This document shows positions 1 to 64,000 of a DNA stretch of 64,000 bases, one piece after another; the stretch's first letter is position 1; the number at the start of each line of letters is the position of its first letter. The notes under the pieces are model-generated. The model did no database searches, was not told the DNA's origin, and saw only the letters and a list, made by a program, of their open reading frames with translations. Source of the stretch: Gemmatimonadetes bacterium 2013_60CM_65_52 (GTDB lineage Bacteria; Gemmatimonadota; Gemmatimonadetes; Gemmatimonadales; Gemmatimonadaceae). Location of the stretch: positions 575,406 to 639,405 of the forward strand of contig NGFI01000002.1 in assembly GCA_002215645.1 (NCBI GenBank), given 5' to 3'. A program made the position numbers and the translations under genes.

Positions 1-1
1 G

Positions 2-571
2 ACGTATCTCCTCGCACACGTGGCCAACGTGCTAACGGCGACGCTCGCGCTCGGTGGTTTCTACACGTATGTCTTCGTTTACACGCGCTGGCTCAAGCGC
101 AGCTCGCCGCAGAACATCGTGATCGGCGGTGCAGCCGGCGCGTTTCCGCCGCTGGTGGGCTGGGCGTCGGTCACGGGACGCGTCGATCTGCTCGCCGTGT
201 ACCTGTTTCTGATCATCTTCTACTGGACACCGCCGCATTTCTGGGCGCTCGCGCTCAACAAGCAGCGGGACTACGGCCGCGCAGGTGTGCCGATGGCGCC
301 GCTGGTGTGGGGCGAGCGCGAGACCATGCGAAACATGTTGTGGTATACGCTCATTCTCGTGCCACTGACACTGTTGCCGGTGACGTTCGGCGCGCTCGGC
401 GTTCCGTACTTCGTCATGGCGCTGGTGCTGGGTCTCCTGCTGCTTCGCGGCGTGATCCGGGTGATGAGGGCATCGGAATACGCGAAGCCCGCGTGGGCGG
501 TGTACAAGTTCTCGCTGCTCTATCTCGCCCTCTTGTTTGCCGCGATGGTGGTGGATCGGGCTCTCGCGTGA
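2..571 (+). CDS. ctaB: Heme O synthase (protoheme IX farnesyltransferase), C-terminal part
   Basis: The frame is open from the window edge, so the N-terminal part with the first Asp-rich prenyl-diphosphate site is missing. About 190 residues remain. They show the family-typical stretch YTRWLKRSSPQN, then GGAAGAFPPLVGW, then PPHFWALAL, and several hydrophobic helices. The enzyme transfers a farnesyl group from farnesyl diphosphate to heme B in the membrane, making heme O for heme-copper oxidases. The TGA stop overlaps the GTG start of the following ABC exporter (GTGA). GTG at 20 is only an internal codon of the cut gene. Identification is firm; the true start lies outside the window. Confidence 0.93.
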   Translation, partial: TYLLAHVANVLTATLALGGFYTYVFVYTRWLKRSSPQNIVIGGAAGAFPPLVGWASVTGRVDLLAVYLFLIIFYWTPPHFWALALNKQRDYGRAGVPMAPLVWGERETMRNMLWYTLILVPLTLLPVTFGALGVPYFVMALVLGLLLLRGVIRVMRASEYAKPAWAVYKFSLLYLALLFAAMVVDRALA

Positions 572-2325
572 GCGAGGCGCCGCGCCAACCGGCCACTCCG
601 CGTGCGCTCACGGCGCTCGTTCCGCGCGTGCGGCCATATGCGACGCGGCTCATCGTGGCCGCGCTCTGCCTGCTCGTCGCCGCGGCGGTCGCGTTGGCAT
701 TTCCGCAGGTGGTCCGTCGCCTGCTCGATGCAGCATTTCAACAGCACGACCGCGCGCTGCTCGACAACATCGCGATCGTCCTGGTCCTCGCCTTCGCGTT
801 ACAAGGCGTGATGAACTTCGTGCAGGTCTATCTTCTGACGAGCACAGCGGAGCGGGTCGTCGCGAAGCTTCGAGAGGATGTGTTCGCGCATCTGGTGCGC
901 CTGTCGCCGGGATTTTTCACCGAGCGCAGGACCGGCGAGCTCACCAGCCGGTTGTCGGCGGATCTCGCCGTTCTTCAATCGCTGATGGGCACGTGGGTGA
1001 GCGAGCTGTCGAGGCAATCGCTCTTCCTCATTGGCGGAGTCGTGCTGCTGACGCTCACCCACCCGCGACTCACGACGACGACGCTCGCGGTGGTACCCCT
1101 GGTGGTCGGCACGGCGTTCTTCTTCGGGCGTCGTCTGCGGCGCGCGAGCACTGGCGTGCAGGACCGCATTGCGACCGCGACGGCAATGGCGGACGAAACA
1201 TTCTCGCAGATCCGCACGGTGCAGAGCTTCGTGCGCGAGGCGGAGGAGACGCGCCGCTACGAGTTCTTGCTGGCGGACGTGGTGCGTGCGGCGATCGCCC
1301 GCGCGTCGCAGCGGGCGGTGCTCTTCGGGCTCGTGGGGTTCATCGCTTTTACCGGTGTGGTAGCGGTGCTGTGGCAGGGCGGCCGCCTCGTGCTCGAGGG
1401 CGCACTCACGCCGGGCGCGCTCGTGTCGTTCCTCCTCTATGCGATCACGGTGGCGGCGGCGGTTGGCTCGCTCGCATCGCTATTCGGGAGCTATCAGGAG
1501 GCCATCGGCGCCGCGCAGCGCGTGTTCGAGCTGCTGGAGACGACGCCAACGGTGGCCGAGCCCGCGCGGCCGCTCGCGCTTTCGCAGCCGGTGCGCGGCG
1601 CGGTCGCGCTCGAGGGCGTCCGATTCCGCTATGCGCCCGAGCTACCCGAGGTGCTTCAGGACGTTTCAATCCGCCTCGCGCCCGGCGAGGTTGTCGCGCT
1701 GGTGGGGCCAAGTGGCGCGGGCAAGACCACGGTGGCGTCGCTCATCTCGCGTTTCTGGGACGTCACTGACGGGCGCATCACGCTCGACGGCAGCGACGTG
1801 CGCACACTCTCACTCGGCACGTTGCGGGGCTCGGTGGGCCTCGTGCCCCAGGAGCCCGCGCTGTTCAGCGGCACGGTTCGCGAGAACATCGCTTATGCAC
1901 GGCCTGACGCGTCGGAGGCGGATGTGCTCGCGGCCGCACGCGCGGCGCATGCGACGGAGTTCATCGACCGTCTACCGACGGGGCTGGACACGCTCGTCGG
2001 TGAGCGGGGGGTGAAGCTGTCCGGCGGCCAGCGCCAGCGGATCGCGCTCGCGCGAGTGTTTCTCAAGGACCCCGCCGTTGTGGTGCTCGACGAAGCGACG
2101 TCGAGCCTGGACAATGAGAGCGAGCGCCTCGTCGAGCAAGCGATGGAAGAGCTGCTGCGCGGGCGCACGACGCTGATCATCGCGCATCGTTTGCGCACCG
2201 TGCGACGCGCGGACCGCGTGCTGGTGCTCGAGCATGGTCGCATCGTCGAGGAAGGAACGCACGACGAGCTCGTGGATGCGGAGGGGATTTACAGCAGGTT
2301 GTACAGGGCGGAGCTACGGGACTGA
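568..2325 (+). CDS. ABC exporter, fused membrane and ATPase domains (MsbA/LmrA type)
   Basis: A 585-residue half-transporter: about six membrane helices in residues 20-300, then a nucleotide-binding domain. Walker A GPSGAGKTT is near residue 380, the ABC signature LSGGQRQRIALAR near 485, Walker B with DEATSSLD just after, and the H-loop in IIAHRL. Such proteins act as homodimers exporting lipids, peptides or drugs; the substrate cannot be read from sequence. The GTG start at 568 overlaps the ctaB stop, so the two are translationally coupled. The same frame is open back to 307, but that stretch lies inside ctaB. The 3' end overlaps the convergent lipoprotein gene by 12 bases. Confidence 0.9.
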   Translation: MSEAPRQPATPRALTALVPRVRPYATRLIVAALCLLVAAAVALAFPQVVRRLLDAAFQQHDRALLDNIAIVLVLAFALQGVMNFVQVYLLTSTAERVVAKLREDVFAHLVRLSPGFFTERRTGELTSRLSADLAVLQSLMGTWVSELSRQSLFLIGGVVLLTLTHPRLTTTTLAVVPLVVGTAFFFGRRLRRASTGVQDRIATATAMADETFSQIRTVQSFVREAEETRRYEFLLADVVRAAIARASQRAVLFGLVGFIAFTGVVAVLWQGGRLVLEGALTPGALVSFLLYAITVAAAVGSLASLFGSYQEAIGAAQRVFELLETTPTVAEPARPLALSQPVRGAVALEGVRFRYAPELPEVLQDVSIRLAPGEVVALVGPSGAGKTTVASLISRFWDVTDGRITLDGSDVRTLSLGTLRGSVGLVPQEPALFSGTVRENIAYARPDASEADVLAAARAAHATEFIDRLPTGLDTLVGERGVKLSGGQRQRIALARVFLKDPAVVVLDEATSSLDNESERLVEQAMEELLRGRTTLIIAHRLRTVRRADRVLVLEHGRIVEEGTHDELVDAEGIYSRLYRAELRD

Positions 2326-3150
2326 CGTGGACCTCAACTCTACATTTACGTTCGCCTTCTCTCCTGCCGCCACCCGCACGGGCTGCTGCGTCACCCCCGT
2401 GCGCTCGTGCCAGACCTTCAGCGTGTACGTTCCGGGCGGCACCCCGTCGATGGTGAACACGCCGTTCTGCGCACTCACGGCGTAATACGGATGGTCGAAT
2501 ACGGCGAGGTACGCCTTCGTCCATGAGTGCCCGGGATCGCTGACCGTCACGAGGCCCGGCGTCCTGAATGGCAATTCCGTGGGTATCACTTGCTCGCCGC
2601 CGCCAAGGAGAATGGACGCGCGGGGCGCGGTTTCGCCGTTCGCGGCGAAGCGCAGGTGTTGAAGAAATGCGTCGTGCCCTATGATGTTCACCGCGCTTCC
2701 GACATATGCGGCCTGTACTCTCGGCACCAGTTTGCAGTGATCGCTCTCGAGCTCCAGTCGTCGCTCGGCCCCGGGCGCTTTGCCGATGGCCACGCCGTCG
2801 AGCCACACCACCGCACCAGCGAGACCGTTTCCTTGCTGCTGCACCGAGAGATCGGGGATCAAGCCACCGCACACGGGTCCGAGCGGCCCGGTCGATGTCG
2901 CCTGCAGCGGCGGCGCGTTCCGCAGTGTGATGGTTCCAGCGACGGCGCCGGCCGAGCTCACGTTGATCACGCGATACGGTGCATGCCCGGTGCCGATGAC
3001 GACGTCGCCGGCGGCGGCTTGTTCATGCTTGCCCGGCCGCGATTTCCCGGTGGCCTTCGGCTCCTCGCGCGTGCAGGCCGTCACCGCAGACAGCACCACA
3101 AGAGCGCCGGCCGTCAGCGCTCGGCAGGTCGATGGCAATGAGGAGGTCAT
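2314..3150 (-). CDS. Putative lipoprotein with carboxypeptidase-regulatory-like domain
   Basis: The protein has 278 residues from ATG at 3150. It begins with a hydrophobic signal ending in the lipobox-like LSAVTAC, so it is probably a lipoprotein. The middle contains a Cys/His-bearing stretch (DHCKLVPRVQAAYVG, then IIGHDAFLQHLRF) that recalls cupredoxin-type folds. The C-terminal part (GVFTIDGVPPGTYTLKVWHE) is typical of carboxypeptidase regulatory-like beta domains. Function is unknown; similar proteins often sit near cytochrome or electron-transfer genes, which is only suggestive here. An in-frame upstream start at 3186 would put 12 residues before the signal and is less likely. Confidence 0.7.
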   Translation of the reverse strand: MTSSLPSTCRALTAGALVVLSAVTACTREEPKATGKSRPGKHEQAAAGDVVIGTGHAPYRVINVSSAGAVAGTITLRNAPPLQATSTGPLGPVCGGLIPDLSVQQQGNGLAGAVVWLDGVAIGKAPGAERRLELESDHCKLVPRVQAAYVGSAVNIIGHDAFLQHLRFAANGETAPRASILLGGGEQVIPTELPFRTPGLVTVSDPGHSWTKAYLAVFDHPYYAVSAQNGVFTIDGVPPGTYTLKVWHERTGVTQQPVRVAAGEKANVNVELRSTSVP

Positions 3151-3214
3151 CGCTCCGCTTCGGGGCAAGGCGCGAGCCACCTGCAATCCGGCACGAAACA
3201 GGCGAGTTCGAGCG

Positions 3215-4396
3215 TCAGACGACGATCAACTCCCGTTGATAATCCGGGGGCGTCACCACGGCACGGCCCGGCTCGAGATGGACGTTCACCTCGGTGCGCA
3301 TGCCGATCTCGCCGGGAATGTAGATGCCGGGCTCGATCGAAAACCCCACGCCGGGAATCAGCAGCCGCTCTTCGCGCGTCTCGAGGTTGTCGAGATGCGG
3401 GCCGGAGCCGTGGAGCGACCGGGCGTCGATCGAGTGTCCGGTGCGGTGCGTGAAGTATTTTCCGAAGCCGCGCGCATCGATGACACGGCGCGCGACGTCG
3501 TCGACGTCCGCACCGCGTGGCGAATGGTGCGCGGCCGCTTCCCGCTGAACAAACTCGATGGCCGCGTCGCGTGCGTCACGAATCGTGTTCCACACGTCCT
3601 GCGCGCGCGCGCTCGGCTCGCCGAGCGACGCGATCCACGTCTGATCGGCGTAGATGCCCTCGGGCTCGGTGGCCCATAGGTCGATGAGAAGAATGGTCCC
3701 CGGTGTGATGACAGCCGACTGCTCCGCCGACGGCTCGTAGTGCGGGTTCGCGGCGTTCGCGCCCGCACTCACGTTGGGGCCATGGTCCGTGGACAGCCCC
3801 GCATGCTCGAAGCGGGCACGGATCCACACCATCAGCTCGTACTCCGACATCGGCTCCGCGGATGCTGCTCGCTGGCCCGCGAAGGCGAAGGCGTCCCGCG
3901 CAATCTGCGCGATGACGTCCGCGGCTCGTTCGTGAGCGGCGGTCTGCGCCGGTGTCCATACGGCGTTGAAGCGACTGACCAGCTCGCCGCTCGAGGAAAT
4001 GCTCGTCACCCCCGCGGCACGCACCATCTCGATCACGCCCGCCGGCACGCGATCGAGGTACGGAACCGCGTCGCCGGCCGAGTATTCCATGGCGATCCGT
4101 TTGCCGCGCACCATGGCGGCGATGGAATCTTCCAGGCTCTGCCACGAGCTGTATGAAGATTTCGTCCAGGATGCCGGCCAACTCGTCCAGGGTCCCGGCT
4201 CGATGGCATGCCCCAGCGCGTGCGGGACGCCTTCGCGCGGAATCCAGACGAAGATCCTGCGCGTCACCATGCCGTGCAGGCCGAGGAAACCGCCTGCGAC
4301 GGAGTTCGTGCCCTGGAAGTCGAAAAGGAGCCAGCCGTCGAGCGACGCGTCCGAAAGCGCCCGCTGAAGGGCCGGAAGCAGTTCAGGCGTCAGCAT
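3215..4396 (-). CDS. M24 family metallopeptidase (Xaa-Pro aminopeptidase-like)
   Basis: A 393-residue cytoplasmic protein with a creatinase-type N-terminal domain and a pita-bread catalytic domain. All five metal ligands of M24 are visible: Asp in LLIDLWATEPEG, Asp in YADQTW, His in THRTGHSIDARS, Glu in FSIEPGIYIP and Glu in MRTEVNVHLEPG. It should therefore be an active dinuclear metal peptidase cleaving Xaa-Pro or related dipeptides. ATG at 4396 starts the conserved part (MLTPELLPALQ). The frame is open further upstream but runs through the neighbouring gene. It lies 7 bases after the V4R-like gene, so the two are probably co-transcribed. Confidence 0.88.
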   Translation of the reverse strand: MLTPELLPALQRALSDASLDGWLLFDFQGTNSVAGGFLGLHGMVTRRIFVWIPREGVPHALGHAIEPGPWTSWPASWTKSSYSSWQSLEDSIAAMVRGKRIAMEYSAGDAVPYLDRVPAGVIEMVRAAGVTSISSSGELVSRFNAVWTPAQTAAHERAADVIAQIARDAFAFAGQRAASAEPMSEYELMVWIRARFEHAGLSTDHGPNVSAGANAANPHYEPSAEQSAVITPGTILLIDLWATEPEGIYADQTWIASLGEPSARAQDVWNTIRDARDAAIEFVQREAAAHHSPRGADVDDVARRVIDARGFGKYFTHRTGHSIDARSLHGSGPHLDNLETREERLLIPGVGFSIEPGIYIPGEIGMRTEVNVHLEPGRAVVTPPDYQRELIVV

Positions 4397-4403
4397 CGCA
4401 CGA

Positions 4404-5039
4404 TCAGACCGTGCGCGCGCGATCGATGCCGCGCCAGTCGGCGCGCCACTCGCAACTCCCTTCGCCACGCCCGGCGCAGCGCGTGTGCTCCACGGACCCT
4501 GTCGTTCCGATGAGGAGCCGCAGCAGCTCGCGCAGCGTGGACTCATAGAACGCGCAGCCGGTGCTCCCGGGTGCAACGCCAAGAGTCACCGAGCGCGGCA
4601 CCTCGAGCAGAACGTACTGTCCGACGCGACGCACGGTGGCGTTGAGGTAGCGTTGCGCGAGACGACGCGTCTTGCGGAACGCGATGGGCTTGGAGATCAT
4701 GGACGGCATCACTTTCAGCGCGCCGCGCGTCACGGGCGACACGGTCATGTACGCCTCGCGCGCCAGAAATCGGCCCGCGGCGCGCAGCACCGCTTCGGCA
4801 TCGGGGCGACGACCGATGAGGCGTGCGAGAGCGACGGCGTCGTCCTGTGGCGTTCTGTGATTGCGGCGCACGGCCTCGGTGTACCGCTTGATCTGCGAAT
4901 ACACCGTGTCGCTGAGTCCGAGCCGCTTGTTGCGCAGCTCGTCCACGAATTCGGCCTCGAGCACTCCTTCGGGCGTGTCGACGTCGCGAACCGCCTCGAG
5001 GAGGCTGAGCGGAAGGAGGGCGTCAACGGTGGCTAGCAT
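4404..5039 (-). CDS. V4R/heme-NO-binding-like domain protein (DUF2378-like)
   Basis: The 211-residue protein is mostly helical in its first half and ends with the pattern CAGRGEGSCEW near residues 189-199. This resembles the C-terminal Cys-containing signature of V4R (4-vinyl reductase) and myxobacterial DUF2378-type domains. V4R domains bind small hydrophobic molecules or metal and act as sensors or as structural partners of regulators. No DNA-binding or enzyme domain is attached here, so its job is unknown. It is the first gene of a two-gene minus-strand unit with the M24 peptidase and is divergent from the DUF92 gene. Confidence 0.55.
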   Translation of the reverse strand: MLATVDALLPLSLLEAVRDVDTPEGVLEAEFVDELRNKRLGLSDTVYSQIKRYTEAVRRNHRTPQDDAVALARLIGRRPDAEAVLRAAGRFLAREAYMTVSPVTRGALKVMPSMISKPIAFRKTRRLAQRYLNATVRRVGQYVLLEVPRSVTLGVAPGSTGCAFYESTLRELLRLLIGTTGSVEHTRCAGRGEGSCEWRADWRGIDRARTV

Positions 5040-5109
5040 GAACAGCGATGCATCGGGCCGGTTTGCGATGAGTGAGCCGTGAAGCTAACGGGAACCTGAG
5101 GGGCACTCA

Positions 5110-5913
5110 ATGCCTTCCGTTTCGCTGCCCGTGCATCTTCTCGCCGCCGTCCTCGTCGCAACCAGCATTGCGGCGATTGCATGGCGCGCGCACTCCCTGT
5201 CCGGTTCGGGCGCGTTCGCCGCGATCATCGTCGGCACGGCGGCGATGACATCCGGCTGGAGGTGGGGCGCGCTGCTGGTGCTTTTCTTCATCACGTCATC
5301 CCTGCTCTCGCGCGTTCGGCGCGCACGGCGAGAGGACGTCACGTGCGGTATCATCGCGAAGGGAGGCACGCGCGACGCCGCGCAGGTCCTCGCGAACGGC
5401 GCCGTGTATGCGCTCTGCGCGGTGCTATCCGTCACGCTCGAGGGTTTGGCGTCGCAGCAGCTCGCACTCGCGGCGCTGGGTGCGCTCGCCGCCGCGACGG
5501 CGGACACCTGGGCCACCGAGGTCGGCACCGTGTTCGGAGGAATGCCGCGGTCAATTGCGACGTGGAGGACATTGCCCGCGGGAACCTCGGGCGCAATCAG
5601 TCTCCACGGCACCGTGGCGATGGTCGCCGGAGCGACGTTCATCGCGCTGTCGGCGGCGGCGCTCGGACTCGCAACGTCAGTGCCGCTTCTCGTCATTGCC
5701 GGCATTGGCGGCGCGCTGGCCGATTCGCTCCTCGGCGCAACGGTACAGGAGCGCCGATGGTGCGCGACGTGCGAACGGAATACGGAGTGCCGGATTCACG
5801 ATTGCGGCGCGGCTACCGTGCTCGTCGGCGGCTGCGTCTGGGTGAATAACGATGGCGTCAACCTGGTTGCCACTGTTCTGGGAGCAGCGATAGCAATGCT
5901 CGGTACGACATGA
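5110..5913 (+). CDS. DUF92 family membrane protein (VTE6-like)
   Basis: A 267-residue polytopic membrane protein. The family-typical blocks are visible: ATADTWATEVGT, the PAGTSGAISLHGT loop, GGALADSLLGATVQ, and the C-terminal C-CERNTECRIHDCG and WVNNDGVNL segments. The plant member VTE6 phosphorylates phytyl phosphate to phytyl diphosphate; the bacterial role is unproven, so prenyl-phosphate kinase activity is inference. A GAGGGG sequence about 6 bases before the ATG is a good ribosome binding site. The stop overlaps the start of the FAD oxidoreductase (ATGA), placing it at the head of the biosynthetic operon. Confidence 0.8.
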   Translation: MPSVSLPVHLLAAVLVATSIAAIAWRAHSLSGSGAFAAIIVGTAAMTSGWRWGALLVLFFITSSLLSRVRRARREDVTCGIIAKGGTRDAAQVLANGAVYALCAVLSVTLEGLASQQLALAALGALAAATADTWATEVGTVFGGMPRSIATWRTLPAGTSGAISLHGTVAMVAGATFIALSAAALGLATSVPLLVIAGIGGALADSLLGATVQERRWCATCERNTECRIHDCGAATVLVGGCVWVNNDGVNLVATVLGAAIAMLGTT

Positions 5914-7187
5914 CACAGCGTCATCCGGAGTTCGACGTCATCATTGCCGGCGCCGGTCCCGCCGGTTCATTCACCGCGTTCGCCCTGGCGCGCGCCGGCG
6001 CTCGCGTGCTCGTGCTCGATCGCGCGCGGTTTCCGCGCTCGAAGCCGTGTGCCGAGTATCTGAGTCCGCAGGCCTCCCGCCTGTTGAGCGAGATGGGTGC
6101 GCTCGACGCCGTGGAGGCCGCCGGTGCGGCGCATCTCGCCGGCATGGTGGTGCATGCGCCGAACGGCGCGGTGATCCGCGGAAACTTCGTGGCCGAGCAC
6201 GGTTATAGCGCGTTTCGCGACCGGGGGCTCGCGCTGCGGCGCGTGCTGCTCGACGCCATTCTGCTGGACCGTGCGCGCGCAGCGGGCGCGGAGGTTCGCG
6301 AGGGAATCCGCGTCACCGACGTGCTGCGCGATGCTGGAGGTCGCGCGCAGGGCCTTCGCGTCGTCCGCGCGGACGGCCGCTTCGAGGACTTCCATTCCAC
6401 GTTCGTCGTCGGTGCCGATGGTCTGCGTTCGGTCGTTGCGCGGCGGCTGGAGCTCTCGCGGACACGTCGCATGTGGGGACGTCGGATCGCGCTCGTGGCG
6501 CACTACGAGAACGTCGGCGACATCACGCAATGGGGCGAGATGCATGTCGCCGAGGATGTCGGCTATGTAGGATTCGCCTCCGTCGATGGCGGCTTCACGA
6601 ACGTCTCGCTCGTCGTCCCCGAGCAGCTCGCGCGCGGCGCCAGCGGAGACCGCGGCGCCTTTCTCCACAACTGGTTGTTGCAGCGCCCACAGCTCGCTCC
6701 GCGGTTCAAGGGTGCGCGCCGCGCATCGGCGGTCGTCGCGACGGGACCTTTTGCGTCGCATGCCCCGTGCGCGTGGGCGCCGGGCGCGGCACTCGTCGGC
6801 GATGCCGCCGACTTCTTCGACCCCTTTACCGGTGAGGGGATCTACTCTGCCCTTCGCGGCGGCGAACTCCTCGCGCCGCGGCTCATGGAGGCACTCGGCG
6901 CCGCGCGCGCGCGCGACGAGGACGCCGCACTCCGCACATACGACCGCGATCGTCGACTGGAGTATCGCGGGAAATGGATCGTGGAACGACTCATCAACGC
7001 CGCGATCCGCAGCGCCCCCGCGATGAACTACTTCGCACGCACGCTCGAGGCGCGGCAGGACATGGCCGACCTGCTCATCGGCGTCACCGGCGACTTCGTG
7101 CCTGCACGAGAGGTGTTGCGTCCCGGCTATCTGCTGAATCTCTTTCGGCAGCCCGACTTCGCTCGACGACCTGTTCCCAACGAATGA
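5910..7187 (+). CDS. FAD-dependent oxidoreductase, geranylgeranyl-reductase/monooxygenase type
   Basis: A 425-residue flavoprotein. The FAD-binding Rossmann motif GAGPAGSFTAFALARAG is at residues 11-27, the family motif RFPRSKPCAEYLSPQ follows near 50, and the second FAD motif GDAADFFDPFTGEGI is near 300. This superfamily covers geranylgeranyl reductases, halogenases and aromatic hydroxylases, and sequence alone does not separate them. A halogenase-type GWxWxIP motif is not seen, so halogenation is unlikely. The flavin reductase immediately downstream (ATGA overlap) would suit a two-component flavin enzyme. Its place between DUF92 and a ketosynthase suggests tailoring of a polyketide or prenyl product. 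Confidence 0.82.
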   Translation: MTQRHPEFDVIIAGAGPAGSFTAFALARAGARVLVLDRARFPRSKPCAEYLSPQASRLLSEMGALDAVEAAGAAHLAGMVVHAPNGAVIRGNFVAEHGYSAFRDRGLALRRVLLDAILLDRARAAGAEVREGIRVTDVLRDAGGRAQGLRVVRADGRFEDFHSTFVVGADGLRSVVARRLELSRTRRMWGRRIALVAHYENVGDITQWGEMHVAEDVGYVGFASVDGGFTNVSLVVPEQLARGASGDRGAFLHNWLLQRPQLAPRFKGARRASAVVATGPFASHAPCAWAPGAALVGDAADFFDPFTGEGIYSALRGGELLAPRLMEALGAARARDEDAALRTYDRDRRLEYRGKWIVERLINAAIRSAPAMNYFARTLEARQDMADLLIGVTGDFVPAREVLRPGYLLNLFRQPDFARRPVPNE

Positions 7188-7663
7188 CGCTCGATCCCGA
7201 TGCCTTCCGCAGCGTACTCGGCCGCTTCGCGTCGGGTGTGACAGTCGTGACCACAGTGGACGCGAAAGGGCGCGATGAAGGCATGACCGTGAGCGCGTTC
7301 TGTTCGGTGAGTCTATTTCCGGCTCTCGTGCTCATCTGCGTGGATCACGGCGCGTCCATGCTCGAAGCACTCGGCCATGCGGAACGGTTCGGCGTCAACA
7401 TCCTTGCATCCGACCAGGAAGCTCTGTCGCGCCGGTTCGCCGCGGAGGACTCGTCGCACCGGTTCGACGGGCTGGGCTTCACGCGCGGCGAGAGTGGTGT
7501 CGTCCTGCTCGAGGATGCGCTCGCACATCTCGAGTGTCGCATCACGTCACGACATTCAGCCGGTGATCACACGATCTTCATCGGCGCCGTGGAGCGCGCG
7601 GATGCGGGGGACGCACGCCCGCTGCTGTACTATCGCGGCGGTTACGCGCAGCTTGAGCGCTAG
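7184..7663 (+). CDS. Flavin reductase family protein
   Basis: A 159-residue protein with the flavin-reductase-like split-barrel pattern: FRSVLGRFASGVTVVTT at the start, then MTVSAFCSVSLFPALVLICVD, GVNILASDQEALSRRFA, and the closing IFIGAVE...PLLYYRGGY. Such proteins reduce FMN or FAD with NAD(P)H and hand it to a monooxygenase partner. ATG at 7184 overlaps the upstream oxidoreductase stop (ATGA), so the pair is probably made in equal amounts. The frame is open further upstream, but only inside the neighbour. Identification is firm; the partner assignment is inferred from adjacency. Confidence 0.87.
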   Translation: MTLDPDAFRSVLGRFASGVTVVTTVDAKGRDEGMTVSAFCSVSLFPALVLICVDHGASMLEALGHAERFGVNILASDQEALSRRFAAEDSSHRFDGLGFTRGESGVVLLEDALAHLECRITSRHSAGDHTIFIGAVERADAGDARPLLYYRGGYAQLER

Positions 7664-7667
7664 CAAC

Positions 7668-8357
7668 GTGCTGACTCCGCGCCGCCATCGCGGCGTCGAG
7701 CACCTCGACGATCCTCGAACGGATCCCGCCACCCGGGAGCGGTCGCTCCGCGACGTCCGGGTTTCGAACGTGTTGCTCGGCGGACGACGAGCGGTCCTCT
7801 CCGAACTGGCGCGAGTGCTGCCGCGCCTCGGCACCGACGTCACGCTGCTCGACGTCGGGACCGGCCTCGCCGACATTCCGTCGAGCGCGGCGGGTCTGGC
7901 CTCGCGGCGCGGCGTACGCCTTCGCACCTTCGGGGTGGACGAGGCCGAATCGCTGGCGCGGCGAAATATACGAGTGCTCGACGGAAGTCTCTGCGCCGAC
8001 GTGCGGCATCTGCCGTTCGCCAACGCGAGTGTCGACGTCGTGACCTGTTCCCAACTGCTCCATCATTTCGAGGACGCGGAGCTCGCTGCCGTGATCCTCG
8101 AGCTCCACCGCGTTGCGCGGCGAGCGGTGATCATCAGCGACCTTCGGCGGAGCTGGCTGGCCGCGGCGGGATTCTGGCTGGTGACCTGGCCACTGGGATT
8201 CCACCGGATCACTCGGCACGATGGCACCGTGTCCGTGTTGCGGGGCTTCACGCCACGCGAGCTGGCGGAAACGGTGAGCCGCGCCACCGGGCGGACGCCG
8301 GAGGTGCGGCAACACCCTGCGTTCCGCATTACTCTCACCTGGATGCCCGCGACATGA
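7668..8357 (+). CDS. SAM-dependent methyltransferase (class I)
   Basis: About 229 residues from GTG at 7668, four bases after the flavin reductase stop. Motif I is LLDVGTGLADIPSSAA near residue 62. The later acidic block VDVVTCSQLLHHFEDAELAAVILELHRVARR is the usual post-motif region of small-molecule methyltransferases. A C-terminal hydrophobic segment (AAAGFWLVTWPLGF) resembles those of methyltransferases found beside polyketide synthases. TTG at 7653 is an alternative start. The stop overlaps the SRPBCC gene (ATGA). It probably O- or C-methylates the product of this operon; the substrate is unknown. Confidence 0.82.
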   Translation: MLTPRRHRGVEHLDDPRTDPATRERSLRDVRVSNVLLGGRRAVLSELARVLPRLGTDVTLLDVGTGLADIPSSAAGLASRRGVRLRTFGVDEAESLARRNIRVLDGSLCADVRHLPFANASVDVVTCSQLLHHFEDAELAAVILELHRVARRAVIISDLRRSWLAAAGFWLVTWPLGFHRITRHDGTVSVLRGFTPRELAETVSRATGRTPEVRQHPAFRITLTWMPAT

Positions 8358-8893
8358 GCGACCTGCCGCCATTCGATCTCGGACCGCTGCCCATCGGCAA
8401 GAGCATGTCCACGGTGGACGAACAGCTCGTACGCGCGCCGCTGCACACGATCTTCTCGCTGGCGGCGGACGTGGAGCGGTGGCCCGCACTGCTCAAGCAC
8501 TACCGGTACGTCCGATTCGTGGAGCGACGCCGCGACGGCGGCGGTATCGTGGAGATGAGCGCCAATCGGCCCTTTGGAGTCGTCCTCTGGCCCACGTCGT
8601 GGAAATCGAAGATGCAGGTGCTTCGCCCAACGGCAGCCTCGTCCGCTAGCATCAGGTTTGCACACGTCGAGGGCGTGACGCGCGGCATGGAGGTCGAATG
8701 GACCTTCCGTGAAGCCCCAGGGGGAACGCACGTACGCATCGTGCACGTGTGGGATGGTCCCGACGTACCGCTCGTGGGATCGTCCGCGGCAACGCTCGTC
8801 ATCGGTCCCGTGTTCGTGCACGGGATTGCCAGCCGCACACTCGCGGGCCTGGCCGAACACGCCGAGCGTACCGCAATCGGCGCGGGAAACTAG
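8354..8893 (+). CDS. SRPBCC family protein (polyketide cyclase/aromatase-like)
   Basis: A 179-residue START/SRPBCC-fold protein. The typical opening VDEQLVRAPLHTIFSLAADVERWPALLKHYRYVRF is present (residues 21-55), then beta strands, then a long C-terminal helix with HGIASRTLAGLAEHAE. Members of this fold guide cyclisation of polyketides or bind hydrophobic ligands. The gene sits between a methyltransferase (ATGA overlap) and a ketosynthase, which favours a cyclase role in the same pathway. No catalytic residue can be assigned from sequence alone. Confidence 0.8.
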   Translation: MSDLPPFDLGPLPIGKSMSTVDEQLVRAPLHTIFSLAADVERWPALLKHYRYVRFVERRRDGGGIVEMSANRPFGVVLWPTSWKSKMQVLRPTAASSASIRFAHVEGVTRGMEVEWTFREAPGGTHVRIVHVWDGPDVPLVGSSAATLVIGPVFVHGIASRTLAGLAEHAERTAIGAGN

Positions 8894-8910
8894 CTGATGT
8901 GGAGGATGAG

Positions 8911-10161
8911 GTGATTGAACGCCGGCGGGTCGCCATCACGGGCATTGGAGCGATCACACCCATTGGGCTCGGACGCGCGGGGCTGTGGGACGGCCTGCGG
9001 CGCGAGCGCTCCGCCGTCACGACGATCACGCGCTTCGATCCGGGTCTGTGGCGCAGCCAGAACGCGGCGCAGGTGGACGACTTCGATCCCGCCGACTTTC
9101 TCGAGTCCAGGCAAACCAGGCGATTCGACCGATTCAGTCATTTCTCCGTGGCGTGTGCGAAGCTCGCCCTGGAAGACGCACGCCTCAACGTCGCCGCGGA
9201 AGATCGCGAGCGCATCGGCGCGAGCATGGGCAGCGCACTCGGCGGCATTCGCTTCGCCGAGGAGCAGTACGATGTGTATGTGAACGAAGGCACGCGTGCG
9301 CTGAATCCGGCGCTGGCGCTCAACGTCTTCATCGGGGCGTCGAGCTGCAACATCGCCATCGAGCTCGGCGTGCAGGGGCCCAACAGCACGAACGGAATGA
9401 GCTGCGCATCAGGAACGATTGCCGTGGGCGATGCCTTCCGTGTGGTGCGCGACGGCTATGCCGACGTGATGCTCACGGGCGGCGTGGAAGCACCGTTGTC
9501 GCCGCTGTGCTTCGGCTCCTTCGCCATCATTCGCGCGATGTCCACTCGCAACGACGACCCCGCGGGCGCTTCACGTCCATTCGATCGCGACCGCGACGGG
9601 TTCGTGATGGGCGAGGGCGCCGCCGTCCTCGTTCTCGAGGAGCTGTCGCGGGCGATGGCGCGCGGAGCGCATGTCTATGCGGAGGTCGTGGGCTATGGCA
9701 GCTCCAACGACGCACATCACATGACCGCGCCGCGTCCGGACGGCTCGCAGGCGTCGCGCTCGATGCGGCTTGCTCTGAGCGACGCGGGAGTTTCGCCGGG
9801 CGACGTCGGGTACGTGAACGCGCACGGCAGCTCGACGCCGCTGAATGATTCGACCGAGACCACGGCGCTCAAGCAGACGTTCGGCGACCACGCGCACCGG
9901 CTACAGGTCAGCAGCACCAAGGGTTACTATGGACACGCACTCGGCGCTTCGGGGGCCATCGAGCTGGCGATCAGCGCGCTGGCGCTCGACGGCAAGTGGC
10001 TGCCGCCCACGTTGAATCACGAGGTGCCGGGCGAAGCGTGCGATCTCGACTACATCCCGCAGCACGGGCGGCGTGCCGATGTCGAGTATGCGCTGAGCAA
10101 CAGTTTCGGGTTTGGCGGCATCAACGCGGCGGTGTTGCTGAAGCGGCACGATGGAGTATGA
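8911..10161 (+). CDS. Beta-ketoacyl-ACP synthase II-like ketosynthase
   Basis: A 416-residue ketosynthase. The catalytic triad is complete: Cys165 in NGMSCASGTIAVGDAF, His305 in NAHGSSTPLND and His342 in STKGYYGHALGASGA. The start is GTG at 8911, set by a GGAGG ribosome binding site at 8901-8905. The frame is open earlier, but only inside the SRPBCC gene. FabF-type enzymes condense malonyl-ACP with acyl-ACP. With a cyclase, methyltransferase and flavin enzymes in the same operon, a secondary-metabolite role is more likely than housekeeping fatty-acid synthesis. No acyl carrier protein, chain-length factor or ketoreductase is seen nearby. Confidence 0.88.
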   Translation: MIERRRVAITGIGAITPIGLGRAGLWDGLRRERSAVTTITRFDPGLWRSQNAAQVDDFDPADFLESRQTRRFDRFSHFSVACAKLALEDARLNVAAEDRERIGASMGSALGGIRFAEEQYDVYVNEGTRALNPALALNVFIGASSCNIAIELGVQGPNSTNGMSCASGTIAVGDAFRVVRDGYADVMLTGGVEAPLSPLCFGSFAIIRAMSTRNDDPAGASRPFDRDRDGFVMGEGAAVLVLEELSRAMARGAHVYAEVVGYGSSNDAHHMTAPRPDGSQASRSMRLALSDAGVSPGDVGYVNAHGSSTPLNDSTETTALKQTFGDHAHRLQVSSTKGYYGHALGASGAIELAISALALDGKWLPPTLNHEVPGEACDLDYIPQHGRRADVEYALSNSFGFGGINAAVLLKRHDGV

Positions 10162-10194
10162 CTGGTCACCGAATCCCCTCTTTCCCTCGTCATC

Positions 10195-10902
10195 ATGCGC
10201 GATAGCTGGCGTCATTTCATGGCCGAGTTCATCGGCATCTTCGCTCTGGTTTTCGTTGGCGGCGGGTCGATCATGTCGGCGACCATGTCGAATCTCAACC
10301 CGTTGCTCATCGCCGCGTTCGCGCACGGAATCATCCTGGCCGTCGCCGTGTCGGCGACGATGCGCATCTCCGGACATCTGAATCCCGCGGTGACCATCGC
10401 CTTTCTGGCCACGCGGCGCATCGAGCCCTCGATGGCGCTGCTCTACATCGTGGCACAGCTCACCGGCGCCGCGGCGGCGGCGTACGCGCTCAAGGCGGTC
10501 TTTCCGGCGGGCGTCGCAGCGGCCACGCACCTCGGCGGACAGTCCGTGAGCGGCGACATCAACATGGCGCAGGCGATCCTCACTGAGGCCATCGCTACGT
10601 TCTTCCTCGTGTTCGTCGTCTTCGGTACGGCCGTGGACCCGAGCGCGCCGAAGGTGGGCGGCTTCGCCATCGGTCTCACGGTGACGGCGGACATCCTCGC
10701 CATCGGCTCGCGGACTGGAGGGTCGATGAATCCGGCGCGCTCGTTCGGGCCAGCGATCGTGAGCCAGTGGTTCGAGGGGCAGATCGTCTACTGGGTCGGG
10801 CCGATCCTCGGCGCCATCGCGGCGGGGTTGCTGTACGACACGCTCTACCTGCGTCGTGGCCGCGAGCCGCTGTCACATGGGCCGGTGCAGCCGTCGCCCT
10901 GA
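10195..10902 (+). CDS. Aquaporin / MIP family channel
   Basis: A 235-residue integral membrane channel with six helices. The two hallmark half-helix motifs are at residues 63-65 (GHLNPAVTIAF) and 179-181 (GSMNPARSFGP). It passes water and perhaps small neutral solutes such as glycerol; the selectivity filter was not resolved here. The start at 10195 could instead be the in-frame ATG at 10219 (MAEFIGIF), which many homologues would match better. It lies 33 bases after the ketosynthase gene on the same strand, so read-through is possible, but a functional link is not implied. Confidence 0.92.
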   Translation: MRDSWRHFMAEFIGIFALVFVGGGSIMSATMSNLNPLLIAAFAHGIILAVAVSATMRISGHLNPAVTIAFLATRRIEPSMALLYIVAQLTGAAAAAYALKAVFPAGVAAATHLGGQSVSGDINMAQAILTEAIATFFLVFVVFGTAVDPSAPKVGGFAIGLTVTADILAIGSRTGGSMNPARSFGPAIVSQWFEGQIVYWVGPILGAIAAGLLYDTLYLRRGREPLSHGPVQPSP

Positions 10903-10924
10903 GGTGGAACGCGGCGCGCGTCTC

Positions 10925-11329
10925 TCAGAGGAAGGCGCGCGCCGCGTTGAACAGCCAGGACAGCCACGCAATGCCGATGGGGAACAGCGTGAGTCCCACC
11001 GAGAAGACGAGACCATGCCTGAAGAGCGTTGGTCCCACCGGTGCGACCTCGCCACCCCACAGGCGTTCAAAGAGCGCCTCGAGCATGAAGCCGAGCGAGT
11101 AGCAGAGGTTGGCGCAGAGCCCGTAGACCAGCACGACCTGAATCGGGACGTGCAGGTCCACGTGCGGCGGCAGCCAGCTGATGAGCGTGACGGTGCCGAG
11201 CGTGATCAACCCCGTCGTGCCGACGACGACGTTGTACATGGGGCGGCGCGACTCCCACCAGGCCAGCAGCATCTCTGGCGAGCGGCGGAGTGCCGGTACG
11301 GGGAACAGCAGTCGGGCGAGTGCGGTCAT
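10925..11329 (-). CDS. Small membrane protein of unknown function
   Basis: A 134-residue protein with about four hydrophobic segments (VVVGTTGLITLGTVTLISWL, IQVVLVYGLCANLCYSLGFML, LVFSVGLTLFPIGIAWLSWLF). I do not recognise the family. ATG at 11329 is chosen because an AGGG-type ribosome binding site lies about 8 bases upstream. GTG at 11368 would add 13 polar residues. It converges on the aquaporin gene with a 22-base gap, and upstream lies the repeat-rich non-coding stretch 11330-11788. No domain or partner is visible. Confidence 0.6.
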   Translation of the reverse strand: MTALARLLFPVPALRRSPEMLLAWWESRRPMYNVVVGTTGLITLGTVTLISWLPPHVDLHVPIQVVLVYGLCANLCYSLGFMLEALFERLWGGEVAPVGPTLFRHGLVFSVGLTLFPIGIAWLSWLFNAARAFL

Positions 11330-11434
11330 CTCGAGATCCCTGATCCAGGCGACATCGGGATGATGCACTCGCCCGCTATTTCTGTCAAGTGCTTTGTATC
11401 ATAAAGCGAGGCGGAATGAACGTGGCCCCTCGAA

Positions 11435-11560
11435 GGCAGAAAGAGGCAAACAGCCGGGGATAAACCACAGAGGTCACAGAGGCCACAGAGGCCACAGAGA
11501 AAACACCACGTCTCTGTTGTTCTCTGTGACCTCTGTGCTCTCTGTGGTTAATTGGCCGGC
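11435..11560. repeat. CACAGAGG-type inverted repeat element, copy A
   Basis: The element begins with GGCAGAAAGAGGCAAACAGCC, then an arm of iterated ACCACAGAGGTCACAGAGGC units (11464-11500), a short AT-richer centre, and the complementary arm ending CTCTCTGTGGTTAATTGGCC (11521-11556). The arms can form a long hairpin. The same flanks occur in copy B about 201-214 bases downstream, so A and B are a tandem duplication. Apart from these elements I see nothing else coding in 11330-11788. Confidence 0.85.
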
Positions 11561-11587
11561 GCTTTCAGACCAGGAGCCGTCGCCCGA

Positions 11588-11626
11588 TCAGCCGCCGCTG
11601 CGGTACGTGCAGCCATGCTCCTGGGC
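11588..11626 (-). pseudogene. 3' remnant of a duplicated DsrE-like gene
   Basis: Read on the minus strand this stretch encodes QEHGCTYRSGG followed by TGA. It matches the last 11 codons (QERGCTYCSGG) of the intact gene at 11789-12475. The rest of the gene is absent. The remnant lies between repeat copies A and B at the same spacing as the intact 3' end has to copy B, so it arose by tandem duplication of the gene's end together with the repeat. Confidence 0.75.
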
Positions 11627-11648
11627 GGGATGGACATGATTTCTCGAG

Positions 11649-11762
11649 GGCAGAAAGAGGCAAACAGCCTGGGATAAACCACAGAGGTCACAGAGGCCAC
11701 AGAGAAAACACCACGTTTCTGGTGTTCTCTGTGACCTCTGTGCTCTCTGTGGTTAATTGGCC
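11649..11762. repeat. CACAGAGG-type inverted repeat element, copy B
   Basis: Second tandem copy, with the same lead-in GGCAGAAAGAGGCAAACAGCC, arm CACAGAGGTCACAGAGGCCACAGAG and returning arm CTCTGTGCTCTCTGTGGTTAATTGGCC. It has one fewer CACAGAGGC unit than copy A. It ends about 27 bases from the stop codon of the DsrE-like gene and could act as that gene's transcription terminator or RNA 3' end; this is inference. Confidence 0.85.
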
Positions 11763-11788
11763 GTGGCCGCTTTCAGACCGTCGTCCGA

Positions 11789-12475
11789 TCAGCCCCCGCT
11801 GCAGTACGTACAGCCCCGCTCCTGGGCGCGGTTCACCGCCAGTACTCCGGACGGCACGAGCACGACCCCCGGAATCAGCCCCGCCACCCATTCCTTCTTC
11901 GCCTGCTCGGGCGTCACGCCGGCGTTCTTCGACAGCACGCCGCTCAGCACCGTGAGCGCCACGTTGCACGCCGTGAACTGCACGCCCCGGTCGATCAGCT
12001 TGTCGATCGCGGAGGTCGGGAACATGATGTCGCCCTCATGGGGGTGATAGAAGATGTTCCGCTGCGCCGGCGCCTTCGTCGCCGGATCGATCGTCCCCGT
12101 GAACTCGCCGACCTTGTAGCGTGACCAGATGTCGTCGGTCAGCGCCATCGGCAGGGCGAAGTGACGCAGCCCGACCACGGCCGAGATGCTGCTGTCCGGC
12201 AGCTTGTACGTGTCGTTGTTGCTGTTGAGGAAGTTCATCGCGAACACCGGCGCGAACTGGTTCGACGAGGTGGCGTCGAAGAACTGTTTGTGCTTCCCGG
12301 TGAGCTTGGCGAGCCACGCCTCGGACATCGGGCTGGTGACGTCAGCGCCTTCCGCGAGCGCCGGTCTGCTGTCGAGACCGAGCGCGATGCTACCCGCCGC
12401 GAGTGCGGCGGAGCTTGCGGCGAGCGTCGCAATGAAGGTGCGACGATCGCTTTCCTGCTGCGAATGCCCAGGCAT
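11789..12475 (-). CDS. Tat-exported DsrE-like protein
   Basis: A 228-residue protein. The N-terminus carries a twin-arginine signal (SDRRTFIATLAASSAALAAG), so it is probably exported folded. The C-terminal 70 residues (LIDRGVQFTACNVALTVLSG, then AGVTPEQAKKEWVAGLIPGVVLVPSGV) resemble the DsrE/DsrF sulfur-relay fold, with Cys in FTACNVA; the extreme end is GCTYCSGG. DsrE proteins handle persulfide sulfur in the cytoplasm, so an exported member is of unclear function. AAGGAG about 8 bases before the ATG is a strong ribosome binding site. It lies 28 bases after ppa and probably ends the heme operon transcript. Confidence 0.6.
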   Translation of the reverse strand: MPGHSQQESDRRTFIATLAASSAALAAGSIALGLDSRPALAEGADVTSPMSEAWLAKLTGKHKQFFDATSSNQFAPVFAMNFLNSNNDTYKLPDSSISAVVGLRHFALPMALTDDIWSRYKVGEFTGTIDPATKAPAQRNIFYHPHEGDIMFPTSAIDKLIDRGVQFTACNVALTVLSGVLSKNAGVTPEQAKKEWVAGLIPGVVLVPSGVLAVNRAQERGCTYCSGG

Positions 12476-12503
12476 GATTCACGTCTCCTTTGGAAACGGT
12501 CGC

Positions 12504-13064
12504 TCAGCTCTTCGCGCTCCCGAGCGGACGCGCGTTGCCGTAGGAGCTATCGTAACGCGCCACGGACTCGAGGACAATGCGCGTCGCTTCGTCGCTCTTG
12601 CCCCAGCCGATGATCTCCACCCGCTTCCCCTCGAGATCCTTGTACGTCCGGAAGAAGTGCTCCACTTCCTTGAGCCGGTGCTGGGTGATGTCCGCGATGT
12701 CGAAGTACTCCTGCTGAAACGGGTCGTGCAGGGGCACGCTGATGATCTTGTCGTCCGGCTCGCCCCGGTCGAGCATCTTCAGCACGCCGATGGGCCTGAC
12801 GTCGATCTGGCAGCCGGGAAACGTTTGTTCCTTCACCAGCACCAGGATGTCGAGCGGATCGCCGTCCTCGTGCAACGTGCGCGGAATGAACCCGTAGTCG
12901 CCGGGATAGTGCACCGCGGAAAAGAGCACGCGGTCCAGCTTCAGCATGCCGCTGACCTTGTCCAGCTCGTACTTGTTGCGGCTGCCCGACGGAATCTCCA
13001 CCACGGCCGTGATGCACTCCGGGACGTGGAGTCCCGCCGGGAGATCATGCCACAGGTTTCGCAT
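12504..13064 (-). CDS. ppa: Family I inorganic pyrophosphatase
   Basis: A 186-residue soluble enzyme that hydrolyses pyrophosphate to phosphate. The family I signature DGDPLDILV is at about residues 66-74, with VEIPSGSRNKYELDK near the start and HYPGDYGFIP before the signature. Length matches bacterial family I enzymes. The start is ATG at 13064, overlapping the last base of the aldo/keto reductase stop (TGATG); a TTG one codon earlier is the alternative. Being downstream of the tetrapyrrole genes it is probably transcribed with them. Confidence 0.95.
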   Translation of the reverse strand: MRNLWHDLPAGLHVPECITAVVEIPSGSRNKYELDKVSGMLKLDRVLFSAVHYPGDYGFIPRTLHEDGDPLDILVLVKEQTFPGCQIDVRPIGVLKMLDRGEPDDKIISVPLHDPFQQEYFDIADITQHRLKEVEHFFRTYKDLEGKRVEIIGWGKSDEATRIVLESVARYDSSYGNARPLGSAKS

Positions 13065-14167
13065 CAACGGCCGGACGGAGCCCCGGCGACGGGACGCGAC
13101 ACGGGATTCCGCGCGTCCTGAAGATCGATATCGGCGCCCTCGCTCCGCGTCATGGCGCCCTTGTATTTCATGGGCTCCTCGTCCACGCCGAAGTTCATTG
13201 CGTCAAGCTCCTCGATTCGTTGCATTGCCTCATCCGACAGCGCGGGCAGCTCACTCGCCGCAGCGAACTCCGCGAGTTGATCGGCATCATAGATGTTCGG
13301 CAGCGCGGTGACGACGAGCGGCTCCTCGAGCAGCCACCGAAGGGCAGCTTGTCCCAGCGTCATGCCCTGCGTGAGAAACTCGAGCCGCTTCACCTTCTCG
13401 ACGCCGTTCACGAGCCACGACCGCGGACGATGGCGCCGGTGATCGTTCTCGGGAAAGACCGTATCGACGGTGTATTTCCCCTCGAGCATGCCGCTCGCAT
13501 GCGTGACACGCACGTTGAAGCAGCAATCAGGCGCATGCCGCCGAGCCGCTTCGATCATGGCCGACCCGGGATGCTGTTCGAGAACGTTCCAGATCATCTG
13601 GATGGTGTTGACGTCCGGCTCCCGCTCCACGAGCTCCACCGACTCGTACAACCAGCCGATTGCCGGGCCAAACGCCGCGCCCCACGCGCGAATCTTTCCC
13701 GCGTTCTTGAGCTCGCGCAACGTCCCCCAGAGCTCCGCGTCTCGCACGTGCTCCATCTTCGCGTTGTGGATCTGGAGGACGTCGATGTAATCGGTGCCGA
13801 GCCGTTCGAGACAGCGATCGACGGCCATGCGGATGAAGTCCGGGTCCGTGCGCATCGGCAGCTCCTGCTGGCCCCGACGGCTCCGTTGCGCCTCCTCATC
13901 GTAGATGTCGTAGCCGACCTTGGTGCCGATGACGATCTCGTCGCGACGTCCGCGAAATGCTTCGGCGATCTGTCGCTCCGCGCGGCCGTTGCCATATGCG
14001 TCGGCGGCATCGAAGAAGGTGACGCCGTGCTCGTCGAGTGCGCTGCGCATCATCGCAATGGCGTCGGCGTCGGACGCATCGCCCCACCAGCCCGTGGAGA
14101 CAGTCCACGTGCCGAATCCGATCTCGCTGACGCGGATGGAAGTATTGGGGAAGGTACGATATCTCAT
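13064..14167 (-). CDS. Aldo/keto reductase
   Basis: A 367-residue NADPH-dependent oxidoreductase with the AKR TIM-barrel. The catalytic tetrad is visible: Asp and Tyr in [11 protein letters not shown], Lys in IGTKVGYD and His in VLQIHNAKM. The start is ATG at 14167, overlapping the hemB stop (ATGA). The carbonyl substrate is not known. The C-terminal tail ([18 protein letters not shown] and beyond) is longer than in minimal AKRs. Its tight coupling to hemB and ppa indicates co-expression, not necessarily a role in heme synthesis. Confidence 0.88.
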
Positions 14168-15138
14168 GGACAACGTTTCGCCGCTTCTCTCGCGAAATAG
14201 GTGATCACGATATCGGCGCCGGCGCGGCGAATGCCGAGGAGACTCTCCATCATCGCCCGATCCAGATCGATCCAGCCGCGCTCCGCCGCCGCATGAATCA
14301 TAGCGAACTCGCCGCTCACCTGGTACGCGGCGAGCGGGTAGCCGGTCTCCGCCTTGACGCGCGAAATGATGTCGAGAAACGGGCCCGCCGGCTTGACCAT
14401 GACCATGTCGGCGCCTTCCTCGATGTCGAGACGGGTCTCACGTACGGCTTCCTCCGCGTTGGCCACGTCCATCTGATATCCACGCCGGTCACCGGACTGC
14501 GGCGTACTTTCAGCCGCCTCGCGAAACGGACCATAGCACGCGCTCGCATACTTCGCGGAATAGCTGAGGATGGCGGTTTGCGCGAATCCATTTTCGTCCA
14601 GCGCGCGCCGAATGGCGCCGACACGCCCGTCCATCATGTCGCTCGGCGCAACGACGTCGGCACCCGCGCGCGCGTGCGACAGTGACTCCTTTACGAGCAG
14701 CTCGAGCGTTGCGTCGTTGTCCACTTCGCCGTCGCGCAGGACGCCGCAGTGACCGTGCGACGTGTATTCGCACATGCACACGTCGGTGATGACGACCAGC
14801 TCTGGCAGCTCGCGCTTGAGCGCGCGTACCGCCTCCTGAACCGGGCCATTGTCGTCCCACGCGCTGCTCCCTTCTTCGTCCTTGTGCTCGGGAATGCCGA
14901 AGAGCAGCACGCCGCCGACGCTGAGCGATGCGGCGTCGCGCGCGTCCTTGATCATCTCGTCCACCGACGTTTGCGCGACACCGGGCATCGACGCCACAGG
15001 AACGCGCACACCTGTGCCCGCGCGAACGAACAACGGCAAGACGAGCTGCGACGGCGCCAGCACGGTCTCGCGCACGAGCTTGCGGAGCGCGGCAGTCCGT
15101 CGAAGTCGGCGCGGACGATAGGCGGGAAAGGAAGACAT
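14164..15138 (-). CDS. hemB: Porphobilinogen synthase (5-aminolevulinate dehydratase)
   Basis: A 324-residue enzyme joining two 5-aminolevulinate molecules into porphobilinogen. The two active-site lysines are in [15 protein letters not shown] and [12 protein letters not shown]. The zinc-type cysteine cluster [12 protein letters not shown] is present, so the enzyme should be Zn-dependent. The start is ATG at 15138 ([14 protein letters not shown]). The open frame extends upstream through hemC but has no family similarity there. It lies 11 bases after hemC and overlaps the aldo/keto reductase by ATGA. Confidence 0.95.
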
Positions 15139-15149
15139 TGGTGCGGCGC

Positions 15150-16100
15150 TCACTCCGGCTGTGGCGAGGGAATTCGGTCGGCACGGCGCAGCCCCTCGAG
15201 GATCTCGCTCGCTCCCTCGCCGCGCAGCCGGTTGGCGAGACGAATGCCGCCAAGCTCGGGATCGTCCGGGTCCAGCGCGATGGATCCGCGCACCACGCGA
15301 ACGCCGTCCACGTCGGCGATGAATCCGAACAGCGTGTCGCTCATCGCCAGCGCGCCGATGGGCACCTGACAGCCGCCCTCCAGCGCGGCCAGAAACGAGC
15401 GCTCGGCGCGCACGGCGCGCATGGTCGGTGCGTGATTCATGGCATCGCACAGGGTGCACATGCGGTCGTCGTCGCTGCGCGTCTGGACGGCAATCGCGCC
15501 CTGCCCCGCGGCGGGAAGCCAGTCCGGTGCGTCGAGGTAGCAGGCGATGTGCTGCCGCGCGTCGAGACGATGCAATCCCGCCGCCGCGAGAATCGCCGCA
15601 TGGACGCGCCCTTCGTCCACTTTTTTCAATCGGGTGGGAACGTTGCCTCGGAGGTCCACGACCTCGAGGTCCGGACGCAGCGCGCGCAACTGTGCGCGAC
15701 GACGCAAGCTCGAGGTCCCGACACGAGATCCGCGCGGCAGGTCATCCAGCGATTGCGCGAGCGTACTCCGGTTCACGACGAGCGCATCGCGCGGATCCTC
15801 CCGCTCGAGCACGGCCCGCACGGTGAGACCCTCGGGCGATTCCGTTGGCAGATCCTTCAGCGAGTGCACGGCGAGATCGATCTTGTCCTTCAGCAGCGCC
15901 TGCTCGAGCTCTTTCGTAAACAGTCCTTTCGCGCCGATGGCGCTCAGCGGTTCGTTGAGGCGCTTGTCGCCAACGGTCTTGAACGTCGTGAGCTCCGAGG
16001 CGACGTCCGCGGCCTCGAGCACGCGCTGCACCATCCGCGCTTGCCGGAGGGCGAGCTCGGACGCGCGAGTGCCGATGCGAACGGGGGCCGTGGTGCTCAC
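15150..16100 (-). CDS. hemC: Hydroxymethylbilane synthase (porphobilinogen deaminase)
   Basis: A 316-residue enzyme that polymerises four porphobilinogens into hydroxymethylbilane. It begins [17 protein letters not shown], carries [26 protein letters not shown] and HSLKDLPTE, and holds the dipyrromethane-cofactor cysteine in [15 protein letters not shown] at 16100 is the start. The next gene in the operon is hemB, 11 bases on. Upstream, 10 bases away, is an ATP-grasp gene that separates hemC from cobA/hemD. Confidence 0.95.
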
Positions 16101-16110
16101 GTCACAAAAG

Positions 16111-17010
16111 CTAGCCGCGGTGCAACATGGAGAGCAGCGACCTTGCCAGCCGACCGGGCGCTTCCGGGTGCGACCTGAGGAACAGATCGGGCTCGATCAG
16201 CTCGAGCTCCATCAACACGAAGCGTCCGTCCAGCACACAGCCGTCGACACGCGCATACAACGACACACCACGCGCGCGCTCGGCGGTGCGTAGCGCAAGG
16301 CGGGCGTCGTCCACGACGTCGAGCGACGGCTCGGATGGCGCCGACGTGCCTCCATGTTCTCGCTGGACCCGAAAGTCGTCATGCCGCGGCCGTTTGAGCA
16401 CTGAGTGACTATACGTGCCGCCATAGAACAGCAGCGACCACTCGCCGTCCGTCGTGACGGCTTCGACGAAGGGCTGCACGAGAGCGCTGCCCGTTGCCAC
16501 GAGCGCGCGAAAGTTCTCCTCCAGCAGCGGTGCCTCCGACACCGAGGCGCGCCACGTCCGGTGCGCGGACGCGGAAACGGCGGGCTTTACGACGACATGC
16601 TCCCAGTGCGCCTCCTCCATGATCTGGGCGAGCGGCGCGGCATCATGCTGCCTTACCCAGCGCGTGGGCACGACCGGCACGCCGTGGGCGGCAAGGTCCA
16701 TCAAGTAGTGCTTGTCGGCATTCCAGCGCATGAGGCGCGGAGGATTGAGCACGGGGACGCCGATGTGCTCGAGGTGGCCGACCCAGGCCATGAACACGTC
16801 GTGGCGGAGGTGATAGTCCCAGGTCGAGCGCACGACGACTGCCGCGTAGCGCTTCCACTCGAGCGCCGGCGAGTCCCACACCGCCGGCTCGACTCGCATG
16901 CCGGCGGCTTCGAGCTCGCGCGCGAGCAAGCGATCGTCGTCGGTGACGTCGGCGACGGTCGCCGACGTCGCGAAGGCGACGATGGGGTCAGTGCTGCCCG
17001 GGAGCCGCAT
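16111..17010 (-). CDS. ATP-grasp family ligase of unknown substrate
   Basis: A 299-residue protein with an ATP-grasp pattern: LNPPRLMRWNADKHYLMDLAA (lid/start of the ATP-binding domain), HVVVKPAVSASAHRTW with the nucleotide-binding lysine, and the terminal acidic metal site LMELELIEPDLF. This resembles cycloserine-type and RimK/glutathione-synthetase-type ligases, which join a carboxylate to an amine using ATP. It begins inside the end of cobA/hemD (23-base overlap) and stops 10 bases before hemC, so it is firmly within the tetrapyrrole operon. No known heme step needs it. Confidence 0.75.
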   Translation of the reverse strand: MRLPGSTDPIVAFATSATVADVTDDDRLLARELEAAGMRVEPAVWDSPALEWKRYAAVVVRSTWDYHLRHDVFMAWVGHLEHIGVPVLNPPRLMRWNADKHYLMDLAAHGVPVVPTRWVRQHDAAPLAQIMEEAHWEHVVVKPAVSASAHRTWRASVSEAPLLEENFRALVATGSALVQPFVEAVTTDGEWSLLFYGGTYSHSVLKRPRHDDFRVQREHGGTSAPSEPSLDVVDDARLALRTAERARGVSLYARVDGCVLDGRFVLMELELIEPDLFLRSHPEAPGRLARSLLSMLHRG

Positions 17011-18544
17011 GCTCGGTCGCGGTCAGGAACGCGCGCGTCGTCTCCACCAGTGACGTCACCGAAGCCTCGTTCGCTTCGGCGGCGAGCGTCATGCCGGCCT
17101 CGCGAATGGCGTCGCTCGTGATCGGCCCGATGGAGATCGCAGGCACCGTCCTCGCGAGCGCGGCGCCAATTGCATCCAGGAATCCACGCACCGCGGATGC
17201 CGATGCGAAGGTCGCCGCATCCACGTGACTCGATGACATCGCCTTGCGTAGCGCCTCGCGATCAGTCTCGTCCGGCGTCGTGTGATAGAGCGAGATCACG
17301 TCGACGTCACATCCAAGTGCGCGCAGTCCGTCGGGCAGTACGTCTCGCGCCCCTTCGGCGGCGAGATAGAGCACGCGCCGGCCACGCACGTCATCTCTCG
17401 CGGCGAGTGCGTCGAGCAATCCCTCGGAGACGAAGCGCGCGGGAACCACATCGCCCGAGAGGCCGTGGGTGAGCAGTGAGTCGTTCGTGGCGCGGCCGAT
17501 GCATGCGATTCGAAGAGCGGCGAAAGCCCGCGCATCACGACCAGCGGAGCGGAGCGCGTCCCACGCGATCTGCACCGCGTTCTGGCTCGTGAAGATCACC
17601 CAGTCGTATTCCTGGAACGTCGTCCTGGCGAGGCGTTCGCGCGCGTCGTCGAGCGGCTCGATTCGTAGTGCGGGCATCTCCAGCACTTCCGCGCCGAGCT
17701 CGAGAAGGGCGTCGCGCACGCCCGCGGCCTGAGCTGAAGCACGCGTGACGACAATTCTCCTGCCGAACAGCGGCCGGCGCTCGAACCAGGCGATCTGATC
17801 GCGCAGCGCGACGACGTCGCCGATGATGGTGATCACCGGAGCAGAGAGGCCGGCGTGCATGATGGCGTCGGCCAGCGTGGCGATCGTGGCGACGACGGTC
17901 CGCTGTCGCGCATGAGAGCCCCACTGCACAGCTGCCGCCGGTGTGTCCACGGACATGCCTGCCTCGAGGAGCGCGCGAGAGATCCCTGGCAGTGTCTTCA
18001 CGCCCATGTACAACACGATCGTTCCGCCTGCCTGCGCCAACGATGCCCATGAGACGTCCGGTTCATCCTTTGTCGGATCCCCGTGACCTGTCACGAAGGT
18101 GACCGACGTCGCGAGCCCGCGATGCGTAACGGGAATGCCGGCGTATGCGGGCGCGGCGATTCCCGCAGTCACACCGGGCACGATCTCGAACGCGACACCG
18201 GCCGCGGCAAGCGCCAAGGCCTCCTCGCTACCTCGGCCAAACACAAAGGGATCGCCGCCCTTGAGTCGCACGACACGCTTGCCTTCGCGCCCCAGACGCA
18301 CCAATAGCGCATTGATGTCGTCCTGCGACCAGGATGCGCGGTCGCCTCCGCGTTTCCCGACGTCGTACACCTGCACAGCCGGGTTGGCTCGACGTGCTCC
18401 GTCAACGATGCCGGGATTCGCGAGCGCATCGGTGGCGATTGCGTCGCACACGCGGAGGAGCTGGTGTCCGCGCACCGTGATCAGGCCTGGGTCACCGGGC
18501 CCTGCCCCGACCAGATACACGAGGCCGCGCGCCTCAGCCGTCAT
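16988..18544 (-). CDS. cobA-hemD: Fused uroporphyrinogen-III C-methyltransferase / uroporphyrinogen-III synthase
   Basis: A 518-residue two-domain enzyme. Residues 1-245 are the SAM-dependent methyltransferase (VYLVGAGPGDPGLIT, RLKGGDPFVFGRG, GVTAGIAAPAYAGIPVTHR), making precorrin-2 for siroheme or B12. Residues about 255-505 are uroporphyrinogen-III synthase (FGRRIVVTRASAQA, DWVIFTSQNAV, IGRATNDSL, ATFASASAVRGF), closing the tetrapyrrole ring. Such fusions are known in several phyla. ATG at 18544 overlaps the ccmD stop (ATGA). The frame is open upstream through ccmD and ccmC without family similarity. Confidence 0.92.
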   Translation of the reverse strand: MTAEARGLVYLVGAGPGDPGLITVRGHQLLRVCDAIATDALANPGIVDGARRANPAVQVYDVGKRGGDRASWSQDDINALLVRLGREGKRVVRLKGGDPFVFGRGSEEALALAAAGVAFEIVPGVTAGIAAPAYAGIPVTHRGLATSVTFVTGHGDPTKDEPDVSWASLAQAGGTIVLYMGVKTLPGISRALLEAGMSVDTPAAAVQWGSHARQRTVVATIATLADAIMHAGLSAPVITIIGDVVALRDQIAWFERRPLFGRRIVVTRASAQAAGVRDALLELGAEVLEMPALRIEPLDDARERLARTTFQEYDWVIFTSQNAVQIAWDALRSAGRDARAFAALRIACIGRATNDSLLTHGLSGDVVPARFVSEGLLDALAARDDVRGRRVLYLAAEGARDVLPDGLRALGCDVDVISLYHTTPDETDREALRKAMSSSHVDAATFASASAVRGFLDAIGAALARTVPAISIGPITSDAIREAGMTLAAEANEASVTSLVETTRAFLTATEHAAPGQH

Positions 18545-18687
18545 GCCTGATCGTTGCTCGCGACGATTTGACTCACGCGTGCGCCCAAGCGGCGAAGACG
18601 CACGCGCAGCGAAATGGCGTACCCGACGTAAATCACTGCTGCCGCGACGTACGCCGCGTGATAATAACCCGCGTTGTCGGGCGTCAC
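18541..18687 (-). CDS. ccmD: CcmD-like heme exporter small subunit
   Basis: A 48-residue single-span protein from GTG at 18687: polar start TPDNAGYYHAAY, one hydrophobic helix VAAAVIYVGYAISL, then a basic tail RVRLRRLGARV. Size, topology and place directly after ccmC are those of CcmD, which helps release heme-bound CcmE from CcmABC. The start overlaps the ccmC stop (GTGA) and its stop overlaps the cobA/hemD start (ATGA). CcmD sequences diverge strongly, so the call rests mainly on position and topology. Confidence 0.72.
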   Translation of the reverse strand: MTPDNAGYYHAAYVAAAVIYVGYAISLRVRLRRLGARVSQIVASNDQA

Positions 18688-19403
18688 GACGCGTTCTCCA
18701 TGTCGAGTACGGCGTCTCGCAGTGTGGCGTAGCGATAGCGCGCGCGCAGCAACCCGGCAAAGAGCAGCGTCAGCGCGAGAAAGCTGGGGAAGAACGTCCA
18801 CTGCATCTCCGGCGGCATGGACGGCTGGCTCGGCTTCAGCACGATCGGCATGGGATGCATCGTGCGGAAGAGATAGACGGTGAGGTGAATGAAGGGGATG
18901 AGGAGCGCTGTCAGCAGTCCCAGGACGGCCGAGAAGCGGGCACGCATCGCGCGGTCGTCGATGGCACCGCGCATGAGCAGGTAGCCCAGGATCAGGAGCC
19001 ACAGAAACAGTGTGGCGGTGAGCCGTGCGTCCCACGTCCACCAGGCGCCCCAGATCGGTTTGCCCCAGAGCGGCCCGGTGATCAGCACCACGGTCGTGAA
19101 CGCGAGGCCGACCTCCGCGCTGCTCTCCGCCACACGATCGAGCGTTTCGTCGCGGAGCCAGAGGTACAGCGCGCTCGCGACCGCCATGAGCGCGAATGCG
19201 AGATACAGCGCAACGAACGCCGACGTCGCGTGCACGTAGAGGATCTTCTGCGCTGAACCCTGTGATGCTTCAATCGGCGTGAACCAGATGACGCGGACGT
19301 ACACCGCCGCGAGCGCGGCGAAGCCGGAGAGGAGAATCCAGTCTGTTCCGCGCGCTGACGTCGCGAGCGAATCGACGCCGTGATGCTGAATGCGGTCCGT
19401 CAT
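18684..19403 (-). CDS. ccmC: Heme exporter/handling protein CcmC
   Basis: A 239-residue membrane protein with about six helices. The tryptophan-rich heme-binding motif WGAWWTWDARLT is in the middle, flanked by conserved histidines (ILYVHATSAF and PFIHLTVYLFRTMHP). It delivers heme to the chaperone CcmE in cytochrome c maturation. ATG at 19403 overlaps the ccmB stop. The open frame continues 28 codons upstream inside ccmB. ccmE, F, G and H are not in this window. Confidence 0.93.
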   Translation of the reverse strand: MTDRIQHHGVDSLATSARGTDWILLSGFAALAAVYVRVIWFTPIEASQGSAQKILYVHATSAFVALYLAFALMAVASALYLWLRDETLDRVAESSAEVGLAFTTVVLITGPLWGKPIWGAWWTWDARLTATLFLWLLILGYLLMRGAIDDRAMRARFSAVLGLLTALLIPFIHLTVYLFRTMHPMPIVLKPSQPSMPPEMQWTFFPSFLALTLLFAGLLRARYRYATLRDAVLDMENAS

Positions 19404-20098
19404 TCTTCGACCGTGAAGGGATACGCGAGCGTGCAGGCGACGATGAACACCACGTCGAAGCCGACGAGGATGCGGAGCCATGGCCACGCATCCGCAATCG
19501 GGCGGCCCGCGAGGAGCCGCGCGGTGGTCTGTGCCGCCGTCATGACAATCGGAAGAAAAAATGGAAGACTCAGCATCGGCAGCAGCAGCTCCGCGAGCCG
19601 CGTATTCACCGCCATGCTGCTGAACAGTGTGCCAACCGCAACGATCCCGATGGCCGCGAGCACAGCGACGCCGGCAAGTGGCAGAAATACTTCGCCAACG
19701 GGGAGATTGTAGAACAGCGCAAGAGCGGGCAGCGTGATGGCTTCCACGCCGACGACGAATGCGAGGTTCGCAAGCGCCTTGCCAAGGTAGATCGCCTCTC
19801 GTTCCACAGGCGCCGCAAGCAACGCGTCGATAGCCCTGTCAGCCTGCTCCACGCCAAACGAGCGTTGCAGCCCGAGCAACGCGCTGAACGTGAAGATGAC
19901 CCACAACACGCCGGGCGCGAGGTCCATCGCGGCGACGGCGGTGGAGTCCCATGCGAAATAGAAGATCGTGACGCCGAGCAGCGCGAAGACGACCGCCGCG
20001 AGAAACGCCGTTCGCGTACGGAACTCGATGGCGAGATCCTTTCGCGCCACGAGCCACGACGCTGTCAGGATTCCCGGTGGCCGCGCGTCGTCATGCAT
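19400..20098 (-). CDS. ccmB: Heme exporter membrane subunit CcmB
   Basis: A 232-residue protein with six hydrophobic segments. It shows the CcmB-typical opening VARKDLAIEFRTRTAF and the FERxAGxLDALL-like block FGVEQADRAIDALLAAPV. It is the permease partner of CcmA in the complex that drives heme-CcmE release. ATG at 20098 overlaps the end of ccmA by 8 bases. Order ccmA-ccmB-ccmC-ccmD is the usual one. Confidence 0.93.
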   Translation of the reverse strand: MHDDARPPGILTASWLVARKDLAIEFRTRTAFLAAVVFALLGVTIFYFAWDSTAVAAMDLAPGVLWVIFTFSALLGLQRSFGVEQADRAIDALLAAPVEREAIYLGKALANLAFVVGVEAITLPALALFYNLPVGEVFLPLAGVAVLAAIGIVAVGTLFSSMAVNTRLAELLLPMLSLPFFLPIVMTAAQTTARLLAGRPIADAWPWLRILVGFDVVFIVACTLAYPFTVEE

Positions 20099-20831
20099 CG
20101 GTCGTCACCAACTCGCGATACTCACGGACGTACGACGTCGCGTCGACGCCACCGCGCTGCTCATAACGTGCAAACCGGCCGCGACGCATGATGGCGGCAT
20201 GCGTCGCCAGCGCGAGCCCTTCACCGAGATTGTGCGTCACCACCACGAGTGCGGCCCCGCTGGCCCTCCGTTCGGTGAGCGCCTCAGTGAGTGCCGCCGA
20301 GCCGACGTCGTCGAGGCCGGTATACGGCTCGTCGCAGAGCAGCACACGCGGCTCATGCACGATGGCTCGCGCGATTGAGACGCGCTGTTGCAACCCCCTG
20401 CTGAGCGAGCGCACGGGCGTCTCGCTGCGATCCGCCACACGCATCGCTGTCAGCGCACGACGTGCCGCGTCTGCCGGCGAGCGCAGTCCGTATAGCCGTG
20501 CCGAGAACTCTACATTTTCTCTCGCGGTGAGAGCGCTGTAGAGCATGCCTGCATGGGATACGAATCCCACCTGAGCGCGCGCCCGCGAACCGCTGCGCAA
20601 CACGACGCCGCCCACGCGGCACGAGCCCGCGCTCGGCTTCAACAGACCGGAGAGCAGGCGCAGCAACGTCGTCTTTCCAGCGCCGTTTGGCCCGAACACG
20701 GCCAGGCATTCGCCGGCGCGCAGCGTGAAGGAAACGCCGTCCACCACCGGCCGTCCGCCAAACGCGCGCACCAGCGACTCGGCTTCGACCGCGACATCGG
20801 AATCGTCGGCAATGTGAGACGGCGCGCTCAT
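20091..20831 (-). CDS. ccmA: Heme exporter ATPase CcmA
   Basis: A 246-residue ABC ATPase. Walker A GPNGAGKTT is at about residues 47-55, the signature LSRGLQQRVSIAR near 143, Walker B VLLCDEPYTGLDD near 164 and the switch His in VVTHNLGEG. With CcmB it forms the ATP-driven part of the cytochrome c maturation system. It is the first gene of the long minus-strand heme operon ending near 11789. Upstream (20832-20938) is a short divergent region shared with the MBL hydrolase gene. Confidence 0.92.
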   Translation of the reverse strand: MSAPSHIADDSDVAVEAESLVRAFGGRPVVDGVSFTLRAGECLAVFGPNGAGKTTLLRLLSGLLKPSAGSCRVGGVVLRSGSRARAQVGFVSHAGMLYSALTARENVEFSARLYGLRSPADAARRALTAMRVADRSETPVRSLSRGLQQRVSIARAIVHEPRVLLCDEPYTGLDDVGSAALTEALTERRASGAALVVVTHNLGEGLALATHAAIMRRGRFARYEQRGGVDATSYVREYRELVTTDA

Positions 20832-20899
20832 CCGGATAACATACCGACAGGCCGGTCGCCATGAGAGGGAAAAACCTTTACATCGCCGCCATGCGCGCG

Positions 20900-20929
20900 G
20901 TGACGCGAGACCGTGAGATCACATAGAAT
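20900..20929 (+). promoter_or_regulatory. Candidate promoter of the MBL hydrolase gene
   Basis: GTGACG (20900-20905) and TAGAAT (20924-20929) are 18 bases apart. The TAGAAT ends 9 bases before the ATG at 20939, so the message would have almost no leader. There is no clear ribosome binding site, which fits near-leaderless expression. Only a sequence match. Confidence 0.35.
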
Positions 20930-20938
20930 GCACGGGAT

Positions 20939-21883
20939 ATGACACGCATCTACACACCTGCCACTCGGCTGGATGACGACCTCTGGCTGCTCGACCTGAA
21001 CTTCCAGGGCGAGCCGGGTGTGATCGCCTCGTATCTCATCACCGGACCGCAGGGTCATACACTGATCGAAACGGGGCCGGGCTCGACGCTGAACGCGCTC
21101 GAGCACGCAGTGTCGGCGGCGGGCGCACGACTGGAGGACGTCACACAGCTTGTGGTAACGCACATCCACCTCGATCACGCGGGCGCGGCAGGCGCTCTGC
21201 TCCGACGTGTTCCCGAGGCGCGATTGCTCGTGCATCCCGTCGGCGCACCACACATGATCGATCCATCGCGCCTCATTCGTAGCGCCACGCGCATCTATGG
21301 CGACCGTATGGACGTCCTGTGGGGCGCATTCGAGCCGTGTCCGGCGGAACGCGTCACCCTGCTCGCCGACGGGCAGATCGTCACGTGCGGTTGGCGCACT
21401 CTCCGCGCGCTCCACACGCCGGGGCACGCCTGGCACCACATCGCCTTTCACGACGCGTCGGGCGACTTGCTGTTCACGGGCGACGTTGGCGGCGTACGGA
21501 TTCCGGGCGCGCACATCGTTCGGCCGCCGACACCGCCTCCGGACATCGACGTCGAAGCCTGGCATGCGAGCATCGACCGTATGCTGGCGCTGGCGCCAAA
21601 GCATCTCCTCATGACGCACTTCGGTCGCTTCGACGATCCCGAACGTCACCTCGGCGAGCTGCGCCGCCGGCTCGACGAATGGACGGAGTGGGTCCGCCAG
21701 CGTCTCGAGCTCGGCGACGATGCCGACGCGATCGCCCAATCGCTGCGCGAGCGAAACGATGCCGACGTCGTACGGGACACCAGCGACGCTACGCTCGCCG
21801 TGGCATACGAGCTCGCCACGCCGTCGCGCATGACCGTGGATGGACTCGCGCGTTATGTCACGAAGCGATATCCACGCCCCTAG
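20939..21883 (+). CDS. MBL-fold metallo-hydrolase
   Basis: A 314-residue metallo-beta-lactamase-fold enzyme. The zinc-binding signature THIHLDHAGA is at about residues 76-85, a further His is in HTPGHAWHH, Asp in LLFTGDVGG, and the last His in LLMTHFGRFDDP, so the dinuclear site is complete. The C-terminal helices (residues 235-305) are of the type seen in hydrolases cleaving thioesters, phosphodiesters or lactones; the substrate is unknown. The 3' end overlaps the convergent MFS gene by 26 bases. Confidence 0.88.
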   Translation: MTRIYTPATRLDDDLWLLDLNFQGEPGVIASYLITGPQGHTLIETGPGSTLNALEHAVSAAGARLEDVTQLVVTHIHLDHAGAAGALLRRVPEARLLVHPVGAPHMIDPSRLIRSATRIYGDRMDVLWGAFEPCPAERVTLLADGQIVTCGWRTLRALHTPGHAWHHIAFHDASGDLLFTGDVGGVRIPGAHIVRPPTPPPDIDVEAWHASIDRMLALAPKHLLMTHFGRFDDPERHLGELRRRLDEWTEWVRQRLELGDDADAIAQSLRERNDADVVRDTSDATLAVAYELATPSRMTVDGLARYVTKRYPRP

Positions 21884-23504
21884 TCTCGCGCACGAACAAA
21901 GTCCCGATGACCAGCGTGACGAGCGCGACTCCCACCGGGTACCACAGCCCCGAGTAGATGTTGCCCGTAGACGCCACAATGGCAAAGGCGGTCGTCGGAA
22001 GGAATCCGCCGAACCAGCCATTGCCGATGTGATATGGCAGTGACATGGACGTGTAGCGAATTCGCGTCGGAAACATCTCCACGAGCATCGCGGCGATGGG
22101 GCCGTAGACCATGGTGACGTACAGGACGAGGATCCAGAGCAGAAGAACGACCATCGCGACGTTCATCTGTCCGGTGACCGATTTCGTCGGATACCTGGCC
22201 GCCGTAAGCATCGCGTTGAGCGCATCGTCGAACGACTTGGCATCCAGACTCGCGCGAGGCCCGCTCGCGTCGTAGGACGGAAGGCTCGTGGCGCCAACGC
22301 GGATCTCGGTGCGCCCGCCGGCACGCGCCTCATTGGTGTAGGGAATGCCGCGTTTCACCAGTGCGGCCTTCGCGACGTCGCATGGTGACGTGAACTTCGT
22401 CTTGCCCACCGGATCGAACTGCACCGAGCAGGTTGCGGGATCCGCCACGACCACGACGGGAGCCGCTTCCTGCGCGGCGGCCAGCGCGGGATTGGCGTAA
22501 TGGGTGATGGCCTTGAAGATCGGGAAGTACGTGAGCACGGCGAGCAACAAGCCCGCCATGATGATCGGTTTGCGGCCGATGCGGTCGGACAGCGCGCCGA
22601 ACACAATGAAGAACGGTGTGCCCAGCAGCAGCGACGCTGCGATGAGCAGGTTCGCGGTCTGCGGATCCACCTTGAGTGTCTGCGTGAGAAAGAAGAGCGT
22701 GTAGAACTGCCCCGTGTACCACACGACGGCCTGCCCCGCCGTCAGGCCGAAGAGCGCCAGAAGTACCAGCTTGAGGTTGCCCCAGCGCGCGAACGACTCC
22801 GTGAGCGGCGCATGGGATCCGCGTCCCTCGGCCTTCATCCGCTGAAACAGCGGCGACTCGCCGAGCGTGAGGCGGATCCACACGGAAACGCCAAGCAGAA
22901 TCAGCGACACGAGGAACGGGATTCGCCATCCCCACGCCTCGAACGCCGGCGTACCCAGCACCGTGCGGCAGCCGAGAATCACGAGCAGCGAGAGCAGCAG
23001 TCCGAGCGTCGCGGTGGTCTGAATCCACGCGGTGTACTCTCCGCGCCTGCCCATCGGTGCGTGCTCGGCGACATACGTCGCAGCGCCCCCGTATTCTCCG
23101 CCAAGCGCGAGACCCTGGAGCAACCGCAGGAGAATGAGCAGCGCCGGTGCCGCCACGCCGATCTTCGCATAGCTCGGCAGCGCGCCCACGAGCGTCGTGG
23201 ACGCGCCCATGATGAGAATGGTGATCAGAAACGTGTATTTTCGGCCGGCCAGGTCGCCGAGGCGCCCGAACACGATCGCGCCGAATGGCCTGACCGCGAA
23301 GCCCGCGGCAAACGCCATGAGAGCGAAGATGAACGCCGTCGTCGGGTTCGCGACGCCCGAGAAGAACTGCTTCGAGATGATCGCAGCGAGCGATCCATAC
23401 AGATAGAAGTCGTACCATTCGAACACCGTGCCGACGGACGACGCGAGAATCACGCGGCGCACATCGGATCGGGTCATCTCGAGCACAGGAGCCGAAGCCA
23501 TCAT
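21858..23504 (-). CDS. MFS transporter, metabolite:H+ symporter (MHS/ShiA-ProP) type
   Basis: A 548-residue transporter with 12 predicted helices. The start (SSVGTVFEWYDFYLYGSLA), GRLGDLAGRKYTFL, the loop RLLQGLALGGEYGGAATYVAEHAP and FGALSDRIGRKPIIM are typical of the MHS family, which takes up organic acids, shikimate or betaine-like solutes with protons. Unusually, about 110 residues (roughly 335-445, with Cys in DPATCSVQFDP and FTSPCDVAK) are inserted between two C-terminal helices and should form a folded domain outside the membrane. The gene is divergent from acs, so uptake of an organic acid feeding acetyl-CoA synthesis is plausible but unproven. Confidence 0.85.
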   Translation of the reverse strand: MMASAPVLEMTRSDVRRVILASSVGTVFEWYDFYLYGSLAAIISKQFFSGVANPTTAFIFALMAFAAGFAVRPFGAIVFGRLGDLAGRKYTFLITILIMGASTTLVGALPSYAKIGVAAPALLILLRLLQGLALGGEYGGAATYVAEHAPMGRRGEYTAWIQTTATLGLLLSLLVILGCRTVLGTPAFEAWGWRIPFLVSLILLGVSVWIRLTLGESPLFQRMKAEGRGSHAPLTESFARWGNLKLVLLALFGLTAGQAVVWYTGQFYTLFFLTQTLKVDPQTANLLIAASLLLGTPFFIVFGALSDRIGRKPIIMAGLLLAVLTYFPIFKAITHYANPALAAAQEAAPVVVVADPATCSVQFDPVGKTKFTSPCDVAKAALVKRGIPYTNEARAGGRTEIRVGATSLPSYDASGPRASLDAKSFDDALNAMLTAARYPTKSVTGQMNVAMVVLLLWILVLYVTMVYGPIAAMLVEMFPTRIRYTSMSLPYHIGNGWFGGFLPTTAFAIVASTGNIYSGLWYPVGVALVTLVIGTLFVRETRGVDIAS

Positions 23505-23565
23505 GCCTCCAGGGGCCTTTGAGGTCGCTTAACCTTACGGGCGGCGGCGTCCAGTCAAGAGACAG

Positions 23566-23594
23566 TTGATTCCGCGCATTCACCTCGGCAGAAT
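23566..23594 (+). promoter_or_regulatory. acs: Candidate leaderless promoter of acs
   Basis: TTGATT (23566-23571) and CAGAAT (23589-23594) are separated by 17 bases. The -10-like box ends 6 bases before the acs ATG at 23601, so transcription would begin at or next to the start codon. No Shine-Dalgarno sequence is visible, consistent with leaderless translation. Confidence 0.4.
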
Positions 23595-23600
23595 CACGTC

Positions 23601-25562
<1,962 letters not shown>

Positions 25563-25587
25563 TGGATCACCAGAACCCGCTCATCCA

Positions 25588-26133
25588 ATGACTCGCGTAC
25601 TGTCGTACTCCGCCGCCCTTGCTCTCGCCGTTGCCGCTGCGTGCCACCATGCGCCGCCGAACGACAACGCCATCCGCGCCGTGGCCTACCTGCTCGATTC
25701 GGCGGGACGCGAAGTCGGCAACGTGCGCCTTACGGAGCAGCCCGGTGCGTCGGGCCTCATGTACGAGATCACGATCTCGCGGGGCGCGACGACCGGGCAA
25801 CACGGCATCCACTTTCACACCGTCGGCAGCTGCGACGCCGCGACGCAGTTCAGCTCCGCGGGCGGGCACTTCAACCCGTATGCAAAGAAGCACGGGCTGA
25901 TGGCGCCGGACGGGCCGCACGCCGGCGATCTCGAGGCCATCACCATCGACTCCTTCGGGCACGCGACGTTCCTCGCGGGAACGCCGCGCGTCACCTTGTC
26001 GCCTGGTCCCACGTCGCTGCTGGACGCCGATGGAAGCTCCGTGGTGCTGCACGCCCTGCCGGACGATCAGCGCACGGATCCCAGCGGGAACAGCGGCGCA
26101 CGCATCGCCTGCGGCGTGATCACGCGGGTGTAG
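25588..26133 (+). CDS. sodC: Cu/Zn superoxide dismutase, lipoprotein-type
   Basis: A 181-residue exported enzyme. The signal ends in the lipobox-like LAVAAAC, so it is probably lipid-anchored outside the cytoplasm. All metal ligands are visible: the HxH pair in GIHFHTVGSC, His in GGHFNP, KKHG and PHAGDLE, the Asp of GDLE, and the late His in VVLHALPDD. The two disulfide cysteines are in GSCD and IACGVI. It converts superoxide to peroxide. ATG at 25588 is the only start giving a proper signal. The last 14 bases overlap the convergent symporter gene. Confidence 0.9.
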   Translation: MTRVLSYSAALALAVAAACHHAPPNDNAIRAVAYLLDSAGREVGNVRLTEQPGASGLMYEITISRGATTGQHGIHFHTVGSCDAATQFSSAGGHFNPYAKKHGLMAPDGPHAGDLEAITIDSFGHATFLAGTPRVTLSPGPTSLLDADGSSVVLHALPDDQRTDPSGNSGARIACGVITRV

Positions 26134-27406
26134 CCGGACTCACGCCGGCCACGCGCGTGGCCGGCGTCTCGGACATCGTACGCTCGCGGAGCGCGTCGTC
26201 GAACGCATTCTCGCTTCGCGCAATCACGAGCGTCGCGGCACCGTTGCCAATGAGATTGGTGATCGCGCGGGCCTCGCTCATGAAGCGATCCACGCCGAGC
26301 AGGATCGCCACACCCTCCACCGGCACCACCCGCATCGCCGCAAGGGTGCTCGCCAACACGATGAATCCGGAGCCCGTTACACCGGCGGCGCCTTTGGACG
26401 TCAGCATCAACACGCCGAGCACGCTCAACTGCTGCGTGATCGTCAGCGGGACGTGAAATGCCTGCGCGATGAAGATCGTCGCCATCGAAAGGTAGATCGA
26501 CGTGCCGTCGAGATTGAACGAGTAGCCGGCAGGAATCACCAGCCCCACGATCGGTTTGGCACAGCCGTATCGCTCCATCTTGTCGAGCATCCTGGGCAGC
26601 GCCGCTTCGCTGGACGACGTCCCCAGCACGATGAGAATCTCCTCTCGGATGTAGCGGAGATAATGCCACAGCGAGAATCCGTACGCGCGCAGCACCGCGT
26701 TCAACACCACGAAGATGAAGAGCGCCATCGTCACGTAGACGTCCAGCATCAGGCGTCCGAGCGGCAGCAGGCTCTTTACGCCGAACGTGCCCACCGTGTA
26801 GGCCATCGCGCCGAACGCGCCAATCGGCGCAACGGTCATTACGATCGCCACGATGCGGAAGAACACCGTCTGCAACCGGTCGAGGAACTCGACGATCGGA
26901 CGTCCCTGTTCGTGTGTGAACGCCAGTGCCACGCCGAACAGCACGGCAAAGAACACCACCTGGAGTACGTCGCCGCTGGCAAACGCGCCGACGACGCTCG
27001 ACGGCACGATGTGAGTGACGAATTCGACGAAGGTGAGCGCCTTGCCGGCCTCTGCATACCTGGAGACGTCTGCCTTGGCGAGCGCGCTGACGTCGAGCCC
27101 GTCCCCGGGCCGCGTGAGATTCACGACGAGCAGCCCGATGCCGAGCGCGAACGTCGTCACGATCTCGAAGTAGAGGAGCGCCTTGCCTCCGACGCGGCCC
27201 ACCTGCTTCAGATCGCGCATGCCGGCGATGCCGAGCACGATCGTGAGGAAGATCACCGGCGTGATGATCATCTTCACCAGATTCACGAACGTGTCGCCGA
27301 CCGGCTTCATCGCCCGTGCGGTGGAGGGCGACACCAGGCCGAGCGCGACGGCAATGCCGATCGCGACGAGGACCTGCACGGTCAGATTGCGGTGAAGGCG
27401 ACGCAT
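26120..27406 (-). CDS. Dicarboxylate/amino acid:cation symporter (DAACS family)
   Basis: A 428-residue secondary transporter of the DctA/GltP family. Signature blocks are the serine-rich hairpin LGTSSSEAALPRMLDKME, the VIPAGYSFNLDGTSIYLSMA motif, TSKGAAGVTGSGF and VDRFMSEARAITNLIGNG. It imports C4-dicarboxylates or glutamate/aspartate with protons or sodium. Its last codons (ETPATRVAGVSPATPA) are not family-like and coincide with a 26-base perfect palindrome. A TAACTTGG box ends 4 bases before the ATG, suggesting leaderless transcription. Confidence 0.93.
   Translation of the reverse strand: MRRLHRNLTVQVLVAIGIAVALGLVSPSTARAMKPVGDTFVNLVKMIITPVIFLTIVLGIAGMRDLKQVGRVGGKALLYFEIVTTFALGIGLLVVNLTRPGDGLDVSALAKADVSRYAEAGKALTFVEFVTHIVPSSVVGAFASGDVLQVVFFAVLFGVALAFTHEQGRPIVEFLDRLQTVFFRIVAIVMTVAPIGAFGAMAYTVGTFGVKSLLPLGRLMLDVYVTMALFIFVVLNAVLRAYGFSLWHYLRYIREEILIVLGTSSSEAALPRMLDKMERYGCAKPIVGLVIPAGYSFNLDGTSIYLSMATIFIAQAFHVPLTITQQLSVLGVLMLTSKGAAGVTGSGFIVLASTLAAMRVVPVEGVAILLGVDRFMSEARAITNLIGNGAATLVIARSENAFDDALRERTMSETPATRVAGVSPATPA
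26142..26167. repeat. 26-base perfect palindrome between convergent genes
   Basis: The sequence is self-complementary over 26 bases around the centre ACGC/GCGT, with GCCGGCC arms. It encodes part of the symporter C-terminus (PATRVAGV) and lies 9 bases past the sodC stop. It could serve as a bidirectional RNA 3'-end hairpin or be a REP-like element; no U-tract follows on either strand. Confidence 0.6.
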
Positions 27407-27410
27407 GGGC

Positions 27411-27418
27411 CCAAGTTA
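27411..27418 (-). promoter_or_regulatory. Candidate -10-like box of the symporter gene
   Basis: On the minus strand TAACTTGG ends 4 bases before the ATG at 27406, with no ribosome binding site between. The same arrangement is seen before queC and aguB. This suggests leaderless transcription; only a pattern match. Confidence 0.35.
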
Positions 27419-27468
27419 GATTGGTATGTGTTGTGCGCTAGCTGTCCCCGACTCGAGCCCAGCCGATC

Positions 27469-27849
27469 ATGTGGAACGCTCTCAAGCGCCTCTTCCCCGA
27501 AAACATTTTCGCCAGAAAGATCGATCCCGGCGCGGAACGGCGGCTCCGGCTCGCCCAGGCACGCGCCGAAGAGTCCATCATTCGCGCGCACGTGGACAAT
27601 GCGCTGATGTTCGTGGACACGCTCGCCGAAGACCTGACCTTCGACCGTGCCATCGACTCGTACGTCCGGCAGATGTCCATTCCCGAGCCGCTGGCCAGCA
27701 CCGTCGCCACGCGAACGCTCGTGGTGCTCGGCCAGGATCTCGTGCCCTACCGCAGGCGTTCACGCGAAGGTGCGACGACTGACGAATCGCGTCCGCCCCT
27801 ACGTCTCAACGAGGCGTCCGAGGCAAAGCGCGGCGTCAAGCGCGCCTGA
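27469..27849 (+). CDS. Hypothetical protein
   Basis: A 126-residue, charged, mostly helical soluble protein (MWNALKRLFPENIFARK; then RAHVDNALMFVDTLAEDLTFDRAIDSY). There is no signal peptide, membrane span or recognised motif; the last 30 residues look disordered. It stands alone between a divergent symporter gene and the convergent VKOR gene. GC-rich third positions and an intact frame support coding. Confidence 0.55.
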   Translation: MWNALKRLFPENIFARKIDPGAERRLRLAQARAEESIIRAHVDNALMFVDTLAEDLTFDRAIDSYVRQMSIPEPLASTVATRTLVVLGQDLVPYRRRSREGATTDESRPPLRLNEASEAKRGVKRA

Positions 27850-27861
27850 CACGCTCGACCG

Positions 27862-28395
27862 CTATTCCTCCGGACGCATCGCGCGCCTGCTCACTTCGCC
27901 GGTATTGCTGATCTGATCACCCACGCGCGCTTCGCGAAGCATCGCCGCGGCGTCGGTTACGACCTCGTCTTCCAGGTGGCTCACGTCGCGCAGATCCAGC
28001 AGCGACAGCACGAACAGCGTGGCCGCCAGAATCGCCGAGACGACGCACCACTGGCAGATCGCGTCGATGACGAAGAGCTCGAGATACGTGAGCCATGCGG
28101 AGAACAGCACGCCGAATCCGGTCATCCACGAGAGCACCAACGACACGCGCCGGCTCTCCGAGAGCGCATTCGTGAGCCCCGCGAGAGAAACGCCCAGGAC
28201 GGCGACGTAATAGAGGACGCCCCACACAGCCACCGGCACGTTGAACAGCCGCGCCCATTTGGACGTCTGCACCTTCTCGCACGAGCCGACGGCGCACACG
28301 AGCGTCCCGATGTACCCCAGCTTGTAGAGCGTCAGGTAGAGCGCGACGAAGAGGCCGCCCAGGGCGACGAGCGCGACGAGCGGCCTCTTGTTCAC
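27862..28395 (-). CDS. Vitamin K epoxide reductase (VKOR) family membrane protein
   Basis: A 177-residue protein with four membrane helices. The active-site CxxC is in DAICQWCVVSA, the loop cysteines are in LVCAVGSCEKV, followed by the conserved NVPVAVWGVLYY. Bacterial VKOR reoxidises DsbA-like oxidases and passes electrons to quinone, replacing DsbB. GTG at 28395 overlaps the stop of the DsbA-like gene (GTGA), so oxidase and regenerator are translated together. The frame is open upstream through the neighbour but without similarity. Confidence 0.9.
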   Translation of the reverse strand: MNKRPLVALVALGGLFVALYLTLYKLGYIGTLVCAVGSCEKVQTSKWARLFNVPVAVWGVLYYVAVLGVSLAGLTNALSESRRVSLVLSWMTGFGVLFSAWLTYLELFVIDAICQWCVVSAILAATLFVLSLLDLRDVSHLEDEVVTDAAAMLREARVGDQISNTGEVSRRAMRPEE

Positions 28396-29114
28396 TTCGC
28401 CTTGCCCGACTCCGCCGGGGCGGAAGGCGCCTTCGCCAGCGCGTCGTCCACGAGCTTCTTGAACGCATCGTACGGCAGCGCGCCGGGCACGAGCTTGTCG
28501 CCGATCACGAAGGTCGGGGTCTGATTCACCTGACGGCGCTCGCCCTCCAGCAGATTCGCCTGGATCTGCGCCCGGTATGTCTCCTTGTCCATGCACGCGC
28601 TGTATCGGGTCATGTCGAGCCCGATGCTCTTGGCGACGTCGGCGAGTGGACCACGCGGGCGGCTCGTAGCCTCTCCATTCCACTTGTCCTGATTGGCGAA
28701 GATCTGGTCGTGCATCTGCCAGAACTTGCCCTGCTCGTTGGCACACGCCGCCGCGAGCGAGGCGTCCCACGTGTTCTTGTGCATCGCGAGCGGGTAGTCG
28801 AGAAAGCGAAGGCGCACCTTTCCGGCATTCACGAGCTGCGCGCGGACGTCCGGCTCCGTGACCGTCGCGAACTGTCCGCAGCTCGGGCACTCGAAGTCGG
28901 CAAACTCCAGAACCTCCACGGGCGCGCTGGCGCTGCCCAGCACGTAGCCCTCGGCCTTGAGCTTGGGTAGCGTCGGATCGATGGTGCGTGACGTCATCTT
29001 CGGACGCGAGGCCTGCCACCCAAGGGCGGCAAGCCCGACCACCGCGATGATGCCCGCCGCGATCCAGAATGCGCGGCCGGGTCCGCCGCGCCCCCGTACT
29101 TCCTTCCTTGCCAT
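28392..29114 (-). CDS. DsbA-like thiol:disulfide oxidoreductase, membrane-anchored
   Basis: A 240-residue protein. A basic N-terminus and one hydrophobic helix (FWIAAGIIAVVGLAALGW) anchor a periplasmic thioredoxin fold. The active site is FECPSCGQF and the cis-proline loop NQTPTFVIG. It should oxidise cysteines in exported proteins, and is recharged by the adjacent VKOR. A TACCTTTC box on the minus strand at 29149-29156 may be its promoter element. Divergent from the alpha/beta hydrolase gene. Confidence 0.9.
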   Translation of the reverse strand: MARKEVRGRGGPGRAFWIAAGIIAVVGLAALGWQASRPKMTSRTIDPTLPKLKAEGYVLGSASAPVEVLEFADFECPSCGQFATVTEPDVRAQLVNAGKVRLRFLDYPLAMHKNTWDASLAAACANEQGKFWQMHDQIFANQDKWNGEATSRPRGPLADVAKSIGLDMTRYSACMDKETYRAQIQANLLEGERRQVNQTPTFVIGDKLVPGALPYDAFKKLVDDALAKAPSAPAESGKAK

Positions 29115-29268
29115 GAATGCTCCCGCGCTGAAGCCGCTTGTGTGCGGCGAAAGGTAGAGGGATTACGCCACTGTGAGCAACGCGTGGCCGCTCTGGACCT
29201 CACGGCGCGCGCCGTGCATTGTCCGCCCGCACTCCTGACACCGCAACGTCTCCAAGGTTCATTTCGAC

Positions 29269-30114
29269 ATGGACGCCGACCTGCTTCGAATTCCCGTTGG
29301 ACCCGGCTCGATGCACATCGAGCGGTACGGGCATGGCGGTGCGCCAGTCGTCCTGCTGCACGGATTCGGGACGTCGAGCTTCGTGTGGCGCGAGATCGCG
29401 CCGGACATCGCGCTCGCCAATCGCACGGCGTTCGCGATCGATCTGTTCGGACACGGCGAATCGGACCGCCCCTTCGACGCGGATTTCGGGATCGCTGCGC
29501 AGGCCGAGCTCGTTGATCGGGCGCTGACGGCGCTCCGTCTCCCCAGAGCCACGATCGTAGGACTCGACCTTGGCGGCGCCATAGCGCTTCGTCTCGCGGC
29601 GAATCGGCCTGAGCGCGTGGAGCGGCTGTTCCTCGTCAACCCCATCGCACTCGACGAAGTGCCGGCGGAGGACATCAAGACATTACAAAGAAATACCGGT
29701 CGCTTTGCCTTCCGCGTGAGCCGGGGCATTCTGGGCGCCGCGCCCATCCTGACCGAGCTGCTGCGCCGCAGCGTGACGAATGAGGAGCACATGCCCGACA
29801 AGCTCATCGCGCGCTACCTCGCACCCTACGTCGGCGAAGAGGGGTTGGCGCACCTGCTGCTCCTCGCGCGCTCCGTGGACGGCGAGGACATGGAGGACGC
29901 CGAGCTCGGAACGCTGCCACAGCCGACGCTGATTCTGTGGGGGGATCAGGATGCGTGGGTCGGACCAAAGTTTCCCGAGCGACTGACCGAGACTATTCCG
30001 GGCAGCCGGCTCGTGCGGCTTCCCGGCGTGGGACGTCTGGTTCCCGAGGAAGCGCCGGAAGCGGTGGTCTCGCTATTGCTCGAGTTCATCGGTGCGACAG
30101 CGCTCCACGCGTGA
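29269..30114 (+). CDS. Alpha/beta hydrolase lacking the catalytic histidine
   Basis: A 281-residue alpha/beta-fold protein. The oxyanion loop is HGFGTSSFVW (residues 31-40). The nucleophile elbow is GLDLGG with Asp100 in place of Ser, as in epoxide hydrolases and dehalogenases. The acid is in LWGDQDAW (Asp226/228). Where family members have GVGHLVPEEAPE, this one reads GVGRLVPEEAPE: the catalytic His is Arg256. A single G-for-A difference (CGT for CAT) explains it. Either the enzyme is inactive, works differently, or the base is wrong. Confidence 0.8.
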   Translation: MDADLLRIPVGPGSMHIERYGHGGAPVVLLHGFGTSSFVWREIAPDIALANRTAFAIDLFGHGESDRPFDADFGIAAQAELVDRALTALRLPRATIVGLDLGGAIALRLAANRPERVERLFLVNPIALDEVPAEDIKTLQRNTGRFAFRVSRGILGAAPILTELLRRSVTNEEHMPDKLIARYLAPYVGEEGLAHLLLLARSVDGEDMEDAELGTLPQPTLILWGDQDAWVGPKFPERLTETIPGSRLVRLPGVGRLVPEEAPEAVVSLLLEFIGATALHA

Positions 30115-30189
30115 TTCGCGTATCGCTCTGTGATGCAGCTCGTTTCCTGGTTATATTTCGATTCTGGAGTTCCCCTTTAATCCGTATAC

Positions 30190-30477
30190 ATGGCCAAAGC
30201 GCAAAAGACCGCGGGTGCACGTCGTTATGCAGGACCCGCGCAGCCGACCCCCTTCGAGGAAGCCCGCGACGAGCTGTTCCAGCACATCATGCGTTGCGGT
30301 GTCGTCGGTGCGGACCCCGAGCATGCAGACGAGTGGTTCGCCGAGACGATGAAGTACATGACCGAGCGATTTCCGGAGCTCGGCGAGCGTGAGCTGACCG
30401 AGCTGAAGACGCTCGGTGCCCGCTTCGCCCAGCCTCCCAAGGCCCGGTCCGAGTCCGACGCCGCTTCCGCAGCCTGA
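30190..30477 (+). CDS. Small conserved-looking protein of unknown function
   Basis: A 95-residue soluble, acidic, helical protein (FEEARDELFQHIMRCGVVGA; EWFAETMKYMTERFPELGERELTELKTLGARFAQP). It has a lysine/alanine-rich start and a disordered tail. I do not recognise a domain. A TATATTTC box at 30153-30160 may be the promoter element. A strong intrinsic terminator begins 10 bases after the stop, so it is a self-contained single-gene unit, which suggests independent and perhaps high expression. Confidence 0.65.
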   Translation: MAKAQKTAGARRYAGPAQPTPFEEARDELFQHIMRCGVVGADPEHADEWFAETMKYMTERFPELGERELTELKTLGARFAQPPKARSESDAASAA

Positions 30478-30486
30478 AGGGTTTTG

Positions 30487-30517
30487 AGACGCCCCCGATC
30501 ACATCGGGGGCGTCTTT
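30487..30517 (+). terminator. Rho-independent terminator
   Basis: A 13-bp GC-rich perfect stem (AGACGCCCCCGAT at 30487-30499 with its complement at 30503-30515), a CAC loop and a short T run after it. It ends the 30190-30477 transcript and lies between this gene and the convergent gene at 30528. Confidence 0.88.
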
Positions 30518-30527
30518 CACTTGGCGC

Positions 30528-31037
30528 TCAGCGCGTCCGCACGCCGGACCAGCGCAGCGCCACTCCCGCACGCACTCCGCCGCCCAGCCCGAGCTGTACT
30601 GACGGCGACACTCCGCTCGACCATCGCGGTCCCTCGAGGTCCATCATGGCCACGAGATACGGCCGCACTCTATCGTGCCGCCGCGCACGCAGACTCACAC
30701 CCGCGCCGCCGGAAAGTCCCCATGGGGACTGCCTGAATGGGTCGAGCAGAAACCGCGCGGTGAGGTCCACTCGTCCACTCGTCTCCGTAGCGCCGGAGAC
30801 GACGTCCACGCCCGCCGCGCCGATGACGCCGATGCGCGCATAGTAACCGGCCGGAATCTCCGCGCCGCCGCCCACCTGCAGACTCGCGCGCCGCGCAATG
30901 GCGATGACGTCGGCACGCACTTCGGGACGCGCACCGAGCGCCAGGTCCTGCGCCGCGGCCGCCAGCGGCGCGAGGGCCATTGCCGCCAGCCCTGCGCAGA
31001 TTCGCGCCCCTCGGCTCAGCGGGCGCGCGCCTTCCAC
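30528..31037 (-). CDS. Putative secreted/outer-membrane protein
   Basis: About 169 residues from GTG at 31037. The start is a signal peptide (ICAGLAAMALAPLAAAAQD), and the mature part is rich in alternating beta-strand patterns with GARPEVRADVIAIARRA, YYARIGVIGAAGVDV, and an arginine-containing terminal strand VALRWSGVRTR. This looks like a small outer-membrane beta-barrel, but no family is recognised. It overlaps the end of the phosphatidyltransferase gene by 22 bases. The frame is open far upstream, but only this part has protein character. Confidence 0.6.
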   Translation of the reverse strand: MEGARPLSRGARICAGLAAMALAPLAAAAQDLALGARPEVRADVIAIARRASLQVGGGAEIPAGYYARIGVIGAAGVDVVSGATETSGRVDLTARFLLDPFRQSPWGLSGGAGVSLRARRHDRVRPYLVAMMDLEGPRWSSGVSPSVQLGLGGGVRAGVALRWSGVRTR

Positions 31038-31543
31038 AGCGCCAGCGTGTAGTCCCCGATCGAGAGCAGCGACGTAGCCGCCACGATCGCCAACAGCACC
31101 GGCACTGCCGGCTGCGCGATGAGCACCGCCGCCAGCGTAAAGAGCTGAAGCACGGTCACCGCCTTCCCGAGCATGCGCGCCTTGAACTCGACGGGCCGCA
31201 GCCACGGAACGGCGCGCGCGGTCAGGAATCCCACCGCGGTCATGATGTCCCGCGAGAGGAGAATGAAGTACGCCGCGGTGGTCAGGAATCCCTCGAAGAG
31301 CAGCGTGCCGACCACGGTCAACACGAAGACGCGATCGGCGATCGGATCGAGGAGCGCACCCCATCGTGACGTCGCATGCACGCGACGCGCGAGCCATCCG
31401 TCGAGGAAATCCGTTACCGCCGCCGCACCGATGAGACTCACCCGTGCGTCCGTGGTGCCCGACGCGACGAACCCCGCGGCACAGGCGAGCCGCATGTAAG
31501 ACAGCAGGTTCGGCAAACGGCCCAGCGTTCCGCGCGACGACAT
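31016..31543 (-). CDS. CDP-alcohol phosphatidyltransferase (PgsA-like)
   Basis: A 175-residue membrane enzyme with about five helices. The family motif D-x2-DG-x2-AR-x8-G-x3-D-x3-D is complete in DFLDGWLARRVHATSRWGAL followed by LDPIADR. It transfers a phosphatidyl group from CDP-diacylglycerol to an alcohol. Similarity of the start (LPNLLSYMRLACA) is to phosphatidylglycerophosphate synthases, but the acceptor is not certain. ATG at 31543. Divergent from the cNMP-binding protein gene; 31544-31666 holds both promoters. Confidence 0.88.
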   Translation of the reverse strand: MSSRGTLGRLPNLLSYMRLACAAGFVASGTTDARVSLIGAAAVTDFLDGWLARRVHATSRWGALLDPIADRVFVLTVVGTLLFEGFLTTAAYFILLSRDIMTAVGFLTARAVPWLRPVEFKARMLGKAVTVLQLFTLAAVLIAQPAVPVLLAIVAATSLLSIGDYTLALWKARAR

Positions 31544-31666
31544 GACCTCGAATACTAATCGGTGGTCCCGGGTGGCAGCCTCGCCGCAGCGGGCATGACG
31601 CTTGCCCCTCCTCCGGACGCCGCATAAGCTATCGCTCGACGCAGTCTCCTCACTTCGCGGCGCCGC

Positions 31667-32131
31667 ATGCCCAACACCATCGAGCTGCTCAAGAACGTCT
31701 CGATCTTCAAGGACCTGGACGAGTCCGAGCTCGCCGAGATCTCCGAGGTGTGCAAGGAGGAGAAGTACGAGAGCGGCGAGTACATCTTTCGCGAAGGGGA
31801 GAGCGGGAATCGGCTCTACCTCATCGTCGTGGGCGAGGTACGAATCAGCCGCGACGTGCCAGGCAGCGGCGAAGAGGCGCTCGCCGTCCTCAAGCCCGGG
31901 GCGCTCTTCGGCGAGATGGCGGTGTTCGACCGCAGCGAACGGTCCACGCATGCCATCTCGAACGGCGGCACGACCGTGTTGACCATCGCGCGTCCGGATT
32001 TCGAGATGCTGCTCGACTTCAACCGCGAGATGGCGTACAAGGTGCTGTGGTCCGTCACGCGGCTGCTGTCGGCGCGGCTGCGGAGCACGAACGACTCCCT
32101 GCGGTCGTTCCTCGCCATGAGCATGTTCTGA
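31667..32131 (+). CDS. Cyclic nucleotide-binding domain protein without HTH
   Basis: A 154-residue protein that is almost entirely one cNMP-binding beta-roll: VSIFKDLDESELAEISEVC, YIFREGESGNRLYLIVVGEVRI and the phosphate-cassette-like PGALFGEMAVFDRSERS. The final helix (NREMAYKVLWSVTRLLSARLRSTNDSL) is where CRP proteins lead into a DNA-binding domain, but none follows. It is therefore a sensor or dimerising regulator, not a transcription factor. Its stop overlaps the probable CTG start of the SpeD-like gene. Confidence 0.85.
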   Translation: MPNTIELLKNVSIFKDLDESELAEISEVCKEEKYESGEYIFREGESGNRLYLIVVGEVRISRDVPGSGEEALAVLKPGALFGEMAVFDRSERSTHAISNGGTTVLTIARPDFEMLLDFNREMAYKVLWSVTRLLSARLRSTNDSLRSFLAMSMF

Positions 32132-32475
32132 CAGACCCGCGAACGATCGTACACCTCAGCGCGAACCTCACGGGGGTCGGCTCCGGTGCGTTACGTGATT
32201 CGTCGCTCCTCGGCGGCCTGCTCATCGCTGCGGCGGGCGCCGGGGGCCTGAGCGCGCACGGCGCGCCGATCGTGCGTGTCGCCGCGGACGGCAGTGTGTC
32301 GGTGTTTCTCTTTGTGGACTCCTGCCACCTGAGCGCGCACACGGTGCCTGAGAGCGGGCTGCTGCTGCTCGATGCCTTCGCGCCGACGGAGACGGAAGCG
32401 AAGAAGGCGCTCGACGTCTTCGTGCGGCGCCTGGCGCCAACCAACGTGGCGAGCGAGTCGCACCAGCGGGGCTGA
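32128..32475 (+). CDS. SpeD-like protein (S-adenosylmethionine decarboxylase homologue) with altered active site
   Basis: About 115 residues, the size of bacterial SpeD. The core reads FLFVDSCHLSAHTVPESGLLLLDAF (residues 60-84). In active SpeD this region reads ESHxxxHTxPExG, with a Ser before the His that becomes the pyruvoyl cofactor. Here Cys66 occupies that place. The second catalytic Cys of the FTCG block is also absent (DAFAPTE). No ATG, GTG or TTG is in frame before the conserved part; CTG at 32128 overlaps the previous stop (CTGA) and is the likely start. It may be inactive or have a new role. It lies between a cNMP-binding protein and a membrane protein. Confidence 0.7.
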   Translation: MTDPRTIVHLSANLTGVGSGALRDSSLLGGLLIAAAGAGGLSAHGAPIVRVAADGSVSVFLFVDSCHLSAHTVPESGLLLLDAFAPTETEAKKALDVFVRRLAPTNVASESHQRG

Positions 32476-32476
32476 G

Positions 32477-34045
32477 ATGTTCGCGTTTCTTCCGCTGGTC
32501 CTGCTGATCTTCAATGGCGTCGTCGTCATTTGGGACGTCGTGCTCACGGGACGAATGGCGCAGGTGCGGACGCTGCCCCGCCCGTTCGTCTTCCTCACCG
32601 GCCTCGCGGGCTTCCTGCTCGTGCCGGCGCTGGTCATCCATCTCGCGACGAGCGATGCGGTGACGGGCCGCTCCGTGACCGCAGTCGACTGGCTGTGGCC
32701 GGTCACGGTGGTGCTTTTCGCGCTGCAGGCCATTTACGCCGGCGCGCGCCGTCTCGTGAATCCGTTCGTTGGATTCTTCGTGGCGCTCTATGACATCATC
32801 GTCGCGTCGGACGCGGTGCTCCGGTTCGTGGCCTCGCGCGGCACGCCGCTTCCGGGAGCCGCGCTCGTCGTCCTCGCGGCAACGAGCAGCGCGTTCGCGT
32901 TCCTGAGCGTCTCGCCCACGATCATCGCGTCGCCGCTCTTCTTTTTCGTGCCCATGACGGCGCCCGCATATCCCGCGCTGCGCCCTTCCGCCGCAACCTT
33001 TCGCGTATTCCTCGCGCTCGTCGCGTTCGGGTGGATCGTCGTGATCCTGTCGCGCGTGTTCCCCGCCGATCAGGCGGTGAACTCGTACGGCGCGCACGAC
33101 TCGCGGCGAGAGAAGCTTCAGGAGCGCCCCGCGAATGACTTCGACATCGGGCTCAAGCTGTTCCCCGACCTCGAGGGCGGGCCGCCGCCGGTCGCCATCG
33201 CGAACGACATCGCGCTCGCGGACTCGATCGGCGTGACCGTGGTCAGCGTGACCGTGGTGCCTGAGGCAATGGACCGCGCGGCGCTCGACTCGCTCGCGCA
33301 CACGCTGGACGAGCTGCGCAGCGACAGCACGCAGCTCATCGTGACCATGGGATACCACTCTGGTCTCATCCCACTGCCCGGCCGGAACTTCAGCGAGCGA
33401 CGCCGCCTCGCCGCCATCGGACCCATCGTGCGCCACCTGCGGCCCGACATTCTCATTCCGGCCAAGGATCCGTACACCGCGGGTTCAGCTGCCGCCGGCG
33501 TCCGGCCACCGCAATTCTGGGAGACCTACCTCACGCGCGCCGCCGCCGAAGCGCATCGCGTGGACCGGCGCGTGCGCATTGGCGTGGCCGCATCGCTCTA
33601 CGAGAGCCGTGACAGCGCGCTGTATGCCTGGGCCGCCTCGCCATCGTCTCCCGTCGACGTCGTCGGATTCACGCTCTATCCGTCGCCCAGCGGTGTCATC
33701 CCGCTCGACGCCGCGCGCGGGGCAGCCGATCGCTGGATGGTCGAATCGCGGTCCACGAAGGATCACTGGGTGTTCGCCGTCGGCGGCTTCCCGGAAGCAC
33801 ATGGCGAGGCGAGTCAGGAGCGTGCGGTCTGGTCAGCGCTCGCGTGGGCCACGAGCAGGCCCGCCATCAAGGGACTCATCGTCGCCGAAGCGGGGGACTA
33901 CGGCTCCATTCGCGGTGTGCGCGCCGCTGACGGCCACCTCCGCCGCGTGGCGTTCGCGATCATGCGCGCCATCAAGGGACTCCGCGAGACAGCAACGGAT
34001 TCCACCCCCGCGGCGCTCAAGGGCGCGCAGCGGGTCAGCGGATAG
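32477..34045 (+). CDS. Membrane protein with C-terminal TIM-barrel (glycosidase-like) domain
   Basis: A 522-residue protein from ATG at 32477, one base after the SpeD-like stop. Residues 1-205 hold about seven hydrophobic helices. Residues 225-505 look like a TIM barrel of the glycoside-hydrolase kind: FDIGLKLFPD, QLIVTMGYHSG, ILIPAKDPY, VDVVGFTLYPS, HWVFAVGGFPEAHGEASQE, GLIVAEAGDYGS. Where related hydrolases carry a catalytic Glu before the Gly-Phe-Pro loop, this reads AVGGFPEA, so hydrolase activity is uncertain. I know no characterised protein with this exact architecture. Confidence 0.65.
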   Translation: MFAFLPLVLLIFNGVVVIWDVVLTGRMAQVRTLPRPFVFLTGLAGFLLVPALVIHLATSDAVTGRSVTAVDWLWPVTVVLFALQAIYAGARRLVNPFVGFFVALYDIIVASDAVLRFVASRGTPLPGAALVVLAATSSAFAFLSVSPTIIASPLFFFVPMTAPAYPALRPSAATFRVFLALVAFGWIVVILSRVFPADQAVNSYGAHDSRREKLQERPANDFDIGLKLFPDLEGGPPPVAIANDIALADSIGVTVVSVTVVPEAMDRAALDSLAHTLDELRSDSTQLIVTMGYHSGLIPLPGRNFSERRRLAAIGPIVRHLRPDILIPAKDPYTAGSAAAGVRPPQFWETYLTRAAAEAHRVDRRVRIGVAASLYESRDSALYAWAASPSSPVDVVGFTLYPSPSGVIPLDAARGAADRWMVESRSTKDHWVFAVGGFPEAHGEASQERAVWSALAWATSRPAIKGLIVAEAGDYGSIRGVRAADGHLRRVAFAIMRAIKGLRETATDSTPAALKGAQRVSG

Positions 34046-34051
34046 CGAGCG

Positions 34052-36688
34052 TCACACAGTCTTCCCGACGCCGCGCACGATGCCTTCCACGCGAGACGAT
34101 TCGACGAAGTAGGCGCGCGCGATCGCCTGCATCTGCGGCGCCGTCACGGCACGAACGCGCGCGTCGTGCTCGGTAAGCTCCGCGAGACGGCCGAAGAGAT
34201 ACGCATCCACCATGTCGCCGAGCACTGCGCCGCCGCTCTGCTGGCGAATTGCATGGGTGCCGATCGCGTAGGTCTGCGCTTGCTCGAGCTCGCGCGGTGT
34301 CACCGGTTCATCGCGCAAGCGGGCAAATTCGCGGAGCAGCCCCGCCCTCGCGACCTCCTCCAGCTCGGGCGACGTGGCGATGTACGCCATGAACGCACCG
34401 GCGAGCGACCGCTCCACCGCGCCTGCGTGCACCGTATACGCCAGCGACTGCTTGTCGCGCAGCTCATCGAAGAAGCGGCCACCGAGCCCGCTGGCGACAC
34501 CGGCTATCAGGTGCGCCGCATGCCGTGCATCGTCGCTGCGGGATGGGCCCGCAAACAGCAGCACCAACGCAGTCTGCGCCTTGTCGCGCCGCTCGCTGCG
34601 CTCGATGATGCCGGTTGGCCACACCGGGGTGTCCAGCACCGAGACCTCTCCGCCGCGCAGCTCACCGAACCGCGACGCCATGATGGCCGCGAGCTCGTCG
34701 TGCTCCGCGTCACCGACGATGCCGAGTACGGTCGGCCCCTCGAGAAAACGCGCACGATGCCACGCCCGCACACGCTCGGCCGTGATGCGCGGAAGCGAGT
34801 CTTCGTCACCCGTCACGGGGACGCCATACGCATGTCCCGCGAATGCGGCACCCGTCGCGAGCCGCATGGGATACCGGAACATGTCGTCTCTCAGCGCAAC
34901 GAGATCCGCGAGCGCGATTGCGCGTTCCGTTTCTAGCGCGGCGTCCGGGATGATTGCATGCTGTGCGACGTCCGCGAGCAACTCCACGGCCTCCGCCGCG
35001 TGCGGCAGCGGGACGCTCACGGACCAGCCGAAGCTCTCGCCCGCGGCGCCGCCGGTTACGCTGCCGCCAAGGAGCTCACCTTCCTCCGCGATCTGCGTGG
35101 CCGTGCGTCGCTCGGTGCCCTTGACGGCCGTGCGCGCCATCATCGCGGTGATTCCTGCTTCGGCAGGATCCTCGTCCCTCGCGCCGCCGAGCGCGTACAC
35201 ACCAGCATGAACCAGCGCGCCCGCTTTGCGACGGACGAGAATGGGAACGCCCGAGGAGCTGCGATACACGCGCACGCCCCCTTCGTCCCGATCGATGCGA
35301 AGCCGCGTGTGCACGGCCGGTGAAAGTGCGACCGGCTCCGCGATCTCGAGTGGTTCCGCGGGAGGCGCGTCGTCGAGCATGCTGCGTGCGTTCTGCGCGT
35401 CGTCCGCGACGGCGGGCGCGCCGGCGGCGCGATACACCACGATGCCCGCTTCGTCCGGATCGAGAAAACGGCGCGCCAGGGTGGTGACTTCGTCGGCGGA
35501 GACCGACAGCAGGCGTTGCAGGTATTCGTCGCCGCGACGCCAGTCTCCCAGTGCCTCCCATTCCGCCAGGTAGTTGGCCTGGCCTTCCATGTCCTCGAGG
35601 CGGCGTATCCACCGCGACTCGATCACGCGATGGGCGCGCTGCAGCTCGGCGTCGCTGACGCCGTGCTCCCGCACCGATCGAAGCTGCGACCAGATCGCCC
35701 GCGCGGCCTCGCGCGCGCGCTCCGGCGGCGTTTCCGCGTGCACCACGAATACGCCGAGTGACGTGGGCGTGTAGTTGTACACCGAAACCGAGGTCGCGAG
35801 CTTCCTGTCGCGCACCGCGCGATACATGCGCGACGCACGGCCGGTGCCGAGTATCGTTGCGAGGACGTCGAGTCCGGCCGTTGCGTCGTCGAGCGAGGGC
35901 GGCGTCCGCCAGCCCATCGCGATCTGCGTTTGCCCGATGTCGCCTGTCCACTCGCGATAGCGGAATCCGTGGCCGCCGACTTCGTCGGGACCCGGCGTCA
36001 GCACCGGAGTGCCTTCCGGCAGATTGCCGTGCCGCGCCGCCACCTTGGCGACCGCCTCGTCGGGGTCGACGTCGCCGACGATGGTGAGAATGGTGTTGCC
36101 GGGATGGTAGAAGTTGCGATAGAAGCCCACCACGTCATCACGCGTGAGCTTCCTCAAGCCCGGCTCCCTGCCGATGCGCCACCGGCGTATCCGGTGGTGA
36201 TCGTGCAGGATCTCGAACAGCGTCTCGGAGGCGACGGCGCCAGGGTTGTCCGACTTTCGCTTCGCCTCCTGAATGATGACTTCCAGTTCCCGCCCTAGCT
36301 CGTCCCGATCGATCAGCGAGTTGGCGTACGCGTCGAACTGTACGTCGAGCCCCTTCTCGAATTCCGACGATGGCAGTACCACGTAGTAGACGGTGTGATC
36401 GTAGATCGTGGCGGCGTTGAGGTAGCCGCCCAGCGCTTTCGTTTCCCGTGCAATCTCTCCCACCCCTCGCGTCGGCGTGCCCTTGAAGAACATGTGCTCC
36501 AGGACGTGCGCGATGCCGACGACGTCGTCCGTCTCGTCGAAGTAGCCAGCTTTCACGTGCGTCACGATGGCGACGACGGGTGCAGACGTGTCGCGACGCA
36601 CGAGCACGGTGAGCCCGTTCGGAAGCACGACTCGGCGGACCGTGGATGGATCGATGGTCGCTGGAGAGGCGGCCGGCGCTGTGGTCAT
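34052..36688 (-). CDS. M16 family zinc metalloprotease, two-domain (pitrilysin/PqqL type)
   Basis: An 878-residue fused peptidase. The N-terminal half has the inverted zinc motif HVLEH (in GIAHVLEHMFFKGTPTRG, near residue 66) and the downstream ligand Glu in LEVIIQEAKRK. The C-terminal half repeats the fold without the zinc motif (VRVYRSSSGVPILVRR onward), as is normal for fused M16 proteins. It has no clear signal peptide, so it is likely cytoplasmic or exported by other means, and degrades peptides. It follows an ABC exporter pair by 13 bases, so peptide processing linked to export is possible. Confidence 0.9.
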   Translation of the reverse strand: MTTAPAASPATIDPSTVRRVVLPNGLTVLVRRDTSAPVVAIVTHVKAGYFDETDDVVGIAHVLEHMFFKGTPTRGVGEIARETKALGGYLNAATIYDHTVYYVVLPSSEFEKGLDVQFDAYANSLIDRDELGRELEVIIQEAKRKSDNPGAVASETLFEILHDHHRIRRWRIGREPGLRKLTRDDVVGFYRNFYHPGNTILTIVGDVDPDEAVAKVAARHGNLPEGTPVLTPGPDEVGGHGFRYREWTGDIGQTQIAMGWRTPPSLDDATAGLDVLATILGTGRASRMYRAVRDRKLATSVSVYNYTPTSLGVFVVHAETPPERAREAARAIWSQLRSVREHGVSDAELQRAHRVIESRWIRRLEDMEGQANYLAEWEALGDWRRGDEYLQRLLSVSADEVTTLARRFLDPDEAGIVVYRAAGAPAVADDAQNARSMLDDAPPAEPLEIAEPVALSPAVHTRLRIDRDEGGVRVYRSSSGVPILVRRKAGALVHAGVYALGGARDEDPAEAGITAMMARTAVKGTERRTATQIAEEGELLGGSVTGGAAGESFGWSVSVPLPHAAEAVELLADVAQHAIIPDAALETERAIALADLVALRDDMFRYPMRLATGAAFAGHAYGVPVTGDEDSLPRITAERVRAWHRARFLEGPTVLGIVGDAEHDELAAIMASRFGELRGGEVSVLDTPVWPTGIIERSERRDKAQTALVLLFAGPSRSDDARHAAHLIAGVASGLGGRFFDELRDKQSLAYTVHAGAVERSLAGAFMAYIATSPELEEVARAGLLREFARLRDEPVTPRELEQAQTYAIGTHAIRQQSGGAVLGDMVDAYLFGRLAELTEHDARVRAVTAPQMQAIARAYFVESSRVEGIVRGVGKTV

Positions 36689-36701
36689 TCGTGGACAATC
36701 G

Positions 36702-37490
36702 CTAGAGAATTGCCAGTCGCCGGTATCGCAGCACGATCAGCGCCGCGACGGCGCAGGCCGCACCGTACGCGCCGAACCAGCCGAGCAGCCACGCATCGAG
36801 TGGCGCGCCCGTTCCGACCGCGCTGTAGATGTCCGCGGTGCGGCTGAGCGGCGGCAGAACGTACAGGAGGTAGTGGAAAATGGACGGCGACGTTCCCCAC
36901 CGGTCCCACAAATAGCTGGCCAATACGGTGAAGAGCACCAGCAGCAGCCAGTCGCTCGGGAATGATGCCGACAGCATGAACATGATGCCGGCGTACAGGA
37001 GAAACATCACCGCGACGGCGAGTATGAGCTGCGGCGTCAGAATTGGCGCAACGAGCGCGCCGTATACCAGCGAGAGCGCAGTGACGATCGCGACGAAGCC
37101 GGCCCAGCCGACCAGAAAGGCCTGCCCGTAAAACCGGAGCGGAGACACCGCCTTCGAGAACAGGAAGCGATAGTAGCCCTGCTTTCGATCGTTCGCGGCG
37201 ATGCCGTTCATGGCCATCATCGCACCGAGAAACACCACGACACCAAGGAAGGACCGGAGGAACATGGCATTGACGTCATGCAGTTGTGCCGCGCGCGCCG
37301 CCTCGATGCTTCCGTACCGCGCGATCACGCGTGCGGGCATGTTCTGCATGGTCCGCTCGATCCCCAGCAGCAACGGCGCCGCCGTGAGGTACGCGAACAG
37401 CACCGTGATGAGCACCGTAGCTAACCCACGGTCGATCAGGTAGTCGCGCGCTTGCCACAGGGCGTAGCGCCTCCAATGCGCGGAGCTCAT
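36702..37490 (-). CDS. ABC transporter permease (ABC-2 type)
   Basis: A 262-residue membrane protein with six helices (GLATVLITVLFAYLTAAPLLL; FLRSFLGVVVFLGAMMAMNG; VGWAGFVAIVTALSLVYGAL; and others). The block NDRKQGYYRFLFSKAVSPLRFYGQ resembles the coupling region of ABC-2 permeases. It pairs with the ATPase encoded directly upstream, whose stop it overlaps (ATGA). Substrate unknown. Confidence 0.82.
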   Translation of the reverse strand: MSSAHWRRYALWQARDYLIDRGLATVLITVLFAYLTAAPLLLGIERTMQNMPARVIARYGSIEAARAAQLHDVNAMFLRSFLGVVVFLGAMMAMNGIAANDRKQGYYRFLFSKAVSPLRFYGQAFLVGWAGFVAIVTALSLVYGALVAPILTPQLILAVAVMFLLYAGIMFMLSASFPSDWLLLVLFTVLASYLWDRWGTSPSIFHYLLYVLPPLSRTADIYSAVGTGAPLDAWLLGWFGAYGAACAVAALIVLRYRRLAIL

Positions 37491-38407
37491 TCGGACCTCC
37501 CCGCACCCACCGCGTCGCGAAACTGCTGCTCGAGTGCGGACTGTAGCGGGACGATCGCGCTGAAGCGCACGCCGTCGCCGATGAGCGACGCAACGGCCTG
37601 GTTGAGCTCCTCGGAAGAGACGCCCGTCAGCTCCAGCTCGCCGGCGCCGATGGCGCGCGCGGAGGGAAAACGCAGTCGCACCCGGTCCTCGCCGTCCGTG
37701 ATCACGAGTCGGTACGGCGCACCGGACGAGACCTGGCGCGACCCTGCACGAAGATCCACGATGCGCTGGAGGCGCCCACGATCGATGATGCCGACGCGAT
37801 CCGCAATGCGCTCCAGCTCATCCAGGTTGTGCGACGCAATCAGCATCGTGCGGCCCGGCGCGCGCAGTTCGGCCACGATGTCGCGAAACCGCTGCGTCCA
37901 CACGGGATCGAGTCCGTGCGTCGGCTCATCGAGCACGATCACCGGCTCGTCGCGCAGCAACGCCTGGGCGAGCCCCAGCCGTTGCAGGTTGCCCTTCGAG
38001 AGCTGTCGCACGCGCTTGTGCCGATGTTCGTCGAGCCCGAGCTGCGAGATCACGTGCTCGATGCGATCGGAGATGCGCGTCTCGTCCACTCCCGACAGCA
38101 ACGCATAGCGGTTGAGCGCGCTCGTGACACTCCACCCTGGCGGAATGTTGACGAGCTCGGAGAGATACCCCACGCCATGGCGCTCCACGTATCGGCGTGG
38201 ATCCATGCCGCCGATGGTGACGAGTCCACTCGTTGGACCGAGAAAGCCGAGCAGCAGCGAGATCAACGTGCTCTTGCCCGCGCCGTTCGGTCCGGCGAGC
38301 CCGAACACTTCGCCCTCGCGCAGCTCGAGCGAAAGGTCGTCCAGAGCGAGGACGGCACGGCCGGTCCACGCGCGATAGCGCTTCGTGACGTTCGCGAATG
38401 TGATCAC
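37487..38407 (-). CDS. ABC transporter ATP-binding protein
   Basis: A 306-residue ATPase. Walker A GPNGAGKSTLI is near residue 41, the signature LSKGNLQRLGLAQALL near 137, Walker B VIVLDEPTHGLDP near 157 and the H-loop in LIASHNLDELERI. A C-terminal extension of about 90 residues (from SRQVSSGAPYRLVITDGEDRV) is typical of ABC-2 drug or antibiotic export ATPases. GTG at 38407 is the start. It couples to the permease gene by ATGA. Confidence 0.9.
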   Translation of the reverse strand: MITFANVTKRYRAWTGRAVLALDDLSLELREGEVFGLAGPNGAGKSTLISLLLGFLGPTSGLVTIGGMDPRRYVERHGVGYLSELVNIPPGWSVTSALNRYALLSGVDETRISDRIEHVISQLGLDEHRHKRVRQLSKGNLQRLGLAQALLRDEPVIVLDEPTHGLDPVWTQRFRDIVAELRAPGRTMLIASHNLDELERIADRVGIIDRGRLQRIVDLRAGSRQVSSGAPYRLVITDGEDRVRLRFPSARAIGAGELELTGVSSEELNQAVASLIGDGVRFSAIVPLQSALEQQFRDAVGAGRSE

Positions 38408-38449
38408 GGGAGTTCGTGCGGGGCGCCCGATCGAGCGTCCCGGGCCGTT

Positions 38450-39472
38450 TCAGGGCCGCGGGACGGTCATCGGTACGGCAGGATTGGCCGACGGTATGGC
38501 GCCCGGTTGAATCGCGCCCAACGCCGGTGCACAGCTCGTCCACGCACCGGTGCCCGCCCGTTGAATCCATCGGAGTCCTTCGTCCACTCGCCCTATGCGC
38601 ACGAGCGAGCAGCCGAGAAAACCCTGCGACAGCCGGTCGGTGCTGTCCGCCCTGATGGCGCGAATGTAGAACGTGCGCGCCACGTCGTAGTTCTGGAGGG
38701 CAAAGAGGACACTCGCCAGCTCGCGCAGCGCGGCACCGTTGTTCGGTCCGAGCTGGACGGCCTTCACGGCCTCCGCGTTGGCGTTGTTCAGGTTTCCGCG
38801 CTCGCGCTCCATGCGCGCAAGGTAGACGTGCGGCATGGGGTCGGCGGGATCGTCGGATGCCGCCTTTCTGAAATCACCCTCGGCCGCCTCACGCCGTCCC
38901 TCCCGATACGCCTGCACACCCTGGTCGTACGCCGCGTTGCCGCGCCGGCCCGCGAACAGCATCCACGCAACCACGACGACGATCACGAGACCGACGGCTC
39001 CCAGCGCAGGAACGAGCCACGACGGTCGCGATCGTGTTGCGGGATGCTCTGTCGTCGGAGGAACGTTGGCATCCACGGGCGTCGCCACCGCGGGCGCGGC
39101 ACCTTTTGCCGGCGCCGCATCCCCCATGAGGCCGGCCTCGAGCTTGAGAAACGCGTCGCGCACCGCGTTCACGTCCGCTTCGGTCGGTGAATAGTCGGTG
39201 CGTCCGGCACGCTCACGCGCCGCATGGAACTCGGCGAGTGCATTCGCTTGCTCGAACGAGAGGAACTGCCGCTGGCGGAGCTCGCGAATCAGTGCCTGCC
39301 CGCCTAGCGACGTCCCGCCGACGAGAGACCTGAGTCCCGTCTCGACGGCACTCCACGCTTCGATGATGTCCGCCGCGAGATCTTCCTTGTCGCGCGTCGC
39401 GCTCAGACGAGCCACGATCGGACGCGCCGAATGCACGGCGTCGAGCGCGGCCCGCTGCGAGCCGGCGGTCAT
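38450..39472 (-). CDS. TPR-repeat membrane-anchored protein
   Basis: A 340-residue protein. Residues 1-100 are helical, 110-145 are Pro/Ala-rich, one membrane helix follows (WLVPALGAVGLVIVVVVAWMLF), and residues 175-300 contain about three TPR-type repeats (YDQGVQAYREGRREAAEGDF; PHVYLARMERERGNLNNANAEAVKAV; LRELASVLFALQNYDVARTFY). It is probably a scaffold or assembly factor. Its start overlaps the stop of the next TPR protein gene (ATGA), so they may work together. Confidence 0.75.
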   Translation of the reverse strand: MTAGSQRAALDAVHSARPIVARLSATRDKEDLAADIIEAWSAVETGLRSLVGGTSLGGQALIRELRQRQFLSFEQANALAEFHAARERAGRTDYSPTEADVNAVRDAFLKLEAGLMGDAAPAKGAAPAVATPVDANVPPTTEHPATRSRPSWLVPALGAVGLVIVVVVAWMLFAGRRGNAAYDQGVQAYREGRREAAEGDFRKAASDDPADPMPHVYLARMERERGNLNNANAEAVKAVQLGPNNGAALRELASVLFALQNYDVARTFYIRAIRADSTDRLSQGFLGCSLVRIGRVDEGLRWIQRAGTGAWTSCAPALGAIQPGAIPSANPAVPMTVPRP

Positions 39473-40629
39473 TGTACGATGCGCAGCAGTCCCGCGTCCG
39501 CGCTTCCGCGCACGAACAGCTCCACATCATGGCTCGGCACGCGCACGCCGGTCTCGCGGTACGTCAACTTTGCCATGCGCGACATGAACGCTTCGAGGGA
39601 GGTGTCGAGTCCCCCTTCAGTATTGTCGTTTTGCAGCGAGCGCACGATCTCCTCCCACGAGCCGATGAACGCACGACCATCACGCAGGACGACCTCGTGA
39701 TTCGCGGCAGGCGCGAGCCCGGGTTCCGGCGATCTCGAATCGGCGAGCGAGGAAAGAAGCGTGCCGAACAACTCCAATTGTCCCCGTGCGACCTCTACCT
39801 CCCCACTTTCTGATGCGACGGCTCCATCCACCTCGATGAATAGCTCGTCGATGGAATCGAGCTCGCCTCCCAGCTCGGCCAGGCGGTCTTCCCACGGCTT
39901 CAGCTCGGGGTCGTGCTCGCCAAGTTTGTGGGCGGCGCGCTTGAGCTCGATGAGACGCCAGATGCCGAGCTCGTCCCAGTGGTCTTCGGTGGCCGTCTGC
40001 TCGAAATGGTACAGCGATGCCTCGTAGTCCCCGCGGTCATAGAAGACGTTCGCGAGGTAGATCCGCGCTTCCGTATGCTCGTTGTCCGCCTGGAGTGACT
40101 TGCGAAGCATCTGGACGGCCGCGTCGTCGTTGCCGAGGCGGTGCTGAGCGTAACCCACGCAGGCAATCGCTTCCGCGCTGTCCGGTGCCTGCTGCGTGGC
40201 GACCTCGAAGAACTCCATCGCCGCCGAAAAGAGCTCCTTCCGGTCGCGCATGGACGCTTCGCGAAACAGGGCGCGGCCGGATTGGAGCATCAGATCCAGG
40301 TCGTCGGCGTAACCGAGCTCGAGCGTGCGGCGGAAACATTTGAGTGCCGCATCCTCCAGCCCGAACTTGAGGAGCGTCTCTCCGAGGCCAGCCAGCGCGT
40401 CCTCGTGCTCCGGCTCGAGCACCAGCGCCTCCTCGAAGCTCCGCCGCGCCCATGCAAACTCCTCACGCGCCAGCCGCGCATACCCCACACCGATGTGCAG
40501 TTCCACCGAGTTCGGATAGAGTGCCAGTCCCTCCTGCAGCACTGCCATCGCGTCGTCGTACTGCCCTTCGTTGTAGAGCTGATGTGCGCGCTCGTCGTAC
40601 TCTTCGGAGCTCAGGAACGGAGTGGCCAT
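39469..40629 (-). CDS. TPR-repeat protein
   Basis: A 386-residue soluble protein made of TPR-like helix pairs: YDERAHQLYNEGQYDDAMAVLQEGLALYPNS, ELHIGVGYARLAREEFAWARRSFEEALVLEPEH, EDALAGLGETLLKFG and more to about residue 225. The C-terminal third has EVVLRDGRAFIGSWEEIVRSLQ and resembles a small regulatory fold. ATG at 40629 has an AGGAGG ribosome binding site (40641-40647) 11 bases upstream and a consensus-like promoter behind it. The frame is open upstream through psuG without similarity. Confidence 0.8.
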   Translation of the reverse strand: MATPFLSSEEYDERAHQLYNEGQYDDAMAVLQEGLALYPNSVELHIGVGYARLAREEFAWARRSFEEALVLEPEHEDALAGLGETLLKFGLEDAALKCFRRTLELGYADDLDLMLQSGRALFREASMRDRKELFSAAMEFFEVATQQAPDSAEAIACVGYAQHRLGNDDAAVQMLRKSLQADNEHTEARIYLANVFYDRGDYEASLYHFEQTATEDHWDELGIWRLIELKRAAHKLGEHDPELKPWEDRLAELGGELDSIDELFIEVDGAVASESGEVEVARGQLELFGTLLSSLADSRSPEPGLAPAANHEVVLRDGRAFIGSWEEIVRSLQNDNTEGGLDTSLEAFMSRMAKLTYRETGVRVPSHDVELFVRGSADAGLLRIVQ

Positions 40630-40664
40630 GGGTCCGAAAGCCTCCTGCCCGTGAGGGTTTTTCA

Positions 40665-40694
40665 ATTGTACCATTTGGTGAGCAACAAGTTCAA
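40665..40694 (-). promoter_or_regulatory. Sigma-70-like promoter of the TPR operon
   Basis: On the minus strand TTGAAC (40694-40689) and TACAAT (40670-40665) are 18 bases apart, close to the vegetative consensus. It starts over the psuG stop codon. The leader to the ATG is about 30 bases and contains a full AGGAGG. Confidence 0.6.
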
Positions 40695-41608
40695 CGGTTT
40701 TTTGCAAACATCCGGGCGGCAATCTGCCCCGCCAGCAGGGCGTTGGCCTCCAGGAGCCCGAGGTTGGCGATGAGGGACCGGCCGCCGGTCGCCTCCACGA
40801 CGGCCCCGAGAAGAAAGGGAGTGGCGGCGGCACCCTGAATGCCGGTCCGGCGCGCCTCTTTGAGCGCGTCGGCCACCGCCCGATCGACGACCTCCCTTGG
40901 TAGAGCGACATCGTCGGGAGGCGGCTGGACGACCAGAATTGCCTGTCGCCGGCCAAGTGTCTGCGCGGCGTGATAAATGGCGACGACTTCGTCCGGCGTG
41001 TCGGCCCGCGCTCCAAGAAGTAACCCCGTGGTCCGCGTAAAGAATCCCGGAAGCTCGCTCGTCCGGTAGCCGACCACGGTGACGCCAAGCGTCTCCAGAC
41101 GTTCGAGGGTCGCGGCGAGATCGAGAATGGACTTCGCGCCTGCCGACACCACGATCATCGGTGTGCGTGCCAGCTCCACGAGGTCGCCGGACTCGTCGAA
41201 GGGCGCATCGCGGTGGACCCCGCCGATGCCACCGGTCGCAAACACCTGTATGCCAGCCGCGGACGCGATGCACAGCGACGCCGCAACCGTCGTGGCGCCA
41301 TCCAATCCCTGCGCCATCGCCACCGGGAGATCGCGCGCGGCGAGCTTTCGTATTCCGTCGCGAACGAGAAATCGCTCCAGCTCGGGCGGCGTCAGTCCGA
41401 GCGTCGCTTCGCCAGCGACGACGGCCGTGATTGCCGGCACGGCACCGGCGCTCGACACGGCAGCCATCATTTGTTCGGCGGCCGTCCGGTTGTGCGGAGT
41501 GGGAAGTCCCTGCGCGAGAACCGAGCTTTCCAGTGCGACGACAGGACGTCCGGCGGCGATTGCCTCCGCCACCGGCGACGGGACACGGACGCGGAATCCG
41601 CGGCTCAG
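40691..41608 (-). CDS. psuG: Pseudouridine-5'-phosphate glycosidase
   Basis: About 305 residues, near the family's usual length. It shows RPVVALESSVLAQGLP, TVAASLCIASAAGIQVFATGGIGGVHRDA, the lysine block VVSAGAKSILD and NLGLLEANALLAGQIA. The enzyme splits pseudouridine 5'-phosphate into uracil and ribose 5-phosphate, mainly in nucleoside salvage. ATG or TTG is not available near the expected start. CTG at 41608 overlaps the upstream stop (CTGA) and gives the SPxVAEAIAAGRP start expected of the family; GTG at 41572 (too short) and GTG at 41641 are alternatives. A psuK kinase is not seen. Confidence 0.88.
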   Translation of the reverse strand: MSRGFRVRVPSPVAEAIAAGRPVVALESSVLAQGLPTPHNRTAAEQMMAAVSSAGAVPAITAVVAGEATLGLTPPELERFLVRDGIRKLAARDLPVAMAQGLDGATTVAASLCIASAAGIQVFATGGIGGVHRDAPFDESGDLVELARTPMIVVSAGAKSILDLAATLERLETLGVTVVGYRTSELPGFFTRTTGLLLGARADTPDEVVAIYHAAQTLGRRQAILVVQPPPDDVALPREVVDRAVADALKEARRTGIQGAAATPFLLGAVVEATGGRSLIANLGLLEANALLAGQIAARMFAKNR

Positions 41609-42576
41609 GGAGCCGCCGGGGGCGCGGGTTTCCGTGGCCACGCGTGCACGATCGCGTCTCCCATGTGCGCCATCATCACGTGTGCCTCGTTGTCGATCTC
41701 GTACCGCTGGTCCTTGTTCTCCTTCGTCAGAACGCAGTACGCCACACGCGACTGCAGCGGAAACAATCCGCAATCGGTGCGCACCTGGTCCGTGTCGCCG
41801 GTCTTGTGCGGAACGTCGAGCCCCTCGACATACCGCTGCACCTTGTCGTACGCCACGTTGTGCGCGAGGACGTCGAGCATGGCGCTGTCAGCCTTGGGGC
41901 TGACCGCCTTGCCGTCCGAGAGCAGCGCGAACAACCGCGCCATCTCATTCGGGGTCGTCACGCCGAGTCCGTACTTCACGGAACTGTCCATGGCGACGCT
42001 CGCGATCCGCAGAAAGCTCTTGGAGTGCACCTTGGTGTGCATGAGTCCGAGCTTCTCCATCTTCTCCCAGACACGACGGATGATGATGCGGTCGAGCAAC
42101 AGGTTGGTGGCCGTGTTGTCGCTCAGCGTGGTCATGAGCCACGCCGCGTCGTGCACCGTGATGACCGCGTTGTCGTGCAGAAACTGGAGCTGCCCCGAGC
42201 CCCCCACCTTGTCGAGCTTGAGCACCGTCAGGGGATCGTCGAGCCCCAGCTTTCCCTGCTCGGCGAGATCGTAGACGGTGACGAGGATGGCCACCTTGAT
42301 GAGGCTGGCGGTCGGGAAGGTTTCATCGCCGTGAAGCTCCAGCCGCTCGCCGGTGTCGAGGTTGTGGACGGTATAGCCCACCACACCATGGTGCCCGTTG
42401 GCCAGCGAATCCAGCGTGTGGTGCAGCTTCGCCGTGTCCGCGCGCTGGAACGATGTCGGCGCAAACGGCCGCGCCTGTCCGGTGGCGCAGGCGGGCATGC
42501 AGAGGAGCAGCAGTGCGCCAGCTGTACGAACCCACCGAAATGCGGCGACGCTGGCCGGGCCCCCGGATGCGTTCAT
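41605..42576 (-). CDS. Class A beta-lactamase-like serine hydrolase, exported
   Basis: A 323-residue protein with a signal peptide ending LLLLCMPACATG, so it is exported and possibly lipidated. The serine-hydrolase motifs are SLIK (in FPTASLIKVAI), SDN (in LSDNTATNLLL) and KTG (in PHKTGDTDQV). The omega-loop Glu of true class A beta-lactamases (E-x-x-L-N) is not seen; the region reads VKYGLGVTTPNEMARL. It may act as a D,D-peptidase or esterase and not destroy beta-lactams. Its start overlaps the small upstream gene (ATGA). Confidence 0.82.
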   Translation of the reverse strand: MNASGGPASVAAFRWVRTAGALLLLCMPACATGQARPFAPTSFQRADTAKLHHTLDSLANGHHGVVGYTVHNLDTGERLELHGDETFPTASLIKVAILVTVYDLAEQGKLGLDDPLTVLKLDKVGGSGQLQFLHDNAVITVHDAAWLMTTLSDNTATNLLLDRIIIRRVWEKMEKLGLMHTKVHSKSFLRIASVAMDSSVKYGLGVTTPNEMARLFALLSDGKAVSPKADSAMLDVLAHNVAYDKVQRYVEGLDVPHKTGDTDQVRTDCGLFPLQSRVAYCVLTKENKDQRYEIDNEAHVMMAHMGDAIVHAWPRKPAPPAAP

Positions 42577-42818
42577 CGCGTCTCGTGCGGATCGGCGTCC
42601 GGCAGGTCTTCCGCGCGAATGGACTCGAGCAGATCGCGCTCGCCCGACGTGGGATCGTAAATGGCGACCACCTTGATCACTTCACCGGCATAGGCGTCGA
42701 ACGTCTTCACCTTGCCCTTGGCGATTCTGATTTCATGTCCGTCCTCGAAGCGCAGCGTGACGGAGGGGTGGTCGAGGTTGATGTACGCCTTGCGGAGCTT
42801 GGAGGGAATTGGCGGCAT
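42573..42818 (-). CDS. Small hypothetical protein
   Basis: An 81-residue soluble protein with a beta-rich core (AYINLDHPSVTLRFEDGHEIRIAKGKVKTF; VIKVVAIYD) and an acidic tail. I do not recognise it. It lies 18 bases after the aminotransferase gene and overlaps the serine hydrolase start by ATGA, so it belongs to this minus-strand operon. Even codon structure and tight coupling support that it is real. Confidence 0.65.
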   Translation of the reverse strand: MPPIPSKLRKAYINLDHPSVTLRFEDGHEIRIAKGKVKTFDAYAGEVIKVVAIYDPTSGERDLLESIRAEDLPDADPHETR

Positions 42819-42836
42819 GAGTTCAGGTTCGGTCGG

Positions 42837-44042
42837 TTACGTCACGATCGACTGCTGAAGAGTGTATCGCTTCCATGTCTCCTGCGCGAGGATCTCGTCG
42901 ATGTTTCCAACGACACTTTCCACTTCGTCGTCGCTCGAGTAGAAGTGCGGCGCCACGCGGATGCCGGCTCCGGGCCGGTAGTCCACGATGACGTCGCGGC
43001 TCAGAAGGGCCTGGGCCACCTCACGCGCGTGTGGCACGTCGAACGCCACGGTACCCCCGCGCCGTCTGCCGTCGCGCGGAGCCGTTACGGGGAATCCTCG
43101 GCCGTCCGCCAATGTCACGAGCCGCGCTGTCTGTCGCTCGCTTTTGGCGCGAATCGCATCCATGCCCGCTTCGCGCACGATGCGCGGTCCCACCGCCGCC
43201 GCGAAGAGCGCGGGAATCACCGGCGTGCCGGTAAGCCACCGCGACGCTCCCGCCGCAAACGACATGTCGGGATCGAACGCGAATGGGTGCGAGTGTGCCT
43301 GCCAACCGGTCACCGCGGGTGCCAGGCGTTCGCTCACCTCGGGGCGCACCCACAGGAAGGAGCCGCCGGGCCCACCGCACAGCCACTTCAACACGCCACC
43401 GGTGAGAAAGTCCACGCCGAGGACTTCGACGTCCACCGGAACGACGCCCACGGAGTGGTATGCGTCCAGGCACACGAGGGCGCCGAATTCGTGCGCGCGC
43501 CGGCTCACACGTGCGACGTCCACGATGTATGCCGAGCGAAAGAGCACGTGTGACACGGAGACGAGCGCGGTCCGTTCATCGATCGCGGCAAGAAGCCGCT
43601 CCTCGTCGACCGACACGCCGTCTTCGCTGGGCACGACGACCACACGTGCGCCAAATCGCTCGCCCAGTTGGCTGGTCACGTATTTGACCGAGGGAAAATC
43701 CATCTCGGTCATCACGATCGTGTCCTTCTCTCCGGGGACAAACTCGAGCGCGGAGAGCACCTGCGCCTGCGCGATGGAGACGTTCGGCACCATCACCGTT
43801 TCTCCCGGCTTCGCGCCCAGGAGCGGCGCGATCTCGTCGCCGACTCGGATGGGAAGGTCCCACCAACCCTGCGCCCATGCGCGGACGCCGCTCGTCGCCC
43901 ACTCACGGGCATAGTCCGCGAGCCGCTCCGATACCGCGCGCGGCATGGCACCGAGCGAATTCGAGACCATGTAGTTCGTCGTGGCGAGGATGGGGAACTC
44001 GTCACGAAAACGCAGCAGTGGATCAGGCGTCGGGGGGAGCAT
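42837..44042 (-). CDS. Class V aminotransferase-fold PLP enzyme (kynureninase-like)
   Basis: A 401-residue fold-type I PLP enzyme. The substrate/cofactor region VCLDAYHSVGVVPVDVE precedes the PLP lysine in TGGVLKWLCGGPGGSFLWV, and the C-terminal domain has GGTVAFDVPHAREVA and GAGIRVAPHFYSSDDEV. The closest overall pattern is kynureninase/cysteine-desulfurase-like enzymes; the exact reaction is not determined. ATG at 44042 (MLPPTPDPLLRFRDEF) gives the family-like start and overlaps the permease gene by 20 bases; ATG at 44093 would lie deeper in the neighbour. Confidence 0.8.
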   Translation of the reverse strand: MLPPTPDPLLRFRDEFPILATTNYMVSNSLGAMPRAVSERLADYAREWATSGVRAWAQGWWDLPIRVGDEIAPLLGAKPGETVMVPNVSIAQAQVLSALEFVPGEKDTIVMTEMDFPSVKYVTSQLGERFGARVVVVPSEDGVSVDEERLLAAIDERTALVSVSHVLFRSAYIVDVARVSRRAHEFGALVCLDAYHSVGVVPVDVEVLGVDFLTGGVLKWLCGGPGGSFLWVRPEVSERLAPAVTGWQAHSHPFAFDPDMSFAAGASRWLTGTPVIPALFAAAVGPRIVREAGMDAIRAKSERQTARLVTLADGRGFPVTAPRDGRRRGGTVAFDVPHAREVAQALLSRDVIVDYRPGAGIRVAPHFYSSDDEVESVVGNIDEILAQETWKRYTLQQSIVT

Positions 44043-45393
44043 CGAAGCGTTCGACGTTGAGGCCGCGGCCACGCGCTCGGCCGACCACGACATACAAGAT
44101 GGTCGCGGTACTCAACACCGCGATGAGAACGGACGATTCCCTCAGGGTCACGGACGACAGCAGAAAGATGAGCGCGAGAAACGTGAGCGCGGGCACGAGA
44201 ATGCCGCCCGGAACGCGAAACGCCTCCACGCCGTCCGGCACGGGTGTCTCCTGGAGCTTCCACGCAGCGGCCGCACAGCCGAGGTAGATGAGGGCCGCCG
44301 ACACATTCGCGATGATGACCAGCGACTCGAAGCGGTTGGTCACCGCCAGCAGCCAGGCAATCGCGCCCTGCACGACGATCGCGACCCACGGCGTGCGATA
44401 GCGCGGGTGCACGCTCGCCAGTGCGCGTGGCAACAATCCGTCTCGTGCGAATGCGAACAACGCGCGCGGCGCGGCGAGCATCATCCCGCTCAGGTATCCG
44501 AACGCGGAAACCATCAGCCCCGCCGAGATCATCGTCGCGCCCCAGGGCCCGAACACGCGCGCCGCGGCACTCGCCAGCGGCGCGGTGTCTCCCGCGAGCG
44601 CGGTGCCGAGCACGCCTTGCGACACGAGATGCAGTCCGATGTACAGCACCGTGACGCATGCCGTGGCGAGCAACACGGCACGCGGCACCGTGCGCGCAGG
44701 ATTTCGTACCTCGCCACTCGGCACCAGCGCCGTCTCGACACCGGCGAAGATGAAGATCAGCACCACCGATGCGCGTGAGACCGCTGATGCCGGAGGAATG
44801 CCATGCCACGCGAGATTCGCGGGGTTCACCGCGAACGCGCCAACGACGAGCAGCAGGAGGAGCGGCACCAGCTTCAAGACCGTAAAGAGCGAATTGAGCC
44901 GCGTCCCCTGGCGTACGCCGAGCACGTTGATCGCGCTCACCACGGTGAAGATCACGGCGAGGACGATCGCGCGCCCTCCCCAGCCCGCGAGCGCAGGGAT
45001 GAACCGCCCGGTCGCATCGGCAAAGAGCGTCGCAACACCGGGAATGGCAGTCGAGCCGACGACCCAGAGCAGCACGCCGACCAGAAAGCCCACATACGGC
45101 CCGAGTGTTACCTCGACGTAGGCATACGGACCGCCGGTCAACGAGACTCGGCTTCCCGCCTGTGCGATGCAGAGTACGATGAGCCCCATCAGCACGGCGC
45201 AGGCGACGTACGCGAGCGGTGCGGCAGCGCCGAGAAGCCCCGAAACTTCCGGACTTCCAGGCGCCCGGAAAATGCCGCCGCCGACCGTGATATTGACGAT
45301 GCTGGCGGCCAGCCCCCATGTGCCGAGCGCCCGAAGGAGCTTTCCCTCGGACGTCGAGATGGGCTCGTGTCGCGGGGGCGCGGCGTCGGTCAC
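44023..45393 (-). CDS. APC family amino acid permease
   Basis: A 456-residue transporter with 12 helices. The APC signature is at the start: IVNITVGGGIFRAPGSPE, followed by SLTGGPYAYVEVTLGPYVGF and IFAGVETALVPSGEVRNPARTVPRA. It imports or exchanges amino acids. It is the first gene of the minus-strand run that includes a PLP aminotransferase, so an amino-acid catabolic link is reasonable. GTG at 45393 is the start. Divergent from the gene at 45550; 45394-45549 shows no strong promoter match. Confidence 0.9.
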   Translation of the reverse strand: MTDAAPPRHEPISTSEGKLLRALGTWGLAASIVNITVGGGIFRAPGSPEVSGLLGAAAPLAYVACAVLMGLIVLCIAQAGSRVSLTGGPYAYVEVTLGPYVGFLVGVLLWVVGSTAIPGVATLFADATGRFIPALAGWGGRAIVLAVIFTVVSAINVLGVRQGTRLNSLFTVLKLVPLLLLLVVGAFAVNPANLAWHGIPPASAVSRASVVLIFIFAGVETALVPSGEVRNPARTVPRAVLLATACVTVLYIGLHLVSQGVLGTALAGDTAPLASAAARVFGPWGATMISAGLMVSAFGYLSGMMLAAPRALFAFARDGLLPRALASVHPRYRTPWVAIVVQGAIAWLLAVTNRFESLVIIANVSAALIYLGCAAAAWKLQETPVPDGVEAFRVPGGILVPALTFLALIFLLSSVTLRESSVLIAVLSTATILYVVVGRARGRGLNVERFDAPPDA

Positions 45394-45549
45394 AGCAGAA
45401 CCGCGGCGAAGGATGTCACGTTGGGATTCTGGCGTCGCGGCCCGGAGTTCGCATCAGACGTTCAGCCCAACACTAGACCGCGCGACGTCCGCGCGCCACC
45501 GTTCCTCCGCCCGGATTCTCGGGCGGATCACACTCGCACCCGCACTCCA

Positions 45550-45933
45550 ATGAAGAACGTACGCACCTCACTTCGCACGCTGCTCGTTACCGCCGCTGCT
45601 CTGGTTCTCGCGAGCACCAACGCTCGCGCCCAGGACTCGTTGACCACCTCGACGGACATGTCCGTGGCATCGAGCGGCTTGACGAGCACGCATTCCATCT
45701 CCGGTCCGACGCGGGCCTCGGCTCGTGTCGCGGTGCATTCGGCTGGCGAGGACGCGCGCGCGCTTCCCGTAGCGGCGGGACGTCACGGTGGGTTCGGCCA
45801 GGATGAGGCACTGATGATCGTCGGAGGCGTCGCCATTCTTGCCGGCATCGTCGTGGGCGGCAGCGCGGGCTACGCCATCTCCATTGGCGGCGCCGTCGTG
45901 GGCCTCATCGGCCTGTACCAATACCTGCAGTAG
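45550..45933 (+). CDS. Small secreted/membrane protein of unknown function
   Basis: A 127-residue protein with a signal peptide (LLVTAAALVLASTNARAQD), a low-complexity Ser/Thr/Ala-rich middle, and a C-terminal glycine-rich hydrophobic hairpin (ALMIVGGVAILAGIVVGGSAGYAISIGGAVVGLIGLYQYLQ). The tail looks like a glycine zipper that could insert in a membrane. Not recognised. It lies 20 bases before the patatin gene and may be co-transcribed. Confidence 0.65.
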   Translation: MKNVRTSLRTLLVTAAALVLASTNARAQDSLTTSTDMSVASSGLTSTHSISGPTRASARVAVHSAGEDARALPVAAGRHGGFGQDEALMIVGGVAILAGIVVGGSAGYAISIGGAVVGLIGLYQYLQ

Positions 45934-45953
45934 CCGGCACACAGCTCGAACGA

Positions 45954-47099
45954 ATGCCAGCGACGGGCCCTCGCATCGTATCGCGCCGCATCGCCCTCGT
46001 CCTCGGCGGCGGCGGAATGAAGGGCTTCGCGCACCTCGGCGTGTTGAAGGCCCTCGAGGAGAAGGGAATCGTTCCCGATCTCATCGCCGGCACCAGCATC
46101 GGCGCCCTCATCGGCGCGTCATACCTTGCTGGCTCTTCGGTAGAGGACCTGACCGAGCGCGCGCTCGCGCTCAAGCGGAAGGACCTCTTCCGCGTCAATC
46201 ATTTCGGTATGCTGCTGGATCGCATGCGGTCGCCCTCCATCTATCTGGAGGAGCCGTTGCGTACGCTCTGCGAGTCGTCGATTCCGGAGGGCACGTTCAG
46301 CGACCTGCCGAAGCGTTTGCTCGTGAACACGGTCGACGTCGATCGCGGGACGCGAGTGGTCTGGGGGCTTCCGGGGCTCGAGAACGTGAGCGTGCGGGAT
46401 GCCGTCTACGCATCCTGCGCGCTTCCCGGATTTTTTCCGCCGGCACAGGTGGGTGACCGGCGGTGCATGGATGGCGGCGTGGTGGACAACCTGCCGGTCT
46501 CCATCGCGGCGCACTTCGCGGACATGCTCATCGCCGTGGACGTCGGCAGCTCGGATTCGTTCGCGGGCGCGCGGGCGGATGCCAGTGGATTCGCGTCCAT
46601 CTACATGCGGGCGGCCACCATGATGATGCACGCGCTCCAGCAGTTTCCGCTGGAGCAGTGGCAGGGCCCGCCCATGGTGCTCATCCGGCCCAAGGTGGAC
46701 GACACGAACTGGCTGAGCTTCGCCAACACGGCCGACAACGTTCAGGAAGGCTATCGCGCCGCAAAGCGGGCGCTCGAGCGGTTCGATTCCTACTTCGGAA
46801 ATCCGGGAAGCGTTTTTCCGCGGCGGCGCGTCCAGGTGGACGTCGATCGGGAGAAATGCACCGGATGCGGCACGTGCGTCGCCATAGCGCCCTCGACGAT
46901 GGGGATGGACGCCTCGGGCAAGGCGTTCGCGCGGACGCACATCGTCGAATGGTCCCCCGCTGACGGCAGATTCGTCCACGAATGTCCGACGAACGCCATC
47001 ACCGCGACGAACATCGACCGTCGCACGAGAATCAGCGCCCCACAGGCGGCGCCAGTTGCGGCGGACGTGTCGGACACGGACGCTACGGAATCAGCCTGA
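45954..47099 (+). CDS. Patatin-like phospholipase fused to a [4Fe-4S] ferredoxin domain
   Basis: A 381-residue fusion. Residues 10-290 are a patatin lipase: oxyanion GGGGMKG, nucleophile Ser48 in GTSIGA, catalytic Asp173 in DGG. Residues 295-360 read EKCTGCGTCVAIAP and later HECPTNAI: Cys302, 305, 308 and 344, the CxxCxxC...C ligand set of single-cluster ferredoxins (the fourth motif Cys is Ala, as in that type). Patatins release fatty acids from phospholipids. A fused redox cluster is not expected of this family and could sense or use electrons. The last 17 bases overlap the convergent peptidase gene. Confidence 0.88.
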   Translation: MPATGPRIVSRRIALVLGGGGMKGFAHLGVLKALEEKGIVPDLIAGTSIGALIGASYLAGSSVEDLTERALALKRKDLFRVNHFGMLLDRMRSPSIYLEEPLRTLCESSIPEGTFSDLPKRLLVNTVDVDRGTRVVWGLPGLENVSVRDAVYASCALPGFFPPAQVGDRRCMDGGVVDNLPVSIAAHFADMLIAVDVGSSDSFAGARADASGFASIYMRAATMMMHALQQFPLEQWQGPPMVLIRPKVDDTNWLSFANTADNVQEGYRAAKRALERFDSYFGNPGSVFPRRRVQVDVDREKCTGCGTCVAIAPSTMGMDASGKAFARTHIVEWSPADGRFVHECPTNAITATNIDRRTRISAPQAAPVAADVSDTDATESA

Positions 47100-48099
47100 C
47101 GATCCGTTCGTAGGCGTCCACGGCGAGCCGGAGCTCGTCGAGCGACACGTGCTCGTCGTCGCGATGTGCGACGTGAATGGACCCGGGCCCGAACAGGTAC
47201 GGCGTTCCCCACGAGGGCATGGCGGGAATGTCGGTGGCGAAGGCGACGACATCGGTGTTGAATCCGGGCAGCGTCGCGAGGCGCATCGGCGGCACCTCGA
47301 TTCCCCGCTGAATGTGCGCCTTTCCGCGCGCCCACTGCTCGAGCACGCGCCAGACCTCGTCACCGTCCGACACCAGCCGCGCCATGAGTCGCGCCTCGGC
47401 GCTGGGCGCCACGACGTTGTCGGCGACACCTCCAGCCAGCTTGCCGATGTTGATGGTCGTCGCGCCGAGGAGATCGTCGTGCGGCAGTTCCAGCGAATCG
47501 AGCCCTGCGAGCAGCTCGACGAGCGCCTTCGTCGCCGACCGTCCAAGTTGCGGATACGCGGAATGCGCCGCTTCACCTTCCGTGCGCACGGTGAGGCGCA
47601 TTGCTCCCTTGGTGCCGAGGGCCAGTTTGCTCTGCGTCGGCTCGCCGTTCACCAGGGCGCGGCTGCGGAAACCGGTGCTGTTGAGCCACCGTTCCGCTGC
47701 ATGCGCACCATCGTGCGTCGTCTCTTCTCCCACCACGAACAGCATGGCGACCGACTCCCCCGCCGATCGAATGCGCTCGCTCGCGCAGATCATCGCAGCG
47801 GCGATGCCTTTGGCGTCGCACGAGCCGCGTCCGCGCAGGACGTCCTGCTCGCGCCGCGGCGGGATATACGGCGGCACCGTATCGAGGTGCGTGGACAGCG
47901 TTACGGGCGATCCGTCGCCTGAAGTGGCGATCACCGCAAACCGGTCGGCGTCCACGGGAATCCGCGTCACCCGCCAGCCACGGGCTGTCAGGCTGTCCGC
48001 CAGCGCGGCCATGAGCACGGTCTCGCGGCCGCTCGTCGAGTCGAACGACACGAGCCATTCCGCGAGCGTCGCGACGTCGTCTGGGAGCGGGCCGTTCAT
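47083..48099 (-). CDS. M20 family metallopeptidase/deacylase (ArgE/DapE type)
   Basis: A 338-residue di-zinc hydrolase. The ligand set is seen in STHLDTVPP, GRGSCDAKGIAAA, VVGEETTHDGA (catalytic Glu plus ligand Glu), NGEPTQSKLALGTKGA, and the terminal VAHRDDEHV. The middle HSAYPQLGRSATKAL block is the dimerisation domain. It hydrolyses an N-acyl or peptide bond of a small substrate; which of ArgE, DapE or LysK-type activity is not resolved. ATG at 48099 is followed by a typical start; the open frame upstream runs into repeat DNA. Confidence 0.87.
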   Translation of the reverse strand: MNGPLPDDVATLAEWLVSFDSTSGRETVLMAALADSLTARGWRVTRIPVDADRFAVIATSGDGSPVTLSTHLDTVPPYIPPRREQDVLRGRGSCDAKGIAAAMICASERIRSAGESVAMLFVVGEETTHDGAHAAERWLNSTGFRSRALVNGEPTQSKLALGTKGAMRLTVRTEGEAAHSAYPQLGRSATKALVELLAGLDSLELPHDDLLGATTINIGKLAGGVADNVVAPSAEARLMARLVSDGDEVWRVLEQWARGKAHIQRGIEVPPMRLATLPGFNTDVVAFATDIPAMPSWGTPYLFGPGSIHVAHRDDEHVSLDELRLAVDAYERIVRLIP

Positions 48100-48159
48100 C
48101 ACGCACGAACACTGACTACGAGGCCGGTGAAAGTGAAGCCTTTTGATGCCAGTGCGGTT

Positions 48160-48354
48160 TTGGCCAACAAACCACAGAGACCACAAACTACAGAAGGACA
48201 CCGCAAATGAACCACAGAGGACACAGAGGACACAGAGGACTGGCTTTCTGAGAAAGTCTCTGTGACCTCTGTGCTCTCTGTGGTCATTTCAAGCAGTTGC
48301 TGTTCTTCCGAGCTGAAGAACTTGCGGATACGGCGCCGCTAGCGTGCTCGCATT
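48160..48354 (-). repeat. CACAGAGG-family long repeat, copy C (about 195 bases)
   Basis: Read on the minus strand it starts TGCGAGCACGCTAGCGGC, then GTATCCGCAAGTTCTTCAGC, GAAGAACAGCAACTGCTTGA, then two CACAGAGG/CCTCTGTG arms and ends GTGGTCTCTGTGGTTTGTTGG. It matches copy E at 60002-60203 nearly base for base in the opposite orientation. It occupies most of the gap between the M20 peptidase and acnA. No transposase is encoded. Confidence 0.85.
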
Positions 48355-48708
48355 GCGGTCGTTGCTGCACTCTTTGGCGTCGTGCTCGTTGCGGGCGTTG
48401 AGGTCATCCGCGTACCACGATCCGGAGCGACGCGACCTGATTTCGCATCGTAGTTGGCGCGAGAACCTCCGCCACATGCTTCACTAGATAGAGCGTGTGG
48501 CCCTTGTCGAGAATCGACAGGGGTCATTTTTGCTTTCCTCTGGCCTGGACTCAACCTGCGCCAACCGAAGCGCGGGGGCCGGCCAGCATCGCACGCCGCG
48601 ACGTATTATCTTCCCGGGAGCCTGCCATTCGAGCGCTCGCTCATGGCAGTGGCTCAGTTCTCCACCGTCGCCCGGATGAGGAACCGCGGCGGCACGGCGA
48701 GACCCGCA
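48355..48708 (+). other. Upstream region of acnA
   Basis: Non-coding stretch between repeat copy C and the aconitase start. A TATCTTCC box lies at 48607-48614, similar to the -10-like boxes before other genes here. The frame is open through 48454-48708 with two in-frame ATGs (48643, 48676), but the residues show no aconitase similarity. I see no known RNA element. Confidence 0.4.
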
Positions 48709-51498
<2,790 letters not shown>

Positions 51499-51515
51499 AG
51501 CGAGCTTCTCTCGTA

Positions 51516-51567
51516 CCCCTACACGAACGCCCGCGCGAAACTGCTAGCGCGGGCGTTCGTGTAGGGG
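51516..51567. terminator. Bidirectional transcription terminator hairpin
   Basis: A perfect 21-bp stem (CCCCTACACGAACGCCCGCG plus one base at 51516-51536, complement at 51547-51567) with a 10-base loop. It lies between the convergent acnA and lipoprotein genes. There is no clear T-tract, but the strength and position point to a shared RNA end. Confidence 0.75.
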
Positions 51568-51580
51568 GAACTATGGTCTT

Positions 51581-52081
51581 CTATGGATGCTGGACGTCAA
51601 CGGTGTGTCCGATGATTCCGCCAAGGATGCCGCCGGCAGCCGCGCCGATCAGACCACCCTTGACCCTGTCCTGACTCGTGGAGGCGCCGAGCACTGCGCC
51701 GGCGGCGGCGCCGATAGCGGCGTCACGCTGCGTGTGGCGCACCGGCTCGCGTGGCGTGCTTGGATACGAGCCGCCGCTCGGGTAGGAGCCACCGTCACCA
51801 CGGCTCGCGCGTGACGAAGCACGGGATGTCCGACGCACGGGTGCCGGCGCGCGGTACACCGGCGCACGTCCCGCCGTGTTGTACTGCGGCGCCTGCGCGC
51901 GCGTCGCGCCCTGCTGGAGCTCGTTGGGTGACACGAACTGTTGCGCCTGATACGGTTGCACCTGCGCGGCCAGCGCGAGGTCGCTCTTCAGCGCATCGTC
52001 GGGCCGTGCGTCGCCACTGCGGCCGCAGGCTCCCAGCAGCGCGACGCTCGCGAGCGACAGAACGATTCCGGATGTGCGCAT
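51581..52081 (-). CDS. Glycine-zipper lipoprotein
   Basis: A 166-residue lipoprotein. The signal ends in the lipobox LLGAC. The middle is Gln/Pro/Arg/Ser-rich and probably disordered. Residues 118-160 form a glycine-zipper segment (AAIGAAAGAVLGAS; GGLIGAAAGGILGGIIGHTVD), as in YMGG/Rick-17kDa-type outer-membrane proteins. Function unknown; such proteins are often envelope-stress related. Upstream 52082-52547 contains a repeat element and no gene. Confidence 0.8.
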   Translation of the reverse strand: MRTSGIVLSLASVALLGACGRSGDARPDDALKSDLALAAQVQPYQAQQFVSPNELQQGATRAQAPQYNTAGRAPVYRAPAPVRRTSRASSRASRGDGGSYPSGGSYPSTPREPVRHTQRDAAIGAAAGAVLGASTSQDRVKGGLIGAAAGGILGGIIGHTVDVQHP

Positions 52082-52321
52082 GAATTCCTCCGTGGTCGGT
52101 GAGCTTCCCGACAGGGGATATGGCAGGTGCTGGACCGTGAGTTAAGTGCTGATTTGGATGTTTAACTGGTGAAGTCGTCCATGTGATGGGCAGGCGGTGT
52201 CCTCGCGGAGCTACAGCGAGCTCGAGTATCCTGGAGAAAGAACAGAATGCCAGGTAGCTCGTCGTCGGCGGAGATATGGGGAGGCTGGCGATACGAAGAA
52301 AAGTAGAGCAACTGCCCTCTT

Positions 52322-52450
52322 ACCACAGAGGCCACAGAGAACACAGAGGGGGCCTCTTTTTCCTTTTTCTGAGATCGCAGTTCTCTGTGTGCTCTGTGTT
52401 CTCTGTGGTTCATTTAGCTCTGTGGTTCAGGTAGCTCTGCGGTTCATTCG
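52322..52450. repeat. CACAGAGG-type inverted repeat element, copy F
   Basis: The left arm ACCACAGAGGCCACAGAGAA (52322-52348) and the right arm ending TGCTCTGTGTTCTCTGTGGT (52383-52409) are complementary with few mismatches and enclose a pyrimidine-rich centre. Two further partial units (GCTCTGTGGTTCA and GCTCTGCGGTTCA) follow. It lies in the otherwise empty region 52082-52547. Confidence 0.8.
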
Positions 52451-52547
52451 CACCGGCGAACCCAACTGCTTCTCTGCCAGCAAGTTGGGTTGCGCGCGGT
52501 GACGTGGACACGCATCTTGCCGCGTCATCGAAATCCCTGGAGAAACA

Positions 52548-53120
52548 ATGCCTCACCGGATGCGGATCCTCACCGTCGTCGCCGCGGCCACGCTCCTTGC
52601 CGCAGGGGGACGCCTGTCGGCCCAGCAGCCAGCAGGTCCCGCCGTACCCGAGGTCGGCGCGATGGCGCCCGAATTCGCCGTCGTCGGTGCGACGCGGTAT
52701 GGAGTCCTCCGCGACTCGGTTCGCCTCTCGGACTATCGGGGCAAGACCGTCGTCCTCGCATTCTTCTTCAAGGCGCGGACAAAGGGCTGAACGATTCAAA
52801 TGGAGGCGTACCGTGATCAGTACGCCAAGCTCTTCAACAACGGACGCAACGTCGTGGTCCTCGGTGTCAGCGTGGATCCCGATACGACGCTGGCCGCATG
52901 GGCCCGGGATCAGCAGACGCCGATACTGTATGGCAGCGATCCGGACCAGCACGTCGGCAAGCTGTATGGTTCAGTCAGCGGCACGTCGGACAACCGTTCG
53001 CTCTTCGTCATCGATCCATCGGGACGCATCGTGAAACGCATGCTGCCGTTCAACGTCCTCGCGCAAACGGCGTACGACGAGCTCGAGGCGGCTGTGCGGC
53101 AGACCTTGCCGGCGAAGTGA
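52548..53120 (+). CDS. Selenocysteine-containing exported peroxiredoxin-like redoxin (in-frame TGA)
   Basis: Read through the TGA at 52788-52790 this is one 190-residue protein. It has a signal peptide (VVAAATLLAAGGRLSAQ) and a redoxin domain: APEFAVVGATRYG, SDYRGKTVVLAFFFKARTKG, residue 81 = TGA, TIQMEAYRDQYAKLF, VVVLGVSVDPDTTLAAWA, and RSLFVIDPSGRIVK. Residue 81 is exactly where homologues have the peroxidatic Cys (KG-C-TIQM). Both halves are in the same frame with unbroken family similarity, and a hairpin follows the TGA. No other Cys exists in the protein. The alternative is a nonsense mutation or base error. Confidence 0.78.
52805..52826 (+). promoter_or_regulatory. Candidate bacterial SECIS hairpin
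   Basis: GGCGTAC (52805-52811) pairs perfectly with GTACGCC (52820-52826) around an 8-base loop CGTGATCA that contains G residues. The loop begins about 21 bases after the TGA codon, within the distance at which bacterial SelB-binding hairpins act. It is inside the coding sequence, as expected for bacteria. Not tested by folding software. Confidence 0.6.
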
Positions 53121-53151
53121 CCCGACTCGGCCCACCCTCGCAGCATTTCGT

Positions 53152-54498
53152 CTGACGCGAAACGCCGATCGCGCGCGCGCGGTCCTCACCGAGCTGTATG
53201 ACGCCGCCGTCACAGGTGCCGCTCCCGGCCCCGTGACGGCGGCGGCACTGCGAGATTTTCCCGCCCGTACCGAACAGCGCATCTGGCTGTATGCGCTGGG
53301 CAAGGCCGCCTATCCCATGGCGGCGAGCGCGGCCGCCATGCTCCAGCGCGCGCTCCTGCGCATCGCCGGCGGCATCATCGTCGGCGAAGAGATCGAGGCG
53401 TCACCGTATGCGACGGTCGTCGCCATGCGCGGGGATCATCCACTGCCGGGACGACACTCGTTCACGGCGGCGGAAAAAATCGGCGCGATGGCCACCGGCA
53501 TGCGTGCGGACGACGTCGCCATCGTGCTCCTCAGCGGTGGCGTCTCGAGTCTCGTCGCCGCGCCGCTTCGCGGCATGGCGGAGTCGGATCTCGGGCAATT
53601 GTTCGAGCTTCTGCTCGCCTCCGGCCTCGACATTCACGACATGAATGCGGTGCGCAAGCGATTCCTGCGCTGGGGCGCGGGACGTCTCGCGCTCGCACTC
53701 GCACCAGCGCGGACGTACGCGTTCATCATGAGCGACGTACCGGGCGACGATCCGGCCTCCATCGGCTCCGGGCCATGCACGCCCGACGTCGTGACGGCGC
53801 GCCAGGTGACGGAGCGGCTTCAACGCGCCGGATTGTACTCACGCATTGCACCCGCAATGCGCGACCATCTCGCGAGCGTCGTTCGCGGCGTGCTTCCTGA
53901 GACGCCCAAACCCTCGCACCCTGCGTTCGCGCACGTCAGCACGAAGATCATCGGCCGCAACGCGCTCGCGCTGGACGCCGTGTGCACGCAGGCAGCCTCT
54001 CTCGATCTGGACGTGGAGCGAGTCGCTGCTCCGCTCTCGGGCGACGCGGCCACGAGCGGCGACCGCATCGCAACGACATTGATCGAGCGCGCGGCGTCGG
54101 CCACGAGACGAACGTGCATCGTGTGGGGCGGCGAGACGACGGTGCAGCTCGGTCACGACGGCTCGGGCTCGGTGAATGCCGCAGACACTCCGCCGAGCGG
54201 CGGGCGGTGCCAGGAGTTGGCCCTCGCTGCGGCGCGGCGTCTGTCCCAGGGCGGCGATGCCGCGACGCGCATTACGCTGCTCGCGGCAGGGACCGACGGA
54301 CGCGACGGGACCACCGACGCCGCCGGCGCATTTGCGGATGCATCCCTGTGGTCCACCATCCGCGAGAGCGGTTACGATCCCGATCTCGCCCTCCAGCGGC
54401 ACGAATCGCACGCGGTGCTCGGTGCCACGCATTCATTGTTTCCGCGTCGCGCCACGGGGACGAACGTCATGGACGTCGTCATCGGCATCATCGAGTGA
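53152..54498 (+). CDS. Glycerate 2-kinase (MOFRL/DUF4147 family)
   Basis: About 448 residues. The N-terminal DUF4147 part shows YALGKAAYPMAA, GDHPLPGRHSF, LLSGGVSSLVAAPL and SDVPGDDPASIGSGPC; the C-terminal MOFRL part has GRCQELALAAARRL and LAAGTDGRDGTTDAAGAF. It phosphorylates glycerate to 2-phosphoglycerate. Family-like residues (RNADRARAVLTELYDAAV) lie before the first GTG at 53233, and the only start-like codon ahead of them is CTG at 53152. So the start is either CTG or, with a trimmed N-terminus, GTG 53233. Confidence 0.85.
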   Translation: MTRNADRARAVLTELYDAAVTGAAPGPVTAAALRDFPARTEQRIWLYALGKAAYPMAASAAAMLQRALLRIAGGIIVGEEIEASPYATVVAMRGDHPLPGRHSFTAAEKIGAMATGMRADDVAIVLLSGGVSSLVAAPLRGMAESDLGQLFELLLASGLDIHDMNAVRKRFLRWGAGRLALALAPARTYAFIMSDVPGDDPASIGSGPCTPDVVTARQVTERLQRAGLYSRIAPAMRDHLASVVRGVLPETPKPSHPAFAHVSTKIIGRNALALDAVCTQAASLDLDVERVAAPLSGDAATSGDRIATTLIERAASATRRTCIVWGGETTVQLGHDGSGSVNAADTPPSGGRCQELALAAARRLSQGGDAATRITLLAAGTDGRDGTTDAAGAFADASLWSTIRESGYDPDLALQRHESHAVLGATHSLFPRRATGTNVMDVVIGIIE

Positions 54499-54531
54499 GG
54501 CGTCGCCGGCGCTCGCCGTAGACGCGCCGGT

Positions 54532-54539
54532 TATCTTTG
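54532..54539 (+). promoter_or_regulatory. Candidate leaderless promoter box of aguB
   Basis: TATCTTTG ends 4 bases before the aguB ATG at 54544; no ribosome binding site is present. It matches the TAnCTT pattern seen at the same spacing before queC and the symporter gene. Confidence 0.4.
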
Positions 54540-54543
54540 CACC

Positions 54544-55482
54544 ATGACCAGCGCACCGTTTCGCGTCGGAATCATTCAGGATTCCGCATCGCCCGACGCC
54601 AAAGCCAATCTCGACGCCTCCGTCGCGCGCGTTCGCGAAGCGGCTGCGCGCGGCGCGCAAGTCATCTGTCTCAAGGAGCTCTTCAACGCGCCGTATTTCT
54701 GCAAGTCGCAGAAGTACGAGCGCTTCGACATGGCGGAGCCGATCCCCGGTCCCACCACCGCCGTCATGCAGAAGCTCGCCGCAGAGCTCGGCGTCGTACT
54801 CATCGCCCCCATCTTCGAACGCCAGGCTGCGGGCGTCTATCGCAACTCGGCGGCAATCATCGATGCCGACGGATCGCTGCTCGGGGTGTATCGGAAGATG
54901 CACATTCCGGACGATCCGCTCTTCAACGAGAAATACTACTTCGTCCCGGGAGACGCCGCCCACGACGACCGCATCGACGCCATCGGTGAGATCGCCAAGC
55001 AGGCCAGCGGCTTCCGCGTCTGGAACACGCGCTTCGCAAAGATCGGTGTGCTGATCTGCTGGGATCAGTGGTACCCGGAGGCGGCGCGCATCACGAGCCT
55101 TCTCGGGGCCGACATTCTCTTCTATCCCACGGCCATCGGCTGGCATCCCGCGGAAAAGGACGAATTCGGCGCCGCGCAGGTGGATGCGTGGCGCACGATT
55201 CAGCGTTCGCACGCCATCGCGAACGGTGTGTTCGTCGCGTCGCCTAATCGCGTTGGTCATGAAGACGACGAGCCGGGCACGCGCGGCATCGAGTTCTTTG
55301 GCAACTCATTCATCGCGGATCCCTTCGGGCGCGTTCTGGCCACCGCGGGCACGGAGGAGGCGATTCTCATTGCGGATTGCGATCCGCGCTTGATCGACGA
55401 GACGCGCCGTAACTGGCCCTTCCTGCGCGATCGCCGCATCGACGCCTATGCGCCGATTCTCTCGCGCTACCTCGGCGCCTGA
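54544..55482 (+). CDS. aguB: N-carbamoylputrescine amidase
   Basis: A 312-residue nitrilase-family enzyme. The catalytic triad is visible: Glu in CLKELFNAPYFC, Lys in YRKMHIPDDPLFNEKYYF and Cys in GVLICWDQWYPEAARI. It hydrolyses N-carbamoylputrescine to putrescine, CO2 and ammonia. Directly downstream is aguA, which makes its substrate, so the pair forms the agmatine route to putrescine. The start ATG has no ribosome binding site but a promoter-like box just before it. Confidence 0.93.
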   Translation: MTSAPFRVGIIQDSASPDAKANLDASVARVREAAARGAQVICLKELFNAPYFCKSQKYERFDMAEPIPGPTTAVMQKLAAELGVVLIAPIFERQAAGVYRNSAAIIDADGSLLGVYRKMHIPDDPLFNEKYYFVPGDAAHDDRIDAIGEIAKQASGFRVWNTRFAKIGVLICWDQWYPEAARITSLLGADILFYPTAIGWHPAEKDEFGAAQVDAWRTIQRSHAIANGVFVASPNRVGHEDDEPGTRGIEFFGNSFIADPFGRVLATAGTEEAILIADCDPRLIDETRRNWPFLRDRRIDAYAPILSRYLGA

Positions 55483-55507
55483 GCAGCTCGTCGGGACGAG
55501 CCCAAGC

Positions 55508-56545
55508 ATGACCACATATTCGTTCCCCGCCGAGTGGGCGCCACATGCCGCCACGTGGATCGCGTGGCCGCATCACGAGCCGGACTGGCCCGGAAAGCTG
55601 GCCGCCATCTCGTGGGTGTACGCCGAGATCGCGCGGGTGCTCGCGCTGCACGAGCGCGTCGAGATTCTGTGTCACGACGAGTCGGTCAAGGCCGCGGCGC
55701 GGGAACACCTCGCTGCACACGGTGTCGTCGAGAATGCTCGATTGCACGTCGTCCCGACCGACCGCGTGTGGCTGCGTGACTCCGCGCCCACGTTCGTGCG
55801 TGACGAGCATGGCTCCGTCGTGCTGATGAACTGGATGTTCAACGCGTGGGCGAAATATCCGAACTTCGCGCTCGACGCCGAGGTCGGTCGCGCGATCGAG
55901 CACATCACCGGACTCGGGCGCGTGGAGCCCTTGCGTCCGTATGGCGGCGGACGGCTCGTGCTCGAGGGAGGCGGCATCGAGACCGACGGGGAAGGAACTC
56001 TTCTCGTGACGGAAGAGTGGCTTCTCTCTCACGAGCAGGTGCGCAACCCCGGGCTCGATCGCGAGGCGTACGAGCGTGCGTTCCGCGAGTGGCTGGGCAT
56101 TCGCCACACCATCTGGCTGGGTGAGGGCTGCGTCGGCGACGACACGCATGGCCATGTGGACGACGTCGCCCGTTTCGCCGGACCCGGTCGCGTTCTACTC
56201 GCCTACGAAGAAGATCCCGCCGACGACGAAAATCATCGCCGCAGCGAGGACAACCTGCGCCGGCTCGAGCTCGCGGGCGCTGACGCCGGCGCCCTGGAAG
56301 TCGTGAAGCTTCCGTATCCGCGCCCCGTGATGATGAACGGCGAGCGATTGCCCGCGAGCTACGCCAACTTCTACATCGCGAACGGAGCCGTGCTCGTCCC
56401 CACCTTCAACGACCCGAACGATCGTGTCGCGCTCAACACCATTGCGTCGGTGTTCCCGGGGCGCAGCGTGACCGGCATCCACGCCGTGGATCTCGTCTGG
56501 GGTTACGGAACACTGCACTGCCTCGCACAGCAGCAGCCGTCGTGA
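55508..56545 (+). CDS. aguA: Agmatine deiminase
   Basis: A 345-residue guanidino-modifying enzyme converting agmatine to N-carbamoylputrescine. Motifs are WLRDSAPTFV, RLVLEGGGIETDGEGTLL, GDDTHGHVDD and the catalytic Cys in GYGTLHCLAQQQP (usual form GxxHCxTQQxP; here Ala replaces Thr). ATG at 55508 begins TTYSFPAEWAPHAATWIAWP, the expected start. It is 25 bases after aguB and its stop overlaps the DCC gene (GTGA). No arginine decarboxylase is in the window. Confidence 0.94.
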   Translation: MTTYSFPAEWAPHAATWIAWPHHEPDWPGKLAAISWVYAEIARVLALHERVEILCHDESVKAAAREHLAAHGVVENARLHVVPTDRVWLRDSAPTFVRDEHGSVVLMNWMFNAWAKYPNFALDAEVGRAIEHITGLGRVEPLRPYGGGRLVLEGGGIETDGEGTLLVTEEWLLSHEQVRNPGLDREAYERAFREWLGIRHTIWLGEGCVGDDTHGHVDDVARFAGPGRVLLAYEEDPADDENHRRSEDNLRRLELAGADAGALEVVKLPYPRPVMMNGERLPASYANFYIANGAVLVPTFNDPNDRVALNTIASVFPGRSVTGIHAVDLVWGYGTLHCLAQQQPS

Positions 56546-56943
56546 CGACGCAGGCCTCCGGACACGCATACACTGTCGTGTACGATGGTGAGTGTCGCGT
56601 CTGTCGGCGCACCGCCGACGTTTTGCGCAGATGGAGCCGTGACGGCAACATTGAAATAGTGCCGTGGCAGGCGCCCGGTGTAACGGCGCGCTTTTCGTGG
56701 ATTCCAGCCCAGGCGTTCAGCGAAGCGATGCAATTGATCGCCGCGGATGGAACCACATGGCAGGGCGCCGCGGCAATCGAACAGCTACTCGAAGCTCTGC
56801 CGCGCGGACGATTGATCTCCTGGCTGTTCCACGTTCCCTTCGCCCGCACGCTGGCCGATCGCTTCTACCGATGGTTCGCCCGGAATCGCTACCGCCTGGG
56901 ATGCGGCGAACATTGCTCCGTAGCGTCGCCGCATCGACACTGA
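56542..56943 (+). CDS. DCC family thiol-disulfide oxidoreductase (DUF393)
   Basis: A 133-residue protein with the DCC signature YDGECRVCRRTADVL (CxxC), then EIVPWQAPG and GAAAIEQLLEALP, ending with FARNRYRLGCGEHCS. The thioredoxin-like fold is predicted to reduce or exchange disulfides, but the role is untested in most bacteria. GTG at 56542 overlaps the aguA stop, so it is in the same operon without an obvious link to polyamines. Confidence 0.85.
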   Translation: MTTQASGHAYTVVYDGECRVCRRTADVLRRWSRDGNIEIVPWQAPGVTARFSWIPAQAFSEAMQLIAADGTTWQGAAAIEQLLEALPRGRLISWLFHVPFARTLADRFYRWFARNRYRLGCGEHCSVASPHRH

Positions 56944-56962
56944 GTCCGGCGCGCCGCTTCGA

Positions 56963-58666
56963 CTACTGGCGGCAGCTCGCCAGCGGATCCGGACGCGGCT
57001 TGTCCACCACGGGACGATGGTCGAGCGCGGCAACCCGCCCCGCGAGCGCGAACGCGAGCTGTCCGATGCGCGCCATCTTCGGGTAGTCGATGTACTGCGG
57101 TTCGTCCGTCACCTGGTGATAGTCACCGTGCAGACCCGTCGTCAGAAACACGATGGGAATGCCGAATCGCGCGTAGTTGTAGTGATCGCTGCGGCAGTAG
57201 ATGTTTTCGGGGTGCCCGTTTGCATCGTACGCGTAGTCCAGCGTAAACGGCTGCGGGCTCGAACGGTTCACTGTTTCCGCGAGATCACCCAACTCTGTGG
57301 ATAGGCGCCGCGAGCCGACGACCATGAGATAGCGCTCGCTTCCCGCAGGCAGATCCGGCGCGGCGCCGCGGCCGACCATGTCGAGATTGATCTGCGCTAC
57401 GATGGAATCCAATGGGACGGTCGGGTGATCGCTGTACCACCGGGAACCGAGCAGTCCCTTCTCCTCGGCGGTGTGCCACACGAAGAGCAGTGAGCGCCGC
57501 GGTTTGGCTTTCGCCTTGGCGAATGCTTCCGCCACTTCCAGCAACGTCACGGTGCCCGAGCCGTCGTCGTCCGCGCCGTTGAAGATCGAGTCGCGCCGCG
57601 CTGGCCGACGACGGTGCAAGGCGTTCACGTCCACGCGGATTGCCGCGATTCGTGCATCACGTTCGGCACGCGCCTCCGGCGTGAGCGGCGCGCCAGAAGG
57701 ATTGTCCATGATCCGATAGCGCTGCGCATTGAATGCGTGCAGCGAGTCGTGATCGAGCGGCCCGGCAATGCGATAACCCAAGTGATCGCTGTGCGCGCCG
57801 AGTGCGACGTATTCATTCGCGAGCAGCGAATCGCTGCCGCGGATGATGCCGATGACGTTCCGCGTCGGCGCGGGCTTCTCGTCGTACTCGAGCTCGCCGG
57901 TGATGGTCGTGCCAATGGTCGCAACGGTCAGACTCTCCAGCGGCGCGCCGAGCAGGCGTTGCGCCATGAGGGGTGTGACAACGAGGATGACCGGCGTCGT
58001 TGGCGCGTTGGGGGGAGCGGGCAGCGCGTATGACGGCGTACGTCCCTGCACCATCTGCGCCGCGGTCATCATGTCGCCTCCCACCACGGCAACGGCGGCC
58101 GCGCCGCTCAACGCACTATTGGGCGGAATGCGCGTCAGCCCGTCAGGCGCCTGGAGCACGACGAACCGGCCCTGCGCCTGCGACGCGCTGATCTGTCTTG
58201 TCGAATCGCCCCACACGCCGCCGTAGACGGTCTGTGTGTTCTCGATCTTGCGCGGTGCCGCGCCGCGAAATGGTAGCGCCACGAAATCGGCGAACGCGTT
58301 GTACATGCCGGAGCCGATGGTGATCGTCGACGACTTCTTGAACGTGCGCGAGATCAGCGGAATGGACTGGAAGTAGGTTCCGCTGTCCCCCGCCGGCTCG
58401 ACGTGCAGTCGCTCGAGCTGCGCCGCGATGTATGTCGTCGCCTTCGCGTGTCCCTCGCTGCCGGCTTCGCGCCCCTGCATCGAGTCATCGGCGAAGACAT
58501 ACAGACGCGACATGAGGTCCGTCGCCGTGATGGCCGCCATCGTCCGCGTCGCCCTGCGTTTGAGCGGCAATCGCTTGGCGGGTGCACGTTGCGCGAAGGC
58601 CGCCTCACCGGCGACCAGTGCGATGGCGAGCGCTGCGAGAATCGAGACGGAGCGAAGACGATGCAC
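56963..58666 (-). CDS. Exported M28 family aminopeptidase with PA domain
   Basis: A 567-residue exported peptidase from GTG at 58666. The signal peptide is VSILAALAIALVAGEAAFA. A protease-associated (PA) insert lies around residues 140-230 (ISASQAQGRFVVLQAP; AAAVAVVGGDMMTA). The zinc ligands are in LGAHSDHLGY, NGADDDGSGTVTLLE, WHTAEEKGLLGSRWY, INLDMVGRG and LTTGLHGDYHQVTDE. It releases N-terminal residues from peptides outside the cytoplasm. A TATCTTTC box on the minus strand (58711-58718) may be its promoter. The frame is open upstream but without similarity. Confidence 0.9.
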   Translation of the reverse strand: MHRLRSVSILAALAIALVAGEAAFAQRAPAKRLPLKRRATRTMAAITATDLMSRLYVFADDSMQGREAGSEGHAKATTYIAAQLERLHVEPAGDSGTYFQSIPLISRTFKKSSTITIGSGMYNAFADFVALPFRGAAPRKIENTQTVYGGVWGDSTRQISASQAQGRFVVLQAPDGLTRIPPNSALSGAAAVAVVGGDMMTAAQMVQGRTPSYALPAPPNAPTTPVILVVTPLMAQRLLGAPLESLTVATIGTTITGELEYDEKPAPTRNVIGIIRGSDSLLANEYVALGAHSDHLGYRIAGPLDHDSLHAFNAQRYRIMDNPSGAPLTPEARAERDARIAAIRVDVNALHRRRPARRDSIFNGADDDGSGTVTLLEVAEAFAKAKAKPRRSLLFVWHTAEEKGLLGSRWYSDHPTVPLDSIVAQINLDMVGRGAAPDLPAGSERYLMVVGSRRLSTELGDLAETVNRSSPQPFTLDYAYDANGHPENIYCRSDHYNYARFGIPIVFLTTGLHGDYHQVTDEPQYIDYPKMARIGQLAFALAGRVAALDHRPVVDKPRPDPLASCRQ

Positions 58667-58800
58667 GGTGTTGCTCGATGCGTGTGGTGGCGTTGGAAAT
58701 GAAGGTGGCCGAAAGATAGAGGGGGCGCGGCATGTCGCATCAAGACACGCCCCGATATCTTGCGGCGTCGCCGGCGCCCGGCGGCCTTTTCGCACCACGC

Positions 58801-59925
58801 ATGCGCATCGAAACGCTCGCCGTTCACGCCGGTCACGCCGCCGATCCTTCCACCGGCGCCGTAACGCCTCCCATTCACCTATCCACGACGTTCGAGCGCG
58901 ACCTGGATGGTGGATTCCGCGCGGGACACGTCTATGCGCGGACGTCGAATCCCAATCGCGATGCGCTCGAAGAGGCGATGGCCGCGCTCGAGGGCGGTGC
59001 CACGGCCATCGCCTACGGGTCTGGTTCCGCGGCCACCATGTCAGTGTTTCAGGCGCTTTCACCCGGCGACCACGTGATCGCGCCACACGATGCGTACTAC
59101 GGCACCCTCCGCCAACTGCGCGAGATTTTCGCGCGCTGGGGCCTGGAGCACGACGCGGTGGACATGACCGACGTGGACGCGGTCGCGCGCGTGGTGCGCC
59201 CCGAAACGCGCGTCGTGTGGGTGGAGACGCCGTCCAACCCGCTCGTCCGCGTCGTGGACATCGCGCGCCTCGCCGACCTGGCACATACTGTTGGCGCGCG
59301 CTGCGTGGTAGACAACACGTGGGCGACACCGGTGCTTCAGCGTCCGCTCGGGCTCGGCGCCGACCTGGTGATGCACTCCACCACCAAGTACCTCGGCGGG
59401 CACAGCGATCTGCTCGGCGGCGCCATCGTCGCGAAGAGCGACGGCGATTTCGTCGAGCGGATGCGGCTCACACAGCGTGTGGGCGGTGCCATTCCTTCGC
59501 CATTCGATTGCTGGCTGCTGCTGCGGGGCATCCGCACTTTGCCGTGGCGAATTGCTGCGCATTGCTCGAACGCGATGACCGTCGCGCGTTACCTCGAGTC
59601 GAACCGCGCGGTCGAGGCCGTGCACTATCCGGGACTCGAGTCGCATTCAGGACACGAAATCGCAATGCGACAGATGAGCGACTTCGGCGGAATGATGAGC
59701 ATTCAGCTCCACGGTGGCGAAGCGGCGGCCATGGCCCTGACGCACCGGGTCAAGCTGTTCACGCGCGCAACGAGCCTCGGCGGAACGGAATCGCTGATCG
59801 AGCACCGGCGGTCTGTCGAAGGACCGACGAGCATCTCGCCGGAGAATCTGCTGCGCCTATCGATCGGTCTGGAGCATCCGGACGACCTGATCGAGGATCT
59901 CGATGAGGCACTGCGAGCACACTAG
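58801..59925 (+). CDS. Cystathionine gamma-synthase/lyase-type PLP enzyme
   Basis: A 374-residue trans-sulfuration enzyme. The start RIETLAVHAGHAADPSTGAV is typical; PLP-binding blocks are AYGSGSAATMSVFQ, VWVETPSNPLVRVVDI, VVDNTWATPVLQRPL, and the lysine HSTTKYLGGHSD. SLGGTESLIEHR near the end is the substrate loop. It makes or cleaves cystathionine, or acts on homoserine esters; these cannot be separated by eye. ATG at 58801 is preferred because a TATCTTGC box (58755-58762) lies upstream of it; ATG at 58732 would add 23 unlike residues. The stop codon lies inside a repeat. Confidence 0.92.
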   Translation: MRIETLAVHAGHAADPSTGAVTPPIHLSTTFERDLDGGFRAGHVYARTSNPNRDALEEAMAALEGGATAIAYGSGSAATMSVFQALSPGDHVIAPHDAYYGTLRQLREIFARWGLEHDAVDMTDVDAVARVVRPETRVVWVETPSNPLVRVVDIARLADLAHTVGARCVVDNTWATPVLQRPLGLGADLVMHSTTKYLGGHSDLLGGAIVAKSDGDFVERMRLTQRVGGAIPSPFDCWLLLRGIRTLPWRIAAHCSNAMTVARYLESNRAVEAVHYPGLESHSGHEIAMRQMSDFGGMMSIQLHGGEAAAMALTHRVKLFTRATSLGGTESLIEHRRSVEGPTSISPENLLRLSIGLEHPDDLIEDLDEALRAH

Positions 59926-60001
59926 CGGCGCGCGGTATCTGCAAGTTTTTCGGCTTGGAAGAACAGGAACTGCTTGAATTGACCAGAGAGAGCACAGAGG
60001 T
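59909..60001 (+). repeat. CACAGAGG-family repeat, truncated copy D (93-bp tandem unit)
   Basis: CACTGCGAGCACACTAGCGG starts both this unit and the next (60002), a direct tandem duplication of 93 bases with a handful of mismatches. The unit includes the last codons and the TAG stop of the trans-sulfuration gene. It ends in CACAGAGGT. Confidence 0.85.
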
Positions 60002-60203
60002 CACTGCGAGCACACTAGCGGCGCGCCGTATCCGCAAGTTCTTCAGCTTGGAAGAACAGGAACTGCTTGAATTGACCACAGAGAGCACAGAGGTCACAGA
60101 CGCTTTCTAGGGAATGCCAAGCCTCTGTGTCCTCTGTGGTTCATATGCGGTGTTCTTCTTTAGTTTGTGGTCTCTGCAGTTTGTGGTCTCTGTGGTTTGT
60201 TGG
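60002..60203 (+). repeat. CACAGAGG-family long repeat, copy E (about 200 bases)
   Basis: It repeats unit D, then continues GACCACAGAGAGCACAGAGG, a central gap, the arm GCCTCTGTGTCCTCTGTGGT and the tail GTGGTCTCTGTGGTTTGTTGG. It is the counterpart of copy C (48160-48354) in inverted orientation, 11.8 kb away. It ends 20 bases before queC, so the queC promoter lies at its edge. With D it fills the gap 59926-60223. Confidence 0.85.
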
Positions 60204-60211
60204 CGCCGAGC

Positions 60212-60219
60212 TAACTTTC
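60212..60219 (+). promoter_or_regulatory. queC: Candidate leaderless promoter box of queC
   Basis: TAACTTTC ends 4 bases before the queC ATG at 60224. There is no separated ribosome binding site, so leaderless transcription is likely. The box directly follows the repeat copy E. Confidence 0.4.
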
Positions 60220-60223
60220 AAGG

Positions 60224-60913
60224 ATGCCGACGGCAGTCCTCCTGCTCTCCGGTGGTCTCGACTCCACCACCATGCTCGCCCTCGCAACGAAAGAGGGCTA
60301 CGACGTGTACGCGATGACCTTTCGCTACGGTCAGCGTCACTCGGCCGAGATCGAAGCGGCGCGCCGTGTGGCGAAGCATTTCGGTGTTCACGATCACGTG
60401 ATCGTCGACATCGACCTGCGCACCTTCGGCGGCTCGGCACTCACGGCCGACATCGACGTCCCCAAGGACCGCAGCGACGACGCCATCGCGAAAGGCATTC
60501 CCATCACCTACGTCCCCGCACGCAACACGATCTTTCTGTCGTTCTGCCTCGCGTGGGCCGAAGTGCTCGGCGCATCGGACATCTTCATCGGCGTGAACGC
60601 GCTCGACTACTCGGGCTATCCCGACTGCCGGCCGGAATACGTCGCCGCCTTCGAGCGCATGGCGAACCTCGGCACGCGCGGTGGCGTGGAAGGCACGACG
60701 CCCGTCCGCATTCGGACGCCGTTGATGGATCTCACCAAGCGCGAGATCGTGCAGCTCGGACTGTCGCTCGGCGTCGACTACGCCATCACGCTCAGCTGTT
60801 ACGATCCGTCGCCCGATGGAGTGGCCTGCGGGCATTGCGACGCATGCCGCCTTCGCCTCAGAGGGTTCAGCGAGGCGGGCGCAGACGATCCGGCGCGATA
60901 CGTGGGCGCGTGA
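60224..60913 (+). CDS. queC: 7-cyano-7-deazaguanine synthase
   Basis: A 229-residue enzyme of queuosine synthesis that turns 7-carboxy-7-deazaguanine into preQ0 with ATP and ammonia. The PP-loop [11 protein letters not shown] is at the start; [18 protein letters not shown] and [15 protein letters not shown] follow; the zinc site is in LSCYDP and [10 protein letters not shown]. Full length. queE follows 7 bases after the stop, making its substrate, so the two are one operon. Confidence 0.96.
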
Positions 60914-60920
60914 ACGACGC

Positions 60921-61583
60921 ATGAGTTACGTCGTCCGCGAGATCTTCTACACGCTCCAGGGTGAAGGGCTGAACGCGGGCCGTCCCGCTGTGTTCTGCCG
61001 CTTCAGCGGGTGCAATCTCTGGACGGGGCGCGAAGAGGACCGGCACAAGGCGGTCTGCCAGTTCTGCGACACCGAGTTCGTCGGCGTCGGTCCCGATGGC
61101 GGCAAGTTTTCCGATGCGGAGGCGCTGGCGGATGCGGTGCTCGCGCGTTGGCCGAGCGTCGCCGACCGGCGCGCCGTGGGCGGTTGCCCACTGGTGGTGT
61201 GCACCGGGGGTGAGCCTTTGCTCCAGCTCGATGAACCGGCCATCGATGCGTTGCATACACGCGGATTCAAGGTGGCCGTGGAGACGAATGGCACCCAGCG
61301 CGTGCCACGGGGGATCGATCATCTGTGCGTCAGCCCGAAGGCGGATGCCCCTCTCCTCGTAAGCAGCGGCGATGAGCTTAAACTGGTGTTTCCACAGACT
61401 CAGGCCGCCGCACAGCCCGAGCGGTTTGCGTCCCTGAATTTCCGGGCGTTTCTCCTTCAGCCAATGGATGGCCCCACGCCGGAGGAGACCCTCGCGCACA
61501 CGCGGGCGGCACTGGCCTACTGCCTGGCGCATCCGCAGTGGAGGCTGAGCTTGCAGACGCACAAGATGCTTGGAATACGCTAG
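60921..61583 (+). CDS. queE: 7-carboxy-7-deazaguanine synthase (radical SAM)
   Basis: A 220-residue radical SAM enzyme making 7-carboxy-7-deazaguanine from 6-carboxytetrahydropterin. The opening IFYTLQGEGLNAGRPAVFCR leads into the cluster motif CNLWTG...CQFCDTEF, a widely spaced C-x14-C-x2-C as in QueE, and GGEPLLQLDEPAI binds SAM. ATG at 60921 follows queC by 7 bases. queD and queF are not in the window. Confidence 0.93.
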   Translation: MSYVVREIFYTLQGEGLNAGRPAVFCRFSGCNLWTGREEDRHKAVCQFCDTEFVGVGPDGGKFSDAEALADAVLARWPSVADRRAVGGCPLVVCTGGEPLLQLDEPAIDALHTRGFKVAVETNGTQRVPRGIDHLCVSPKADAPLLVSSGDELKLVFPQTQAAAQPERFASLNFRAFLLQPMDGPTPEETLAHTRAALAYCLAHPQWRLSLQTHKMLGIR

Positions 61584-61630
61584 ACACCGTTAACGGTGAA
61601 TGGTAAGGGACGGATCGCGGCAGTAACTTG

Positions 61631-61636
61631 TATAAT
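61631..61636 (+). promoter_or_regulatory. TATAAT -10 element before a long leader
   Basis: A perfect TATAAT. No good -35 is seen 17 bases upstream; a 14-base palindrome (CACCGTTAACGGTG, 61585-61598) lies about 33 bases before it and could be an operator. Transcription would start near 61643, leaving a leader of about 160 bases ahead of the NlpC/P60 gene. Confidence 0.4.
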
Positions 61637-61642
61637 TAGCTT

Positions 61643-61802
61643 TGACGGTTATCTCATGAGGCGGTTCACGTGAGGTAACTGTTGCCTCCGCCTGCATCAG
61701 GGAATACCATGCGCGAAGGCCGGTCACCCGGCCGGAGCTGGGCTCGGTGGCACGATCCCTTCCCATGCCGGCCCCTGCACTTCGTACCTCCAGTCCGATT
61801 CG
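61643..61802 (+). other. Structured 5' leader of the NlpC/P60 gene (unknown class)
   Basis: The leader can form at least two hairpins: GTTATCTCAT (61648-61657) with GTGAGGTAAC (61670-61679), including two G-U pairs, and GGCCGG (61718-61723) with CCGGCC (61728-61733). There is no ribosome binding site next to the ATG at 61803. Cell-wall hydrolases of this family are riboswitch-controlled in some bacteria, but I could not match this leader to a known class. Confidence 0.35.
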
Positions 61803-62384
61803 ATGAGCTTCTCGCCTGCGCCCGCATCTCGCAGTCGCTCAGGGCACGCCCTTCTGGGATGTGCTCTCGTGGTGGCCTGTTCGGTGTCGGCAGGTGCGCA
61901 GGGTCCCGCAGAGTCGCTCGATGCCCCGAAGCCATTCTCCGCCTTCAGTGCGTCCGCGCATGCGCTCAGGGACTCGGTGGTCCTTCGCGCCCGGGCTCAG
62001 ATCGGCCGGCGGTACGTTCGCGGCGGGCAGTCGCCCGATCGGGGATTCGACTGCAGCGGTCTCGTGCGATACGTCATGTCCGGCCTGAAGTTTTCCATGC
62101 CGCGGACGGCGAGCCAGCAGGCGTCACTCGGTGAGTCCATCGAGCGGGACACCATGCATCTCCGCCCCGGGGATTTGCTGACCTTCGGCAAGTCGCGCCG
62201 CGGGATCAGCCACATCGGCATCTACGTGGGGAACGGACGCTATGTGCACGCGAGCAGCGGCGCGGGGCGCGTCATCGAGAGCGATCTCGCCCGCACCAGT
62301 TCCTCGCTCGTGCGCGCGTGGCGCGGTGTGCGTCGCATCGTGCTCGGCGGAGCTGCCGACTCAACCCGCAACGGCGATAGCTGA
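61803..62384 (+). CDS. Exported NlpC/P60 (C40) cell-wall hydrolase
   Basis: A 193-residue exported peptidase. A signal peptide (LLGCALVVACSVSAGAQ) leads to one NlpC/P60 domain: AQIGRRYVRGGQSPDRGFDC with the nucleophile Cys in DCSGLVRYV, catalytic His in ISHIGIYVGNG, and the third polar residue in YVHASSG. It cleaves peptide bonds in peptidoglycan stems. There is no extra wall-binding domain. It is convergent with the gene at 62426. Confidence 0.92.
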   Translation: MSFSPAPASRSRSGHALLGCALVVACSVSAGAQGPAESLDAPKPFSAFSASAHALRDSVVLRARAQIGRRYVRGGQSPDRGFDCSGLVRYVMSGLKFSMPRTASQQASLGESIERDTMHLRPGDLLTFGKSRRGISHIGIYVGNGRYVHASSGAGRVIESDLARTSSSLVRAWRGVRRIVLGGAADSTRNGDS

Positions 62385-62394
62385 GCGTCGCAGC

Positions 62395-62419
62395 CGGTCA
62401 ACCGTCTGCGCTTTGACCG
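62395..62419. terminator. Possible terminator hairpin between convergent genes
   Basis: CGGTCAA (62395-62401) and TTGACCG (62413-62419) form a 7-bp stem with an 11-base loop between the NlpC/P60 gene and the convergent gene at 62426. No T-tract, so weak support. Confidence 0.3.
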
Positions 62420-62425
62420 TCGCCG

Positions 62426-62935
62426 TTAGCGGCTGACCGACTGGGTAACGACCAACGCCTGCCCCTGGGCGTCGAGCGTGTAGCACGCTCCGACATTCCT
62501 GTGCGGAACCGCGCCCATCATCTGGCCTCGCGTCCCTTCCTGAAGTGCCGCGATGCCTGGCGGTGGCTGAATACGGCCCAGGACGTCGAGTCCATTTGGA
62601 TTCACGTTCGCTTGCTGCCCCGGCACGGCGCACTGACGCAACACGCGCTCGTACCCGTTGCCGAAATTGACGAGCACGGAGCCGTCACCGAGCACGAGGA
62701 ACGGAGCCCCTCTGAGAAAGTTGCCGCCGCCGTCCTGAAAGAAGATGGGTGGCGCAAAGAGGGGCTGGACGCGCTGCTGTGACGGATCGGGTGCGGGAGA
62801 CGCAGCCGTCCCAACGCGGGGATGCGGTGTCTGTGCCGGCACCACCGCCGACTTTCTCGCCTCATTGGTCGACTGACCGTGCGCGACCGCGGCGATCGCC
62901 ATCATGAGCAGGGACGTGCCGATGATCCGCTTCAT
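62426..62935 (-). CDS. Putative secreted protein of unknown function
   Basis: A 169-residue protein with a signal peptide (GTSLLMMAIAAVAHGQ), a Pro/Gln-rich region, and a C-terminal part with FFQDGGGNFLRGAPFLVLGDGSVLVNFGNGYERV, one Cys in VLRQCAVP and one in GACYTLDA that may form a disulfide. No family recognised. ATG at 62935; the frame continues upstream but without protein-like character. Upstream lies the first CHRD gene. Confidence 0.65.
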   Translation of the reverse strand: MKRIIGTSLLMMAIAAVAHGQSTNEARKSAVVPAQTPHPRVGTAASPAPDPSQQRVQPLFAPPIFFQDGGGNFLRGAPFLVLGDGSVLVNFGNGYERVLRQCAVPGQQANVNPNGLDVLGRIQPPPGIAALQEGTRGQMMGAVPHRNVGACYTLDAQGQALVVTQSVSR

Positions 62936-63023
62936 ATGCCGCACTCCGCTGTGTGCCGACGAGTCGCGGAGGAGTCCGCCACCCCTAACCCGGGGATACC
63001 TCCTCGACCCGCCAGAGTTCCCT

Positions 63024-63500
63024 CTATTGCCTGACGATCTGCCCGCGAATCTCGCCACCCGGGTACGCGGCGGTATGGAGATTCACGTAGGTCTGCCCGG
63101 CATCCATGAGTATACGTAGTGAATCGCCGGAGATGCTGAGTGTGTTGTAGGACACAGACCTCGAAAGGTCCACAGTTCCCTGCGTGACCGTTCCCGACGC
63201 CGCGAGAAGCGTGAACGGCACGATCACGGGACCTGCGACGCCCGCGCCTCCGATGTGTATGTGCCCGACGACGAGCGGCGTCGCAAAACCTGATGCAAAC
63301 ACCGTGTAGCTGAGTGTGGACCCGTCGACGTTCAGCGTGGCCGTACCGGTCGCTGAGCTGGTGTTCGAGGGCGTCTCGCGCGCGCCCGTAAGCGCGGCCG
63401 TGTACGACACTCGCGCCGGTGCGGTCGAACTGCATGCGATGCCTACCAATGCCAGCGCAAGCACCAGCCGCGGCGCGACCGCCGTGGAGGAGAGGCTCAT
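63024..63500 (-). CDS. CHRD-domain lipoprotein
   Basis: A 158-residue lipoprotein (lipobox LVGIAC) followed by one CHRD domain: YTAALTGARETPSNTSSATG, LSYTVFASG, VGHIHIGGAG, FTLLAASGTVTQGTVDLS, and the closing YVNLHTAAYPGGEIRGQI, which is the domain hallmark. CHRD domains occur in chordin and in many bacterial surface proteins with unknown ligands. A related copy lies 62 bases upstream, so these are tandem paralogues. Confidence 0.88.
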   Translation of the reverse strand: MSLSSTAVAPRLVLALALVGIACSSTAPARVSYTAALTGARETPSNTSSATGTATLNVDGSTLSYTVFASGFATPLVVGHIHIGGAGVAGPVIVPFTLLAASGTVTQGTVDLSRSVSYNTLSISGDSLRILMDAGQTYVNLHTAAYPGGEIRGQIVRQ

Positions 63501-63562
63501 CGGTTCATGCTCGCCAATCCGGCGCGCTCGTGCAATGCCGCGCGCCGGTTGCGATCGGCACC

Positions 63563-64000
63563 CTACTGCTTCAGGATCTGCCCTCGGATCTCGCCGGCTC
63601 CGAACGCGGCCGTGTGCACGTTGGTGTACGCGAGGCCAGCATTCAACAGTACGATGAGTGAATCGCCAGTGACCGTGGAGGAGCCGACAGTAATTGGAAC
63701 GTTGAGGTCTATCGTGCCTTGCGCGAGTGCTCCGATCGCGACGTTGTTGATCGTGAAAGGAACGATCACGCCCGCGGAAGCACTAGCCGCTGCTGGCCCG
63801 TGAATGTGCGAGAACGTCGCGGGTCCCGTCAGCGCCGAGGTGAGCGTGATCACATAGGAGAGCGATTTGCCGGTGAGCGTGTACGTCGCCGTGCCCATTC
63901 CGGTGCTCGTCGTCGGATTGGGGCGCTCGTTGGCACCGCTCAGAGCGGCAACGTAGGTCGTGCTCTGCACCGTGGCACTCGAGTAGCTGCTGCCGCATGC
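63563..64000 (-). CDS. CHRD-domain lipoprotein, cut by the window end
   Basis: The N-terminus is outside the window. The visible 145 residues begin ACGSSYSS, so the lipidation Cys is just inside the edge and only the signal peptide is missing. The CHRD pattern follows: YVAALSGANERPNPTTSTGM, ATFSHIHGPA, IVPFTINNVAIGALAQGTIDL and YTNVHTAAFGAGEIRGQILKQ. About half the positions match the downstream paralogue. GTG at 63970 is internal. Confidence 0.88.
   Translation of the reverse strand, partial: ACGSSYSSATVQSTTYVAALSGANERPNPTTSTGMGTATYTLTGKSLSYVITLTSALTGPATFSHIHGPAAASASAGVIVPFTINNVAIGALAQGTIDLNVPITVGSSTVTGDSLIVLLNAGLAYTNVHTAAFGAGEIRGQILKQ

Follow-up and report, generated by a model that had tools for sequence, protein, structure and literature searches.

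What does the in-frame TGA at positions 52788-52790 of this DNA encode—selenocysteine (Sec) at the catalytic position of an exported peroxiredoxin, or nothing, in a redoxin gene broken by mutation or sequencing error? The window, by which we mean the whole 64-kb stretch of DNA analysed, corresponds to contig positions 575406-639405 of a 4.2 Mb assembly that is 97% complete.

A redoxin gene with one internal TGA

The gene and its product have the following features.

52539..52542, plus strand: GGAG, a likely ribosome-binding site 5 nt upstream of the ATG (from sequence)
52548, plus strand: ATG start (from sequence)
52548..53123, plus strand: reading frame for the predicted exported Sec-peroxiredoxin, which has 191 residues with the TGA at 52788 read as Sec (from sequence, Pfam and orthologues)
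52548..52622, plus strand: predicted signal peptide, residues 1-25, with cleavage after A25 (LSA-QQ) as read by eye
52779..52781, plus strand: Thr78, the Thr of the TxxU motif, conserved as Thr in 80 of the 83 Sec forms
52788-52790, plus strand: in-frame TGA, read as selenocysteine 81, the peroxidatic residue (from codon counts in 118 gene copies)
52995..52997, plus strand: Arg150, invariant, aligning to the peroxiredoxin active-site arginine
53121-53123, plus strand: terminal stop TGA, in the same frame as the ATG at 52548

In the read-through translation, the internal TGA sits in T-K-G-U, the peroxidatic position of an AhpC/TSA protein. The Pfam family AhpC-TSA (PF00578) bridges it (residues 36-163, E 3e-25), and Redoxin also matches the read-through protein (E 1e-14). 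Frame and translation agree with the original prediction of one signal-peptide-plus-redoxin protein split only by TGA and containing no Cys (the count is zero); its length, given there as 190 residues, is 191 once residue 81 is included. Residues 1-25 resemble a Sec/SPI signal peptide, with the cleavage motif A25-Q26 at least 90% conserved among 52 homologues, suggesting that the peroxiredoxin is exported.

Two other features of the window were observed. A dispersed intergenic repeat, CCACAGAGG-N-CACAGAG, with tandem and inverted arms, gave 21 matches against 0.11 expected and lies at window positions 11465-11752, 48212-48283, 52323-52408, and 59983-60139, one copy being directly upstream of the peroxiredoxin gene. 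At 54544-56545, a carbon-nitrogen hydrolase gene is followed by an overlapping PAD_porph (agmatine deiminase-like) gene, likely an agmatine-to-putrescine pair.

A pseudogene, a miscalled TGC or TGT, or two short open reading frames adjacent by chance would each account for a single in-frame TGA that breaks an otherwise ordinary redoxin gene, and such TGAs are not rare locally: a read-through scan of the window found 14 in-frame TGA pairs with at least 60 codons on both sides and high GC3, which by eye look like antisense or frame noise. The distribution of this particular TGA argues strongly against these readings. Of the 395 Gemmatimonadota genomes, 313 contain a homologue (E up to 1e-20), and exactly one internal TGA is present in nearly all strong matches among those listed, down to 40-50% identity. 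Across the 118 gene copies in which codon 81 was read, it is TGA in 84, TGC in 32, and TGT in 2, with no other codon; wherever a homologue lacks the TGA, a Cys stands opposite residue 81, bearing out the claim that the TGA occupies the peroxidatic Cys position. The TGA copies are spread over many genera and families with frames intact on both sides, sister genomes keep the TGA without accumulating further disruptions, and the RNA downstream of it is conserved at the codon level (next section). This cross-species conservation refutes a pseudogene or sequencing error, to which we assign a negligible probability.

Of the 84 Sec forms, 77 lack any Cys beyond U, and in 29 of the 34 Cys forms residue 81 is the sole Cys. 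Some genomes carry tandem copies of the peroxiredoxin: a Sec copy beside a Cys copy in L052, L073, G307, G168, G258, G026, and G091 (genus g8) and in G182, two Cys copies in G374, and two Sec copies in G263.

The downstream hairpin and the selenocysteine genes

One further feature lies just past the TGA.

52805..52826, plus strand: bSECIS hairpin, a 7-bp stem closing the 8-nt loop CGUGAUCA, whose second base is G

The stem is perfect in the window (GGCGTAC / CGTGATCA / GTACGCC), as originally described. Its placement downstream of the TGA also held, but the distance given, about 21 bases, did not: the hairpin starts 14 nt past the TGA, and the earlier figure may stand for the 24 nt between the T of the TGA and the start of the loop. 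Folded as a single sequence (71 nt), the window's hairpin is not significant alone (z = -1.36, with 20 of 200 shuffles as good). We therefore used covariation and codon constraint, and its significance derives from conservation across 83 Sec forms, not from the single-sequence fold.

The hairpin is kept in these 83 sequences, with all seven pairs in 63 and six pairs in the remaining 20, where the missing pair is mostly the outermost; Cys forms retain anywhere from 2 to 7 pairs. In TGA forms, GCGUAC-CGUGAUCA-GUACGC is almost letter-invariant, and the GCGTACCGTGATCAGTACGC stretch is likewise nearly letter-invariant in the 83 Sec forms, with flanks that vary. The constraint reaches synonymous positions, counting codons from the TGA: GCG at codon +6 (100% of Sec forms vs 43% elsewhere in the same genes), CGT at +8 (95% vs 11%), and GAT at +9 (99% vs 31%), where Cys forms use CGC and GAC, their codon use at the element being back at background. 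Outside the hairpin, codon +3 (window 52797-52799) is the Gln codon CAA in 81% of Sec forms vs 24% elsewhere in the genes, possibly because recoding places an additional sequence requirement here. The outer stem pair, which joins the third bases of codons +5 and +12 and occurs as G-C, C-G, or U-A, covaries: both bases changed together 24 times where 9.7 were expected, a count that none of 500 shuffles reached, and slid controls fail. The published bSECIS model specifies a stem of 4-16 bp, a loop of 3-9 nt with G in its first two positions, a spacing of 16-37 nt, and a minimum free energy of at most -7.5 (PMC13188914). The hairpin fits this model: its stem has 7 bp, its loop has 8 nt with G as the second base and begins 24 nt downstream of the U of the UGA, and its consensus energy is -10.55 kcal/mol.

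The search for sel genes proposed with the original prediction found all four in the window's genome. These are selA (542 bits), selB (348.7 bits with its frame neighbours; cut-off 242), selD (367 bits), and selC, the tRNA-Sec with a TCA (UCA) anticodon, which begins 4 nt after the selD stop (L009 9835-9929). An in-frame TGA also interrupts selD itself (L009 8850-8852); it falls in CAG-U-AAK, the usual Sec/Cys site of that protein. No Fdh-alpha match in the window's genome exceeded the cut-off, and none had an internal stop, as a Sec-type formate dehydrogenase would. The selenouridine synthase gene mnmH/ybbB was absent from all 60 relatives searched; selD is therefore not kept for selenouridine. 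Taken together, the alternation of TGA with Cys codons, the sel genes, and the conserved hairpin support the selenoprotein reading, and Sec is very likely inserted at codon 81. Every computational check proposed with the original prediction favoured it, and none of the observations it named as refuting turned up. As we propose it, SelB with Sec-tRNA(UCA) would recognise the hairpin 14 nt past UGA-81 and insert Sec, and the terminal UGA, which has no hairpin element, would still terminate.

Alternation of TGA and cysteine codons across the phylum

Using E 1e-60 as the threshold for presence, selA was found in 282 of 395 genomes. We searched again for copies of the peroxiredoxin in every one of the 70 genomes that had a homologue but no selA, and in 80 selA-bearing genomes whose matches were mostly missing from the first list. 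TGA and Cys forms were tallied from the best hits (E up to 1e-34), with selB as a second marker. A TGA copy was present in 79 of the 82 genomes with selA or selB, and only a Cys form in the other 3; of the 49 genomes lacking both markers, 45 had only Cys forms and the 4 with TGA are all 80-85% complete assemblies (Fisher p ~1e-26, treating genomes as independent though they are related). G019, for example, is without selA and has the Cys form. The coupling is not absolute: G006, G080, and G374 have selA and a peroxiredoxin only in the Cys form, and their machinery is probably kept by other selenoproteins.

These data bear on whether UGA might be read as another amino acid, by general suppression or a changed code. 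The frame would be equally open under a code in which TGA is Trp, but the gene itself ends in TGA, the sense codons at position 81 are always Cys, and the Sec machinery is complete, Cys codons having taken over where it was lost. This conservation rejects any decoding of the UGA as a different amino acid, a reading we consider about as implausible as a broken gene.

On a tree of 116 gene copies built with residue 81 masked, the Sec/Cys label requires 13 changes, at least 4 of them on starred branches. A phylogeny-corrected pairing had only 4 independent starred pairs; the machinery changed in step with the label in about 3 of them and hardly ever against it, a number too small for significance. 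The Cys forms of the g11 trio, G006, G095, and G036 are nested within Sec clades with varying support, which implies replacement of Sec by Cys in those lineages; an outgroup-like paralogue clade is itself Cys. There were probably several such changes in the phylum, tracking the loss of selA and selB, and in lineages without the machinery UGA would have been swapped for UGC or UGU and the RNA element left to decay. Sec-to-Cys changes have been called rare and primarily confined to FdhA and SelD in a 2026 review (PMC13188914), and a 2006 survey counted five Cys-to-Sec events and zero Sec-to-Cys for peroxiredoxins. The Gemmatimonadota family departs from this pattern of rarity.

Active site, proposed electron supply, and known relatives

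U/C81 and R150 are invariant among 52 homologues and T78 is at least 90% conserved, giving a TxxU motif and catalytic Arg (T78, U81, R150) that we read from the alignment as the probable peroxidase triad. The structure model has a pLDDT of 90.5, low only at the N-terminus and extreme C-terminus, and a Foldseek search matched Bcp4 (3hjp, E 9e-15). By sequence and modelled fold, the predicted protein is of the Bcp/PrxQ–AhpE-like AhpC/TSA type. One position is unusual: the Pro of PxxxTxxC is Phe74 in the window protein, and Pro is present in 20 of 83 Sec forms (which mostly have Phe or Tyr) vs every one of the 34 Cys forms. With Sec at position 81, this Pro may be less necessary. It is highly conserved in described Sec-peroxiredoxins (PMC13188914), and its absence therefore makes this family a divergent variant among them.

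Loss of this Pro in most Sec forms could also suggest that Sec is inserted into a protein whose main role is that of a periplasmic thiol/selenenylsulfide oxidoreductase, chaperone reductant, or sensor, and not a peroxidase, the more so as a thiol transporter and thioredoxin are neighbours in some lineages and the peroxidase role of this protein is itself predicted. We regard this as improbable, given that the peroxidase active-site Thr and Arg are kept, no second Cys lies near U as it does in UxxC oxidoreductases, and the top structural matches are peroxidases. As a peroxidase, the protein would be exported to the periplasm by the Sec pathway, where the U81 selenolate, held by T78 and R150, would reduce peroxides and be converted to a selenenic acid. 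There is no other Cys in the peroxiredoxin, and therefore no internal bond could form and a partner reductant would be required.

A candidate for this partner emerged from gene neighbourhoods. Among 69 loci with enough downstream sequence, in which neighbour genes were sought by tblastn, 32—all TGA forms—have two genes convergent with the peroxiredoxin gene, one for a CcdA/DsbD_TM protein and one for an exported WCxxC redoxin (Pfam DsbD_TM and Redoxin/Thioredoxin). In the window's own genus the pair is not adjacent to the peroxiredoxin gene; homologous CcdA-thioredoxin pairs are present in the window's genome but unlinked (L127, L128), such that an exported peroxiredoxin, an exported thioredoxin, and a DsbD-family transporter, with export judged from sequence, all occur there. 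The most likely donor would be an exported WCxxC thioredoxin-like protein fed by a CcdA/DsbD-like transporter, with electrons passing from cytoplasmic thioredoxin to CcdA, exported thioredoxin, the peroxiredoxin selenolate, and finally peroxide. The reductant might instead be a low-molecular-weight thiol. Small thiols can serve one-Cys or one-Sec peroxiredoxins that lack a resolving Cys; this protein has none, and the CcdA-thioredoxin pair is unlinked in its genus. The recurrence of the convergent pair suggests a functional tie, and we consider a small thiol unlikely, though a stronger contender than a non-peroxidase role.

We are highly confident in the overall explanation that the locus encodes an exported one-Sec peroxiredoxin, with Sec81 directed by SelB and the hairpin, reduction by exported thioredoxin and CcdA, and a swap to Cys upon loss of the machinery. 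More tentatively, and at slightly less than an even chance, the phylum may keep its Sec machinery mainly for this exported peroxidase (and SelD), as a selenium-dependent defence against peroxides in the periplasm, served by a dedicated electron relay across the membrane. On this reading the defence would probably be old in the phylum and have been lost several times with selA/selB, the losses having been fixed by UGA-to-Cys change and element decay. The alternation of Sec and Cys with selA/selB loss serves as a natural experiment in which the reasons for retaining Sec can be studied, and the locus offers a testable periplasmic selenium-dependent redox path in a phylum of mostly environmental bacteria.

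Several known systems can be compared. The PrxU protein of Eubacterium acidaminophilum is reportedly a Sec-containing peroxiredoxin, said to have been described by Sohling in 2001. In line with the original prediction, Sec-peroxiredoxins with TxxU are a documented kind (PMC1088965, PMC13188914). The Gemmatimonadota protein shares with them (COG1225/PF00578; PrxU and the Sargasso Sea set, PMC1088965) the AhpC/TSA fold, a peroxidatic Sec, and a bSECIS directly downstream, and differs in having a signal peptide, usually no Cys, and mostly Phe or Tyr in place of Pro. It is not a PrxU equivalog (NCBIfam NF040737, 47.7 bits vs a cut-off of 270). Since no NCBIfam model reached its cut-off, standard annotation probably truncates or misses it in hundreds of genomes. 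Peroxiredoxin selenoproteins appeared in earlier surveys as scattered and mainly in anaerobes, whereas this one is conserved phylum-wide. No paper on Gemmatimonadota selenoproteins was found in the open-access literature.

The closest solved relatives in sequence and fold are Cys peroxiredoxins of the Bcp/PrxQ and AhpE types (2ywn, 3hjp, and Mycobacterium Rv2238c). These are non-exported Cys enzymes, whereas the Gemmatimonadota enzyme is exported, by prediction, and has Sec instead of Cys. The peroxiredoxin-like thiol:disulfide oxidoreductase selenoproteins (UxxC/UxxU) share the PF00578 fold with Sec; unlike them, the protein described here has TxxU, Thr at U+1, and no Cys. For electron supply, the nearest parallel is ScsB-TlpA-PRX, a cell-envelope peroxide-reduction pathway reportedly described by Cho et al. 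in 2012. In both systems a membrane transporter of the DsbD type is combined with a thioredoxin of the envelope and an exported peroxiredoxin, here as predicted from the genes; the Gemmatimonadota version differs in its short CcdA-like transporter, its convergent genes instead of one operon, and its Sec peroxidase. Set against these systems, what is new is a predicted exported, Cys-less Sec-peroxiredoxin conserved phylum-wide, in which Sec is lost along with its machinery and has probably given way to Cys repeatedly.
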